In this document: one piece after another, positions 1 to 33,457 of the stretch
Layout of the letters: every line of letters starts with the position of its first letter
Numbering within the stretch: the stretch's first letter is position 1
DNA from: Oscillospiraceae bacterium
GTDB lineage: Bacteria; Bacillota; Clostridia; Oscillospirales; Oscillospiraceae
Direction: 5' to 3'
Assembly: GCA_017537165.1 (NCBI GenBank)
Contig: JAFYLI010000118.1
Span: 1 to 33,457 of the forward strand
DNA: 33,457 nucleotides
The notes under the pieces: model-generated
The model's input: the letters and a program-made list of their open reading frames with translations, nothing else
Databases searched by the model: none
Told to the model about the DNA's origin: nothing
Position numbers and translations under genes: made by a program

Positions 1-123
1 CGGGGCGATTCACGTCCCTGCGTTCCAAACAAGGGACTGTATCCCTTGCGCCACGAAAGCGGCTATCCTCTTAAAGCAATAGGCGTGACTGCTTTCGTCA
101 CGCCTTTTGCATATTTTACTGTC
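1..123. other. Window edge, no gene recognised
   Basis: No coding frame or RNA gene can be supported here. The stretch holds a short inverted repeat, AAGGGA/TCCCTT at about 31-47, and the terminator described separately. It may be the 3' end or trailer of a feature lying outside the window. Confidence 0.4.
82..108. terminator. Intrinsic terminator, probably bidirectional
   Basis: An 8-bp perfect stem (GGCGTGAC at 82-89, GTCACGCC at 97-104) encloses a 7-nt loop. It is followed on the plus strand by TTTTGCATATTTT. On the minus strand it lies just past the amidohydrolase stop codon, with a weaker U-tract. It probably ends a plus-strand transcript entering from outside and also the abgB-like operon. 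Confidence 0.6.
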
Positions 124-1521
124 TTACGAACAACGCCCGAAAGATGCGGCCTGTTTTTGTTTGGGCATATCGGGCATTACGTCGGCGGGGATGGGGCATG
201 TGTAGGGCGCAATGGCGGTGCGGCGGAGAAATTCTTCTTTAGCTGCCGTAAGTTTTTCGGGCTGCTCAAAGAGGTCGATGGCGGTGGCGGCAAGTGCCTT
301 GCCTGCGAATATCATGCCGCGGTGAGCGGTTTCGCTTTTTCCTACCGCAACGGCCTGCCATGAATGCATGGGGGTGTTTGCAGGCCATACCGCGCCGTCC
401 AGCTGAGCGGTAGGGCAAACTTGGCTTACGTCGCCCACGTCGGTGGAAGCAGGTCTGGATGCGGAGGAGGGAACGTAAGGGAGAACTTCACCCCAATTAG
501 TGCTGTCGGCAGGGGGGAGCGTTGCGGATATGGCGGCCATAAACTCTTTCTCGCTGTCGGGAACTGTGGGGTAGGGGAGTGCGGCCATGTTTTCGTAGAG
601 CATTTGCTCCATAACGGTGTTGGGGAGAGTGTTGGAACTGGCGCGGATGAAGCGTATATCAACCTCGGTCTCCGTCATAAGGGCGGCGCCCTCGGCTATC
701 TTGTTGAGCCTTGGATATATTGCAGCTGCCTGATGAAGCTGGGGAGCGCGGAACTGGTAAACAGCCTCGGCTGTGGACTGGACTATATTGGGGGCGCTGC
801 CGCCGGTATCGGTAATTGCGTAATGTATGCGTGCCTCGGAGGGGATGTGCTCACGAAGGAACTGGACACCGATGTTCATCAGCTCCAGCGCATCAAGGGC
901 GCTGCGGCCCGCCTCGGGATTGGCGGCTGCGTGAGCGCTTGTTCCGCGGAAACGGTAATTGACGGTGTAGCTGGCAAGATAGGATGTGGCGGTTACTTCG
1001 TTGTGGTCGGCGGGGTGCCATGTAAGAGCGCAGTCAACGCCGTCGAAAACGCCTTCACGTACCATGAATACCTTGCCGGAGCCACCTTCCTCACCGGGGC
1101 AGCCGTAGTAAATTACGGTGCCTTCGCGTCCGCTTTCTTCCAGATAGCGCTTCACTCCGAAAGCGGCGGCGAGAGCGCCTGCGCCAAGCAGATTGTGGCC
1201 GCAGCCGTGACCGTTGCCGCCTGCTACAGATTCTTCCTTGCTGGGGATACCTGCCTTTTGGCTCAGGCGGGGAAGCGCGTCGAATTCACCGAGAAAAGCT
1301 ATAACGGGCTTGCCGCTGCCGAAACGTCCGCAGAAAGCGGTCTCCAGCTTGCCTATGCCGCGCTCAACGGTAAAACCCTCGTCTTCAAGGGCCTTGCTGA
1401 TTAGCTCGGCGGAGACTTTTTCCGTAAAACGCAGCTCTGCCGCATCCCATACCTTGTCGGAAAGGGTGGCGAAAAGCTCCGATTTGGAATCTATGTATTC
1501 AAAAACTTTATCTTTATTCAT
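124..1521 (-). CDS. M20 family metal-dependent amidohydrolase, AbgB-like
   Basis: A 465-residue hydrolase of the M20D type, closest by eye to the aminobenzoyl-glutamate utilisation B subunit (AbgB, about 480 aa). Visible metal-site motifs are GHGCGHN in the first third and GCPGEEGG some 40 residues later, followed by the HPAD and SAHAA segments typical of the family. The C-terminal stretch with DVGDVSQVCP and TPMHSW is also AbgB-like. The family hydrolyses amide bonds such as p-aminobenzoyl-glutamate or N-acyl amino acids; the actual substrate here is unknown, and no abgA or abgT partner is present. There is no signal peptide, so it is cytoplasmic. The ATG at 1521 is chosen because AAGGAG precedes it at good spacing; an in-frame TTG eight codons upstream would overlap the trmH-like gene. 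It lies 1 nt downstream of that gene and is probably cotranscribed. Confidence 0.85.
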   Translation of the reverse strand: MNKDKVFEYIDSKSELFATLSDKVWDAAELRFTEKVSAELISKALEDEGFTVERGIGKLETAFCGRFGSGKPVIAFLGEFDALPRLSQKAGIPSKEESVAGGNGHGCGHNLLGAGALAAAFGVKRYLEESGREGTVIYYGCPGEEGGSGKVFMVREGVFDGVDCALTWHPADHNEVTATSYLASYTVNYRFRGTSAHAAANPEAGRSALDALELMNIGVQFLREHIPSEARIHYAITDTGGSAPNIVQSTAEAVYQFRAPQLHQAAAIYPRLNKIAEGAALMTETEVDIRFIRASSNTLPNTVMEQMLYENMAALPYPTVPDSEKEFMAAISATLPPADSTNWGEVLPYVPSSASRPASTDVGDVSQVCPTAQLDGAVWPANTPMHSWQAVAVGKSETAHRGMIFAGKALAATAIDLFEQPEKLTAAKEEFLRRTAIAPYTCPIPADVMPDMPKQKQAASFGRCS

Positions 1522-1522
1522 G

Positions 1523-2338
1523 TTATACTCCTTCCTCACTGCCAAGCTGGAAGAACGCTACTGCGCTGGCGGCAGCAACATTTAGTGAGTCAACTCCATG
1601 GGACATGGGTATTTTTACGGTGTAGTCGCAGCGGGAAATGTTTTCCGCTGCCATGCCGTCGCCTTCTGTGCCCATGATGATGGCCAGCCGCTTTTCGGCA
1701 TTGAGCTGCGGATCGCGGATGGAAACGGAGTCATCCCGCAGAGCCATGGCAGCGGTGGCAAAGCCGAGCTCTTTAAGCACCCTCATATAATCCTCGGGGA
1801 GGAATGCCCAAGGTACCTGAAATACCGTGCCCATGCTCACTCGGATGGCTCTGCGGTAAAGGGGATCGGTGCAGGCGGGGGTGAGCAGAACGGCATCCAT
1901 ATTCAGGGCTGCGGCAGAGCGGAATATGGCTCCGAGATTTGTGGGATTCATTACATTTTCAAGCACGGCGACCCTTCTTGCATCTTTGCATACGTTCTCG
2001 GGGGCGAGCAGGGGAGGGCGGCGCATCGCGCAGAGCATACCTCGCACCAGCTTGAAGCCGGTAAGCTGAGAGAGCACATCGAACTCCGCGGTATAGACGG
2101 GAATATCTCCGCAGCGGGCTATTACGTCCTTTGCCTGCCCTTCGATGTGACGGCGCTCTACCAATACGGAAAGGGGAGTGCAGCCTGCGTCAAGAGCTCG
2201 TTCTATTACCTTTGGACTTTCGGCTATGAATATGCCCTCCTCGGGATGCTCACGGTTTAAAAGCTGCGCTTCGGTGAGGCGAGCGTAAACATCCAGCTCG
2301 GGGGCGGAAAAGTCGCTTATTTCAATGATATGGGCCAT
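1523..2338 (-). CDS. TrmH/SpoU-family RNA 2'-O-methyltransferase
   Basis: A 271-residue SPOUT-class enzyme that methylates a ribose 2'-OH of tRNA or rRNA using S-adenosylmethionine. An N-terminal substrate-binding region (TEAQLLNREHPEEGIFIAES) precedes the knotted catalytic domain. The three SpoU motifs are clear: NPTNLGAIFRSA, AIIMGTEGDGM and IPMSHGVDSLNVAAASA, the last carrying the SAM-binding knot. The exact RNA target cannot be read from sequence; RlmB, TrmH and TsnR relatives look alike at this level. The ATG at 2338 follows AAGGTGA with 6-nt spacing; an in-frame GTG at 2347 overlaps that Shine-Dalgarno and is less likely. It is the first gene of a two-gene minus-strand operon behind a perfect sigma-A promoter. 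Confidence 0.88.
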   Translation of the reverse strand: MAHIIEISDFSAPELDVYARLTEAQLLNREHPEEGIFIAESPKVIERALDAGCTPLSVLVERRHIEGQAKDVIARCGDIPVYTAEFDVLSQLTGFKLVRGMLCAMRRPPLLAPENVCKDARRVAVLENVMNPTNLGAIFRSAAALNMDAVLLTPACTDPLYRRAIRVSMGTVFQVPWAFLPEDYMRVLKELGFATAAMALRDDSVSIRDPQLNAEKRLAIIMGTEGDGMAAENISRCDYTVKIPMSHGVDSLNVAAASAVAFFQLGSEEGV

Positions 2339-2368
2339 GCGTATCACCTTAAAAAATTTGATGGATTT

Positions 2369-2397
2369 ATTATAATATCCCGAACTGCCACTGTCAA
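2369..2397 (-). promoter_or_regulatory. Consensus sigma-A promoter for the trmH-like/abgB-like operon
   Basis: Read on the minus strand, TTGACA (2392-2397) and TATAAT (2369-2374) are separated by exactly 17 bp. Both hexamers match consensus perfectly. It lies about 30 bp upstream of the methyltransferase start and diverges from the ABC operon promoter. Confidence 0.85.
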
Positions 2398-2404
2398 ACT
2401 CTCG

Positions 2405-2433
2405 TTGACTTCAGGGAATACTTGGGATAAAAT
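2405..2433 (+). promoter_or_regulatory. Sigma-A promoter of the sugar ABC operon
   Basis: TTGACT (2405-2410), a 17-bp spacer, then TAAAAT (2428-2433). Transcription would start near 2440, leaving a leader of about 28 nt with GGAGGG before the ATG at 2468. The short inverted pair ATACTT (2418-2423) and AAGTAT (2445-2450) brackets the -10 and start region and could be an operator. Confidence 0.7.
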
Positions 2434-2467
2434 ATATGATGAAAAAGTATGACAATGGAGGGTTCCC

Positions 2468-3571
2468 ATGAAAGTCGTATTGCAGAATCTTACTAAGAAA
2501 TTTCCCAACCGCAATAAAGGTGTACGTTCCGACGTAATTGCGGTGAATGATTTTAACATCGAAATACCCGACGGTCAGCTCATCGGCCTGCTGGGCCCCT
2601 CGGGCTGCGGCAAAAGTACGGCACTCAACCTGCTCAGCGGTTTGCTCAAGCCTACCTCGGGCAAGATATTTTTCGGCGAGGATGATGTTACCGACCTGCC
2701 AGCGGAAAACCGCGGAGTTGGTCTGGTATTCCAGAACTATGCCCTTTATCCTCATCTGACGGTGCGCCAGAATATTATGTTCCCTCTTGAGAATCTCAAA
2801 GGAGCGGCAAAGCTCAGCAAGGCGCAGATGCAGGAAAAGGCTCTTGAAGCGGCAAAGCTTGTGCAGATACATGAGCTTATGGACAGAAAACCCAGCGAGC
2901 TTTCGGGCGGTCAGCAGCAGCGTGTGGCATTGGCCCGCGCCATCGTCATCCGACCCGATCTGCTTCTGCTGGACGAACCGCTGTCTAACCTTGATGCCCG
3001 CCTGCGCCTGCAGACCCGTGAGGAACTGCGCCGCATCCAGCACGAAACTGGTATCACTACCATTTTCGTTACCCACGATCAGGAAGAAGCCATGAGCATC
3101 TCCGATATGATAATTGTAATGAAGGAAGGCGTTATCCAGCAGGTAGGCCGTCCTCAGGATGTTTATGACAGCCCCGTAAATCTCTTCGTTGCAAAGTTCC
3201 TGGGCACTCCGCCCATCAACGTATTCAGCGGCGAAGTCAAGGACGGCGGCCTTTGGATAGGCGGCGATAAGATCTGCTCCGTAAAGCTTGAGGGCAGCAG
3301 AGCCGTATGGGTGGGCATCCGCCCCGAAGGCTTTGACCTTGATGAAAACGGTGCCCTCTCCTGCGCCCTTGCCGGCGTAGAGGTGATGGGCCGCGATATT
3401 ACAGTCATTTCCAATAACGCAATGTCCGACAGCGGCGCCATTCGCTCCATTATCAGCGCGGAGAACCGCGTGGATACATCCTCCGACACTGTTCGCTTCA
3501 ACGTAAAGCCCTATAAGCTGTTCCTCTTCGACAAGGAAACCGAAGAGCGCATTTACTGCGAGATAGGCTAA
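2468..3571 (+). CDS. Carbohydrate ABC transporter ATPase (MalK/UgpC/MsmX type)
   Basis: A 367-residue cytoplasmic ATPase that powers a CUT1-family sugar importer. Walker A is GPSGCGKST at residues 43-51, the Q-loop is VFQNYALYPHLT, the signature is LSGGQQQRVALARAI, Walker B is LLLLDEPLSNLDARLR and the switch histidine is in IFVTHDQEEAMS. The C-terminal third (about residue 240 on) corresponds to the MOBE/TOBE regulatory domain, and total length is normal for MalK-like ATPases. It is the first gene of the operon and is followed after 12 nt by the first permease. Many Firmicutes use one shared MsmX ATPase for several importers; here a dedicated ATPase travels with its own permeases and binding protein. 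The sugar is not predictable; glycosides or glycerol-3-phosphate-like solutes are possible. Confidence 0.93.
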   Translation: MKVVLQNLTKKFPNRNKGVRSDVIAVNDFNIEIPDGQLIGLLGPSGCGKSTALNLLSGLLKPTSGKIFFGEDDVTDLPAENRGVGLVFQNYALYPHLTVRQNIMFPLENLKGAAKLSKAQMQEKALEAAKLVQIHELMDRKPSELSGGQQQRVALARAIVIRPDLLLLDEPLSNLDARLRLQTREELRRIQHETGITTIFVTHDQEEAMSISDMIIVMKEGVIQQVGRPQDVYDSPVNLFVAKFLGTPPINVFSGEVKDGGLWIGGDKICSVKLEGSRAVWVGIRPEGFDLDENGALSCALAGVEVMGRDITVISNNAMSDSGAIRSIISAENRVDTSSDTVRFNVKPYKLFLFDKETEERIYCEIG

Positions 3572-3583
3572 GGAGGGCAGGCT

Positions 3584-4474
3584 ATGGATAAAAATAACCG
3601 AAAAGCGTGGCTGTACCTGCTCCCTGCCATACTCTTCCTCGGAGTATTCATGGTATATCCGCTGGTAGACGTTTTCGTTTACTCTTTTGAGGAGGGTTAT
3701 AACTCCGCTTCCCAAACCTTCTTTGGAGTGGGCGGCTATAACTACTCTTATATACTCCACGACCCCTACTTCCTGCAGGCGGTGAAGAATACCTTTATCC
3801 TCGTTATCATCACCGTGCCTATCTCCACGGGACTTGCCCTGCTTATTTCCGTGGCCCTCAACTCTATCCGTCCTCTTCGCAATCTGTACCAGACCGTGTA
3901 TTTCCTGCCTTACGTTACCAACACGCTGGCGGTCGGTCTTGTATTCATGATCCTTTTCAAGAAAACTGCCTATTCCGACGGCCTTGTGAACCTGCTGATA
4001 AACTGGTTCGGCGGTCAGTCCGTGGACTTTATTGACGGCCCCTATTGGGCTAAGATGTTCGTCCTCTGTTTCTATACGGTTTGGGTAGTAATGCCCTTTA
4101 AGATACTTATCCTCACGGGCGCGCTGGCCTCGGTAAATCAGGATTATTACAACGCCGCCAAGGTGGACGGCACCTCGCGTGGACGAATTTTCACCCGCAT
4201 AACCCTGCCTATGATATCCCCCACCATTTTCTATTTGGTCATCACGGGTTTCATCGGCGCCTTCAAAGCCTATAGCGACGCGGTTGCGCTGTTCGGCACC
4301 GACCTGAACGCTGCGGGCATGAATACCATCGTAGGCTACGTTTACGATATGCTCTACGGCAACAGCGGCGGCTATCCGTCCTACGCCTCGGCGGCTGCTA
4401 TAGTGCTTTTCGCCATCGTGCTTACCATTACATGCATAAACCTGCTTATCAGCAAGAAGCACGTTCATTACTAA
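3584..4474 (+). CDS. Sugar ABC transporter permease 1 (MalF/UgpA type)
   Basis: A 296-residue integral membrane permease of the binding-protein-dependent transport family. About six hydrophobic helices are visible, starting with the segment around residues 9-29 (LYLLPAILFLGVFMVYPLVD). The cytoplasmic EAA loop that contacts the ATPase is seen as the NAAKVDGTSRGRIFTRITLP segment, with the canonical AxxDGxxxxxxFxxIxLP spacing. It ends 16 nt before the second permease, which has its own Shine-Dalgarno. Together they form the transmembrane channel of the importer. Confidence 0.92.
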   Translation: MDKNNRKAWLYLLPAILFLGVFMVYPLVDVFVYSFEEGYNSASQTFFGVGGYNYSYILHDPYFLQAVKNTFILVIITVPISTGLALLISVALNSIRPLRNLYQTVYFLPYVTNTLAVGLVFMILFKKTAYSDGLVNLLINWFGGQSVDFIDGPYWAKMFVLCFYTVWVVMPFKILILTGALASVNQDYYNAAKVDGTSRGRIFTRITLPMISPTIFYLVITGFIGAFKAYSDAVALFGTDLNAAGMNTIVGYVYDMLYGNSGGYPSYASAAAIVLFAIVLTITCINLLISKKHVHY

Positions 4475-4490
4475 GGGAAGGAGAGGCGAT

Positions 4491-5363
4491 ATGAATCAGA
4501 CTGATTACGAGCGCATAGAACGCTCCGCCCGCCTGCGCAAAAGAGCGCTGAGCATAGTGATATACGTCTTTTTGACCGTATGGGCGCTTATCGTGCTTTT
4601 CCCCTTCTATTGGATGGTGCTCACCTCCATAAAGAGCTACGGCGCCTATAACTCGGAATATATTCCCGCGTTCATAACCCTTTCGCCCACGCTGGAAAAC
4701 TATGCCCATGCCTTTACGGCTGTACCGCTGGCAAGATACTTTACCAATACCCTTATCTTCACCCTTATCACAACAGCTGTTATGCTGGTGGTTACGGTGC
4801 TGGCGGCTTTTGCCTTTGCCCGTATGAATTTCCGCGGCAAGAACCTCGTGTTCACCCTGTTCCTTGCGCTGATGATGATACCCAATGAACTGGTGGTCAT
4901 CACCAACTACGTTACCATAACAGATCTTGATCTGCGCAATACGTTTGCGGGTCTTATCCTGCCCTCGGTAACCTCGGTTTTCTATATTTATCTGCTCAAG
5001 GAGAATTTTTCCCAGATACCCGATAATCTCTATTATGCTGCCAAGGTAGACGGCACTTCCGATTTCAAGTACCTTATGAAGGTCATGGTGCCCATCTGCA
5101 AACCCACTATCATCACGGTAGCCATACTGAAGATAATCGAGTGCTGGAACTCCTATGTATGGCCTCGTCTGGTTACGGATAACGAGCTGTACTTCCTCGT
5201 TTCCAACGGTATCCAGTCCATACGCGAGAATGGCTTCGGCCGCGAAAACATCCCTGCTATGATGGCGGCGGTCGTGGTTATTTCCGTGCCCCTCATAATC
5301 CTTTTCCTTGTCTTCCGCAAGAAGATAATGGCGGGCGTTGCAAGAGGAGGTATAAAGGGATGA
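4491..5363 (+). CDS. Sugar ABC transporter permease 2 (MalG/UgpE type)
   Basis: A 290-residue integral membrane permease, heterodimer partner of the preceding gene product. The N-terminal helix (IVIYVFLTVWALIVLFPFYW) and LFPFYWMVLTSIK are typical of MalG/UgpE proteins. The EAA loop is AAKVDGTSDFKYLMKVMVP. The gene overlaps the binding-protein gene by 4 nt (ATGA), which implies translational coupling. Confidence 0.92.
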   Translation: MNQTDYERIERSARLRKRALSIVIYVFLTVWALIVLFPFYWMVLTSIKSYGAYNSEYIPAFITLSPTLENYAHAFTAVPLARYFTNTLIFTLITTAVMLVVTVLAAFAFARMNFRGKNLVFTLFLALMMIPNELVVITNYVTITDLDLRNTFAGLILPSVTSVFYIYLLKENFSQIPDNLYYAAKVDGTSDFKYLMKVMVPICKPTIITVAILKIIECWNSYVWPRLVTDNELYFLVSNGIQSIRENGFGRENIPAMMAAVVVISVPLIILFLVFRKKIMAGVARGGIKG

Positions 5364-6964
5364 AAAATATTCGCCGAACCCTCGCTCTTGTTCTTGCTCT
5401 GCTGACATTGTGCCTGCCCCTCTCGGGCTGCCACGGTTACCGCGAAACGGAGGCATTCATCATCCCCGAGGATTTTGATATGTCCCGCAATTACGAGATA
5501 AGCTTCTGGGCGAAAAACGATACCAATGTTACTCAGGTGGATATATATAACAAGGCCATAGAGGACTTCCAAAAGCTTTACCCCAATATCACCGTCAACC
5601 TCCGTCTTTATACGGACTACGGCAAGATATATAACGATGTTATTACCAATATTTCCACTAACACAACGCCTAACGTCTGCATAACCTATCCCGACCATAT
5701 TGCCACTTACCTGACGGGTGAAAATACCGTAGTACCCCTTGACTCCCTTATGAAAGACAAGGACTACGGCCTTGGCGGCAGTGCTCTGCTTTTCGATTCC
5801 CCGAAGCAGGATGAGATAGTAGCTCAGTTCCTGAAGGAATGCTCCTTCGACGGCCACTATTACGCACTGCCCTATATGCGCTCCACAGAGGCCTGTTATA
5901 TAAACAAGACCTATGTGGAAAAGCTGGGTTATACCATTCCCGAAAAGCTCACTTGGGATTTTGTTTGGGAGGTAGCCGAGGCTGCGACCGCTAAGGATGC
6001 CGACGGCAATTACCTCGTTAACGGACAGAAGGTAATGATTCCCTTCATCTATAAGTCCACGGACAATATGATGATCCAGATGCTCAAGCAGAAAGATGCG
6101 GGTTACTCCACCAAGGGCGGAGAAATACTGATCTTCAACGATACCACAAAAGAACTGCTGGAGGAAATCGCTGTCCACACAGGCAACGGCGCATTCTCCA
6201 CATTCAAAATTTCAAGCTATCCTGCAAACTTCCTCAACGCAGGTCAGTGCATTTTCGCCATTGACTCCACTGCGGGTGCCACTTGGATGGGCTGCAATGC
6301 CCCCAATATAGACATCAGCGAGGATAAGCTGGTGCAGTTTGAAACGGTGATCATGCCTATTCCTCAGTTTGATACGGAAAATCCGCAGATGATTTCTCAG
6401 GGCCCTTCCGTTTGCATTTTCAATAAGGAAGATCCTCAGGAGGTAATGGCATCGTGGATATTCACCCAGTATCTGCTGACTAACGACGTGCAGATAGCTT
6501 ATTCCCAGACCGAAGGATATGTTCCCGTAACCAATAAGGCTCAGAACAGCGAAGAGTATGTTGATTATATTTCCCGCTGCGGCGAAGATAACGATCTCTA
6601 TTACGATATAAAGATTCAGGCATCTCAGCTGCTGATGGATAATACGGACAATACCTTCGTTACGCCCGTCTTCAACGGCTCGGCATCTCTTCGCGATGCT
6701 GCGGGACATATGATAGAAAGTGTTGCCAAGTCCATGCGCCGCAAAGAGCCCGTTAACGATGCCTATTTCAGTAAGCTCTATTCCGAAACGGAATCCCTTT
6801 ACCGCCTTGACCAGCTCAGCGGCGGCGACGGCATGGCGAAGGAAGACCTTGGCCCTCTGCCCACAACAGCAGTTCTGCTTATTGCTGCCTTGGCGCTTGC
6901 GTGGCTGCTGATAATCGTTTACGCAGTTGTAGAGCTTGTGCGTAAAAAAGCAAAACAAGGGTAA
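5360..6964 (+). CDS. Extracellular solute-binding lipoprotein with C-terminal membrane helix
   Basis: A 534-residue family 1 (sugar) solute-binding protein that captures substrate outside the membrane and delivers it to the adjacent permeases. The N terminus is a lipoprotein signal peptide with lipobox LSGC, lipidated Cys24. The body is a two-lobed binding protein with recognisable YEISFWAKNDTN and NITVNLRLYTDYGKI segments. Unusually, after a Gly-rich stretch (SGGDGMAKEDLGPLPTT) the protein ends in a hydrophobic helix of about 22 residues (around 502-524) followed by RKKAKQG. That is a stop-transfer-like basic tail, so the protein appears tethered at both ends. It is the last gene of the operon, with no strong terminator directly after it. 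The ligand is unknown. Confidence 0.9.
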   Translation: MKNIRRTLALVLALLTLCLPLSGCHGYRETEAFIIPEDFDMSRNYEISFWAKNDTNVTQVDIYNKAIEDFQKLYPNITVNLRLYTDYGKIYNDVITNISTNTTPNVCITYPDHIATYLTGENTVVPLDSLMKDKDYGLGGSALLFDSPKQDEIVAQFLKECSFDGHYYALPYMRSTEACYINKTYVEKLGYTIPEKLTWDFVWEVAEAATAKDADGNYLVNGQKVMIPFIYKSTDNMMIQMLKQKDAGYSTKGGEILIFNDTTKELLEEIAVHTGNGAFSTFKISSYPANFLNAGQCIFAIDSTAGATWMGCNAPNIDISEDKLVQFETVIMPIPQFDTENPQMISQGPSVCIFNKEDPQEVMASWIFTQYLLTNDVQIAYSQTEGYVPVTNKAQNSEEYVDYISRCGEDNDLYYDIKIQASQLLMDNTDNTFVTPVFNGSASLRDAAGHMIESVAKSMRRKEPVNDAYFSKLYSETESLYRLDQLSGGDGMAKEDLGPLPTTAVLLIAALALAWLLIIVYAVVELVRKKAKQG

Positions 6965-6974
6965 AATATGACGA

Positions 6975-6993
6975 AAGTGAACGCGTTTCACTT
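6975..6993. promoter_or_regulatory. Palindrome between ABC operon and lipoprotein gene
   Basis: AAGTGAA (6975-6981) and TTCACTT (6987-6993) form a perfect 7-bp inverted repeat around CGCGT. The form, AT-rich arms around a CG-rich centre, resembles operators of LacI/GntR-type sugar regulators. It sits about 8 bp upstream of the next promoter's -35. A weak terminator for the ABC operon is the alternative, but the stem is AT-rich and no good T-run follows. Confidence 0.4.
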
Positions 6994-7000
6994 ATTTATG

Positions 7001-7028
7001 TTGATTTTCTCGAAATTAGTTGTATAAT
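7001..7028 (+). promoter_or_regulatory. Sigma-A promoter of the 252-aa lipoprotein gene
   Basis: TTGATT (7001-7006), a 16-bp spacer and a consensus TATAAT (7023-7028). A leader of about 55 nt follows, with AAAGGAG at 7074-7080 before the ATG at 7089. Confidence 0.7.
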
Positions 7029-7088
7029 AGGCAAGGTATGTGAATACCAAAGAGGTATAAAAATTTAAATAAAAAAGGAGAAACGATT

Positions 7089-7847
7089 ATGAAAAAGTAT
7101 ATCGCCCTTCTTCTGGTTCTCGTTATGGCTCTCAGCTTCGCAGCTTGCGGCGCTGATAAGCCCACCGAGACTCCTGTAGTAACCCCCGATACCCCCGCTC
7201 AGTCCGAAACTCCCGCAGAGACCCCCGCAGAGGGCGAAACCGTTAAGGTTATGACCTATGCAGAGTACATCGCAGCTCCCATGGACAGCCAGGTCGTAGT
7301 AGAGTGCTATGTTCAGGGTCACCAGTCCTGGTGGGACAACAAGATCACCGTTTACGCTCAGGATGAAGACGGCGCATACTTCCTGTATGAGCTGGCTTGC
7401 TCCGAAGAAGATGCAGCAAAGCTCACCCCCGGCACCGGTATCCGTGTAACCGGTTATAAGGGCGAGTGGGCAGGCGAAGTTGAGATCATGGATGCAACCT
7501 TCGAATTCATCGATGGCAGCTTCGTAGCAACTCCCGTTGACGCAACCGCATGGCTCGGCACCGATGAACTCATCGCTCACCAGAACGAGCTGGTAAGCTT
7601 CACCGGCATGACCGTTGAAGGCATCGAGTACAAGAACGGCGAGCCCGGCGACGATATCTACGTAACCCTCGGTTACGGCGGCGCAAGCTACAGCTTCTGC
7701 GTAGAAGTATACCTGACCGGCCCCGAGACCGACGTTTACACCACCGTTGGTACTCTGGCAGTAGGCGACGTTGTTGACGTTCAGGGCTTCCTGTACTGGT
7801 ACGAAGGCCCCAACGCTCACATCACCTCTATCGCCAAGGTTGGCTGA
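7089..7847 (+). CDS. Small secreted lipoprotein, OB-fold-like domain, function unknown
   Basis: A 252-residue predicted surface lipoprotein. The signal peptide ends in lipobox SFAAC with lipidated Cys20, followed by a linker rich in Thr, Pro and Glu (about residues 22-50). The rest looks beta-rich: VVVECYVQGHQSWWDN, DGAYFLYELACSE, GTGIRVTGYKGEW and GDVVDVQGFLYWYEGPNAHI repeat a pattern seen in OB-fold (tRNA_anti/BOF-like) domains, possibly twice. I recognise the general type from clostridial genomes but know no assigned function. Its own strong promoter, good Shine-Dalgarno and terminator make it a single-gene unit, and its regular codon choice suggests high expression. It follows the sugar importer operon, but a functional link is only inference. 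Confidence 0.85.
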   Translation: MKKYIALLLVLVMALSFAACGADKPTETPVVTPDTPAQSETPAETPAEGETVKVMTYAEYIAAPMDSQVVVECYVQGHQSWWDNKITVYAQDEDGAYFLYELACSEEDAAKLTPGTGIRVTGYKGEWAGEVEIMDATFEFIDGSFVATPVDATAWLGTDELIAHQNELVSFTGMTVEGIEYKNGEPGDDIYVTLGYGGASYSFCVEVYLTGPETDVYTTVGTLAVGDVVDVQGFLYWYEGPNAHITSIAKVG

Positions 7848-7866
7848 TAAGCTATATTGATTTTCA

Positions 7867-7899
7867 AACTCCCCGACTTATTTAAGCCGGGGAGTTTTT
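7867..7899 (+). terminator. Intrinsic terminator after the 252-aa lipoprotein gene
   Basis: A 9-bp stem (AACTCCCCG at 7867-7875, CGGGGAGTT at 7888-7896) can extend inward through CTTA/TAAG, followed by a T-run (TTTTTCTGTTTTT). It lies 20 nt past the stop codon. Confidence 0.9.
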
Positions 7900-7988
7900 C
7901 TGTTTTTGACAAATATTCAGATAAACAACATTTTGTTGTCGAATGTGTGTTTTGGATGCAAAAAGCCCCAAAGAATTGTAAATCCTAT

Positions 7989-8017
7989 TTGACGAAGGGG
8001 CACAAATGCGATATAGT
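7989..8017 (+). promoter_or_regulatory. Sigma-A promoter of the alr-like/mutL operon
   Basis: TTGACG (7989-7994), a 17-bp spacer, then TATAGT (8012-8017). The inverted repeat GCACAA (8000-8005)/TTGTGC (8022-8027) is centred on the -10 element, an arrangement typical of a repressor site. No regulator is encoded nearby. Confidence 0.6.
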
Positions 8018-8064
8018 TAAGTTGTGCTAAACTGCGCAAAAAATTTACGGTAAGGAGACGGCCT

Positions 8065-9126
8065 GTGAAAAAACTTGTTATTGAATCCTCTGTGTTAAAA
8101 GATAATATAAGCGCCATTAAACGCAAGGCCGACTCGGCCGTTATTATTGCAGACCTAAGCTGCGATGCGCAGGGTCTCGGTCTCGTCAAGGCGGCCACCG
8201 TACTGCGGGGCGAAGGCATAAGAAACTTCGCTGTTTGGGAAGTGGAGGACGTTGAAAAACTCCGCGCGGGCGGCTTTGTGGATGAACATATACTCATGCT
8301 GCGTTCCACCGTTGACGTGGGTGAGATAAACCGCCTTGCGGACTGCAACGCAACCTGCACCATCGGTTCCTACGATGCGGGAATTGCCGTTAACAGTGTG
8401 GCAACTGCCCGCAGCAGTATTATAGAGGCGCAGATAAAGGTGGATACGGGCGCGGGACAGTATGGCTTCCTGCCCTCGGAAACGGATAAGATAACCACCG
8501 TGTTCCGCCAGATGCAAGGACTTGCTATAAGCGGCGTATATACCCGCTTCTCGGGCCCTGCGGCAGGTAAAGCGGCTGCAGCCCGTCAGCTGGAGAGCTT
8601 TGAGAAAGTTTTGCTCAAGCTAAATGAGAGCGGCATTGAAATCGGAGCAGCTCACGCCCTTGATTCTTATGCGCTGTTTAAATATGAAATGGACAAGCTG
8701 GATGCGGTCTGCGTTGGAAGCGCCATAGCGGGGCGCACCGCGGGTGTAGGCGCGGAAGAACTTAAACCCGTCGGCTTTGTAGAAGCATCCATAGAAGAAA
8801 TCGACTGGCTGCCTGCAGGCTCCGTTGCGGGCGCAGGCAAGGGAGTGCGGCTGAGAAAGCCTACCAAGACGGCGGTGGTAGCCGTCGGCTGGTATAACGG
8901 AATAGGCGAGAGAGAGCCGAACGGTAGGTTCAGCTTCAAAAATCTGCTTAAATGTTCCGCAAAACCCGTGGTTAAGCTGGCCGGTAAGAAAGTGAAGATA
9001 ATTGGCGATATAGGCGCCAACTGCATTCTGCTGGATGTTACCGATACAGAGTGCTGCGTGGGCGATTGCGTAAGCATAGAGTGCGAGCCCAAACTTATAA
9101 AAGGAATAGCTTTGGAGTATAGATAA
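8065..9126 (+). CDS. Alanine racemase-like protein lacking the catalytic lysine
   Basis: A 353-residue protein with the layout of PLP-dependent alanine racemase: an N-terminal TIM barrel (QIKVDTGAGQYGF matches the family's IKVDTGMxRxG block) and a C-terminal beta domain (IIGDIGANCILLDVTD matches the GRVxMDxxxVDVTD block). The catalytic residues are not conserved. The PLP-binding Lys of VxKADAYGHG is Ile28 here (AVIIADLSCDAQGLG, with about four extra residues), and the GYADG motif that carries the catalytic Tyr reads GWYNG (276-Trp-Tyr-Asn). Racemase activity is therefore unlikely; a PLP-free regulatory or binding role is possible. The start is the GTG at 8065 after GGAG; no upstream ATG fits. 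It overlaps mutL by 1 nt (TAATG). I propose no gene symbol, since an Alr label would mislead. Confidence 0.82.
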   Translation: MKKLVIESSVLKDNISAIKRKADSAVIIADLSCDAQGLGLVKAATVLRGEGIRNFAVWEVEDVEKLRAGGFVDEHILMLRSTVDVGEINRLADCNATCTIGSYDAGIAVNSVATARSSIIEAQIKVDTGAGQYGFLPSETDKITTVFRQMQGLAISGVYTRFSGPAAGKAAAARQLESFEKVLLKLNESGIEIGAAHALDSYALFKYEMDKLDAVCVGSAIAGRTAGVGAEELKPVGFVEASIEEIDWLPAGSVAGAGKGVRLRKPTKTAVVAVGWYNGIGEREPNGRFSFKNLLKCSAKPVVKLAGKKVKIIGDIGANCILLDVTDTECCVGDCVSIECEPKLIKGIALEYR

Positions 9127-11114
9127 TGAATAAAATCAAATGCCTGTCCCCCCACGTGGCGGACATGATTGCTGCCGGTGAGGTTGTTGAAAGACCCGGC
9201 TCGGTAGTAAAGGAACTTGTCGAAAACGCTCTCGACGCGGGCGCAAGCTCCATAACTGTTGAAATTCAGCGCGGAGGTATGAGTTATATCCGCGTCAGCG
9301 ATAACGGCTGCGGTATGTCGGCAGAGGATGCGCAGACGGCCTTCCTTCGCCATGCAACCAGCAAGCTGAGAGATGAATACGGCCTTGAATCCATTGCAAC
9401 CCTTGGCTTCCGAGGCGAGGCTCTTGCGGCCATTTCTGCCGTTTCCATGGTGGAACTGATGACCCGTGAGCAGGGCGCTGCGGAGGGAACCTCCGTGACG
9501 CTGGAGGCAGGTGCGGTGCAGGAAGTATCTCCAGTTGGCTGCCCCGAAGGTACCACCATCATTGTTCGCAGCTTGTTTTATAATACGCCCGCCCGCCTTA
9601 AATTCATGAAAAAGGATTCGGCAGAGGCCGCCAACGTGGGCAACGTGGTTATTCGCTGCGCCATGTCCCATCCCGAGGTGGCTATCCGCTTCATAAAAGA
9701 CGGTGCCGAAGAGTTCTCCACCCCCGGTGACGGAAATACCGAGAGCTGCATTTATTCCCTGCTTGGCAGGGATTATGCCCGCAATATGCTGCCCGTGGAT
9801 GGCAGCGGTGACGGCGGCAAGGTGCGAGGTTTTGTCTGCCCTCCCGCCAACGCGAAAGGTAACCGCAGCGGTCAGTTCTTCTTCGTGAACGGCCGATACA
9901 TAAAGTCTGCTCTGCTGCAGGCGGCGCTGGAGCAGGCGTATAAAAACGCTCTGTTCACGGGTCGTTTTCCTGCATGCGTACTGTATGTGGACGTTAAGCT
10001 CAACGAGGTGGATGTAAACGTCCATCCTGCCAAAACAGAGGTTAAATTCCTTAACGAACGTAAGGTTTTCGATACTGTCTATCTGGCGGTAAAGGCTGCC
10101 CTTGAGGGCGAAAACCGCGCACCAGAAATAAAGCTGAAAGAGGAACCTAAGGACGAAGCAGTGCCAACTCCTCAACGGACTATAATCCATACCGTAGGGG
10201 AGAAAAAGGACGAGAAGGACGATGTGGTATTCAAGCAGCCCACCGTTCGATATAATGCTCCGGAGCCTCGCAGACCGCTCATTACCCACCGAGTTCCGCT
10301 GCCTGAGATAAAATCTCCTCCCCACGAAACGGGTATACCCACCAAGCGTCAGGCAGTAGCCGCTGCCCGCCGTGAGGGTATTCTGCCCGAGGAGCCTAAG
10401 CCTGCTCCCATTCCCGCACCTGCACCCATTCCTGCTCCTGCGCCCATACCCGCGCCCAAGCAGGAAGTGAAGGAAATGCCTCCCGTTCAGCCTGCAGAGC
10501 AGGTGAAGTTTGAGCAGGTGGAGCTTGAGCCGATCAAGGAAAACGTAGTGCCCGCTTACAGAATAGTAGGCGAGAGCTTCAACGAGTTCATAATCGTGGA
10601 GTGCGACAATGAGCTGATTTTCATTGATAAGCATGCTGCCCATGAGCGTATGCTCTTCGATCGCCTTAAGAGCGAAAAATACGAGAATATGTCTCAGCTG
10701 CTGCTTGTTCCCGTAATAGCGGATATGGAGCGTGAGGCTAAGGCCCTGCTGCTGGATAATAAGGCTCTGCTGGATGAGATGGGCTTTGAAATCGAGGACT
10801 TCGGAGGAGCATCGCTGGCAATTCGCCGCCTGCCTGCCGACGTGGATATGGAGGATGCCTCGGCGCTGCTGGAGGAACTCTGCCACGACATTCGATACGG
10901 TGCCCGTCCGGGCAGCTTGGGTGTAAGAGATGAGCTGCTTGCTACGGTTGCCTGCAAGGCCGCCATCAAGGCGGGAAAATCATCGGATCCCCGCGAATGG
11001 AAACCCGTAGTTGATGCGGTAGTAGCGGGAGAAGTGCGCTATTGCCCCCACGGCAGACCCGTTACAATGCGGCTGGGAAAGAGCCAATTGGAGAAAAATT
11101 TCAAAAGAACCTGA
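9126..11114 (+). CDS. mutL: DNA mismatch repair protein MutL
   Basis: A 662-residue MutL, the ATPase and matchmaker of mismatch repair that links MutS to strand incision. The N-terminal GHKL ATPase motifs are ELVENALDAGA, DNGCGM and TLGFRGEAL. A linker of roughly 130 residues (about 335-465) is rich in Pro, Lys and Glu and contains three tandem PAPIPA repeats. The C-terminal dimerisation/endonuclease domain shows DKHAAHERMLFD (family DQHA-x2-E-x4-E, with Gln to Lys and the last Glu to Asp), ACKAAIKAG and CPHGRPV. These are the metal-site motifs of MutL proteins with intrinsic nickase activity, as in organisms without MutH. The ATG overlaps the stop codon of the alr-like gene. mutS is not in the window. 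Confidence 0.96.
   Translation: MNKIKCLSPHVADMIAAGEVVERPGSVVKELVENALDAGASSITVEIQRGGMSYIRVSDNGCGMSAEDAQTAFLRHATSKLRDEYGLESIATLGFRGEALAAISAVSMVELMTREQGAAEGTSVTLEAGAVQEVSPVGCPEGTTIIVRSLFYNTPARLKFMKKDSAEAANVGNVVIRCAMSHPEVAIRFIKDGAEEFSTPGDGNTESCIYSLLGRDYARNMLPVDGSGDGGKVRGFVCPPANAKGNRSGQFFFVNGRYIKSALLQAALEQAYKNALFTGRFPACVLYVDVKLNEVDVNVHPAKTEVKFLNERKVFDTVYLAVKAALEGENRAPEIKLKEEPKDEAVPTPQRTIIHTVGEKKDEKDDVVFKQPTVRYNAPEPRRPLITHRVPLPEIKSPPHETGIPTKRQAVAAARREGILPEEPKPAPIPAPAPIPAPAPIPAPKQEVKEMPPVQPAEQVKFEQVELEPIKENVVPAYRIVGESFNEFIIVECDNELIFIDKHAAHERMLFDRLKSEKYENMSQLLLVPVIADMEREAKALLLDNKALLDEMGFEIEDFGGASLAIRRLPADVDMEDASALLEELCHDIRYGARPGSLGVRDELLATVACKAAIKAGKSSDPREWKPVVDAVVAGEVRYCPHGRPVTMRLGKSQLEKNFKRT
10401..10454 (+). 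repeat. Three tandem 18-bp repeats in the MutL linker
   Basis: Three imperfect 18-bp units (10401-10418, 10419-10436, 10437-10454), each encoding PAPIPA, differ mainly at third codon positions. They form a proline-rich spacer between the ATPase and endonuclease domains, a likely site of length variation between strains. Confidence 0.85.
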
Positions 11115-11129
11115 AAAAATCGAAAAAAA

Positions 11130-11176
11130 GCATCGACAATATCTTGGCAGTACGCCTTGACATTGTCGGTGCTTTT
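11130..11176. terminator. Probable terminator of mutL
   Basis: GCATCGACAAT (11130-11140) pairs with ATTGTCGGTGC (11162-11172) with one G-T pair; the 21-nt loop can itself form GGC/GCC. TTTT follows on the plus strand and an A-run precedes it, so weak termination in both directions is possible. The T-run is short. Confidence 0.55.
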
Positions 11177-11207
11177 GCACTATCTGTTGGTATGAGTAAA
11201 AATAGCG

Positions 11208-11234
11208 TGTCGAAAAATGTCGAATTGCGTCGAA
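11208..11234 (+). promoter_or_regulatory. Three tandem Spo0A boxes
   Basis: TGTCGAA (11208-11214), TGTCGAA (11218-11224) and CGTCGAA (11228-11234) lie in direct repeat with 3-bp spacers, giving an exact 10-bp period. The first two match the known Spo0A box TGTCGAA perfectly; the third has one mismatch. Spo0A~P dimers are known to bind tandem boxes in this arrangement. The array starts 94 bp and ends 60 bp upstream of the 77-aa gene. Whether it activates a downstream promoter (weak candidate TTGTAA at 11244 with TACCCT at 11268) or represses an upstream one (TTGACA at 11157 with TATCTG at 11181) cannot be decided by reading. Confidence 0.65.
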
Positions 11235-11294
11235 CGCTTTTTCTTGTAATTCCGAAAAGCTCTGTGCTACCCTCATGCCACAGGAGTGATAGAA

Positions 11295-11528
11295 ATGAAA
11301 ATAATCTACACGATAGTCGAAACAAGAGAGAAAGAAGCCGATTTCGGAGAATATGTGGGTTATGGTCTGCGCTGTGTCTGCGGCGCGGAAAGCGCCGAAA
11401 TGAAGAACGTATCTCCGCATAAAGAGAGCGTGCTAAGATTAGCCGAACTGCTGGAAAGGGAAGCGGTCGAGCCGATGCATCTCTTTGATGTGATATACGA
11501 TCTGCTGTCGGAAGGCTGCATCAGGTGA
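11295..11528 (+). CDS. Small conserved protein, DUF6514-like, function unknown
   Basis: A 77-residue soluble protein beginning MKIIYTIVETREKEADFG, with VGYGLRCVCGA in the middle and a helical, Leu/Glu-rich C-terminal half ending FDVIYDLLSEGCIR. From memory it resembles the clostridial DUF6514 family; the assignment is tentative and no function is known. The ATG at 11295 follows AGGAG with 8-nt spacing; an in-frame GTG at 11286 overlaps that Shine-Dalgarno. The gene is preceded by a triple Spo0A-box array, which suggests control at the onset of sporulation or in the transition phase. Its 3' end overlaps the convergent feoB end by 8 bp. Confidence 0.75.
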   Translation: MKIIYTIVETREKEADFGEYVGYGLRCVCGAESAEMKNVSPHKESVLRLAELLEREAVEPMHLFDVIYDLLSEGCIR

Positions 11529-13365
11529 AGAGTTTGACGGCGAATGTGAAAAGCATGCAGAGCAGAATCCCCACTAAGGTTGGGAGCAGTGCCACCACTA
11601 TGGTCCACTTCCTGCTGTGAGTTTCCTTGTATGCCGTAATGAGTGAAGTGGAGCAGGGCCAGTGGAACAAGGTGAAGATTATCATGCTCACCGCGGTGCT
11701 CCAAGTCCAGCCGTTTGATATGAGCAGTTGTCTGAGTGAATCCGCGCCGAGCTCAAGCAGACTGCCCTCGGCAGTGTAAGCCATGATGATTATGGGGATG
11801 ACGGTTTCGTTGGCGGGAAAACCAAGGATGAAAGCCATAAGTATAACGCCATCCAAGCCCATGAGGCGGGCAAAGGGCTCCAGAAACCCTGCGCAGTGGC
11901 TTAGCAGGCTCAAACCTCCGATGTTCACGTTGGCCATAAGCCATATTATCAGCCCTGCCGGAGCGGCTACAGATACAGCTCTTCCAAGAACGAAAAACGT
12001 GCGGTCAAATATGGAGCGGATTATTACCTTGCCGATCTGGGGGCGTCGATAGGGCGGCAGCTCCAAAGCGAAGGACGACGGTTCTCCTTTCAGCAGTGTC
12101 ATCGAAAGCAGCTTTGTGGCGGCAAACGTCATAGCCACGCTGAGCGTTATCGCAAGGGTGAGCAAAAGCGCTGAAAGGGGAGAGGCTGAGCTGCCTGCGA
12201 AAAACATGGAGATAACGAGGATAAGCGTTGGGAAACGGCCGTTGCAGGGCACAAAACTGTTTGTTATCACAGCCAGCGCGCGTTCGCGAGGCGAGTCGAT
12301 TATCCTGCTGCCTGTTATGCCCACCGCGTTGCAGCCGAAACCCATCGCCATGCACAGTGCCTGCTTGCCGCAGGCGCAGCAGCGCTTGAAGGGTCTATCC
12401 AGATTGTATGCTATTCTCGGCAGGTAGCCTGCATCCTCCAAGAGGGTGAACAGCGGAAAGAAAATGGCCATGGGCGGCAGCATTACCGCAACGACCCATG
12501 TAAGTACGCGATATACGCCATCGAGCAAAACACCTTTAATCCACGGGGGTGCCCCAAGGTTGTCAAAAAGTCTGCTGAGCAGTTCCTGACCCTTATCGAA
12601 AAGTGCCGTTAAAAGCTGCGAGGGATAGTTTGCGCCGATTATGGTAAGCCAAAAGATGAACGCCAGCAGCAGAAGCATGATCGGATAGCCGGCAGAGCGG
12701 CTTGTTAAAATGCGATCCATACGGCGATCAAAAGTGCTGTATTCTCCTTTGGTGCATACTACGGCACCGCGGCAAATTTCTTCCGCCTTGTGAACTGTGG
12801 CAACTGCCCGATGGGTATCGTCGGAACCTTTGAATCGCATAGGTCGATGAGGCGGCGGAGCGGAGGCGATAAGAGAGGTAAGCGCGCCAAGACTTTTCTT
12901 ATTTCGCCCCGATACGCCGATTACGGGCGCGCCGAGGCGGCTGCTCAGTAAACTCATGTTGATGTGTATGCCTTTGCGTGCGGCTTCGTCCATGAGGTTT
13001 ATGCATATTATTACGCTTTTGCATAGCTCCATAGTCTGCAGCGACAGGATAAGGCTGCGCTCAAGGCGGGAGGCATCGCATACAACGACTACCATATCGG
13101 GCTCTTGCGAGCAGATGAAATCCCGCGCCACTTCCTCTTCGGCGGAGTGTGGCATCAAAGAATAGGTTCCGGGCAGGTCGACGATAGTGTAGTCCCGAGC
13201 ACCTATGCGGCAGTGCCCTTTTGCAATGCCCACCGTTTTGCCGGGCCAATTTCCTGTGTGCTGTTTCAGGCCTGTGAGATTGTTGAAAATAGTGCTCTTG
13301 CCTACGTTGGGGTTGCCTGCAAGAGCTATGACGGGCCCCGTAGGGGCGGTGTTTGCAAGACCCAC
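11521..13365 (-). CDS. feoB: Ferrous iron transporter FeoB
   Basis: A 614-residue Fe2+ transporter with an N-terminal GTPase fused to a membrane permease. G1 is GNPNVGKST (17-25), the switch I region contains HTGNWPGKTV, G3 is DLPGTYSL, G4 is NLMDEA and a G5-like SGRNKKS follows. The membrane domain carries the two characteristic gate segments, SRIIDSPRERALAVITNSFV followed by CNGR, and GFPANETVIP. The length is at the short end for FeoB (often 650-770 aa), with compact loops and no FeoC fused or adjacent. GTG start at 13365, preceded by GGAGGGG; 13 nt separate it from feoA, so the two are one operon. The gene product imports ferrous iron under anaerobic conditions. Confidence 0.95.
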   Translation of the reverse strand: MGLANTAPTGPVIALAGNPNVGKSTIFNNLTGLKQHTGNWPGKTVGIAKGHCRIGARDYTIVDLPGTYSLMPHSAEEEVARDFICSQEPDMVVVVCDASRLERSLILSLQTMELCKSVIICINLMDEAARKGIHINMSLLSSRLGAPVIGVSGRNKKSLGALTSLIASAPPPHRPMRFKGSDDTHRAVATVHKAEEICRGAVVCTKGEYSTFDRRMDRILTSRSAGYPIMLLLLAFIFWLTIIGANYPSQLLTALFDKGQELLSRLFDNLGAPPWIKGVLLDGVYRVLTWVVAVMLPPMAIFFPLFTLLEDAGYLPRIAYNLDRPFKRCCACGKQALCMAMGFGCNAVGITGSRIIDSPRERALAVITNSFVPCNGRFPTLILVISMFFAGSSASPLSALLLTLAITLSVAMTFAATKLLSMTLLKGEPSSFALELPPYRRPQIGKVIIRSIFDRTFFVLGRAVSVAAPAGLIIWLMANVNIGGLSLLSHCAGFLEPFARLMGLDGVILMAFILGFPANETVIPIIIMAYTAEGSLLELGADSLRQLLISNGWTWSTAVSMIIFTLFHWPCSTSLITAYKETHSRKWTIVVALLPTLVGILLCMLFTFAVKLFT

Positions 13366-13378
13366 TTCGCCCCTCCGT

Positions 13379-13615
13379 TCATATGGGGGCGACGAGGATA
13401 CTGCTGCTGTCCTCGGAGCGCAGGGCTATTGCCGCACCGCGGATAAGAAAGGCTGTGGGATCGCCGCAGGGACTGCGCCCCAAACATTCGACCACAGAAC
13501 CGTCTACCAATCCTAAGTCCAAAAGTCTGCGACCCATAGGCCCCGTGGCCTGCATGGAGATGACCTTTGCCTTCTGCCCGGGTGGTATATCATTCAAGCG
13601 TAGCTGCTTGTTCAT
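13379..13615 (-). CDS. feoA: Ferrous iron transport accessory protein FeoA
   Basis: A 78-residue SH3-like cytoplasmic protein that assists FeoB. Family features are the N-terminal RLNDIPPGQKAKV, then GPMGRRLLDLGLVDGSVVE and the C-terminal IRGAAIALR segment. The ATG at 13615 follows GGAGG with 5-nt spacing; the TTG four codons upstream lies within that Shine-Dalgarno region. It is the first gene of feoAB. The leader carries a perfect TTCCCGC/GCGGGAA hairpin about 15 nt upstream of the start. No clear promoter hexamers or Fur/DtxR site could be assigned. Confidence 0.92.
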   Translation of the reverse strand: MNKQLRLNDIPPGQKAKVISMQATGPMGRRLLDLGLVDGSVVECLGRSPCGDPTAFLIRGAAIALRSEDSSSILVAPI

Positions 13616-13630
13616 GTTGTCCTCCAATCT

Positions 13631-13648
13631 TTCCCGCGAGAGCGGGAA
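13631..13648. promoter_or_regulatory. Short perfect hairpin in the feoA leader
   Basis: TTCCCGC (13631-13637), loop GAGA, GCGGGAA (13642-13648). There is no T-run on either strand, so it is not a terminator. It ends about 15 nt before the feoA start codon and could modulate translation or be an operator between feoA and dpaA. Confidence 0.4.
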
Positions 13649-13757
13649 TTGTGATTTCCCTGCTATCCTATTCCGCCGTGTTTGCGAGAGTTACAGCGAA
13701 CCCTTTTCGGTGCGAGCGAATAGAATGGGGCGAAAATCTGTAAAACGGGAGGAAAGT

Positions 13758-14633
13758 ATGGATAAGGTAATAAAATTTGCCCTTGTGGGCGGCGACCGTC
13801 GGCAGGCTCAGCTTGCTGCCATGCTGGCAAGGGACGGACATCGGGTGCGGGTGTGCTGCATGGAAAAGGCGGGGGGGATAGAGGGTGCGGAGGCAGTAAG
13901 CGTGGCGAAAGCTATTGAAGATGCGGATTGCATCCTGCTGCCGCTGCCTGCCCTGGACGGAACGGGGGATATAAGTACGCCGCTGTCCGCGGAGAAAATA
14001 AGCGTCGAACAGCTGCTGCGCATGGTGCCTGCCAATACCCCGCTGTACGGCGGCAGACTAAGCGGGGGATTTTTTGAAGCCGCGGAAAAGTTGGGCCTGC
14101 AGGCTGAGGACTATTTCCAAAGGGAGGAACTCAAAATAGCCAATGCCGCAGCCACTGCGGAAGGCGCTGTGCAAATAGCTATGGAGGAAACGGATATTAC
14201 GCTCTGCTCAGCGCGTGCGCTGGTAATAGGCTACGGTCGGATAGGCCGCCTGCTCAGTTCAAAACTAAAGGCCTTGGGAGCCACCGTTACCGCATCGGCA
14301 AGAAAGCCTGCCGACCTTGCGTGGATAAAGGCAGAGGGACTGAGTCCCGTGGAAACAAACGCATTGGAACCTGTTCTTGCAAAGCAGGATATAATTTTCA
14401 ATACAGTGCCCGCAAAGGTAATGGACAGCCGACGACTTTCACTTGTGAAAAAAGGCTGCATATGTATAGATCTTGCGTCCAAACCGGGCGGCACGGACTT
14501 CGAAGCTGCCGCGCAGCTGGGGGTAAAAGTGATATGGGCCCTCAGCCTCCCGGGTGAGGTGGCACCTGCCAGCTCGGGCGCTGCCATTCGGGATACGGTG
14601 TATAATCTGCTGCGGGAAAGGGGGGCGCTGTGA
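13758..14633 (+). CDS. dpaA: Dipicolinate synthase subunit A (SpoVFA)
   Basis: A 291-residue subunit that, with DpaB, converts dihydroxy-tetrahydrodipicolinate to dipicolinic acid in the mother cell; DPA is then loaded into the spore core. The N-terminal DpaA-specific domain begins IKFALVGGDRRQAQLAAMLA; a C-terminal Rossmann fold shows ALVIGYGRIGRLLSSKLKAL, and the family ending LPGEVAPASSGAAIRDTVYN is clear. The ATG at 13758 follows GGGAGGAAAG, although the frame is open well upstream. In B. subtilis the operon is read by sigma-K in the mother cell. A weak sigma-K-like match lies upstream, too poor to call. It overlaps dpaB by 1 nt. Unlike Bacillus, asd/dapG/dapA do not follow. Confidence 0.95.
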   Translation: MDKVIKFALVGGDRRQAQLAAMLARDGHRVRVCCMEKAGGIEGAEAVSVAKAIEDADCILLPLPALDGTGDISTPLSAEKISVEQLLRMVPANTPLYGGRLSGGFFEAAEKLGLQAEDYFQREELKIANAAATAEGAVQIAMEETDITLCSARALVIGYGRIGRLLSSKLKALGATVTASARKPADLAWIKAEGLSPVETNALEPVLAKQDIIFNTVPAKVMDSRRLSLVKKGCICIDLASKPGGTDFEAAAQLGVKVIWALSLPGEVAPASSGAAIRDTVYNLLRERGAL

Positions 14634-15196
14634 TGCTGAAGCTTGGTTTTGCCATGACGGGGTCATTTTGCACCTTTGATAAGGTCTTTCCGATGATGGA
14701 AAAGCTTTCGGCGGAGTATGAGGTAACGCCCATATTCTCGGGCATCAGCACGGAAGTGGAATGCCGCTTCGGCTGCGGAGAGGATTTTATGAAACGCGCG
14801 GAAATGATTTGCGGCCGTACTGTTTTGCGTGAGCTTAATGAAGTGGAGCCTATCGGGCCAAAGAAGCTGCTTGATATTCTCCTTATAGCTCCCTGCACGG
14901 GTAATACCTTGGCGAAAATCGCAAACGGAATAACCGATACTGCCGTAACGATGGCCTATAAATCCCATATGCGCAACGGGCGCCCCGTGGTGCTGGCTGT
15001 GTCCACCAATGACGGATTGGGAACGGCCGCAGGAAACATCGCTGCGCTGCTGAATAAAAAGAACGTATACTTTGTGCCGTTCGGTCAGGATGACCCCGAA
15101 AATAAACCCACTTCGCTGGTGGCGGACTTTGAGAGAATTCCCGAAACCCTTGCCGCCGCCCTTCTTGACAGACAGATCCAGCCTATATTGCTCTGA
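14633..15196 (+). CDS. dpaB: Dipicolinate synthase subunit B (SpoVFB)
   Basis: A 187-residue flavoprotein-fold partner of DpaA. The N-terminal GFAMTGSFCTFDKVFPMME and the central LLIAPCTGNTLAKIANGITD are hallmarks of SpoVFB. The ATG at 14633 overlaps the dpaA stop codon (TGATG); an adjacent GTG one codon upstream is possible. The G-rich end of dpaA supplies the Shine-Dalgarno. Together the pair marks this organism as one using the SpoVF route to DPA, rather than the Etf-linked alternative of some Clostridium species. No clear terminator separates it from the rsmH promoter. Confidence 0.95.
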   Translation: MLKLGFAMTGSFCTFDKVFPMMEKLSAEYEVTPIFSGISTEVECRFGCGEDFMKRAEMICGRTVLRELNEVEPIGPKKLLDILLIAPCTGNTLAKIANGITDTAVTMAYKSHMRNGRPVVLAVSTNDGLGTAAGNIAALLNKKNVYFVPFGQDDPENKPTSLVADFERIPETLAAALLDRQIQPILL

Positions 15197-15197
15197 C

Positions 15198-15226
15198 TTG
15201 CCAAGCAACGGTATCTTTGGTACAAT
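15198..15226 (+). promoter_or_regulatory. Sigma-A promoter of rsmH
   Basis: TTGCCA (15198-15203), a 17-bp spacer and TACAAT (15221-15226). It starts just after the dpaB stop codon and would begin transcription about 20 nt upstream of the rsmH ATG at 15254. It lets this housekeeping gene be expressed independently of sporulation. Confidence 0.7.
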
Positions 15227-15253
15227 GGATAAAAAACTGCGGGAGGTCTCCCC

Positions 15254-16297
15254 ATGGACGAACAGAAAGAACATAAGCGCCGCGTGCGTTATAAGGGTAC
15301 TCACCCCAAAAAATTCAGTGAAAAGTATAAGGAGTTGCAGCCCGAGAAATACGCGGGCGAGATAGAGCATATCGTAAACTCCGGTAAAACTCCCGCGGGA
15401 ATGCACATTCCCATAATGGTTGATGAAATTCTGGAGTTTTTGCAGATACAGCCGGGACAGACGGGTTACGATGCCACACTGGGCTACGGCGGACACAGCC
15501 GCAAAATGCTGGAAAAGCTGGATGGCAGCGGACATCTTTACGCCACTGATGTTGACCCCATCGAGTCGGTAAAGACCCGCAAGCGTCTGGAGGATGCGGG
15601 CTACGGTCCTGAGCGCATCACAATAAAGAATATCAATTTTGCCCGCCTTGACGAGGTTGCGCCCGATGTGAAGTTTGATTTTGTCCTTGCCGATTTGGGC
15701 GTATCGTCTATGCAGATCGATAACCCCGAGCGTGGATTTTCCTTCAAGCATGACGGGCCTTTGGATCTGCGCCTTGACCCCAGCAGCGGCGTGCCTGCCT
15801 CGCAAAGACTTATGGAGCTTGGCATGGACGAACTTGAAAATATGCTGCAGGAAAATTCCGATGAGCCTTATGCCAATGAGATCGCCCGCGCCATCCTGAA
15901 GAGATTGCGCCGCGAAGGCGAGATCGCCACAACCAAGCAGCTTGCCGATACTGTAGCGGATGCGCTGAGCTTCCTGCCTGCCGCAAAGCGCAAGGAAGAG
16001 GTTAAAAAGGCCTGCCAGCGCACGTTTCAAGCTCTGCGCATAGACGTAAACAGTGAATTTGAAGTTCTGTACGAGTTCCTTGAAAAGCTGCCCGCTGTAA
16101 TGAAAAGCGGCGGACGCATAGCTATCCTTACCTTCCATTCGGGCGAAGACCGTCTGGTTAAGAAAGCTTTCAAGCAGTATTACAACGAGGGCATTTTCAG
16201 CGAGATCGCCCGCGACGTTATCCGCCCCACTGCGGAAGAATGCTTCAAAAATCCACGCGCCCGCTCCACCAAGCTGCGCTGGGCCGTAATGGCATGA
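15254..16297 (+). CDS. rsmH: 16S rRNA m4C1402 methyltransferase RsmH with N-terminal extension
   Basis: A 347-residue SAM-dependent enzyme that N4-methylates C1402 in the decoding centre of 16S rRNA. Family blocks are HIPIMVDEILEFL, DATLGYGGHSRKMLE (SAM site), VLADLGVSSMQID, RGFSFKHDGPLDLRLD, FQALRIDVN and RIAILTFHSGEDRLVK. Standard RsmH starts a few residues before the HIPVM block; here about 50 extra residues precede it, basic and tyrosine-rich (KRRVRYKGTHPKKFSEKY). The extension is probably real: GGGAGG sits 7 nt before the ATG at 15254 and a promoter lies just upstream. The gene is outside the usual mraZ-rsmH-ftsL division cluster, so it may be a second copy. A MazG-like gene follows after 10 nt. 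Confidence 0.93.
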   Translation: MDEQKEHKRRVRYKGTHPKKFSEKYKELQPEKYAGEIEHIVNSGKTPAGMHIPIMVDEILEFLQIQPGQTGYDATLGYGGHSRKMLEKLDGSGHLYATDVDPIESVKTRKRLEDAGYGPERITIKNINFARLDEVAPDVKFDFVLADLGVSSMQIDNPERGFSFKHDGPLDLRLDPSSGVPASQRLMELGMDELENMLQENSDEPYANEIARAILKRLRREGEIATTKQLADTVADALSFLPAAKRKEEVKKACQRTFQALRIDVNSEFEVLYEFLEKLPAVMKSGGRIAILTFHSGEDRLVKKAFKQYYNEGIFSEIARDVIRPTAEECFKNPRARSTKLRWAVMA

Positions 16298-16307
16298 GGT
16301 GAAACGA

Positions 16308-16643
16308 ATGATACGGGAAGAAACCATAAAAAGACTGCTGAAATTTCGGGATGACCGCGATTGGCGGCAGTTCCATACCCCAAAAGATTTGGCCATATCC
16401 CTCAGCCTTGAGGCTGCCGAACTGCTGGAGGTTTTCCAGTGGAGCGGAGCGGATATGGAGCGCAGTGAAAAGCTTGATAAGGTAAGGGAAGAGCTTGCCG
16501 ATGTGCTCAGCTATTGCCTGCTGATGGCAGATGTTTGCGGCCTTGATGCCGACGAGATACTCAATGCCAAGATAACCCGCAACGAGGAGAAGTATTCCGT
16601 GGAAAAAGCAAAGGGCAGAAGCGAAAAATATACCGAACTGTGA
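16308..16643 (+). CDS. MazG-like nucleotide pyrophosphohydrolase
   Basis: A 111-residue all-alpha NTP pyrophosphohydrolase of the short MazG/dCTPase type, which hydrolyses (d)NTPs, often non-canonical ones, to monophosphates. The metal-binding ExxE...ExxD pattern is seen in LEAAELLEVFQW and REELADVLSY. DWRQFHTPKDLAISLSLEAAE is typical of the MazG-like family found next to many bacterial operons. The ATG at 16308 follows GAGGTGA with 6-nt spacing; an in-frame GTG at 16299 is inside that ribosome site. It is a single-domain protein of normal length for this class. The preferred nucleotide is unknown. Probably cotranscribed with rsmH. Confidence 0.88.
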   Translation: MIREETIKRLLKFRDDRDWRQFHTPKDLAISLSLEAAELLEVFQWSGADMERSEKLDKVREELADVLSYCLLMADVCGLDADEILNAKITRNEEKYSVEKAKGRSEKYTEL

Positions 16644-16664
16644 TTTGGAAAGGAGCGAAGATGT

Positions 16665-16949
16665 ATGGCAATCAGGTATACGGGAAGCAGCGGTTTATGG
16701 ACAATGGACGCACCCGTGTTCTTTGGCGGTGAGCCTGACGAAAATGACGGGCGCAAGGTGGTTTGCTGGAATCTTGCTCCTTTGAGAGAGATGTATCCCG
16801 ACCGTGAAAGCGTAGTCCTCGTGGTTGAGCACGGTATGGGTGAGCGGGATATTATCGCCTGCCAAACCCAACTCGGAGCGGCAGGGCCCTATGAGAATAT
16901 CACACATATGGAACTCGCTGCCGTTTACAGCGGACACCATGATAAGTAA
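16665..16949 (+). CDS. Hypothetical protein, 94 aa
   Basis: A 94-residue soluble protein that I do not recognise. It begins MAIRYTGSSGLWTMDAPVFF and contains DENDGRKVVCWNLAPLREMYPDRESVVLVVEHGMGERD as overlapping segments of mixed alpha/beta character; there is no signal peptide or membrane helix. GGAG lies 9 nt before the ATG at 16665. It follows the MazG-like gene by 21 nt and is closed by a strong terminator, so it is likely the last gene of the rsmH unit. The start and the terminator position support a real gene. No function can be assigned. Confidence 0.7.
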   Translation: MAIRYTGSSGLWTMDAPVFFGGEPDENDGRKVVCWNLAPLREMYPDRESVVLVVEHGMGERDIIACQTQLGAAGPYENITHMELAAVYSGHHDK

Positions 16950-16954
16950 AAAGA

Positions 16955-16985
16955 AAAAGGGAACGACTATGTCGTTCCCTTTTTT
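16955..16985. terminator. Bidirectional intrinsic terminator
   Basis: GGGAACGAC (16959-16967), loop TAT, GTCGTTCCC (16971-16979), flanked by AAAAA on the left and TTTTTT on the right. It ends the rsmH unit on the plus strand and nth on the minus strand. Confidence 0.92.
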
Positions 16986-16990
16986 GCGTA

Positions 16991-17611
16991 TCACAACTTT
17001 TTTGCGCAGACATCGTGGAGCACACAGACATCGCAGGTGGGCTTGCGGGCGGAGCAGACGGCCCTGCCGTGGAGCACAAGTCTGTGGCAGAAATCGGACT
17101 GCTTTTCGGGCGGGATAAGCTCGGCAAGCTGCATCTCCACCTTGTAAGGCTCTTTGCCTACGGCAAGGCCCATGCGGTTGGCAAGGCGGATGCAGTGAGT
17201 GTCGGTAACTACGGCGGGCTTGCGGTAAATATCGCCAAGGATGATGTTTGCTGTCTTGCGGCCTACACCGGGCAGCTTCAGCAGATCCTCCATATTGTCG
17301 GGCACAACGCCACCGAAATCAAGGAGAAGCATCTGAGAGGCCGCGATTATATCCCTTGCCTTGGTGTGGAAAAATCCACAGGAACGGATTATTTCCTCCA
17401 CGTCCTCAAGCTTGGCTTCGGCCAGGGCTTCAAGGCTGGGATAGCGGGAGTAAAGGGTGGGTGTTACCTTGTTTACTCTCTCGTCTGTGCACTGGGCGGC
17501 AAGGCGGGTAGCAAAAAGCAGCTCGTAATCCTTTTCGTATTCAAGGGAGCAGAGTGCCTCGGGGTACTCCTGCTCCAAAAGCTCAACTATTTTAAGCGCG
17601 ACTTCTTTCAT
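16991..17611 (-). CDS. nth: Endonuclease III (base excision repair)
   Basis: A 206-residue DNA glycosylase/AP lyase acting on oxidised pyrimidines. The helix-hairpin-helix motif is LPGVGRKTANIILGD with catalytic Lys119; the catalytic Asp is Asp137 in TDTHCIRLANR. The C-terminal 4Fe-4S loop has the exact C-x6-C-x2-C-x5-C pattern (CSARKPTCDVCVLHDVC). Length is normal for the family (about 210 aa). GAGGAG precedes the ATG by 8-9 nt. It has its own promoter, divergent from rarA, and shares a bidirectional terminator with the orphan gene to its left. Confidence 0.96.
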   Translation of the reverse strand: MKEVALKIVELLEQEYPEALCSLEYEKDYELLFATRLAAQCTDERVNKVTPTLYSRYPSLEALAEAKLEDVEEIIRSCGFFHTKARDIIAASQMLLLDFGGVVPDNMEDLLKLPGVGRKTANIILGDIYRKPAVVTDTHCIRLANRMGLAVGKEPYKVEMQLAELIPPEKQSDFCHRLVLHGRAVCSARKPTCDVCVLHDVCAKKL

Positions 17612-17644
17612 TTATGTATCTCCTCTCTTCTCGGAGTTACCTGC

Positions 17645-17673
17645 ATTATACAACAAAAACGCTGCTGCGTAAA
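17645..17673 (-). promoter_or_regulatory. Sigma-A promoter of nth
   Basis: On the minus strand TTTACG (17668-17673), a 17-bp spacer and TATAAT (17645-17650), about 34 bp upstream of the nth ATG. Confidence 0.65.
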
Positions 17674-17696
17674 CAGGTTAAAATTGCGTTTCCGTA

Positions 17697-17725
17697 TTGT
17701 AATCCACAGTTAAAAAGGATATAAT
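17697..17725 (+). promoter_or_regulatory. Sigma-A promoter of rarA
   Basis: TTGTAA (17697-17702), a 17-bp spacer and TATAAT (17720-17725), with a second overlapping TATAAT 5 bp later. GAGGTGA precedes the ATG at 17755. Confidence 0.7.
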
Positions 17726-17754
17726 ATAATTTACTGTAAGAAAGAGGTGAGCTT

Positions 17755-19017
17755 ATGTATAGACCGCTGGCAGACGAGATACGCCCAAAATCCCTTGACG
17801 ATGTGGTGGGTCAGGAGCATATTCTCGGCAAAAACGGAATGCTGCGCCGCATCATAGAGAGCGGTAAAATCCCTAACCTTATATTTTACGGCCCCTCGGG
17901 CGTAGGTAAGACCACCGTGGCAAGTATTATCGCGGAGAAGACCCAGCGAACCCTCCATAAGCTCAATGCCACCACGGCAGGCATAGGCGATATAAAGGCG
18001 GTAATAGAAAGCCTTGATACCATGCTTGCCCCCAACGGAGTTCTGCTCTATCTGGACGAGATACAGTATTTCAATAAGAAGCAGCAGCAATCTTTGCTGG
18101 AGCATATAGAGAATGGCAAGATAAGCCTTATCGCATCCACAACCGAGAATCCGTATTTCTACGTTTATAACGCTATACTCAGCCGCTCCACGGTTTTCGA
18201 ATTCAAGTCCGTGGAACCCAGGCAGCTGGTTCCTGCGATCGAGCGGGCCATGGGCATCATGGGCGAGAAAAACGGGCTGAACTGGGAGGCGGAAGCGGGA
18301 GTCGGCGAATTTATCGCCACGGCCTGCGGCGGCGACGTGCGCAAGGCTATGAACTGCGTAGAGCTTATGTTCTACGGTGCCCGCGAGACCGACGGCAAAC
18401 TGCTGCTCAGTCTTGAGGACGCAAAAACCGTTGCCCAGCGCAGTGCCATTCGTTATGACAGAGATGGCGACGCCCATTACGATCTGCTTTCTGCGTTCCA
18501 AAAGTCTATACGCGGCTCAGATCCCGATGCCGCTATACATTACCTTGCCCGCCTGCTGGAGTCGGGAGATATGATATCTCCCTGCCGCCGATTGCTGGTT
18601 ATTGCGGCGGAGGATATAGGCCTTGCCTATCCACAGGCCATAAGTATCGTAAAGGCCTGCGTAGACTCAGCCCGTGAATTGGGGCTGCCCGAAGCTCAGA
18701 TACCGCTTGCCGAGGCAACCATACTTCTCGCCACCGCGCCCAAATCCAATTCTGCGGTCAGTGCCATAAAGATGGCGATGGCCGATGTGAAGGCGGGGCG
18801 CACCGGTGATACTCCCCGCCATATCAAGAACGTTCATGCCGATGGTGCTGAGGTTGAATCGGTGGAGGCATATAAATATGCCCACGCCTTCAAAAATCAC
18901 TACGTGGAGCAGCAATACCTGCCCGATGCGGTGAAGGACAGAAAATATTATGAGTTCGGCGATAATAAAACCGAGCTTGCCGCGAAGAAGTACTGGGACG
19001 AAATAAAGAAAAAATAA
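17755..19017 (+). CDS. rarA: Replication-associated recombination ATPase RarA (MgsA)
   Basis: A 420-residue AAA+ protein of the RarA/MgsA/WRNIP1 family, which acts at stalled replication forks and single-stranded gaps. Walker A is GPSGVGKTT (46-54), Walker B LLYLDEIQYF, sensor 1 ASTTENPYF, and the C-terminal tetramerisation part contains AEDIGLAYPQAISI and HIKNVHADGAEV. The N-terminal RPLADEIRPKSLDDVVGQEH is the family signature. Length is normal. It stands alone on the plus strand with its own promoter; a convergent orphan gene ends only 3 nt past its stop codon, without a clear terminator between them. Confidence 0.95.
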   Translation: MYRPLADEIRPKSLDDVVGQEHILGKNGMLRRIIESGKIPNLIFYGPSGVGKTTVASIIAEKTQRTLHKLNATTAGIGDIKAVIESLDTMLAPNGVLLYLDEIQYFNKKQQQSLLEHIENGKISLIASTTENPYFYVYNAILSRSTVFEFKSVEPRQLVPAIERAMGIMGEKNGLNWEAEAGVGEFIATACGGDVRKAMNCVELMFYGARETDGKLLLSLEDAKTVAQRSAIRYDRDGDAHYDLLSAFQKSIRGSDPDAAIHYLARLLESGDMISPCRRLLVIAAEDIGLAYPQAISIVKACVDSARELGLPEAQIPLAEATILLATAPKSNSAVSAIKMAMADVKAGRTGDTPRHIKNVHADGAEVESVEAYKYAHAFKNHYVEQQYLPDAVKDRKYYEFGDNKTELAAKKYWDEIKKK

Positions 19018-19020
19018 GCT

Positions 19021-19392
19021 TTAATGCATATCGTAAGCTCCGCAGCTGCGGAGAATACTCCGTGCAGTCTCCAGATGCTCATCACTGACGGTTATTTTTG
19101 CGTGAGCGGTACCGCCGCCGGGATAAAGCGGCAGCCCCATCGTGTCCGATGTAAGCGCGGCCTTACCGATATCCCAGTGAACGGGCGCGGCAGTGAACTC
19201 ATTGGAGGCGTAAGGCGGATGATAGGGGAACAGCAAGCTTATTGATGCATGGGCGGCTTTAAATTCCGAGGCAGCGCGTTTCCAATCATCCTGCAGATCA
19301 AAACGGAAAGCTATCCCTTTTTTTCTCAGGCGCGCTGCGGCACGTTCCGCAGCATCGCGGTTTTCAAAGCTGGCGTAGATGTTAAGCGACAT
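19021..19392 (-). CDS. Hypothetical protein, 123 aa
   Basis: A 123-residue soluble protein not recognised with confidence. The N terminus, MSLNIYASFENRDAAERAAA followed by a short basic helix and FRFDL, looks like a ferredoxin-like beta-alpha-beta module of the kind found in small stress proteins (YflT/DUF2007-like). The C terminus (KITVSDEHLETARSILRSCG) repeats a similar beta-alpha pattern, so an internal duplication is possible. In between lies a Pro/Tyr-rich loop (FPYHPPYASNEF). AAAGGA lies about 10 nt before the ATG, a weak but acceptable site. It is divergent from the DUF951-hisC pair and convergent with rarA. No function is proposed. Confidence 0.65.
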   Translation of the reverse strand: MSLNIYASFENRDAAERAAARLRKKGIAFRFDLQDDWKRAASEFKAAHASISLLFPYHPPYASNEFTAAPVHWDIGKAALTSDTMGLPLYPGGGTAHAKITVSDEHLETARSILRSCGAYDMH

Positions 19393-19466
19393 ATTCGGGC
19401 ATTCCTTTCATTTGTCGATAACTGCATTATGCCCCGCCATAATCAAATTATTACGGAGAAACTGCC

Positions 19467-19661
19467 ATGAATATAAATGTGGGAGATATACTTACCCTTA
19501 AAAAGAAGCATCCCTGCGGAAGCGAACGCTGGAAAGTTACGCGCATCGGTGCGGATTTCAAGATGGTTTGCCAGGGCTGCGGCCACGAACTTATGCTGCC
19601 CCGCAGCAAGGTTGAAAAAAACATTAAAAAAATTGAAAGCATCGGAGCGAATACCGAATGA
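19467..19661 (+). CDS. DUF951 small zinc-ribbon-like protein
   Basis: A 64-residue protein of the DUF951 family, a short SH3-like fold common in Firmicutes. The family pattern VGDILTLKKKHPCGSERWKV then GADFKMVCQGCGHELMLPRS is clear. Cys17, Cys35, Cys38 and His40 could bind zinc. Function is unknown; in other genomes the family often lies near rpsF/parB or translation genes. GGAG precedes the ATG by 9 nt. It overlaps hisC by 4 nt (ATGA), so the two are cotranslated. Confidence 0.88.
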   Translation: MNINVGDILTLKKKHPCGSERWKVTRIGADFKMVCQGCGHELMLPRSKVEKNIKKIESIGANTE

Positions 19662-20716
19662 AAAAATATTGGAGCAACAGAATCAAAGAACTCGAAGCCT
19701 ATGTCCCCGGTGAGCAGCCCAAGGACAGACGCTACATAAAGCTCAATACCAATGAAAATCCCTATCCTCCTTCACCCAAAGCCGTCGAGGCCATGCAGGG
19801 AGCGATAGGCGATGAAATGCGCCTTTATCCCGATCCCGAATGTTCTGCTGTCGTGGAGGCAATAGCACAGCGTTTTGGCATAAAGAAAGAACAGATCTTC
19901 GTGGGCAACGGCTCGGACGAAGTGCTGGCTATGTGTTTCCCTGCCTTCTTTGACGGGGATAAGCCTATACTTTTTCCCGATATAACCTACAGCTTTTACC
20001 CCGTATATGCCGATTTGTATCAGGTGCCTTACGAGACTGTGCCGCTCAGCGAGGATTTTACCGTGCCCGTTGATAAAATGCTGCAGCCTAACGGCGGCGT
20101 AATTATAGCCAACCCCAATGCTCCCACGGGTATCGCCCTTCCTCTCGAAGCCATAGAGCGTATTGCCGCGGGCAACCTTGACTCGGTAGTTATAGTGGAC
20201 GAAGCTTACGTGGACTTTGGCGGAGAAAGCGCGCTGCCGCTGATAAATAAGTATCCCAACGTACTGGTTGTACGCACTACCAGCAAAGCTTACTCGCTGG
20301 CAGGTCTGCGCGTAGGTTGGGCAATGGGCAATGAAAACCTTATTTCTGCCCTTAACACAGTTAAGAACTCCATCAACTCCTATACACTTGACCGTGTGGC
20401 CATAGCGGGCGGCGCGGCTGCCATAGCGGACGAAGCGTATTTCAAGGCATGCTGCGATAAAGTTATTGCCACCCGTGAGAGAAGTATTGCTGCGCTTACC
20501 GAACTGGGATTCCGCTGCCTGCCTTCTTCCGCCAACTTTATTTTCGCCGGACCCTCGGCGATTGCTGCTGACGAGCTTTTTGTAAAGCTGCGCGAAAAAG
20601 GAGTGCTTGTGCGCTATTTCAAGAAACCCCGTATAAACGGATTTTTGCGCATAAGCGTTGGCACGGACGAGGAAATGAATGTTTTGCTCGCTGCCATAAA
20701 GGGAATCCTCGGATAA
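19658..20716 (+). CDS. hisC: Histidinol-phosphate aminotransferase
   Basis: A 352-residue PLP enzyme of aminotransferase fold type I that interconverts histidinol phosphate and imidazole acetol phosphate in histidine synthesis. Motifs are LNTNENPYPPSPKAV, NPNAPTG, VDEAYVDFGG, the PLP-lysine block TTSKAYSLAGLRVGWAMG (Lys210) and the phosphate-binding FLRISVGTDEEM. The close relative CobD (threonine-phosphate decarboxylase) is an alternative, but NENPYPPSP and the C terminus favour HisC. No other his genes are in the window, so it is an orphan hisC that may also serve aromatic amino acid transamination. It overlaps the DUF951 gene and is closed by a strong terminator. Confidence 0.9.
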   Translation: MKKYWSNRIKELEAYVPGEQPKDRRYIKLNTNENPYPPSPKAVEAMQGAIGDEMRLYPDPECSAVVEAIAQRFGIKKEQIFVGNGSDEVLAMCFPAFFDGDKPILFPDITYSFYPVYADLYQVPYETVPLSEDFTVPVDKMLQPNGGVIIANPNAPTGIALPLEAIERIAAGNLDSVVIVDEAYVDFGGESALPLINKYPNVLVVRTTSKAYSLAGLRVGWAMGNENLISALNTVKNSINSYTLDRVAIAGGAAAIADEAYFKACCDKVIATRERSIAALTELGFRCLPSSANFIFAGPSAIAADELFVKLREKGVLVRYFKKPRINGFLRISVGTDEEMNVLLAAIKGILG

Positions 20717-20736
20717 ACAATATAGGACAAATAACT

Positions 20737-20773
20737 CACCCTGCGAAAGACGTTTTTCGCAGGGTGTTTTCTT
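20737..20773 (+). terminator. Intrinsic terminator of hisC
   Basis: A 12-bp perfect stem (CACCCTGCGAAA at 20737-20748, TTTCGCAGGGTG at 20755-20766) followed by TTTTCTTT. It lies directly upstream of the spoIIGA -10 element. Confidence 0.92.
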
Positions 20774-20779
20774 TATAAT
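20774..20779 (+). promoter_or_regulatory. Candidate spoIIGA -10 element without a -35
   Basis: A consensus TATAAT lies 36 bp upstream of the spoIIGA GTG, but the position 17 bp further upstream, inside the hisC terminator, has no -35-like sequence. In B. subtilis the spoIIG promoter has an abnormal spacing and depends on Spo0A~P. No perfect Spo0A box is visible here, so the parallel is only suggestive. Confidence 0.4.
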
Positions 20780-20815
20780 AACCGCAGACAAACCCTTTCG
20801 GAAGGAGGCGATGCG

Positions 20816-21634
20816 GTGGCGGTTATATATCTTGATTCGCTTTTCCTCAGAGAATTGGCTGCGGATTTTATGCTGCTGTTGGCGACGGACAGATTTTGCG
20901 CCGCGGCTGTCAGCTGGAAAAGACTTCTTGCCGCGTCAGTTGTGGGGGCGATGTATTCTGTAGCTTGCGTGCTGACGGAAAACGCACTGGCCGCCATACC
21001 GATAAAAATTGCATTTGGCTTGCTGACGGTGTTTGCAGCCTTTGGCGGGAGAAAGGATTTCCTGCGCTGCACAGCGGTGTTTGTGCTGTGCGCGGCGGCA
21101 TTTGCGGGAATAGTTTTGGCTGTGTCCTTGGCCTGCGGAGGCTTTGGCACGAAGCAGCTTATTTTCAGCTTTGCCGCTGCCTATGCGCTTATGGGCGGGA
21201 TACTGCGCTTTTCGGCTCAGGGTAAAGAATGCGTGAAAGTAACGCTGCAGCACCGCGGCCGAAGCGTTACCCTTACGGCGCTGAGAGATACGGGCAGCAG
21301 CCTGCGCGATCCCATATCCGGCGCTGCGGCCATTATTGCGGAAGAGGAAACGTTGATGCCGTTGATGGAAGAGGAAGTGCGCGCTGTGCTGCGGCAAAGC
21401 AGAGGCGAACCTGCGGAAAAAAGGCTGGAACGTCTGTGGTCTGCCGGGATGGGCCGAGGGTTCAGATTGCTGCCTTATAGTGCCATTGGCGTGGAAAATG
21501 GGCTGCTGCTGGCTTTTTGCGCCGATGGGGCGCTGATAGGCGGCAGAGAAGTGAAAGGGATTTCTGCGGCTGTTTCGCCGCAGCGTATATCTGCGGGCGG
21601 AGAGTGCTCGGCTATAATTAGCGCTCAGGTTTAG
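20816..21634 (+). CDS. spoIIGA: Sigma-E processing peptidase SpoIIGA
   Basis: A 272-residue membrane aspartic protease that cleaves pro-sigma-E in the mother cell after a forespore signal. The N-terminal half (to about residue 135) holds around five hydrophobic helices beginning [20 protein letters not shown]; the soluble C-terminal half carries the protease motif [14 protein letters not shown] with Asp158-Thr-Gly, matching family DTGNxLxDP. The GTG start at 20816 is preceded by GGAAGGAGG; no ATG fits this frame. Divergent sequence is usual for this family, so identification rests on the motif, topology and the sigE gene 11 nt downstream. Its end (TAGGAGG) supplies the sigE ribosome site. Confidence 0.92.
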
Positions 21635-21645
21635 GAGGGAATGCG

Positions 21646-22365
21646 ATGAATAGAATGTCATTGAGGCTTGCATTGTGGCGGCTTTTGGAAAGATTGGGGC
21701 TGCGCTTTGCGCCGAAGGTGTATTACATAGGCGGCAGCGAAACCCTGCCGCCGCCCTTGCCCAAGGCTGAGGAAGAAAAGTGTATAGCGGCAGCGGCGCA
21801 GGGTGAAGAGTGGGCGAAAAAGCCGCTGATTGAGCATAATCTGCGCCTTGTTGTCTATATTGCCCGCCGCTTTGAAAACACGGGGATAAATCTTGAAGAC
21901 CTTATTTCCATTGGCACTATAGGGTTGATAAAGGCAGTGAATACATATAATCCCGTGAAAAATATCAAACTGGCTACCTACGCCAGCCGTTGCATAGAGA
22001 ACGAAATACTTATGTATTTGCGGAAAATGAATAATCAGAAGATGGAAATATCTCTCGACGAACCGTTGAATACCGATTGGGACGGCAACGAACTGCTGCT
22101 TTCCGAAGTTCTTGGCACGGACGAGGATATAGTTATGCGCCCTATAGAGGATGAAACGGACAAAATGCTTTTGCGGGATGCCCTTGAAACGCTGGAACAG
22201 CGTGAGCGGGAGATAATTACCATGCGCTTTGGCCTGCAAGGAGGGCAGGAACTTACTCAAAAGGAAGTGGCAGACCGAATGGGGATCTCGCAGTCGTATA
22301 TTTCGCGCCTTGAAAAGCGGATAATGCTGCGGCTGAAAAAAGAAATGCTGAAAAACGGAATGTAA
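21646..22365 (+). CDS. sigE: RNA polymerase sporulation sigma-E factor (pro-sigma-E)
   Basis: A 239-residue early mother-cell sigma factor. The first 28 or so residues form the basic amphipathic pro-sequence that keeps it inactive at the membrane; [15 protein letters not shown] (24-38) is the strongly conserved SpoIIGA cleavage region. Region 2 is [20 protein letters not shown] with [14 protein letters not shown], then [17 protein letters not shown]; region 4 contains [15 protein letters not shown] and a helix-turn-helix with [19 protein letters not shown] lies 7 nt before the ATG at 21646; an ATG 5 nt earlier is out of frame. Cotranscribed with spoIIGA and closed by a long palindromic terminator shared with the convergent purF-like gene. 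Confidence 0.97.
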
Positions 22366-22367
22366 AA

Positions 22368-22400
22368 AAGCTCCTTCTCGAAATTTTCGAGAAGGAGCTT
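22368..22400. terminator. Bidirectional terminator between sigE and the purF-like gene
   Basis: AAGCTCCTTCTCGAAA (22368-22383) is the near-perfect inverse of TTTTCGAGAAGGAGCTT (22384-22400). With an A-run on the left and GAATTTTAT on the right, it works as a hairpin read from either side. Confidence 0.85.
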
Positions 22401-22414
22401 GAATTTTATGGTGA

Positions 22415-23824
22415 TTATTCCTTGCCGCTCCAGCAGTAGGTACAGAGTTTGCACTCGGGAAGGCCAATTGCGTCTACCATATCGTCCAAACGATTGTAGC
22501 GCAGGGAAGTGAACTTGAGTTCCTTACGGATCTCTTCCAGCATATTTGCATATTCGGGAGTATCGGGATCTGCGTAAAGAGCAATACGCTCGGGAGGACA
22601 ATCTCCACCCTCCAGCTTGCTTATAACACGGCGGCTGATAAGATCCATTTCGGAAGAAGAACGGGAGAAATTCAAATATTTGCAGCCGTATACGATGGGA
22701 GGACAACCAACGCGAATGTGAACGTCTTTTGCGCCGCTGTGGTAAAGGAATTCTGTAGTTTCTCTCAGCTGTGTACCGCGGACGATGGAGTCATCGATAA
22801 GAAGGAGACTCTTGTCGCGGATGAGATTATCTACGGGGATGAGCTTCATGCGGGCGATAAGGTTGCGCTGTTTCTGCTTTTGAGGCATGAAAGAGCGAGG
22901 CCAGGTAGGAGTGTACTTAATGAAGGGGCGGGCAAAGGGAATTCCGGATTTGTTGGAGTAACCTACGGCGTGAGGCGTGCCGGAATCGGGAACGCCTGCT
23001 ACGCAATCTACCTCAACCTTACCGTCACGAACTGCGAGGGCAGAGCCGCACTTGCAGCGCATTTCTTCTACATTGGTTCCTTCGTAGGAAGAGGTGGGAT
23101 AGCCGAAATATGTCCACAGGAAGGTGCATATCTTCATCTCTTCGCCAGGCTCGATCACAACGTCGACGGAGTCTGCGGTAATGAAATCTATTTCACCGGG
23201 GCCAAGCTCCTTATATATTTCGTAACCAAGGTTTAAGAAAGCAAAAGATTCGAAAGATGCACAGAAGGCGTCTTCCTTTTTGCCGATAATAACAGGAGTG
23301 CGGCCGAGGCGGTCGCGGGCAGCGTAAATACCCTCGGAGGTCATTACAAGCAGAGTCATAGAACCGTCAATGAGGCTCTGAGCGTACTTGATACCCTCGG
23401 GAATGCTATCCTTAGTATTGATAAGGGCGGCCATAAGCTCGGTTGAGTTGATGCCACCGCCGCTCATTTCGAGAAAATGGATGGTTCCTTCCTTGAAAGC
23501 GTGCTCGGCAAGATCATCAAGATTATTTATGCGGCCGACAGTGGTTATGGCGTATACGCCCAGATGGGAGCGGATGATAAGGGGCTGGGAATCTCCGTCG
23601 GAAATACAGCCGATACCAATATTACCTTCCATGACATCGACATCATGCTCAAATTTGGTTCGGAAAGGGGAGTTCTCTATGTTGTGGATACTGCGGTCGA
23701 ATCCATCCTTACCATATACGGTCAGACCTGCACGCTTTGTGCCCAGGTGAGAATGGTAGTCGGTGCCGAAGAAAAGATCAAATACACAGTCGTTTTTTGA
23801 GGCAACGCCAAAAAATCCACCCAT
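22415..23824 (-). CDS. Amidophosphoribosyltransferase (PurF)-like protein with degenerate glutaminase
   Basis: A 469-residue two-domain protein with PurF layout. True PurF makes phosphoribosylamine from PRPP and glutamine, with Cys1 of the mature protein as glutaminase nucleophile (CGxFG). Here the N terminus reads MGGFFGVAS, with Gly in place of Cys. The oxyanion-hole Asn-Gly (HNGNLTN) is GRINN, and QHRGQESAG is SHLGTKRAG. The phosphoribosyltransferase half is well kept: AGVPDSGTPHAVGYSNKSG, the PRPP loop LLLIDDSIVRGTQ (about residues 340-352) and GCPPI. Cysteines CKCG and the C-terminal CKLCTYCWSG resemble the Fe-S ligands of the Bacillus enzyme. ATG 23824 follows GGAG at 8 nt; the open frame extends further but without a ribosome site. 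It may use ammonia or act as a regulator; no other pur genes are present. Confidence 0.85.
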   Translation of the reverse strand: MGGFFGVASKNDCVFDLFFGTDYHSHLGTKRAGLTVYGKDGFDRSIHNIENSPFRTKFEHDVDVMEGNIGIGCISDGDSQPLIIRSHLGVYAITTVGRINNLDDLAEHAFKEGTIHFLEMSGGGINSTELMAALINTKDSIPEGIKYAQSLIDGSMTLLVMTSEGIYAARDRLGRTPVIIGKKEDAFCASFESFAFLNLGYEIYKELGPGEIDFITADSVDVVIEPGEEMKICTFLWTYFGYPTSSYEGTNVEEMRCKCGSALAVRDGKVEVDCVAGVPDSGTPHAVGYSNKSGIPFARPFIKYTPTWPRSFMPQKQKQRNLIARMKLIPVDNLIRDKSLLLIDDSIVRGTQLRETTEFLYHSGAKDVHIRVGCPPIVYGCKYLNFSRSSSEMDLISRRVISKLEGGDCPPERIALYADPDTPEYANMLEEIRKELKFTSLRYNRLDDMVDAIGLPECKLCTYCWSGKE

Positions 23825-23874
23825 GATGATGCTCCTTTGCAAGAAAAATAAATGGAAATATTTTGCTATATAAC

Positions 23875-23902
23875 AGTATACCATATATGCAAGGTAATTC
23901 AA
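23875..23902 (-). promoter_or_regulatory. Sigma-A promoter of the purF-like gene
   Basis: On the minus strand TTGAAT (23897-23902), a 16-bp spacer and TATACT (23875-23880), about 50 bp upstream of the ATG. The surrounding sequence is AT-rich. Confidence 0.6.
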
Positions 23903-23973
23903 ATAGGTAAATTTAACAAACTAAGATCATTTATTGTATAAAAATTTACTCGCATTCTTGCTGCCGCTTAGCT

Positions 23974-24003
23974 GTATTAAAAAGCCGACCGAGGGAAATA
24001 CTG
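23974..24003 (+). promoter_or_regulatory. Sigma-F-type promoter of sigG
   Basis: GTATT (23974-23978) fits the sigma-F -35 GYATA with one mismatch. After 15 bp comes GGAAATACTG (23994-24003), a full match to the -10 consensus GGNNANAHTR known from Bacillus. It lies 30 bp upstream of sigG, whose homologue is sigma-F-dependent. No sigma-A hexamers occur at this position. Confidence 0.65.
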
Positions 24004-24033
24004 TCTTTACACGAAGAGCGGAGGGCTTAAAAG

Positions 24034-24807
24034 ATGATACAGAGCAAGGTGGAACTGAGCGGCGTGAACACGGCGCGGTTGAAGGTGCTGAAAAGCGACG
24101 AAACGATGGAACTGCTTCGCCGCAGCAAGGAAGGGGATAAAAAGGCTCGGGAAGAGCTGATAGCGGGGAATCTGCGTCTTGTGTTGTCGGTGATACAGAA
24201 GTTTGCCGGACGGGGCGAGAATGCTGACGATCTTTTTCAGGTGGGATGTATAGGCCTGATAAAGGCTATTGATAATTTCGATATAAGCCAAAACGTGCGT
24301 TTTTCCACATATGGAGTGCCAATGATAATCGGTGAGATACGCCGCTATCTGCGGGATAACAGCGCTATGCGGGTCAGCCGATCTATGAGGGATACGGCGT
24401 ATAAGGTGCTGCAGGCCAAGGAACGGCTTATAAATCTTAATCAGCGGGAACCCAGCGTGGATGAGATAGCTAAAGAGCTGGGCATAAAGCGGCAGGACGT
24501 GGTGTTTGCCATAGATGCGATAATGGAGCCGGTGTCCCTTTACGAGCCGGTTTATACGGGAAACGGCGACGCTATTTACGTTATGGATCAGGTAAGCGAT
24601 ACGAAGAATACAGACGAGAGCTGGATGGAGCAGATAGCTCTCTCGGAGGCAATAAGTAAACTCAGCGAGAGAGAACGGCATATCCTTGCGCTGCGCTTTT
24701 ATGCGGGTAAGACGCAGATGGAGGTTTCTGCCGAGGTGGGCATAAGTCAGGCGCAGGTTTCCCGCCTTGAAAAGAACGCAATAAATCAGATAAAGAAGAA
24801 TATGTAA
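24034..24807 (+). CDS. sigG: RNA polymerase sporulation sigma-G factor
   Basis: A 257-residue late forespore sigma factor. The N-terminal KVELSGVNTARLKVLKSDET is the SigG-specific segment (the Gin-contact region in Bacillus). Region 2 shows NLRLVLSVIQKFAGRGENAD and DLFQVGCIGLIKAIDNFD; the stretch VRFSTYGVPMIIGEIRRYLR is nearly invariant in SigF/SigG. Region 4 shows LSERERHILALRF and GISQAQVSRLEKNAI. GGAGGG precedes the ATG at 24034. SigG rather than SigF is supported by the KVEL...GVNT start and by the position after sigE. In Bacillus spoIIIG directly follows sigE in the same direction; here a convergent gene separates them. Confidence 0.96.
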   Translation: MIQSKVELSGVNTARLKVLKSDETMELLRRSKEGDKKAREELIAGNLRLVLSVIQKFAGRGENADDLFQVGCIGLIKAIDNFDISQNVRFSTYGVPMIIGEIRRYLRDNSAMRVSRSMRDTAYKVLQAKERLINLNQREPSVDEIAKELGIKRQDVVFAIDAIMEPVSLYEPVYTGNGDAIYVMDQVSDTKNTDESWMEQIALSEAISKLSERERHILALRFYAGKTQMEVSAEVGISQAQVSRLEKNAINQIKKNM

Positions 24808-24847
24808 TAGGACGGGTATGTACGGAGTATAGATAGATAAGAAACAG

Positions 24848-24871
24848 GCGCGGAGTTTCCGGGCTCCGCGC
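24848..24871 (+). other. GC-rich hairpin between sigG and the ylmC-like gene
   Basis: GCGCGGAG (24848-24855) and CTCCGCGC (24864-24871) form a perfect 8-bp stem over an 8-nt loop. No T-run follows, and the hairpin ends 8 nt before the Shine-Dalgarno of the next gene. It may attenuate readthrough from sigG, protect an mRNA end, or affect translation. Confidence 0.5.
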
Positions 24872-24891
24872 ATCAGCTTGGAGGTGAGCGT

Positions 24892-25170
24892 GTGGGATGC
24901 AGGATAGCTGACCTGCGGTGCAAGGAGGTAATAAATATCTGCAACGGGCATCGCATGGGCTTTGTCGACGATGTTTATCTGGATGTTGCCGGCGGGCATA
25001 TCGTGGCGCTGGTGATCCCCGGGCCGTGCCGCATCCTCGGCCTTTTTGGGCGGGAGGATGATTACATAATCGGCTGGGAGCGTATTCGGCGTATTGGCGA
25101 CGATATTATACTTGTGGAAGTGTCCGGGGAATACAGACGCGAGAAGAAAGCGAAAAAGTTTTGGCTGTAA
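24892..25170 (+). CDS. YlmC/YmxH family PRC-barrel sporulation protein
   Basis: A 92-residue single PRC-barrel protein. The family pattern is visible: RIADLRCKEVINICNGHRMG, then DDVYLDVAGGHIVALVIPGP and DYIIGWERIRRIGDDIILVE. YlmC/YmxH proteins are conserved in spore formers, and their expression is tied to sporulation in Bacillus; biochemical function is unknown. The GTG at 24892 is preceded by a perfect GGAGGTGAG, so it is chosen despite being non-ATG; an ATG 22 codons later would truncate the barrel. The C terminus is strongly basic (RREKKAKKFW). It follows sigG by 84 nt with a hairpin between, and ends at a bidirectional terminator. Confidence 0.88.
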   Translation: MGCRIADLRCKEVINICNGHRMGFVDDVYLDVAGGHIVALVIPGPCRILGLFGREDDYIIGWERIRRIGDDIILVEVSGEYRREKKAKKFWL

Positions 25171-25174
25171 AAGA

Positions 25175-25203
25175 AAATGCAGACGGCTTGCCCGTCTGCA
25201 TTT
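25175..25203. terminator. Bidirectional terminator
   Basis: A 12-bp perfect stem (AAATGCAGACGG at 25175-25186, CCGTCTGCATTT at 25192-25203) with loop CTTGC, between the convergent ylmC-like and ClC genes. A and T flanks are short on both sides. Confidence 0.8.
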
Positions 25204-25212
25204 GTGCGTATA

Positions 25213-26451
25213 TCAAGTTTCGGGATCCTGATCAACAAGGGAGAACTGGATTATCTGGCTGGAGTATAGGCCGCTCTTGCCGGAGATTATAAAGCATACT
25301 ACGCATACCAGCGCAAACATATGGATATTGTGGCCGCCGAACATTTCGATGCTGAGGATTATGGAGGCCAGCGGAGAGTTGGTGGTGCAGCAGAAAAGAC
25401 CTACGAGGCCGAGTGCAGCGGCATAACCGGGGTCAAGGCCCAAAACACTGCCTAAGAAGCAGCCGAAAGAAGCGCCGACAGCAAAGGTGGGAACTATTTC
25501 GCCGCCTCGGAAACCTGCTGCGATGGTTATCGCGGTGAAAATTATTTTCAATGCGAATGTGTACCAGTCGGTGCTGCCGTGAAGTGCGGACATGGCCAGA
25601 TCCATACCTGCACCGTTGAAGCGCTGGTCGCCCACAGCCAGGGTGAGAAGCATAATGACAGCTGCACCTACGATAACGCGCAGCCAAGCCTTGGGTATAA
25701 GACGGTGAGCAAAATGCTCGGTGCTGTGGAATGCCTTGCACATTATTATTCCCAGTGCGGCCAGAGCCAAGGCGAGAATGAGTATGCGCCAAAGGCTGCC
25801 GAGGGTGAAGTCGAATGCGCCGAGGGCGAATGTTTCAGGGTGTACGCCCAGCGCGAGGGATATGCGGCTGGCGGTGAATGCGGATATAAAGCAGGGGAGA
25901 AGTGCGGGAGAGAAGATGGTGCCTACGCTTTCGAACTCCATGGTGAAAAGGCAAGCGGTAAGAGGTGTGCCGAAAAGTCCCGCGAAAACGGCACTCATAC
26001 CGGACATGACAAGCATGGTGCGGTCGGTTTTCTTGAAGTGGAGCAGCTTGGCGATCAGAGAGGACACGGAAGCACCCATCTGCAGGGTAGCTCCCTCGCG
26101 GCCTGCCGAACCGCCAACAAGCTGAGTGAGTGCGGTGGAGATGAATATAGCGGGAGTTATAAGCGGGTTGACCTCTTCTCGGTGGAGAACGGAGTCAATT
26201 ACTTCGTTGGTGCCGCGGTTGTGAGTAAGTCGCAGAAGCTTGTAGAGACCTACTATGGCAAGGCCGCCTATGGGCATCAGCCATATCAGCCAGCTGTTTG
26301 CCTTTCGCAGAGTGTTGGCGAAGGCCAGCGTGTGATGGAATGCGGCGCCGATAAGTCCGCCCACAATGCCGACGAGTATGCCTAAAGCAAACCATTTAGC
26401 AGTTGTAATTATATAACGCCACGGATTATGTAGTTTTTCTTTAAGTGGCAT
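25213..26451 (-). CDS. ClC-family chloride channel or H+/Cl- antiporter
   Basis: A 412-residue membrane protein of the voltage-gated chloride channel family with about ten hydrophobic segments, starting with WFALGILVGIVGGLIGAAFH. Ion-path motifs are GSAGREGATLQMGAS (the gating Glu is present, although the usual Pro after GREG is Ala) and GFRGGEIVPTFAVGASFG (family GGIFxPxxxxGA). No C-terminal CBS domains or RCK domain are present. The Ser-containing GSGIP motif is replaced (NRGTNEV), as in a diverged subgroup, so ion selectivity (chloride, fluoride or other) is uncertain. The ATG at 26451 follows GGAGGTGGCAAG; the frame is open far upstream into the tRNA genes, but that part is not coding. 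Confidence 0.9.
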   Translation of the reverse strand: MPLKEKLHNPWRYIITTAKWFALGILVGIVGGLIGAAFHHTLAFANTLRKANSWLIWLMPIGGLAIVGLYKLLRLTHNRGTNEVIDSVLHREEVNPLITPAIFISTALTQLVGGSAGREGATLQMGASVSSLIAKLLHFKKTDRTMLVMSGMSAVFAGLFGTPLTACLFTMEFESVGTIFSPALLPCFISAFTASRISLALGVHPETFALGAFDFTLGSLWRILILALALAALGIIMCKAFHSTEHFAHRLIPKAWLRVIVGAAVIMLLTLAVGDQRFNGAGMDLAMSALHGSTDWYTFALKIIFTAITIAAGFRGGEIVPTFAVGASFGCFLGSVLGLDPGYAAALGLVGLFCCTTNSPLASIILSIEMFGGHNIHMFALVCVVCFIISGKSGLYSSQIIQFSLVDQDPET

Positions 26452-26485
26452 CTTGCCACCTCCGTCCTTGCGATTTAACAGTGAA

Positions 26486-26514
26486 ATGATAGCAAAATTT
26501 CCGAAGCTTTGCAA
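26486..26514 (-). promoter_or_regulatory. Sigma-A promoter of the ClC gene
   Basis: On the minus strand TTGCAA (26509-26514), a 17-bp spacer and TATCAT (26486-26491), about 35 bp upstream of the ATG. Confidence 0.65.
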
Positions 26515-26570
26515 TATAAAGGGGATGAAAATTGGATACTGTCGAAAACGGCTGATCACTTGCTGACAAA

Positions 26571-26604
26571 AGAAAAAATCCTGAATCCGAAGATTCAGGA
26601 TTTT

Positions 26605-26605
<1 letters not shown>
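26571..26605 (-). terminator. Terminator of the tRNA transcript
   Basis: Read on the minus strand, AAAATCCTGAATC, a TTCG tetraloop, GATTCAGGATTTTTT and CTTTT. It starts right at the tRNA-Thr CCA end. A perfect long stem with a stable UUCG loop and a T-run make this a strong terminator. Confidence 0.93.
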
Positions 26606-26680
<75 letters not shown>

Positions 26681-26686
26681 ATATTA

Positions 26687-26763
26687 TGGCGACCGAGAAG
26701 GGGCTCGAACCCTCGACCTCTAGCGTGACAGGCTAGCGTTCTAACCAACTGAACTACTCGGCC
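26687..26763 (-). tRNA. tRNA-Asp (anticodon GTC)
   Basis: A 77-nt cloverleaf on the minus strand. Acceptor GGCCGAG (26757-26763) pairs with CTCGGTC (26691-26697), discriminator G, encoded CCA. The anticodon arm is CTAGC-CTGTCAC-GCTAG, anticodon GTC. The T-arm contains GGTTCGAGCC. First gene of the tRNA transcript. Confidence 0.96.
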
Positions 26764-26774
26764 ACAGCTCTGTT

Positions 26775-26803
26775 AGGATACTACAAAAGTTTGTATTTGT
26801 CAA
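26775..26803 (-). promoter_or_regulatory. Sigma-A promoter of the tRNA-Asp/tRNA-Thr operon
   Basis: On the minus strand TTGACA (26798-26803), a 17-bp spacer and TATCCT (26775-26780), 11 bp before the 5' end of tRNA-Asp. It lies just after the stop codon of the rluA-like gene. Confidence 0.85.
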
Positions 26804-26833
26804 CACCTATTTTGAAAAAAATCAAACTTTTTT

Positions 26834-27706
26834 TCAGAAACTTATTTGGGGCCAATTGGGGTGGGATTGGAGCAAAATCTCGGCACCGCTGAGGGGGTGA
26901 ATGAAGCGCAGGCTTTCCGCGTGGAGCAGTTGATGAGGGACTCCGAGCGTTTGGGAAACAGCGTCGGAAGCTTCACTGCAGTAAAGGCGGTCGCCCAGCA
27001 GGGGATGACCGATAGCGGACATATGGACACGTATCTGGTGGGTGCGCCCGGTTTCAAGGCGAAGACGAAGCAGGCTGAAACCCTCATACCTTGCCAGTAC
27101 TTCGTAGTGAGTAAGGGAGGGGGCGCCGTCGGGGGCGGTTATGCGGCGCATATCCGATTCGTTGGCTCTTTTTATGGGCAAGTCAACGCTGCCGCAGTCA
27201 TTCTCGGGCGAGCCGTATACAAGGGCGAGGTAAAGCTTTTCGTAATCAAGCCCCGTGGTTATGCTTTTGGCGTAAGAGCTTTTGGCAAAGAGGATAACAC
27301 CGCTTGTGTCGCGATCGAGGCGGTTTACGGCATGACAGCCGACCCCGCCGTGGGCGAGACTGTGGAAAAGCGCGTAGTTTGCGAGAGTGCCGCCGATGCG
27401 GCTGTGAGTGGGGTGAGTGATGATACCTGCAGGCTTATCCAATGCCATGAAGTGCTCGTCCTCCCAAATTACGGATACGGGGCCTTCTTCGGCGGGATAA
27501 TCGGCAGCCTCCTCGGGGAGATAAACCTCGATAAGGTCGCCGCTGTGCACTTCGGCGGTAACGAATACACTTTCGCCGTTGAGCAGAATGCTGCCGCCAT
27601 ATTTGGCGGAGCGGAGCATTGCCGTAGACAGGCATAAACGGTCACGCAGGACGCGTTTTAAAACACGTCCTGCGTCATTATCGCTAACTTTAAGAGCAAG
27701 CTTCAT
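26834..27706 (-). CDS. RluA-family pseudouridine synthase
   Basis: A 290-residue enzyme that isomerises uridine in RNA, with RluC/RluD-like organisation. An N-terminal S4-like RNA-binding part (about residues 12-62, GRVLKRVLRDRLCLSTAMLR) precedes the catalytic domain. The catalytic motif is NRLDRDTSGVILFAKS with Asp131 (family HRLDxxTSG; the His is Asn here, as in some clostridial members). YLALVYG, ETGRTHQIRVHMSAIGHPLLGD and HQLLHAESLRFIHP follow, as expected. The rRNA or tRNA site is not predictable. The ATG at 27706 is 1 nt past the stop codon of the DUF4358 gene, with only a weak AAGG upstream, so translation is probably coupled. Third gene of the SGNH-DUF4358-RluA unit. Confidence 0.9.
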   Translation of the reverse strand: MKLALKVSDNDAGRVLKRVLRDRLCLSTAMLRSAKYGGSILLNGESVFVTAEVHSGDLIEVYLPEEAADYPAEEGPVSVIWEDEHFMALDKPAGIITHPTHSRIGGTLANYALFHSLAHGGVGCHAVNRLDRDTSGVILFAKSSYAKSITTGLDYEKLYLALVYGSPENDCGSVDLPIKRANESDMRRITAPDGAPSLTHYEVLARYEGFSLLRLRLETGRTHQIRVHMSAIGHPLLGDRLYCSEASDAVSQTLGVPHQLLHAESLRFIHPLSGAEILLQSHPNWPQISF

Positions 27707-27707
27707 A

Positions 27708-28178
27708 TCAGAAATATGCCTTGAGGACTTCGTCGGCAGCGGACTGTACGTCAGCACAGACGAATACTACGAATACGCCCTTGGTCTTGAGAGCGGCACC
27801 TTCAAGCTGAGAAACCTCACCGGGATTATAGGACTCGAAGGAGACCTTGAGATAATCCACGCGGGCTTCGATCGCTGCCTTTACGGCTTCTGCTTCGGCT
27901 TCGCTGGTGGTCTTGATGATTGCAAACTCGTCGGCTACAGCGCCGGTGGCAAGATAAAATGCTGCGTCAACAACGGGGCTCCCCTCGCCGTATGCAAGGC
28001 CGTAAAGATAACAGCCGGATTCAAGGTCAATGGGCTCGAGACCGTTGGGGTATGCGCCGCTGTTCAGCAGTTCCTGAGAAAGAGTTGCGACGTCGATTTC
28101 CTTGGTGTCGGAAGAACAAGCGGTGAAAAGGCATGCCATGAGGAGCACTGCCAAAATAATTGCTATGATGCGTTTCAT
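27708..28178 (-). CDS. DUF4358 domain lipoprotein
   Basis: A 156-residue secreted lipoprotein. The signal peptide ends in lipobox LFTAC with lipidated Cys21; the mature part (EIDVATLSQELLNSGAYPNG, then a central KTTSEAEAEAVKAAIEARVD helix and SYNPGEVSQLEGAAL, ending VQSAADEVLKAYF) fits the DUF4358 family of clostridial lipoproteins. Function is unknown. Its ATG overlaps the stop codon of the upstream SGNH hydrolase gene (TAATG). In clostridial genomes DUF4358 genes commonly accompany SGNH/GDSL or acyltransferase genes; here the pair shares a transcript, suggesting both act on the cell envelope. Confidence 0.88.
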   Translation of the reverse strand: MKRIIAIILAVLLMACLFTACSSDTKEIDVATLSQELLNSGAYPNGLEPIDLESGCYLYGLAYGEGSPVVDAAFYLATGAVADEFAIIKTTSEAEAEAVKAAIEARVDYLKVSFESYNPGEVSQLEGAALKTKGVFVVFVCADVQSAADEVLKAYF

Positions 28179-29086
28179 TATTCTACCTCCGTGATGGTGT
28201 GAGATTTAAGATAGTCGGACCAGACCAGATAATATTCTCGGGTGAGATGTACTCCGTCGGAGGACGCCTCAGCGGGGAGGTAGCCGTCGGGATCGGAGAA
28301 GTGGGAGAAGATATCTATGTAATAAGCCTTTTTATCTCTGCAAAGGTTTACCAGCTGTTCGTTCTGGCGGATAATATTTGCGCGGTTATAATTACCGGAA
28401 GAAGATTTCTTTTGGGTTACCGGGAGAATGGAGTGGATGTATATCTCCGCATCGGGCTCTATCTCGCGGACGTAGTCGATGAGGTCTGCATAGTAATCAT
28501 AGAACCATTCGGACTCGCGGAATACCTCGTTGATGCCCAGCATGATGAATACCTTGCCATACTGGTTGCGGGACAAAGCGTCAGTGATGGAAATATACTC
28601 TCCGCCGCCTGCATTGATGCAGGGCTCGGTGTAGATGTTGGCTACGTTGATACTTTTTGCGCAGTAGAACTTTGCGGTTTTGAGATCGCCGAAAAGCATC
28701 AGTCCGTCGCAAAGGGAGTTGCCGATGAAAGCGGCATCGGAGAACCACTCCTTATCGGCCACGGCGCTCATGGGTACGGCATCGCCCCAGCTATAGCTGA
28801 GCTGGGTGCCTTCCGCGGAAACGAATACGGGGCCGGTGGGGGCGACGTCTATTTCGGAAAGGTCGGAGCCGGATGCGGGCGGCTCAACTTCGGGGGTCTT
28901 AAAATCGTATACGGGTTCGGGCGTGGGCTCGGGTGTGGGTTCAGGCGTGGCTGCGGCTGCGGCAAGAGCCAGTTCTGCCTCCAACTCGGCAGAATAAACT
29001 CCGAAACTGCCTGCAATCAGCGCCACCATAATAATTACGGCCAGTACCCTGAAAAGGGCCAGGCGGATAGAATCGGAATGGAACAA
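28178..29086 (-). CDS. Membrane-anchored SGNH/GDSL-type hydrolase
   Basis: A protein of about 302 residues with an N-terminal membrane anchor (ALFRVLAVIIMVALIAGSFG), a low-complexity linker with three TPEP repeats, and an extracellular SGNH hydrolase domain. Block I is FIGNSLCDGL (nucleophile Ser), block III contains MLGINEVF and block V is SSDGVHLT with Asp and His of the catalytic triad. Such enzymes deacetylate or de-esterify cell-wall glycans or other surface polymers; the substrate here is not known. A TTG start at 29086 with AGGTGA 8 nt upstream is preferred. The GTG at 29098 lies inside that ribosome site and would add four residues. First gene of a three-gene overlapping operon. Confidence 0.85.
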   Translation of the reverse strand: MFHSDSIRLALFRVLAVIIMVALIAGSFGVYSAELEAELALAAAAATPEPTPEPTPEPVYDFKTPEVEPPASGSDLSEIDVAPTGPVFVSAEGTQLSYSWGDAVPMSAVADKEWFSDAAFIGNSLCDGLMLFGDLKTAKFYCAKSINVANIYTEPCINAGGGEYISITDALSRNQYGKVFIMLGINEVFRESEWFYDYYADLIDYVREIEPDAEIYIHSILPVTQKKSSSGNYNRANIIRQNEQLVNLCRDKKAYYIDIFSHFSDPDGYLPAEASSDGVHLTREYYLVWSDYLKSHTITEVE

Positions 29087-29119
29087 GGAACAGTTCACCT
29101 CATTTTCTCATACAGATTA

Positions 29120-29148
29120 ATACTACCAAACCCATGGGGAAATATCAA
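29120..29148 (-). promoter_or_regulatory. Sigma-A promoter of the SGNH hydrolase operon
   Basis: On the minus strand TTGATA (29143-29148), a 17-bp spacer and TAGTAT (29120-29125). A perfect single Spo0A box (TGTCGAA on the minus strand, 29166-29172) lies 17 bp upstream of the -35; it may be chance. Confidence 0.6.
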
Positions 29149-29218
29149 GCTGTAAAATCCGGGATTTCGACAAAAAATGCATAAACGATTCTTTAACACA
29201 GTAATTTGGAAAATAGGG

Positions 29219-29246
29219 TTGACAATCGACAGATATGCGCTATACT
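29219..29246 (+). promoter_or_regulatory. Sigma-A promoter of the FMN riboswitch/ribU transcript
   Basis: TTGACA (29219-29224), a 16-bp spacer and TATACT (29241-29246). Transcription would start near 29253, about 15 nt before the aptamer. Confidence 0.8.
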
Positions 29247-29267
29247 GTAGATACAACTCGATAAAGT

Positions 29268-29375
29268 GTCTTCAGGGCAGGGTGTAATTCCCGACCGGCG
29301 GTAAAGTCCGCGAGCCGTATGGCTGAATCGGTGAGATTCCGATACCGACAGTATAGTCTGGATGAAAGAAGATGT
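29268..29375 (+). ncRNA. FMN riboswitch (RFN element)
   Basis: The conserved blocks of the RFN aptamer are all present in order: TTCAGGGCAGGGTG, ATTCCCGACCGGCGGTAA, GTCCGCGAGC, GAATCGGTGAGATTCCGATA, CCGACAGTATAGTCTGGATG and GAAAGAAGA. It senses FMN. It precedes a terminator hairpin and the riboflavin transporter gene ribU, so FMN excess is expected to stop transcription before ribU. Confidence 0.96.
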
Positions 29376-29407
29376 GTTCATCTGTGCACTTCTCCGTTTA
29401 AGGATGC

Positions 29408-29448
29408 AACACCTGAAAGGCATGTCTTTCGGGTGTTATTTTTCTTTA
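29408..29448 (+). terminator. Riboswitch-controlled terminator upstream of ribU
   Basis: AACACCTGAAAG (29408-29419) pairs with CTTTCGGGTGTT (29426-29437), one G-U pair, then ATTTTTCTTT. It lies between the FMN aptamer and the ribU Shine-Dalgarno (AAGGAG, 29449-29454). An anti-terminator would have to form within the 29370-29410 segment. Confidence 0.85.
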
Positions 29449-29464
29449 AAAGGAGAGTTTTTTT

Positions 29465-30127
29465 ATGACAAAGAACCGTACACGCTTTTGGGTAAACCTC
29501 GCCATGCTTACGGCAATTTCTCTTGTGGTTACCTATCTGTCCAAGCTGATTCCCTTCGCTGTTGTAGGCTTCCTGAAGTTTGACTTCAAGGACGTTATAG
29601 TTGCCATAGGCGGCTTCCTCTTCGGCCCTCTTGCAGCCGTTGCCATTTCCGTAGTGGCATCCATTATAGAAATGCTTACGTTCAGCAGCACGGGAATTAT
29701 CGGCTGCATTATGAACATTATTGCTACCGTTGCATTTGTATGCCCCGCTGCTTACATATACAAGAAGAACCACACCCAGAAGAGCGCCATCATCGGCCTT
29801 ATCATCGGCTGCCTCGCAGCTACTGCCATGATGATCCTCTGGAACTATCTTATCACTCCTCTCTATATGGACATCGAGCGCGAAGTGGTAGCAAAAATGC
29901 TCCTGCCTGCTTTCCTGCCCTTCAACCTTGCAAAGACCGGCATGAACGCCGCGCTTACCATACTTCTCTATAAGCCCATCGTAAAGACCCTTCGCAAGCT
30001 CAATCTGGTTGAAAAACCCCGCGAAGGCTCTGCACCTGCAGGCAAGAAGTGGGGCGGCATCCTTATCGGAATTCTGCTCCTTGCAACCTGCGTCCTTGGC
30101 GCACTTGTGCTGACCGGTGTTATCTGA
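29465..30127 (+). CDS. ribU: Riboflavin ECF transporter substrate-binding protein RibU
   Basis: A 220-residue S-component that binds riboflavin and works with the shared EcfAA'T energy-coupling module, encoded elsewhere. Family features are AMLTAISLVVTYLSKLIPF, FLKFDFKDVIVAIGGFLFGP (the LxxDxxD-like riboflavin-pocket region), LKFD and a late WNYLITPLYM. Most RibU proteins end near residue 190; this one has an additional C-terminal hydrophobic segment (about 194-217, WGGILIGILLLATCVLGALV), which may be an extra helix. The FMN riboswitch directly upstream confirms the substrate class. It is a single-gene transcript ending at a strong terminator. Confidence 0.95.
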   Translation: MTKNRTRFWVNLAMLTAISLVVTYLSKLIPFAVVGFLKFDFKDVIVAIGGFLFGPLAAVAISVVASIIEMLTFSSTGIIGCIMNIIATVAFVCPAAYIYKKNHTQKSAIIGLIIGCLAATAMMILWNYLITPLYMDIEREVVAKMLLPAFLPFNLAKTGMNAALTILLYKPIVKTLRKLNLVEKPREGSAPAGKKWGGILIGILLLATCVLGALVLTGVI

Positions 30128-30137
30128 CAAATATAAG

Positions 30138-30174
30138 GCCACGCTCCCCGATTGTGGAGCGTGGCTTTGATTTT
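30138..30174. terminator. Terminator of ribU
   Basis: A 10-bp perfect stem (GCCACGCTCC at 30138-30147, GGAGCGTGGC at 30156-30165), then TTTGATTTT. The convergent lipoprotein gene ends inside this region, so it may act in both directions, although the minus-strand T-run is poor. Confidence 0.85.
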
Positions 30175-30523
30175 ATCTTTTGGTGGTAGAGCCGTGATCC
30201 GCGCCTGCATCGGGCTCGGTGCCGCTGCGGTCTCTGCTGCTGCCCATAAGGTCGTCGCCGATGTCTTTTGCGGCGCGCCCGGCATCGCCTGCGATTTCAC
30301 CTGCGGCGTCGCCTATGTCGCCTATGATGCCGCGGGTATTATTGTTTGCTGCGTCATTGTCTTCGAAGATGCTGTCATTGGGAGTGTCGGGACTTACGTT
30401 GGGTGTGTTGCCGGGTGTTGCGGTAACGTCGGCATTTGGGGCGGGAGTGGTGTCTCCGGTGCAGCCGCCAAGCAAACCGGCGGTGAACAGTACGGCAAGG
30501 ATTATCGGTAAATATTTTTTCAT
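30173..30523 (-). CDS. Small lipoprotein with Gly/Ala/Asp-rich amphipathic segment
   Basis: A 116-residue predicted lipoprotein of unknown function. Lipobox LLGGC gives lipidated Cys21. A Thr/Pro/Asn-rich low-complexity stretch (residues 24-52) follows, then GIIGDIGDAAGEIAGDAGRA with continuation KDIGDDLMG, a glycine-spaced amphipathic helix with near-regular GD/GE/RA spacing. The tail is charged and hydrophilic. GGAGG lies 6-8 nt before the ATG. It has no obvious enzymatic domain and may act as a surface spacer or small envelope protein. Codon use looks like its neighbours. It is a single gene on the minus strand, convergent with ribU and divergent from rubrerythrin. Confidence 0.75.
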   Translation of the reverse strand: MKKYLPIILAVLFTAGLLGGCTGDTTPAPNADVTATPGNTPNVSPDTPNDSIFEDNDAANNNTRGIIGDIGDAAGEIAGDAGRAAKDIGDDLMGSSRDRSGTEPDAGADHGSTTKR

Positions 30524-30616
30524 TTCGTTCCTCCAAATATATATTTGCAGGATTAGTATCTTCTTTTTTTCGGCTTTTACTCATTGTATTTGAACGTATT
30601 ATTTTTGCAAAACTGA

Positions 30617-30645
30617 TTGAAAATAGATACGAAAAAGCATATAAT
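30617..30645 (+). promoter_or_regulatory. Sigma-A promoter of rubrerythrin
   Basis: TTGAAA (30617-30622), a 17-bp spacer and consensus TATAAT (30640-30645), about 40 bp upstream of the rbr ATG. No clear PerR box was identified by eye. Confidence 0.8.
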
Positions 30646-30685
30646 AAGTTCGATGAAAAACCAATTTTGAAAGGAGCAATTTACC

Positions 30686-31222
30686 ATGCCCGAACTTAAG
30701 GGAAGCAGAACCGAAGCTAACCTGCTGGCTGCATTTGCCGGCGAATCCGAAGCAAGAAACAAGTATACCTACTTTGCCAGCCAGGCTAAGAAGGAAGGCT
30801 ATGAGCAGATATCTGCATTCTTCACCGAAACTGCAGAAAACGAGAAGGAGCACGCAAAGCTGTGGTTCAAGCAGCTGGGCCTGCTGGGCAATACTGCCGA
30901 TAACCTGAAGGCTGCTGCCGAAGGCGAAAACTACGAGTGGACCGAGATGTACAAGGAGTTTGCCGAAGTAGCACGCGAAGAAGGCTTTGACGATATTGCC
31001 GCTCTCTTTGACGGTGTTGCAGCAGTTGAGAAGCACCATGAGGAGCGTTATCTTGCTCTGCTGGCCAACGTAGAGGAAAAGAAGGTCTTTGCCCGCGATG
31101 CCGAGATGATCTGGATCTGCCGCAACTGCGGTCATATCCACGTAGGCAATGAGGCTCCCGTAGTCTGCCCCACCTGCGCTCATCCTCAGGCTTATTTCCA
31201 GCTCTACGTCAAGGCATATTGA
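30686..31222 (+). CDS. rbr: Rubrerythrin
   Basis: A 178-residue non-haem iron peroxidase protecting anaerobes from hydrogen peroxide. The ferritin-like diiron domain shows the helix motifs [27 protein letters not shown] (ExxH) and [13 protein letters not shown] (ExxH); the C-terminal rubredoxin-like domain binds one iron through [10 protein letters not shown] and [11 protein letters not shown]. Length is normal, with no duplication. AAAGGAG precedes the ATG at 30686. A single-gene transcript with its own strong promoter and terminator; codon choice suggests high expression. It supports a strict anaerobe. Confidence 0.97.
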
Positions 31223-31232
31223 TTTTATGCGT

Positions 31233-31275
31233 AAAAATGCCCGCAAGCCGTTCGGCTTGCGGGCATACTTTTTTG
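31233..31275. terminator. Bidirectional terminator after rubrerythrin
   Basis: ATGCCCGCAAGCC (31237-31249) pairs with GGCTTGCGGGCAT (31254-31266), loop GTTC, followed by ACTTTTTT on the plus strand and preceded by AAAAA, which becomes the T-run for the minus-strand gene. Confidence 0.92.
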
Positions 31276-31282
31276 TTGGTAA

Positions 31283-31921
31283 TTATACTGTGTATTCATT
31301 GTGGACTATAGCCACGAGATAGAGCGAGCCTTCATACTCTTCGTAGATAAGGCGCAGAAGAGACCAATCAAGGGCAGTGTCGCTTTCAGCGGGGATGTAG
31401 AAGTCTACGAAACGGCAGCCGGGGAAAAGTTCTGTGGTGTTCTCGAGGGAGTTGCCGGACTTGGCGACTCGGTCAATGGTTACAACGGGAGCGCCGGCGA
31501 AATTGCGGTCATAAACGAAGCGGGAGAAATATTCGCGCGCCGTCATGGAAATGGGCTCGCCGGAACCGTCATACACACCCCAAACAAAAGGTGTTTCGGA
31601 TCTATCGATAATGGCAAGCATATCCGATGAGAACCATTGATTGGACGTGAGGTTTATGTTAGAATAAGGGGAAAAGTAGATGCCGTATTCGGGGTGGACG
31701 AGTTCAGAAAGAGAAACGTAGTCCAGCGCCTTTATGTACTCCAGCACGCTGTAGGACTTTTCAACCAGTTCGTGGTTGCTTGCACCGGCAGCAGGAGCTA
31801 CTATTTCGCTGCCGACGTTTTTATCGGGAGCGGAAGTGGCAAGGTCATAGATAAGGTATCCGCCTGCGCCGACCACAAGACCCAGGATCAGGCATAATAC
31901 GGATATAATATGCTTCTTCAT
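31283..31921 (-). CDS. Conserved secreted/membrane-anchored protein, function unknown
   Basis: A 212-residue protein with one N-terminal hydrophobic segment (ISVLCLILGLVVGAGGYLIY), uncleaved anchor or signal peptide; there is no lipobox Cys at the right place. The extracellular part contains LSELVHPEYGIYFSPYSNIN, FVWGVYDGSGEPISMTAREY, FSRFVYDRNF and CRFVDFYIP. I recognise this pattern (VHP..G..FSPY, WG.YDGSGEPI, FVYD) as a widespread Firmicutes family of secreted proteins without an assigned function. The compact aromatic-rich fold suggests an NTF2-like or ligand-binding domain, which is inference. ATG at 31921 follows a weak GGCGG. It has its own promoter, divergent from uridine phosphorylase. 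Confidence 0.78.
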   Translation of the reverse strand: MKKHIISVLCLILGLVVGAGGYLIYDLATSAPDKNVGSEIVAPAAGASNHELVEKSYSVLEYIKALDYVSLSELVHPEYGIYFSPYSNINLTSNQWFSSDMLAIIDRSETPFVWGVYDGSGEPISMTAREYFSRFVYDRNFAGAPVVTIDRVAKSGNSLENTTELFPGCRFVDFYIPAESDTALDWSLLRLIYEEYEGSLYLVAIVHNEYTV

Positions 31922-31959
31922 ATAGTTACCGCCATTCGTATAAACTTAACCATTACACT

Positions 31960-31988
31960 ATAATAGCCGAAACATATCCAAATTGCAA
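31960..31988 (-). promoter_or_regulatory. Sigma-A promoter of the 212-aa secreted protein gene
   Basis: On the minus strand TTGCAA (31983-31988), a 17-bp spacer and TATTAT (31960-31965). A plus-strand TATAAT (31959-31964) overlaps it and could be the -10 for uridine phosphorylase, but its -35 is poor. Confidence 0.6.
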
Positions 31989-32021
31989 CAATAAAGATTA
32001 CAATAAAGGACGGAGGATTTT

Positions 32022-32783
32022 ATGCAAGTCGACGGAAAACAGTATCATATCGGATGTACCGCCGCTGATATAGGCCAGTGGTGTATTCTGCCCGGAGATC
32101 CCGGCAGATGCAAATATATAGCCGATTTTTTTGATAGCGCCGAATACATAGGCCGGAACCGCGAGTATGAAATATGGACGGGAATGGTGGGAGATAAGCG
32201 CGTGTCTGCTGTTTCCACGGGTATCGGCGGCCCCTCGGCTGTCATCGCCATGGAGGAGCTTGCCGAGCTCGGTGCTCATACCTTTATCCGCGTTGGTACC
32301 TGCGGCGGCATAAACCTTAAGGTGAAGCCCGGTGATGCAATCATAGCCTCCGCGTCGGTAAGACAGGAAGGTACCAGCCGCGAATATGCACCCATCGAAT
32401 TCCCGGCAGCGGCCGATTTCGATGTAACGCTGGCTCTTAAGCAGGCGGCAGACCGCCTCGGCATGCCCAATCACGTTGGCGTGGTGCAGTGCAAGGATTC
32501 CTTCTACGGTCAGCATGACCCCAAGCGTATGCCCGTTTCCCGTGAACTCCTCGATAAGTGGGAGGCATGGAAACGTCTGGGCGTACTTGCCAGTGAGATG
32601 GAAAGCAGTGCGCTTTTTGTATGCGCCGCCGCGCTGGGCGTTCGCTGCGGAACGGTGCTGCATACAGTGTGGAATCAGGAGCGCGACACGGCGGGCTATA
32701 CCGAGGATAGCCGCGAGGACGTAGGCGGAGCTATAAAAATATGCATTGAAGCTATCCGCAGTATGGAGGAATATAATAAATGA
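32022..32783 (+). CDS. udp: Uridine phosphorylase (nucleoside phosphorylase family)
   Basis: A 253-residue NP-I family phosphorylase that cleaves uridine to uracil and ribose-1-phosphate for pyrimidine salvage. Motifs include [43 protein letters not shown] and [17 protein letters not shown], all typical of Udp. The substrate-loop region ([16 protein letters not shown]) also favours uridine over purine nucleosides, but a broader specificity cannot be excluded. GGAGG precedes the ATG at 32022 by about 5 nt. It overlaps dtd by 4 nt (ATGA), so the two are cotranslated. Confidence 0.92.
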
Positions 32784-33226
32784 GAGCAGTTGTTACCCGA
32801 GTTAAGAACGCATCCGTAGAAATAGAGGGAAATATTGTAGGAAAGACCGACGGCGGCTATCTGGTGCTGCTGGGCGTAAAAACGGGAGATACCGAGGCCG
32901 AATGCGAAAAGCTGGTTTCGAAAATCTGTCAGCTTCGCGTCTTTGAGGACGAGGACGGAAAGATGAACCGCGCTCTTGCCGATGTAGGCGGCTCCCTGCT
33001 TGTAATCAGCCAGTTTACCCTTTACGCCGATTGTAAGAAGGGCAATCGTCCCTCTTTTGTGGCTGCTGCCCGCCCCGATACGGCAATACCTCTCTATGAG
33101 ATGTTTATAAAAGGCTGCCGCGACCGCGGTTTCCATGTGGAAACAGGCGAGTTTGGAGCGGACATGAAGGTGGCCTCCGTTAATGATGGCCCCGTAACCA
33201 TAATCTACGATACCGACGCACTGTAA
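32780..33226 (+). CDS. dtd: D-aminoacyl-tRNA deacylase
   Basis: A 148-residue chirality-proofreading enzyme that hydrolyses D-aminoacyl-tRNAs. Family motifs are [29 protein letters not shown], the catalytic [17 protein letters not shown] and the C-terminal cis-Gly-Pro loop NDGPVTI. Length is normal. It starts within the end of udp (ATGA). In many Firmicutes dtd follows relA; here the partner is uridine phosphorylase. The next lipoprotein gene begins 31 nt downstream, with no terminator between, so it may belong to the same transcript. Confidence 0.96.
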
Positions 33227-33257
33227 GTTCTGGCCTTTTTGTGTAAGGAGGTAAGAG

Positions 33258-33457
33258 ATGAAACGAGTTTTATTCTGCGTGGTTCTGTTTGCCTTGCTGT
33301 TGGGCCTTGTGGGCTGCGCCCATGAAGCGAAGACTGCGGCCGATATGGAGGCCGAGGAATTCCTGCGTCAGGTTGCCAAACCTGCCCGCCGCCTTAAGTC
33401 GGAAACGGGAGTGTGGTATTACCTGCGGGATGACGGCAAGGTGCAAAGGCTCATTCC
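33258..33457 (+). CDS. Lipoprotein, partial at the window edge
   Basis: The first 66 codons of a plus-strand gene that runs out of the window. A perfect GGAGGT lies 6 nt before the ATG at 33258. The signal peptide (MKRVLFCVVLFALLLGLVGC) has lipobox LVGC with lipidated Cys20. The start of the mature part (DMEAEEFLRQVAKPARRL, then TGVWYYLRDDGKVQRL) suggests an exposed helix followed by beta strands. Too little is visible to assign a family. Confidence 0.75.
   Translation, partial: MKRVLFCVVLFALLLGLVGCAHEAKTAADMEAEEFLRQVAKPARRLKSETGVWYYLRDDGKVQRLI

Follow-up and report, generated by a model that had tools for sequence, protein, structure and literature searches.

A ladder of three 0A boxes, TGTCGAA-AAA-TGTCGAA-TTG-CGTCGAA with a 10-bp period (positions 11208-11234, forward strand), precedes, at a distance of 60 bp, a DUF6514 gene of 77 codons' worth of protein (77 aa) in the 33,457-nucleotide stretch of DNA that was analysed (the window), which comes from a spore-forming, gut-type Oscillospiraceae bacterium. 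From sequence comparisons we consider it likely, with good confidence, that the ladder is a natural operator of Spo0A~P and that the DUF6514 gene is its direct target, probably activated. The DUF6514 protein very probably belongs to the spore-formation programme, since the phased site recurs before related genes in other species.

The three directly oriented boxes with 3-bp spacers described in the initial annotation were found letter for letter at 11208-11234. The array carries the TGTCGAA core of 0A operators in two exact boxes and one 6/7 match, and it has their helical phasing, with spacers of exactly 3 bp, the length also preferred family-wide. The features around it are collected in Table 1. 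The intergenic region serves the DUF6514 gene alone, the neighbour beyond that gene, which is feoB-like, being convergent. mutL ends at 11114, and the hairpin behind it contains a TGTCG-like sequence in both arms; in the congener G538 one stem pair of this hairpin is altered on both sides and one G-T pair has become G-C. No box at up to one mismatch was found in the upstream region of the window genome's own spo0A, and the spoIIGA-like gene in the window had no tandem at up to three mismatches.

Table 1. Features of the DUF6514 upstream region and gene, in positions of the window.
Feature	Position	Strand	Remarks
Hairpin and T-run 3' of mutL, probable terminator	11130-11176	+	Separates mutL from the DUF6514 promoter
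0A box 1 (distal)	11208-11214	+	TGTCGAA; identical in congener G538
0A box 2	11218-11224	+	TGTCGAA; one 10-bp period from box 1; identical in G538
0A box 3 (proximal)	11228-11234	+	CGTCGAA, 6/7 match; TGTCGAA in G538, AGGCGAA in G539
Predicted weak -35, TTGTAA	11244-11249	+	9 bp after box 3; inferred from promoter comparisons
Predicted -10, TACCCT, with TG before it	11268-11273	+	33 bp after box 3; TAACCT in G538, TACAAT in G539
Shine-Dalgarno, AGGAG	11282-11286	+	From the sequence
DUF6514 gene (ATG to stop)	11295-11528	+	77 aa; PF20124 match

Within the genus, five genomes were sampled and all have DUF6514. The upstream region of G538, a sister species, could be aligned with that of the window at 85% identity, and its ladder, TGTCGAA-TTG-TGTCGAA-TGC-TGTCGAA, keeps the 10-bp register with all three boxes perfect. 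Between the two genomes, 20 of 21 box positions are identical, against 1 of 6 spacer positions (Fisher p 4e-4); the sole box difference brings G538 nearer to the consensus. G539, a third species, has a weaker ladder (TGTCGAA-TTC-CGTCGAA-AGA-AGGCGAA). In all three ladder-bearing genomes, CGCTTTTnCTTG comes after the proximal box and a -10-like hexamer lies 32-33 bp from that box; the CTTG of the -35 region is common to them. The other two of the five are without a ladder: G148, in which no Spo0A_C domain was detected, and G072, even though spo0A is present there.

The family was identified as Oscillospiraceae by named relatives, among them Flavonifractor and Intestinimonas. In the family sample of 200 genomes, DUF6514 was present in 96. 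The upstream regions of 91 Oscillospiraceae DUF6514 genes were scanned on both strands with the reversed pattern as a control; a narrower DUF6514 alignment was used for the collection scan, the broad one being too diverse. Tandem boxes with a 3-bp spacer were found before 21 of the 91 genes at up to one mismatch (reversed control 0) and before 37 at up to two (reversed control 2). Other spacer lengths gave 0-2 genes at up to one mismatch and 0-5 at up to two, with the exception of the 13-bp spacer, corresponding to two helical turns (6 and 11 genes, respectively). The initial annotation had staked its proposal on conservation of the boxes upstream of orthologues, and both the boxes and their 10-bp phasing do recur across the Oscillospiraceae, not universally: over half of the 91 genes had no tandem at up to two mismatches. 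Outside the family, a tandem at up to two mismatches was found in 7 of 85 class-level DUF6514 genes, and single exact boxes in 17 (forward strand) and 25 (reverse strand), against reversed controls of 2 and 1. Because tandems are rare there and yet single exact boxes are enriched, Spo0A control of DUF6514 probably extends beyond the Oscillospiraceae in a weaker form.

If the -10 element is placed at 11268-11273, transcription is predicted to start at about 11280. Relative to this start, box 1 falls at about -72 to -66 and the ladder as a whole extends from about -72 to about -46, still upstream of the -35. This -10 was assigned from its position and the congener sequences; the hexamer is poor and is not the best-scoring one downstream, a chance AATAAT scoring higher. 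An alternative -10, TGTAAT at 11245-11250, was rejected, as it has no -35 at a workable spacing. In the family and class together, the last clear box lay 31-33 or 40-43 bp from the best -10 in 23 of the 29 tandem-bearing genes, against a mean of 4.3-4.5 and a maximum of 13 in 2000 trials of the null; the p-value is optimistic, because the distance classes were picked after seeing the sequences, and the margin is large. By the blind score the window gene is not among the 23, its -10 being weak. Many promoters have one or two clear boxes and, one 10-bp step further on, a degenerate TGCGATN; the two distance classes are about one helical turn apart, as expected if a degenerate box fills the proximal position in the 40-43 group.

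This geometry bears on the direction of control, for which the initial annotation had offered both an early sporulation effector and a repressed vegetative factor. Activation is favoured, since all three boxes come before the predicted -35 and the spacing between the last box and the -10 is constant across the family; for regulators that bind direct repeats, the rule is that sites upstream of the -35 mark activated genes and overlapping sites repressed ones, and the effect of Spo0A likewise depends on position (PMC4168254). The ladder could also be a Spo0A operator at which Spo0A~P acts as a repressor, DUF6514 then being a vegetative factor that would be shut off at sporulation. Spo0A is a dual regulator, and in a model of B. 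subtilis spo0A the net effect of occupied boxes can be repression even when they lie upstream of a start (PMC12090719). We nevertheless regard repression as unlikely, given the position of the boxes upstream of the predicted -35, their constant helical distance to the -10 in most promoters and the weakness of the window's predicted promoter. Under activation, Spo0A monomers would line up head to tail along the same face of the helix, immediately before a weak sigma-A-type promoter, and bound Spo0A~P together with RNA polymerase would turn on DUF6514 through the -35 TTGTAA and the -10 TACCCT. The switch would come when Spo0A~P rises, either during the transition state or as sporulation begins. 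The DUF6514 protein would then have a role in early sporulation, perhaps modulating Spo0A; alternatively, it may act with the small predicted membrane protein that is divergently encoded in many relatives. The occupancy of the ladder by Spo0A~P, activation as the direction of control and the early-sporulation role are what we infer.

The regulator that binds the ladder is, with high probability, Spo0A, because the same tandem lies before spo0A in relatives within the family, the recognition helix is intact and Spo0A of C. difficile binds TGTCGAA. Over the 200 family genomes, 75 exact tandems were found against 5 for the reversed-pattern controls; by coordinates, DUF6514 accounts for 12 of the 75 and spo0A for at least 12. 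When the neighbours of 30 exact tandems were translated, they comprised spo0A-like genes, DUF6514 and divergent gapA-like and sensor-kinase-like genes. The window genome's own Spo0A (G000:C89) has a Spo0A_C domain (E 2.4e-45) and aligns to the solved DNA-binding domain (1lq1 and 1fc3 chains), its recognition helix SRVERAIRHAIEVAW being unchanged and of the B. subtilis type. In C. difficile, Spo0A binds TGTCGAA, and mutation of G2, C4 or G5 weakens the binding (PMC3485338). DUF6514 and spo0A co-occur in the family (OR 5.8, p 5e-4) and in the class (OR 2.4, p 0.003), odds ratios that come from hand-made genome counts and are corrected for neither phylogeny nor completeness. Strict co-occurrence was ruled out by one family (f43), which keeps DUF6514 without a detected Spo0A. 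That family, like a few tandem-bearing genomes whose assemblies hold no spo0A, would fit binding of the boxes, in place of Spo0A, by a different response regulator that shares its recognition sequence. We consider such a regulator very improbable, as the same tandem is found upstream of spo0A itself at 12 or more sites in the family, TGTCGAA is the experimentally tested Spo0A core (PMC3485338) and several of the spo0A-less genomes are incomplete assemblies. The upstream regions of f43 were rejected as a clean negative control, there being only four, two of which carry a minus-strand box. With phased boxes at orthologues and the same tandem before spo0A in the family, the proposal that DUF6514 is an unrecognised member of the Spo0A regulon gains support.

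Chance expectation was calculated with Markov models of the window (orders 1-3, both strands), and it agrees with the earlier judgement that such an array is very unlikely to arise at random: about 3e-9 to 8e-9 exact triples and 6e-5 to 1.5e-4 exact doubles are expected per window. Exact TGTCGAA-N3-TGTCGAA occurs once in the whole 2.04-Mb genome, in the ladder upstream of DUF6514, and the reversed pattern had no exact match there. With two mismatches allowed, the reversed pattern outnumbers the true one in this genome (31 matches against 14), so that mismatched matches elsewhere in it carry no weight and the top site alone stands out. An artefact of chance or composition, in whose favour this lack of an excess at two mismatches could be cited, is refuted by the Markov expectation, by the keeping of the boxes in congeners while the spacers were substituted and by the family-wide recurrence of the 10-bp phasing, and we give it next to no probability.

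The window protein, called DUF6514-like in the initial annotation, matches Pfam PF20124 at 48 bits (E 1.5e-12), above the gathering cut-off of 23.9 bits. It is predicted to adopt a beta3-alpha2 fold (pLDDT 89.5), and a Flavonifractor relative a beta4-alpha2 fold (pLDDT 92). Foldseek and VIA-align gave no convincing structural relative of DUF6514, the best PDB match having a Z of 5.8 and a Foldseek E of 0.2. No match was obtained with the DUF6514 profile against PDB sequences or in a PHROGs search, and the NCBIfam matches, all far below cut-off, were disregarded. No mention of DUF6514 was found in the open-access literature searched.

The gene order spo0A-DUF6514-nrdR was found in three genomes (G053:C27, G198:C58 and G100:C66; loci L080, L078 and L047), with a gap of about 30 bp between spo0A and DUF6514 in G053 and G198; DUF6514 lies directly 3' of spo0A in one genus, and nrdR is downstream of DUF6514 in 12 loci. 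In 17 loci of the Oscillospiraceae, a small predicted membrane protein is encoded divergently beside DUF6514; in 12 loci of other families a different small hydrophobic protein stands there. Some of the shared divergent intergenic regions contain 0A boxes or tandems in both orientations. The divergent protein has about 85 aa, is hydrophobic, conserved and probably membrane-bound (L015, L018-L020, L022, L023, L025, L028, L030, L032, L040, L042, L043, L048, L052, L061 and L065; also L169, L171, L176, L178 and others), and matched no Pfam family.

Exact tandem 0A boxes also adjoin sensor-kinase-like genes, annotated by eye, at six loci from several Oscillospiraceae genera (L114, L122, L127, L133, L134 and L136), in most of them between the sensor-kinase-like gene and a divergent gapA-like gene. 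These sensor-kinase-like genes are candidates for a Spo0A-controlled orphan kinase. Long arrays of TGTCGANNNN, also with a 10-bp period, were observed in one Oscillospiraceae genus, with 35 and 26 units and 13 and 9 exact TGTCGAA (L110:78-437 in G095:C24 and L251:1177-1446 in G163:C56); seven array units are on the minus strand of L252/L111. The long arrays adjoin ORFs that look phage-like by eye, and they could possibly be a phage-borne sponge of Spo0A boxes. In the viral contigs L255 and L257, runs are 4-5 units long and include 3-4 exact boxes.

Early sporulation in clostridia is poorly mapped beyond a few model species, and spores govern the transmission of gut Oscillospiraceae. The conserved small protein DUF6514 occurs in about half of the genomes sampled from the family and in about 40% of those sampled from the class. 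As a probable direct target of Spo0A it makes a concrete candidate for a missing early-sporulation component, and the proposed link to Spo0A is a first functional handle on this domain. More tentatively, and with considerable doubt, DUF6514 may be a widespread Spo0A-controlled sporulation-initiation factor of Clostridia, a feedback modulator or the first Spo0A~P effector in lineages without the Bacillus phosphorelay, often encoded divergently from the small membrane protein predicted beside it and in some genomes placed right after spo0A.

Compared with the PF20124 family, the window protein shares the YG and V-x-P...D motifs but is shorter (77 aa), without one N-terminal strand and the cysteine of CESYG. 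The ladder has the TGTCGAA core, the repeated boxes and the promoter-adjacent position of the B. subtilis Spo0A~P operators (such as those of spoIIG, abrB and spo0A). It differs from them in consisting of three boxes at a 10-bp period, two of them with a perfect core, and in serving a DUF6514 gene, for which a search of 14 control genomes including B. subtilis gave no match. With the Spo0A targets of C. difficile, in which perfect boxes are predictive of Spo0A binding (PMC3485338), the ladder shares the core, while the organism and the genes differ.
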